Source of the DNA: Acidobacteriaceae bacterium
Lineage (GTDB): Bacteria; Acidobacteriota; Terriglobia; Terriglobales; SbA1
Assembly: GCA_003136335.1 (NCBI GenBank)
Contig: PLEA01000386.1
Span: 1 to 6,375 of the forward strand
Direction of reading: 5' to 3'
Length of the DNA stretch: 6,375 bases
Of the stretch, positions 1 to 6,375 are shown piece by piece. A program made the position numbers and the translations under genes. Under the pieces are notes generated by a model, which was not told the origin of the DNA, did no database searches, and was given only the letters and a program-made list of their open reading frames with translations. How positions within the stretch are numbered: position 1 is the first letter of the stretch; every line of letters begins with the position of its first letter.

Positions 1-773
1 AGAAGCACATTGCGCTTTACTGGCGCGGTATCGCAAAGGGTAAGAGTTGCGACAACGCGGTGCCCTCTGCGCGCCACGAATGTTCTGGGGAAGGGCTCTT
101 CAGGGCTGTTGGAAAGTGTCTGTGCAATTTCGTCCTCCGCAAGTTGCGGGGCGAATTGCCGAGTGCGATGAAAGCGATCGAGAAGCGATGTCATGGCTGG
201 CATATCCGCAGCCTGTGCAGCGTCAATGGAGTAGTGTTTCGAATGGCTCGTGAAAGGCGACGGTACCAATCCATTTACCAGAAAACGTCCGAGCCGAACC
301 CATCGCGGCGTGCCGAGCCGCCCTTCAAAGAGGGGCATGACCCGGTGATTGCCGTCGGCCGCCACACAAAAGCATAGATCGATGCCGTTGAGACGCAGAT
401 CGGCTTCGAGGGCTTTGATCAGGCGTACGGCCACAAGGCTTCCAGAAAAGCTTGGATGCACCTTCATGTCGCCTATGTAGGCGATGGTTTCCGGGACTCC
501 TGAAATATAGGCGGTGCGCAGCGCCGCGGAGATGCAGCCGATGACTTGTGGGCCTCGCACTGCCACGAAGACTTTGCTCTTACCGCGGAGCCGCAGCAAG
601 GCGAAAAAGTCGGGCTCGCGATCGATCCGGAGTGAGATAGCTCCATCCATGGGTGTCATTCGCGTGAGAGCTATCAACTCGTCGTTGTCGGCTTCGCTGG
701 CTTGGCGGATCTCGACGCGATGGCGTAACAGGGCAGGAACGGACATCGACGGGACATGCGGATGCGTGCTCAT
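1..773 (-). CDS. GNAT-family N-acyltransferase, 3' end cut off by the window
   Basis: The minus-strand frame from the ATG at 773 stays open to base 1 without a stop, giving 257 residues of an incomplete protein. Residues 20-150 read as a GNAT domain: an N-terminal strand with acidic helix (VEIRQASEADNDEL), the segment 'VFVAVRGPQVIGCISAAL' at about 68-85, and the beta4/motif A region 'YIGDMKVHPSFSGSLVAVRL' at 99-118. Family members transfer an acyl group from acyl-CoA to an amine. The usual acyl-CoA-binding pattern (Q/R-x-x-G-x-G/A) is degenerate here: Ser110 and Leu113 replace the expected Arg and Gly, while Gly111 and Ala115 remain. Residues from about 180 onward (YSIDAAQAADMPAMTSLLDRF, then TFVARRGHRVVATLTL) look like the start of a second GNAT fold, so the full protein is probably a tandem GNAT. 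The start forms an ATGA overlap with the MMPL stop and has a good Shine-Dalgarno sequence. A second in-frame ATG lies nine codons downstream. Substrate unknown. Confidence 0.8.
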   Translation of the reverse strand, partial: MSTHPHVPSMSVPALLRHRVEIRQASEADNDELIALTRMTPMDGAISLRIDREPDFFALLRLRGKSKVFVAVRGPQVIGCISAALRTAYISGVPETIAYIGDMKVHPSFSGSLVAVRLIKALEADLRLNGIDLCFCVAADGNHRVMPLFEGRLGTPRWVRLGRFLVNGLVPSPFTSHSKHYSIDAAQAADMPAMTSLLDRFHRTRQFAPQLAEDEIAQTLSNSPEEPFPRTFVARRGHRVVATLTLCDTAPVKRNVL

Positions 774-3028
774 CGGTTTCTCTCCTGTACTGTGGCACTC
801 ACACCAGAGAGTCCCCAGGGCCACCAATTCCAGTCACCAGCCAGACTGAGGAGGGCCGGGCCGATCACGATCCGAACCAGAGTCGCATCAATCAATACAG
901 CGACTGCCAGGGTGAAGCCGAGCATCTTGATCACCAGGAAGTCTCCCAGGGTAAAGCCCGCGAACACGACGATCATGATCGCAGCAGCGCTGGTGATCAG
1001 GCCCGCTGTTCTTGCCAGCGCTTCTGTGATGGCCTCGGTTTCGCTCAGGCCGCTCCGCCGAGCTTCGAGGACTCGTGCGACCAGAAACACTTCGTAATCC
1101 ATGCTTAAACCAAACACAATCGCGAAGGCAAGGATCGGTATGATGGGAAAGACGCCGCCGGTTCCCTCGTGGACGCCCAGGAAACGGCTTCCGTGTCCCT
1201 CCTGGAAGACCAGCACCAATGCCCCGAAAGCGGCGCCGACCGAAAGCAGATTCAGGGCGACGGCCTTTGCGGCGGCGAACAGGGATCGGAAGCCGACAAA
1301 AAGCGCCAGGAATGTTGCAGCGACCACGAGTGCGATCACCCGAGGCAGCCGGTCGCCGACCGCGTTCTCGTAGTCGGCATTCAAAGCGGGAATACCGCCA
1401 ATGCTGATCTTTGCACCGGGCATGCCTAGCAGATCGGCCACTGCCAGTCGCCGGAGTTCCCGCACCCAGCGGATCTGTTCTTCCGGAGAGACCCAAGACG
1501 CAGGTAAGAGCTCCTCAAGAGTAGCCCTTCCGTCGCCTCTGAGGAGACTCCTCCGAGTCTCGGAAGATAGAGACCAAATGAGGTCACGATGGCCCTCGGT
1601 CAGCGTTGGAAGCGAGATCACGCGATCAGCCCGCGGGTCGCTCGCCAATCGAGCCGAGAGGCGGACGGCCGCGTTCCACCCGGACTCGCCTTGGGAAATC
1701 GAATCTGACGGAAGCTCCAGTATTACCCGGAGCGACTGGACGATGCCGCCGCGCCCCATTTTTTGGAGCGAATGGAAGCCCTGAACTGATTCTGCCGACG
1801 CTGGGAGCCAATCCCCTCGCGGGAGCTTGGTTTCTAGCCGGGCGGCTTGCGACGCCAAAAGCAGGACCGGAACACCAGCGAGAACGAGTGCGGTCCAGGG
1901 ATGTGACGTAATCGTACGGCCCCAGCCTCTCCATCGATCCCGCGCATGGATGGAAGAGTCCGGATTCAACCTTCCTACGAATGGAACAACGCCGGCGTCG
2001 ATCCTCGAACCAAGAAGTGCCAGCCCTGCCGGAAGCAGAGTATTGGCGAGCAAGACGCTCGCGCCTGCCACCACAAACCCTGCCACCCCGATGGAGCGAA
2101 TCTCACTGATGGGAACTGTCAGGAGCGCCGCAAATCCGATTGCTACGGTCGACGCCGAGACAAGCAAAGTGTGGCCTGCCTGACGCACGGCTATTCCCGA
2201 CGCTTCCGAGGGACCGTGTCCGGCGGATAAAGCTTCACGGAAGCGGCTCACCATGAGGAGAGCGTAGTCAATCCCGAGACTGAGCCCGAGCATTGCCGCC
2301 AGATTCTGAACTAGGATAGATAGGTGCCAACGGAGAGCCAAAAGCGCCGCGACACCCAGCGCCATCGATATCGCGAGTTGACCAACGGCCAACGGGATCA
2401 GCGCTGCGACAAAGCTCGCGAATGCAAGCAGAAGCAACGCGAGCGTGGCCGGAAGGACCAGACTCTCTCCTTTACGCACCTCATCCGAGCTGGCCTTGCG
2501 GAGATCGAAGTTCAGTGGCAACTCCCCCGTCAATTCCAATTTCACGGATGGGTAGCGATTTCGGAACTGATCCTGGAGGATCCGCGCCCGCTCACGAATT
2601 TTGGGGACCAGCAATTCCCGCGGGCTGTTCACTGGCGCGAGTCCGATAAGGACAAAGGTGCCGCCTCCGTTTCCTAGGAAGATCGGATCGGGTAGGTCGA
2701 GGTAACTCACGATCGCGGACACGTCAGGGCCCTTCAGTGCATTGACAATCTTCGTCAATGCTTCTGCTCCTTCGTCGGAGTCCACGGGAGGCAGCCCTTG
2801 GATCACCAGGACGACCCGGTCCACGAACGGCGAGCGAAAGCGCGTGGCCAGTTGTTGGGCAACATAATCCGACTCGCTCCCTTCCAGGCGCACGGCGGTG
2901 TCGAGGCGTCGCTCGACATGGAAAGACAACGGAGCGAGCGCCAACGCCACCGCGGCAGTCAAGCCAGCGACCCAAAAAAGCCGTAGCCGCCCCGGACCGT
3001 CAGTATTCAAGTCAGGTGCGCTGTTCAT
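770..3028 (-). CDS. MMPL/RND-family lipid or hydrophobic-compound exporter
   Basis: This 752-residue inner-membrane transporter has the two-fold layout of the MMPL branch of the RND superfamily. A first membrane helix (about 16-36) is followed by a periplasmic loop (about 40-188), five helices (about 190-338), a seventh helix (about 378-394), a second loop (about 395-560) and five more helices (about 562-728). The proton-relay Asp-Tyr pairs of the family are visible as GIDY (D254-Y255) and SMDY (D644-Y645), so both halves look active. Relatives such as mycobacterial MmpL3 or HpnN move lipids or lipid-like molecules out of the inner membrane using the proton gradient. The length is normal for a short MMPL without a long cytoplasmic tail. 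The start at 3028 lies inside the end of the desaturase gene (17-base overlap) and is preceded by AGGGAG at 3033-3038. The stop overlaps the GNAT start by 4 bases. The neighbours suggest the cargo is the acyl product of this operon, which is inference. Confidence 0.93.
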   Translation of the reverse strand: MNSAPDLNTDGPGRLRLFWVAGLTAAVALALAPLSFHVERRLDTAVRLEGSESDYVAQQLATRFRSPFVDRVVLVIQGLPPVDSDEGAEALTKIVNALKGPDVSAIVSYLDLPDPIFLGNGGGTFVLIGLAPVNSPRELLVPKIRERARILQDQFRNRYPSVKLELTGELPLNFDLRKASSDEVRKGESLVLPATLALLLLAFASFVAALIPLAVGQLAISMALGVAALLALRWHLSILVQNLAAMLGLSLGIDYALLMVSRFREALSAGHGPSEASGIAVRQAGHTLLVSASTVAIGFAALLTVPISEIRSIGVAGFVVAGASVLLANTLLPAGLALLGSRIDAGVVPFVGRLNPDSSIHARDRWRGWGRTITSHPWTALVLAGVPVLLLASQAARLETKLPRGDWLPASAESVQGFHSLQKMGRGGIVQSLRVILELPSDSISQGESGWNAAVRLSARLASDPRADRVISLPTLTEGHRDLIWSLSSETRRSLLRGDGRATLEELLPASWVSPEEQIRWVRELRRLAVADLLGMPGAKISIGGIPALNADYENAVGDRLPRVIALVVAATFLALFVGFRSLFAAAKAVALNLLSVGAAFGALVLVFQEGHGSRFLGVHEGTGGVFPIIPILAFAIVFGLSMDYEVFLVARVLEARRSGLSETEAITEALARTAGLITSAAAIMIVVFAGFTLGDFLVIKMLGFTLAVAVLIDATLVRIVIGPALLSLAGDWNWWPWGLSGVSATVQERNR
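781..786 (-). promoter_or_regulatory. Ribosome binding site of the GNAT gene
   Basis: AGGAGA on the minus strand lies 7 bases before the ATG at 773, inside the last codons of the MMPL gene. It supports the ATG that overlaps the MMPL stop over the later in-frame ATG at codon 10. Confidence 0.65.
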
Positions 3029-4076
3029 GCGACTCCCTATCCGGGACGAGCTGTCTTTCGTGACTTAGCGGAAGGGGGCCGGACGGCTGGAAGTGCGGTG
3101 GCCAGGCTTTTTCAAGCGGCTGGGGTGGACGCCACTGTTCGAGGTATGTCGCCAGATAACCTCGCGTGGGTTGCTCAGCGGCGATCTTCGGAAGATAGAT
3201 CCACGGAACCCAAGCGGCCACATGATGAGTCAAGTGATAGTTGAAATGTAAATAAAGCAGTTCGAAAGGGCGCCAAAGATGGAGGTCTACCGCTCCGAGA
3301 ACCACGTGGCGGGGGGTGCGCACATGATAGAGGTATTGCTGGCTGGCCCAGCAAAATGCGAACGCCGCGTAACACACGGCGAGATGGGAGAGCTTGAAGT
3401 GCAGCAGCAGCGTAGCCAACGTCCAAACCACGACCGTCACGAGCAGATCCCGCCGGATTCGCCTGGGGTTCACGCTGTTGAGGAACTGCATATAGCGCAA
3501 AAGGACTCCCGAGTTCTCTCCCGGCACAGGCATTTGAATGGATGCGCCAGGAATCAACGCGATGGTCAGTAATGCGAGCGGAGTCAAAAACCAGAACAGT
3601 CCGCAGAGTACGAGGTAGTAAGCGGCGCGCTTCCGCCAGCGTATCTCGCCCGGCAGAACATAGTCTTCTAACTCGGCGTCGGAGCGATTCCTTCGATGGT
3701 GGACAAGGTGGGCTATCTCAAACAGGTGATAGCTTCCAGGGAACAGAGAATATAAAAGGATTCCAAGTCCCTCATTTACAGCAGGCCTGGAGTGCAGCTT
3801 GCTATGCGCCGCCTCATGGGCCAGACCGAAACCAAGCTGCATGAAAAAGGCGAAGGCAACCGCAAACAGTGCCGTAACCCAGAGAGTTCTTGCGTGGGAA
3901 GCGGCCCCGAGGAGGGCGAAAGATAAAACGATCTGCCCTACGGCCAAAACCGCATTCAATGTTCCCGGGATGGGGTACTGGTTGGGGTCGGATTGACGGA
4001 CGAAGTGTCCCTGCGCTACCGCCTCGCGGAAGATGAGTCGATCGGGATGGTGCGGGGCTGCGATTGTCTCTTTCAT
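3012..4076 (-). CDS. Membrane fatty acid desaturase family protein
   Basis: The 354-residue integral membrane protein belongs to the FA_desaturase family (PF00487-type), di-iron enzymes that desaturate or hydroxylate acyl chains or similar hydrocarbon substrates with O2 and an electron donor. All three histidine boxes are present: HEAAH (H87, H91) followed by H95, HLVHH (H123, H126, H127) and HLTHH (H281, H284, H285). The last is followed by the familiar aromatic-Pro stretch WVPWIYLP. Hydrophobic segments lie at about 40-60, 66-86, 152-176 and 210-245. The ATG at 4076 is the first possible start after an in-frame TAG about 30 bases upstream. It has no clear Shine-Dalgarno sequence, so initiation may be weak or controlled. 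The last 17 bases overlap the MMPL gene, which argues for coupled translation. Regiospecificity and substrate (acyl-CoA, acyl-ACP, lipid, or a free intermediate as in RtxC-type relatives) cannot be read from the sequence. Confidence 0.92.
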   Translation of the reverse strand: MKETIAAPHHPDRLIFREAVAQGHFVRQSDPNQYPIPGTLNAVLAVGQIVLSFALLGAASHARTLWVTALFAVAFAFFMQLGFGLAHEAAHSKLHSRPAVNEGLGILLYSLFPGSYHLFEIAHLVHHRRNRSDAELEDYVLPGEIRWRKRAAYYLVLCGLFWFLTPLALLTIALIPGASIQMPVPGENSGVLLRYMQFLNSVNPRRIRRDLLVTVVVWTLATLLLHFKLSHLAVCYAAFAFCWASQQYLYHVRTPRHVVLGAVDLHLWRPFELLYLHFNYHLTHHVAAWVPWIYLPKIAAEQPTRGYLATYLEQWRPPQPLEKAWPPHFQPSGPLPLSHERQLVPDRESHEQRT

Positions 4077-4088
4077 TGAGATCGATCC

Positions 4089-4103
4089 GGAATCCGAGAT
4101 TCC
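4089..4103 (-). repeat. Perfect 6-bp inverted repeat just before the desaturase start
   Basis: GGAATC and GATTCC are perfect reverse complements separated by CGA, forming a compact stem-loop that ends 12 bases before the desaturase ATG. In mRNA it sits where the ribosome would bind, and as DNA it could be an operator half-site pair. Six base pairs can also arise by chance, so function is unproven. Confidence 0.35.
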
Positions 4104-4136
4104 CTAGCAGCGACCGGGGCTGATCCGACGTCACCA

Positions 4137-4167
4137 AGTATACCCATTCTTCGATGCCCTCAATCAA
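4137..4167 (-). promoter_or_regulatory. Possible sigma70-type promoter for desaturase-MMPL-GNAT
   Basis: On the minus strand TATACT (4142 to 4137) matches the -10 consensus at five of six bases. Candidate -35 elements are TTGATT (4167 to 4162, spacer 19) or TTGAGG (4163 to 4158, spacer 15). Neither spacer is the ideal 17. Transcription from here would give a leader of roughly 55 bases containing the hairpin. It would form a second start point inside the operon. Confidence 0.3.
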
Positions 4168-4209
4168 TGAGATTGCGGCCTCGGTTGGAGACGACAATTC
4201 CGAGACCCT

Positions 4210-5004
4210 TTACTGCTTCCGAAAGATCAGGGTTTCCCTTATTCGCTCTCCTGTGCCCAACACGCCTGTCGTTGTCAGTGTCATCTGCTGTCCGTCTGCG
4301 GAGATGACCCAGCGATCTTGATCGGCGATTTGATCGCCTCGTCTGTAGGTCGAGTCGACCGTGTGTGCGTCGATGAGGACTAATGCGACGGTATCGTCAC
4401 GTGAGTCCTTCAGTGGATAGTCCCGCCCGTCAAAGTTTGCGATATAACTGAACTCGCCGACGAAATGAACTCCGTCCCTTCCGTCCGATTCAATCTTGAG
4501 CACGAGCCCTTGTCGCAATCGAGTCTTACTGAAGTCCTGCGTCCACTCGCCGACGAATGGGTTGGCGGCATTCTGCAAGCCTCCGCTTCGCTCCCATACA
4601 GTGATCTGGTCTTCGTGCCCCTGCTGCACCGTGGTGATCGTTAACTCCTTGCGGTCGCTCGAGACTTTGTCACGAAGCGTTGCTACAAGTGCCCCGTTCT
4701 TCTTCTCCTTAATCTCAGATTGGTACTTATCTATCCTGCGCATCACGATCTGATTAAACGCCGGAATATTTTGTACGTGATTGTCATGTCCGTCCCAGGC
4801 CGCAGTAAAGTCGAGGTGGGTGCTACCTAAAATTACTACGTGCACGCCCTTGCCTTGAGGCGTAATGAAGAGCACTCTCGGGGGATCCAAGGCAGAATCC
4901 GCCGAAACAAGTTTCCAGGCGCCGATGCGTGGATCGGCGGCACAGAGCCGCGCAGAAACGACCACGATCCACGTTAGTTTGAGCATCGTTGATTTGCGAA
5001 TCAT
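4210..5004 (-). CDS. Secreted hypothetical protein with two tandem beta-rich domains
   Basis: I do not recognise a characterised family for this 264-residue protein. The N-terminus (MIRKSTMLKL then TWIVVVSARLCAA) looks like a signal peptide with cleavage probably after Ala23, so the protein is likely periplasmic or exported. The Cys at 21 does not sit in a good lipobox. The mature part contains two similar domains. Repeat 1 (about 27-137) begins IGAWKLVSADSA and ends near KELTITT. Repeat 2 (about 151-262) begins VGEWTQDFSKTR and contains DGRDYPLKDSRDD, VALVLIDAHTVDSTYRRG and GQQMTLTTTG. The alternating hydrophobic pattern suggests lipocalin-like or related small beta barrels, possibly binding a hydrophobic ligand. 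Similar repeats occur, as I recall, in secreted Acidobacteriota proteins. I chose the ATG at 5004 because GAGGGG lies 4 bases ahead of it. A TTG at 5016 would form a TTGA overlap with the upstream stop, adding four residues. The gene follows the DUF3419 gene with an 8-base gap. Confidence 0.78.
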   Translation of the reverse strand: MIRKSTMLKLTWIVVVSARLCAADPRIGAWKLVSADSALDPPRVLFITPQGKGVHVVILGSTHLDFTAAWDGHDNHVQNIPAFNQIVMRRIDKYQSEIKEKKNGALVATLRDKVSSDRKELTITTVQQGHEDQITVWERSGGLQNAANPFVGEWTQDFSKTRLRQGLVLKIESDGRDGVHFVGEFSYIANFDGRDYPLKDSRDDTVALVLIDAHTVDSTYRRGDQIADQDRWVISADGQQMTLTTTGVLGTGERIRETLIFRKQ

Positions 5005-5008
5005 TGTG

Positions 5009-5014
5009 CCCCTC
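5009..5014 (-). promoter_or_regulatory. Ribosome binding site choosing the ATG of the secreted protein
   Basis: GAGGGG on the minus strand overlaps the TGA stop of the DUF3419 gene and stands 4 bases before the ATG at 5004. It favours that ATG over the TTG at 5016, which shares bases with the stop. This arrangement suits re-initiation by ribosomes ending the upstream gene. Confidence 0.5.
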
Positions 5015-6134
5015 AAGCGATGTTTTTGCCATTAACGACGAAAGCCTGGACACGCGAGTACACGAAAGAGCGGTCGCGCGCGATAAGGTCGCGGCTGAGT
5101 TCCTCCTGGAGTTCGATCTCGCTCTGCAGGCTCTCTGGCACGCCGCGCGGCACAATCAAGTTGCGAAAGCAGATGCGGGCACCAGGTCGGGCCGAGCGTG
5201 CTACCTCAGCGAAGAGCCGGGCTGTCTCATCGGGGCTCATGAGCTCGCAGATGTTGGAGAGGCTGAAGCAGTCAATGGAGTCGTCGGGTTGTTGGCCGAT
5301 AAACTCCTGCGCGGGTGACGTGACCAGCTCGATGCGGCTCAACCGCTCCCTCACGACCGGCAGGTTTTCCCTCAGCAAGTATGCCGGTACAGCCTCCTCA
5401 CTCCGGTAGCGCGCCAGCAGATATTGTGCCAGGAAGTAATTGGATTCGACCGGGATATCGCACATCGCGCGCCTGGCTCGCAGAAGAAAACTCTCCGGGA
5501 AGGATGATGATCCATCGTCGAACTTGAAGTAATCCGCGGTCAGTCCACGCTTCGCGAGCATCCGCTTGTTGGCGAGCAGCTTGAAGAGCAATCGCCACTG
5601 TACCGTGTTCCACTTCCTGTCGAAGTAGTCCTCCTGCTGCTCGAGCGTTGCGCAACGGAACAATCCGTCGATGCGTTTCTTCCCCTGCATCACGCCCAGA
5701 AAGCGACTGAAGAGACGGATGAAGGACTCGTACTTGCCCGCATTGACGACTCCCTTGCGCACGGCTTCCGGCTTGCCTGTCCAATAGCAAAGGGCAGCTT
5801 CGCTGAGATCGCCGCGCAAGCGCTCGAAAACCTGCAGCCGCTGGCCGGACGGAGCGAGCCCGAGAAAAGCGCGCAGCTCGTCGTACTCGAGATGGCGCAC
5901 CGCGGCGCGTTTCAACTCCAGGAGGTAGGACTGCGAGGGGTTGATGTCGACCGCGTAGACCTTGCCGGGATCCTCCAGCAGCAGCGTAAGCGTGTTGCAG
6001 GCACCGGAGGTGATCGTTATGAGGGTTTCGCCGGGCTGGATCGCCAGGGCTCGCCGGTCCGATGCGGGATCTTCCCAACTCATCCCAAACAGTAGATCAG
6101 ACAGCTCTACCTGCTCCCGCGATTTGACGCTCAT
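5013..6134 (-). CDS. DUF3419/BtaA-like SAM 3-amino-3-carboxypropyltransferase
   Basis: The 373-residue soluble protein matches the DUF3419 family. Its best-known member, BtaA, transfers the 3-amino-3-carboxypropyl group of S-adenosylmethionine to diacylglycerol, the first step of betaine-lipid synthesis. Family hallmarks are the early 'FGMSWEDP' stretch (16-23), the SAM-binding loop ITITSGACNTLTLLL (39-53), the acidic ribose contact AVDINPSQ (61-68), 'SNYFLAQYLLARYR' (231-244) followed by 'PAYLLREN', 'DCFSLSNICELM' (288-299) and 'CFRNLIVPRG' (322-331). The start at 6134 is supported by GGAAGGA at 6142-6148. The next Met (residue 18) would cut off part of the conserved N-terminal motif. The start overlaps the upstream reductase-like gene by 38 bases. 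No BtaB-type methyltransferase is seen in the window, and the sequence may be a divergent member with another acceptor, so I give no gene symbol. Family membership is sure, substrate is not. Confidence 0.88.
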   Translation of the reverse strand: MSVKSREQVELSDLLFGMSWEDPASDRRALAIQPGETLITITSGACNTLTLLLEDPGKVYAVDINPSQSYLLELKRAAVRHLEYDELRAFLGLAPSGQRLQVFERLRGDLSEAALCYWTGKPEAVRKGVVNAGKYESFIRLFSRFLGVMQGKKRIDGLFRCATLEQQEDYFDRKWNTVQWRLLFKLLANKRMLAKRGLTADYFKFDDGSSSFPESFLLRARRAMCDIPVESNYFLAQYLLARYRSEEAVPAYLLRENLPVVRERLSRIELVTSPAQEFIGQQPDDSIDCFSLSNICELMSPDETARLFAEVARSARPGARICFRNLIVPRGVPESLQSEIELQEELSRDLIARDRSFVYSRVQAFVVNGKNIA

Positions 6135-6375
6135 CTGCTAATCCTTCCGTCTCGCAGGTGACTTCTTCAAGAGGCCCTTGTGCGTTGTACAATGGCGCAA
6201 GATGGATTCCGTGACGCGCCGCAATGGTTTCGATCTCCTGCACCCGCTCGGGTGTGATGAACCCTCTTCCCTGGGAGAACGGTTCAAATCTGCCTTCCAG
6301 GGCGAGCACCATGCCTTCCATAACACATCCTTGTCCCACATTCGGAAATGGATGACGATGCAGCACGCGGTGAAC
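6097..6375 (-). CDS. C-terminus of an acyl-ACP-reductase-like / predicted amino acid dehydrogenase, 5' end outside the window
   Basis: The frame is open from the right edge to a TGA at 6097, giving the last 92 residues of a longer protein. The fragment carries a pattern that I recognise from the end of cyanobacterial long-chain acyl-ACP reductase (AAR) and related 'predicted amino acid dehydrogenases': C-x-x-E-x-x-x-L-A-L-E (17-27), F-S-x-G-R (33-37), I-T-x-E-x-V-x-x-I (40-48) and a terminal H-G (55-56). AAR reduces fatty acyl thioesters to aldehydes with NADPH. The cofactor and catalytic parts lie outside the window, so activity cannot be judged. Residues after about 64 form a charged tail, whose last 12 codons overlap the DUF3419 gene. 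Another Rossmann dehydrogenase with a similar end remains possible. An internal GTG at 6366 opens the same frame but is not a credible start, because homology continues to the window edge. Confidence 0.62.
   Translation of the reverse strand, partial: VHRVLHRHPFPNVGQGCVMEGMVLALEGRFEPFSQGRGFITPERVQEIETIAARHGIHLAPLYNAQGPLEEVTCETEGLADERQIAGAGRAV
6142..6148 (-). promoter_or_regulatory. Ribosome binding site of the DUF3419 gene
   Basis: GGAAGGA on the minus strand ends 7 bases before the ATG at 6134, within the coding sequence of the upstream gene. It supports the long, overlapping start over the internal Met at codon 18. Confidence 0.55.

Follow-up and report, generated by a model that had tools for sequence, protein, structure and literature searches.

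What is made by a tight row of genes for acyl-chain enzymes, a BtaA-like transferase, a GNAT and an MMPL transporter is the question raised by a stretch of 6,375 nucleotides from an Acidobacteriaceae bacterium (contig PLEA01000386.1; the whole stretch is called the window here). A preliminary description had read it as six co-directional genes with overlapping or near-touching junctions. Gene calls and profile matches bore out six genes of the named families, all on the minus strand. The first encodes the C-terminal 92 amino acids of a protein resembling acyl-ACP reductase (AAR; 6097..6375), its 5′ end being cut by the window. It is followed by a 373-amino-acid member of the DUF3419 family of BtaA-like SAM 3-amino-3-carboxypropyltransferases (5013..6134; PF11899, 228.8 bits against a cut-off of 28.2, E 1.5e-67), a 264-amino-acid protein without family match whose signal-peptide-like N-terminus was read by eye (4210..5004; ATG at 5004 after GAGGGGC), a 354-amino-acid FA_desaturase-family membrane enzyme (3012..4076; E 1.8e-22), a 752-amino-acid MMPL-family transporter (770..3028; E 2.7e-65) and the first 257 amino acids of a tandem-GNAT protein (3..773; E 1.2e-8), which is cut at its 3′ end. 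The coordinates gave overlaps of 38 nt (AAR/DUF3419), 17 nt (desaturase/MMPL) and 4 nt (MMPL/GNAT) and a gap of 8 nt between DUF3419 and the secreted-type protein, but the 133 nt between the latter and the desaturase do not fit the tight spacing described. Searches of the window for tRNA, tmRNA and Rfam families gave no match, and the family search found no ACP, ligase or thioesterase among its genes.

All six genes recur in identical order at 82–95% protein identity in a second locus, L001, and the arrangement is therefore not due to chance. Close homologues bear the names Candidatus Acidiferrum and Acidobacteriaceae, in keeping with an origin in Acidobacteriota. L001, which stands in for the window's own contig, and other loci revealed a seventh gene upstream of AAR, encoding an ADO-like ferritin; in the window it would lie beyond the edge. 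As this partner adjoins AAR, the reductase is one half of an alkane-type pair. The AAR fragment of the window scored 19.5 bits with TIGR04058; the whole homologues of L001 and L004 reached 141 and 196.8 bits, short of the equivalog cut-off of 449.7 bits, and the L001 protein matched the AAR of PDB entry 6jzq with an E value of 2.5e-31. The cysteine within GQGCVMEG of the window fragment aligns with Cys294 of AAR, which we take to be the catalytic residue; the PDB entry title AAR-C294S agrees. An equivalent cysteine is present in 22 of 22 alignment rows, window fragment included, after prior exclusion of the fragment rows L046 and L052. A PigE-type identity for this protein was considered and dropped; the PigE match covers the reductase part only (to about residue 342 of 837).

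The ADO-like proteins of L001 and L004 scored 42.3 and 53.4 bits with PF11266, above its cut-off of 28 bits. None of 16 genomes exceeded the TIGR04059 equivalog cut-off of 222.65 bits, 14 of them giving a match of 60.1 bits at best. Six residues (E37, E67, H70, E122, E151 and H154) are invariant in all 37 rows of the alignment and correspond to ADO positions, presumably the metal ligands. The pair thus resembles the cyanobacterial AAR/ADO system in gene adjacency, in the AAR cysteine, in the six ligand positions and in the PF11266 match. In contrast to that system, the structural match to solved ADOs is at 18–22% identity, both proteins fall far below the equivalog cut-offs, the hosts are not cyanobacteria, the ADO-like clade bears an additional invariant cysteine motif, CxxCxxxCxK, and DUF3419 and an N-myristoyltransferase (NMT)-like GNAT accompany the pair in part of the genomes. 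A plasmid search yielded no ADO-like protein. The control genome of Caulobacter vibrioides also matched the ADO model, below cut-off. It is conceivable that the ferritin is another di-iron oxidase, of the N-oxygenase or desaturase type, acting on an amino-acid-bearing intermediate, and that the product is a specialised metabolite instead of a membrane lipid. We regard this as improbable, since sequence, fold and AAR pairing point to an ADO and in 13 genomes the same protein clade has AAR as its only partner.

To describe the distribution of the genes, the ADO-like protein was searched in five overlapping groups of genomes (3 of 396, 5 of 294, 7 of 200, 7 of 19 and 2 of 295 positive). This gave 21 distinct genomes, and G005, which was reached through DUF3419, brought the number to 22. 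Nine of the 22, kinship ignored, contain ADO, AAR, DUF3419 and GNAT. Eight of these carry the extended core as a locus (L001, L002, L003, L004, L041, L042, L043 and L072), the ADO of L002 lying on a separate contig (L046). In the ninth, G005, the genes are spread over three contigs. The first bears desaturase-ADO-AAR and breaks off behind AAR, the second has DUF3419 beginning at its edge, and the third carries GNAT in its interior, next to a different FA_desaturase-family gene and with other genes on both sides; clustering of the core is therefore not universal. The remaining 13 genomes (L039, L040, L044, L045, L047–L049 and L066–L071) have ADO-AAR alone. Several of their contigs are cut near ADO, and the assignment is backed by genome-wide searches, which detected neither a core DUF3419 nor a strong match to GNAT; weak matches were a GNAT in G996 (62.6 bits) and DUF3419 paralogues in G558 and G363 (at most 190 bits). 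A second ADO-AAR copy, on the 3.2-kb contig C407 of G001 (L027), exists there besides the extended operon; it was counted as neither type, and the trees label it solo although its contig is cut.

The number of core-containing genomes is biased, because G001–G005 were found through DUF3419. Among the 17 other genomes, DUF3419 and GNAT occur together in four, all relatives of the Bacteroidota genome G004, both are missing in 13, and neither occurs without the other. Gene order varies: GNAT-ADO-AAR-DUF3419 in Bacteroidota, desaturase-GNAT-ADO-AAR-DUF3419 in L003, and ADO-AAR-DUF3419-(secreted)-desaturase-MMPL-GNAT in L001, which represents the window type. In L004, a Ferruginibacter locus, the four core genes occupy 7108-11101. 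A decayed copy, L052, reads desaturase-MMPL-GNAT fragment-AAR fragment-DUF3419 fragments, an order that would be explained if a single gene set had been cyclically permuted. In this broken-looking stretch (L052:9076-14246, genome G250) the GNAT fragment runs into the AAR fragment and DUF3419 is broken. L053 of G057 retains DUF3419 fragments only, and neither G057 nor G250 yielded an ADO. At L002:2740-4389, MMPL is internally deleted and GNAT is split, possibly through an assembly error. In the trees the first split is by phylum, and an ancestral as well as a derived extended form would be compatible with them.

The homologues are not neighbours in this genome alone: they cluster in further genomes, and a second phylum is among them. 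None of the flanking genes examined assigns the enzymes to unrelated pathways. The expectation that the six families co-occur in this order holds for L001; elsewhere the conserved unit is the four-gene core ADO-AAR-DUF3419-GNAT, with the secreted protein, MMPL, desaturase and P450 as accessory genes. Neighbours of unrelated function inherited together by chance would account for the full six-gene order being shared with one other genome only (L001), for the lack of conservation of the secreted protein and MMPL, and for the broken appearance of L002, L052 and L053. Such operon noise is very improbable and hard to hold in view of a core kept in two phyla (identity to L001: ADO 43–45%, AAR 38–42%, DUF3419 44–49%, GNAT 27–35%) and of the all-or-none presence of DUF3419 and GNAT.

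Like BtaA of the DGTS pathway, the DUF3419 protein belongs to the SAM 3-amino-3-carboxypropyltransferase family, and a plasmid search brought up 14 distant, mostly rhizobial homologues at 24–32% identity. In the window protein, N294 lies within SNICELM. This string was found in 116 of 120 homologues among the matches listed, SNIGELM in two and neither in two. At residue 294, the alignment shows Asn in nine of nine core rows vs Asp in five of five other rows, accompanied by further subgroup-specific residues. From the sequences we infer that Asp at this position defines BtaA and that Asn places the window protein in a separate subgroup; its acceptor may consequently differ from that of BtaA. 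In the DUF3419 tree, the core sequences do not form one clade apart from L013 and L014. The profile gave no usable match in the PDB (best E 0.34). A search of 298 genomes matched 12, with an intact core copy only in G001; the copies of G250 and G057 were broken, L013 and L014 were paralogues (31–33%), and seven others stayed at or below 33 bits. In Rhizobium leguminosarum (L075), a methyltransferase adjoins DUF3419. Unlike that arrangement, DUF3419 of the module follows AAR instead of preceding a methyltransferase, and no BtaB-like methyltransferase is found among the window genes. A betaine-lipid (BtaA/BtaB) operon was rejected on account of the lack of BtaB in the window and the Asn for Asp.

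Two co-regulated products are another explanation: AAR and ADO would make membrane hydrocarbons, while DUF3419 and the NMT-like enzyme would convert diacylglycerol into a phosphorus-free N-acylated diacylglyceryl-homoserine. The known acceptor of BtaA, to whose family DUF3419 belongs, is diacylglycerol; AAR-ADO is accompanied by neither DUF3419 nor GNAT in 13 of the 22 genomes and can hence be a complete pathway, and in G005 GNAT lies apart from ADO-AAR. We nevertheless consider this explanation unlikely, because DUF3419 overlaps AAR or sits within 30 nt of it in eight of eight clustered loci, while the other genes permute, and because BtaB is missing from the window genes and DUF3419 shows the Asp-to-Asn difference.

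The whole GNAT homologue of L001 has 379 amino acids, and its model resembles N-myristoyltransferase, with which it shares the tandem GNAT fold along about 300 residues. The C-terminus is fixed, 115 of 120 homologues among the matches listed ending at the same motif, and in the model it aligns with residue 496 of human NMT1. By position it may therefore correspond to the catalytic carboxylate of NMT, a role that is predicted from the model. Unlike eukaryotic NMT, the protein is bacterial, shares 12–17% identity with NMTs and contains no Pfam NMT domain; the L001 protein matched only general GNAT families and, below threshold, FeeM. By sequence, single-domain acetyltransferases slightly outscore NMT as matches. 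As acceptor, a small amine is more probable than a protein. Another bacterial tandem GNAT is NpuN of the nostolysamide pathway, in which acyl groups are placed on an amine, that of Lys (PMC13060382); acylation of an amine is likewise proposed for the module.

The preliminary description had counted desaturase and MMPL as parts of the pathway. Both are present in the window and in L001 but do not belong to the conserved core. The window desaturase contains the histidine boxes HEAAH, HLVHH and HLTHH, read from the translation, and could be a desaturase or a hydroxylase. Desaturase genes were found in L001, L002, L003, L041 (short), L052 and G005. The gene following the NMT-like GNAT of G005 (L081:9231-11351) encodes an FA_desaturase-family protein nearest to GntB (89.6 bits, cut-off 380), an amino-acid hydroxylase, so that part of the desaturase-like genes may code for hydroxylases. 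MMPL occurs in the window, L001 and L052, L002 retains a remnant of it, and most loci are without it; the best NCBIfam match of the window protein was MmpL3 with 247.7 bits against a cut-off of 1400. The secreted-type protein was found, among the loci examined, only in the window and L001. P450 genes converge on GNAT beside the L001 and L002 clusters (L001:9095-10477, L002:4381-5895) and follow DUF3419 in L043. Neither the window desaturase nor the L001 P450 matched in the examined stretches of L004, L042 and L072. At L004:2345-6258 and L041:4054-8057, the cluster has as neighbours a LytTR response regulator and a large, divergent sensor-like protein, which possibly regulate it; the L004 sensor is a propeller histidine kinase. 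Close to the cluster, L043:2635-4263 and L072:6789-8453 encode an MmgE/PrpD-family protein.

Of the explanations considered we prefer, at close to an even chance, that the window represents one layout of a conserved module making a single amino-lipid pathway product. From the families, their linkage in two phyla, the conserved active-site positions and the predicted folds we infer an order of steps, an acceptor, a released intermediate, a product and its export. AAR would reduce acyl-ACP to a fatty aldehyde. The ADO-like di-iron enzyme would deformylate this aldehyde or oxidise it in a related way, leaving a shorter and possibly oxygenated chain, and DUF3419 might then move the 3-amino-3-carboxypropyl group of SAM onto a hydroxyl or another nucleophile of this chain. 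The NMT-like GNAT would N-acylate the new amine with its own C-terminal carboxylate as base, desaturase and P450 could tailor the chain, and MMPL, where present, would export the N-acyl homoserine-type lipid. Such a product fits the all-or-none occurrence of DUF3419 and the NMT-like GNAT beside AAR, in some copies with MMPL. A homoserine-like, N-acylated lipid had been suggested before, and this idea is strengthened by the NMT-like fold and the fixed C-terminus of GNAT, although the ADO partner and with it the alkane-type pair had not been foreseen. The weak point is the passage from ADO to DUF3419, because a plain deformylase would release an alkane without a hydroxyl for BtaA-type transfer and thus would not feed DUF3419. 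Either the ADO-like enzyme gives an oxygenated product, or the AAR product feeds another branch, or there are two products.

The single-product pathway shares the logic of the ornithine-lipid synthases OlsB and OlsA, in which a GNAT-type N-acyltransferase contributes to a two-chain N-acyl amino-acid lipid; unlike there, the proposed lipid would take its head group from SAM and its second chain from an AAR product. In its full form, which we put forward as rather doubtful, an undescribed pathway would couple a non-cyanobacterial AAR/ADO chain with the 3-amino-3-carboxypropyl group of SAM; NMT-like N-acylation would then yield an N-acyl homoserine-ether lipid exported by MMPL where present, and the ADO cysteines would form a metal site, perhaps for electron delivery. 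Each family is already known; in agreement with the preliminary description, the combination was not found in the open-access literature, among the matches listed. The ADO step was called unique to cyanobacteria in a 2014 paper (PMC3903477). AAR/ADO-type pairs occur in genomes of Acidobacteriota and Bacteroidota, partly tied to amino-lipid enzymes, and an unusual cysteine motif is invariant in their ADO clade. The GNAT is a bacterial candidate for NMT-type catalysis by a C-terminal carboxylate, and the four-gene core provides a concrete, clonable set for a testable new lipid class.
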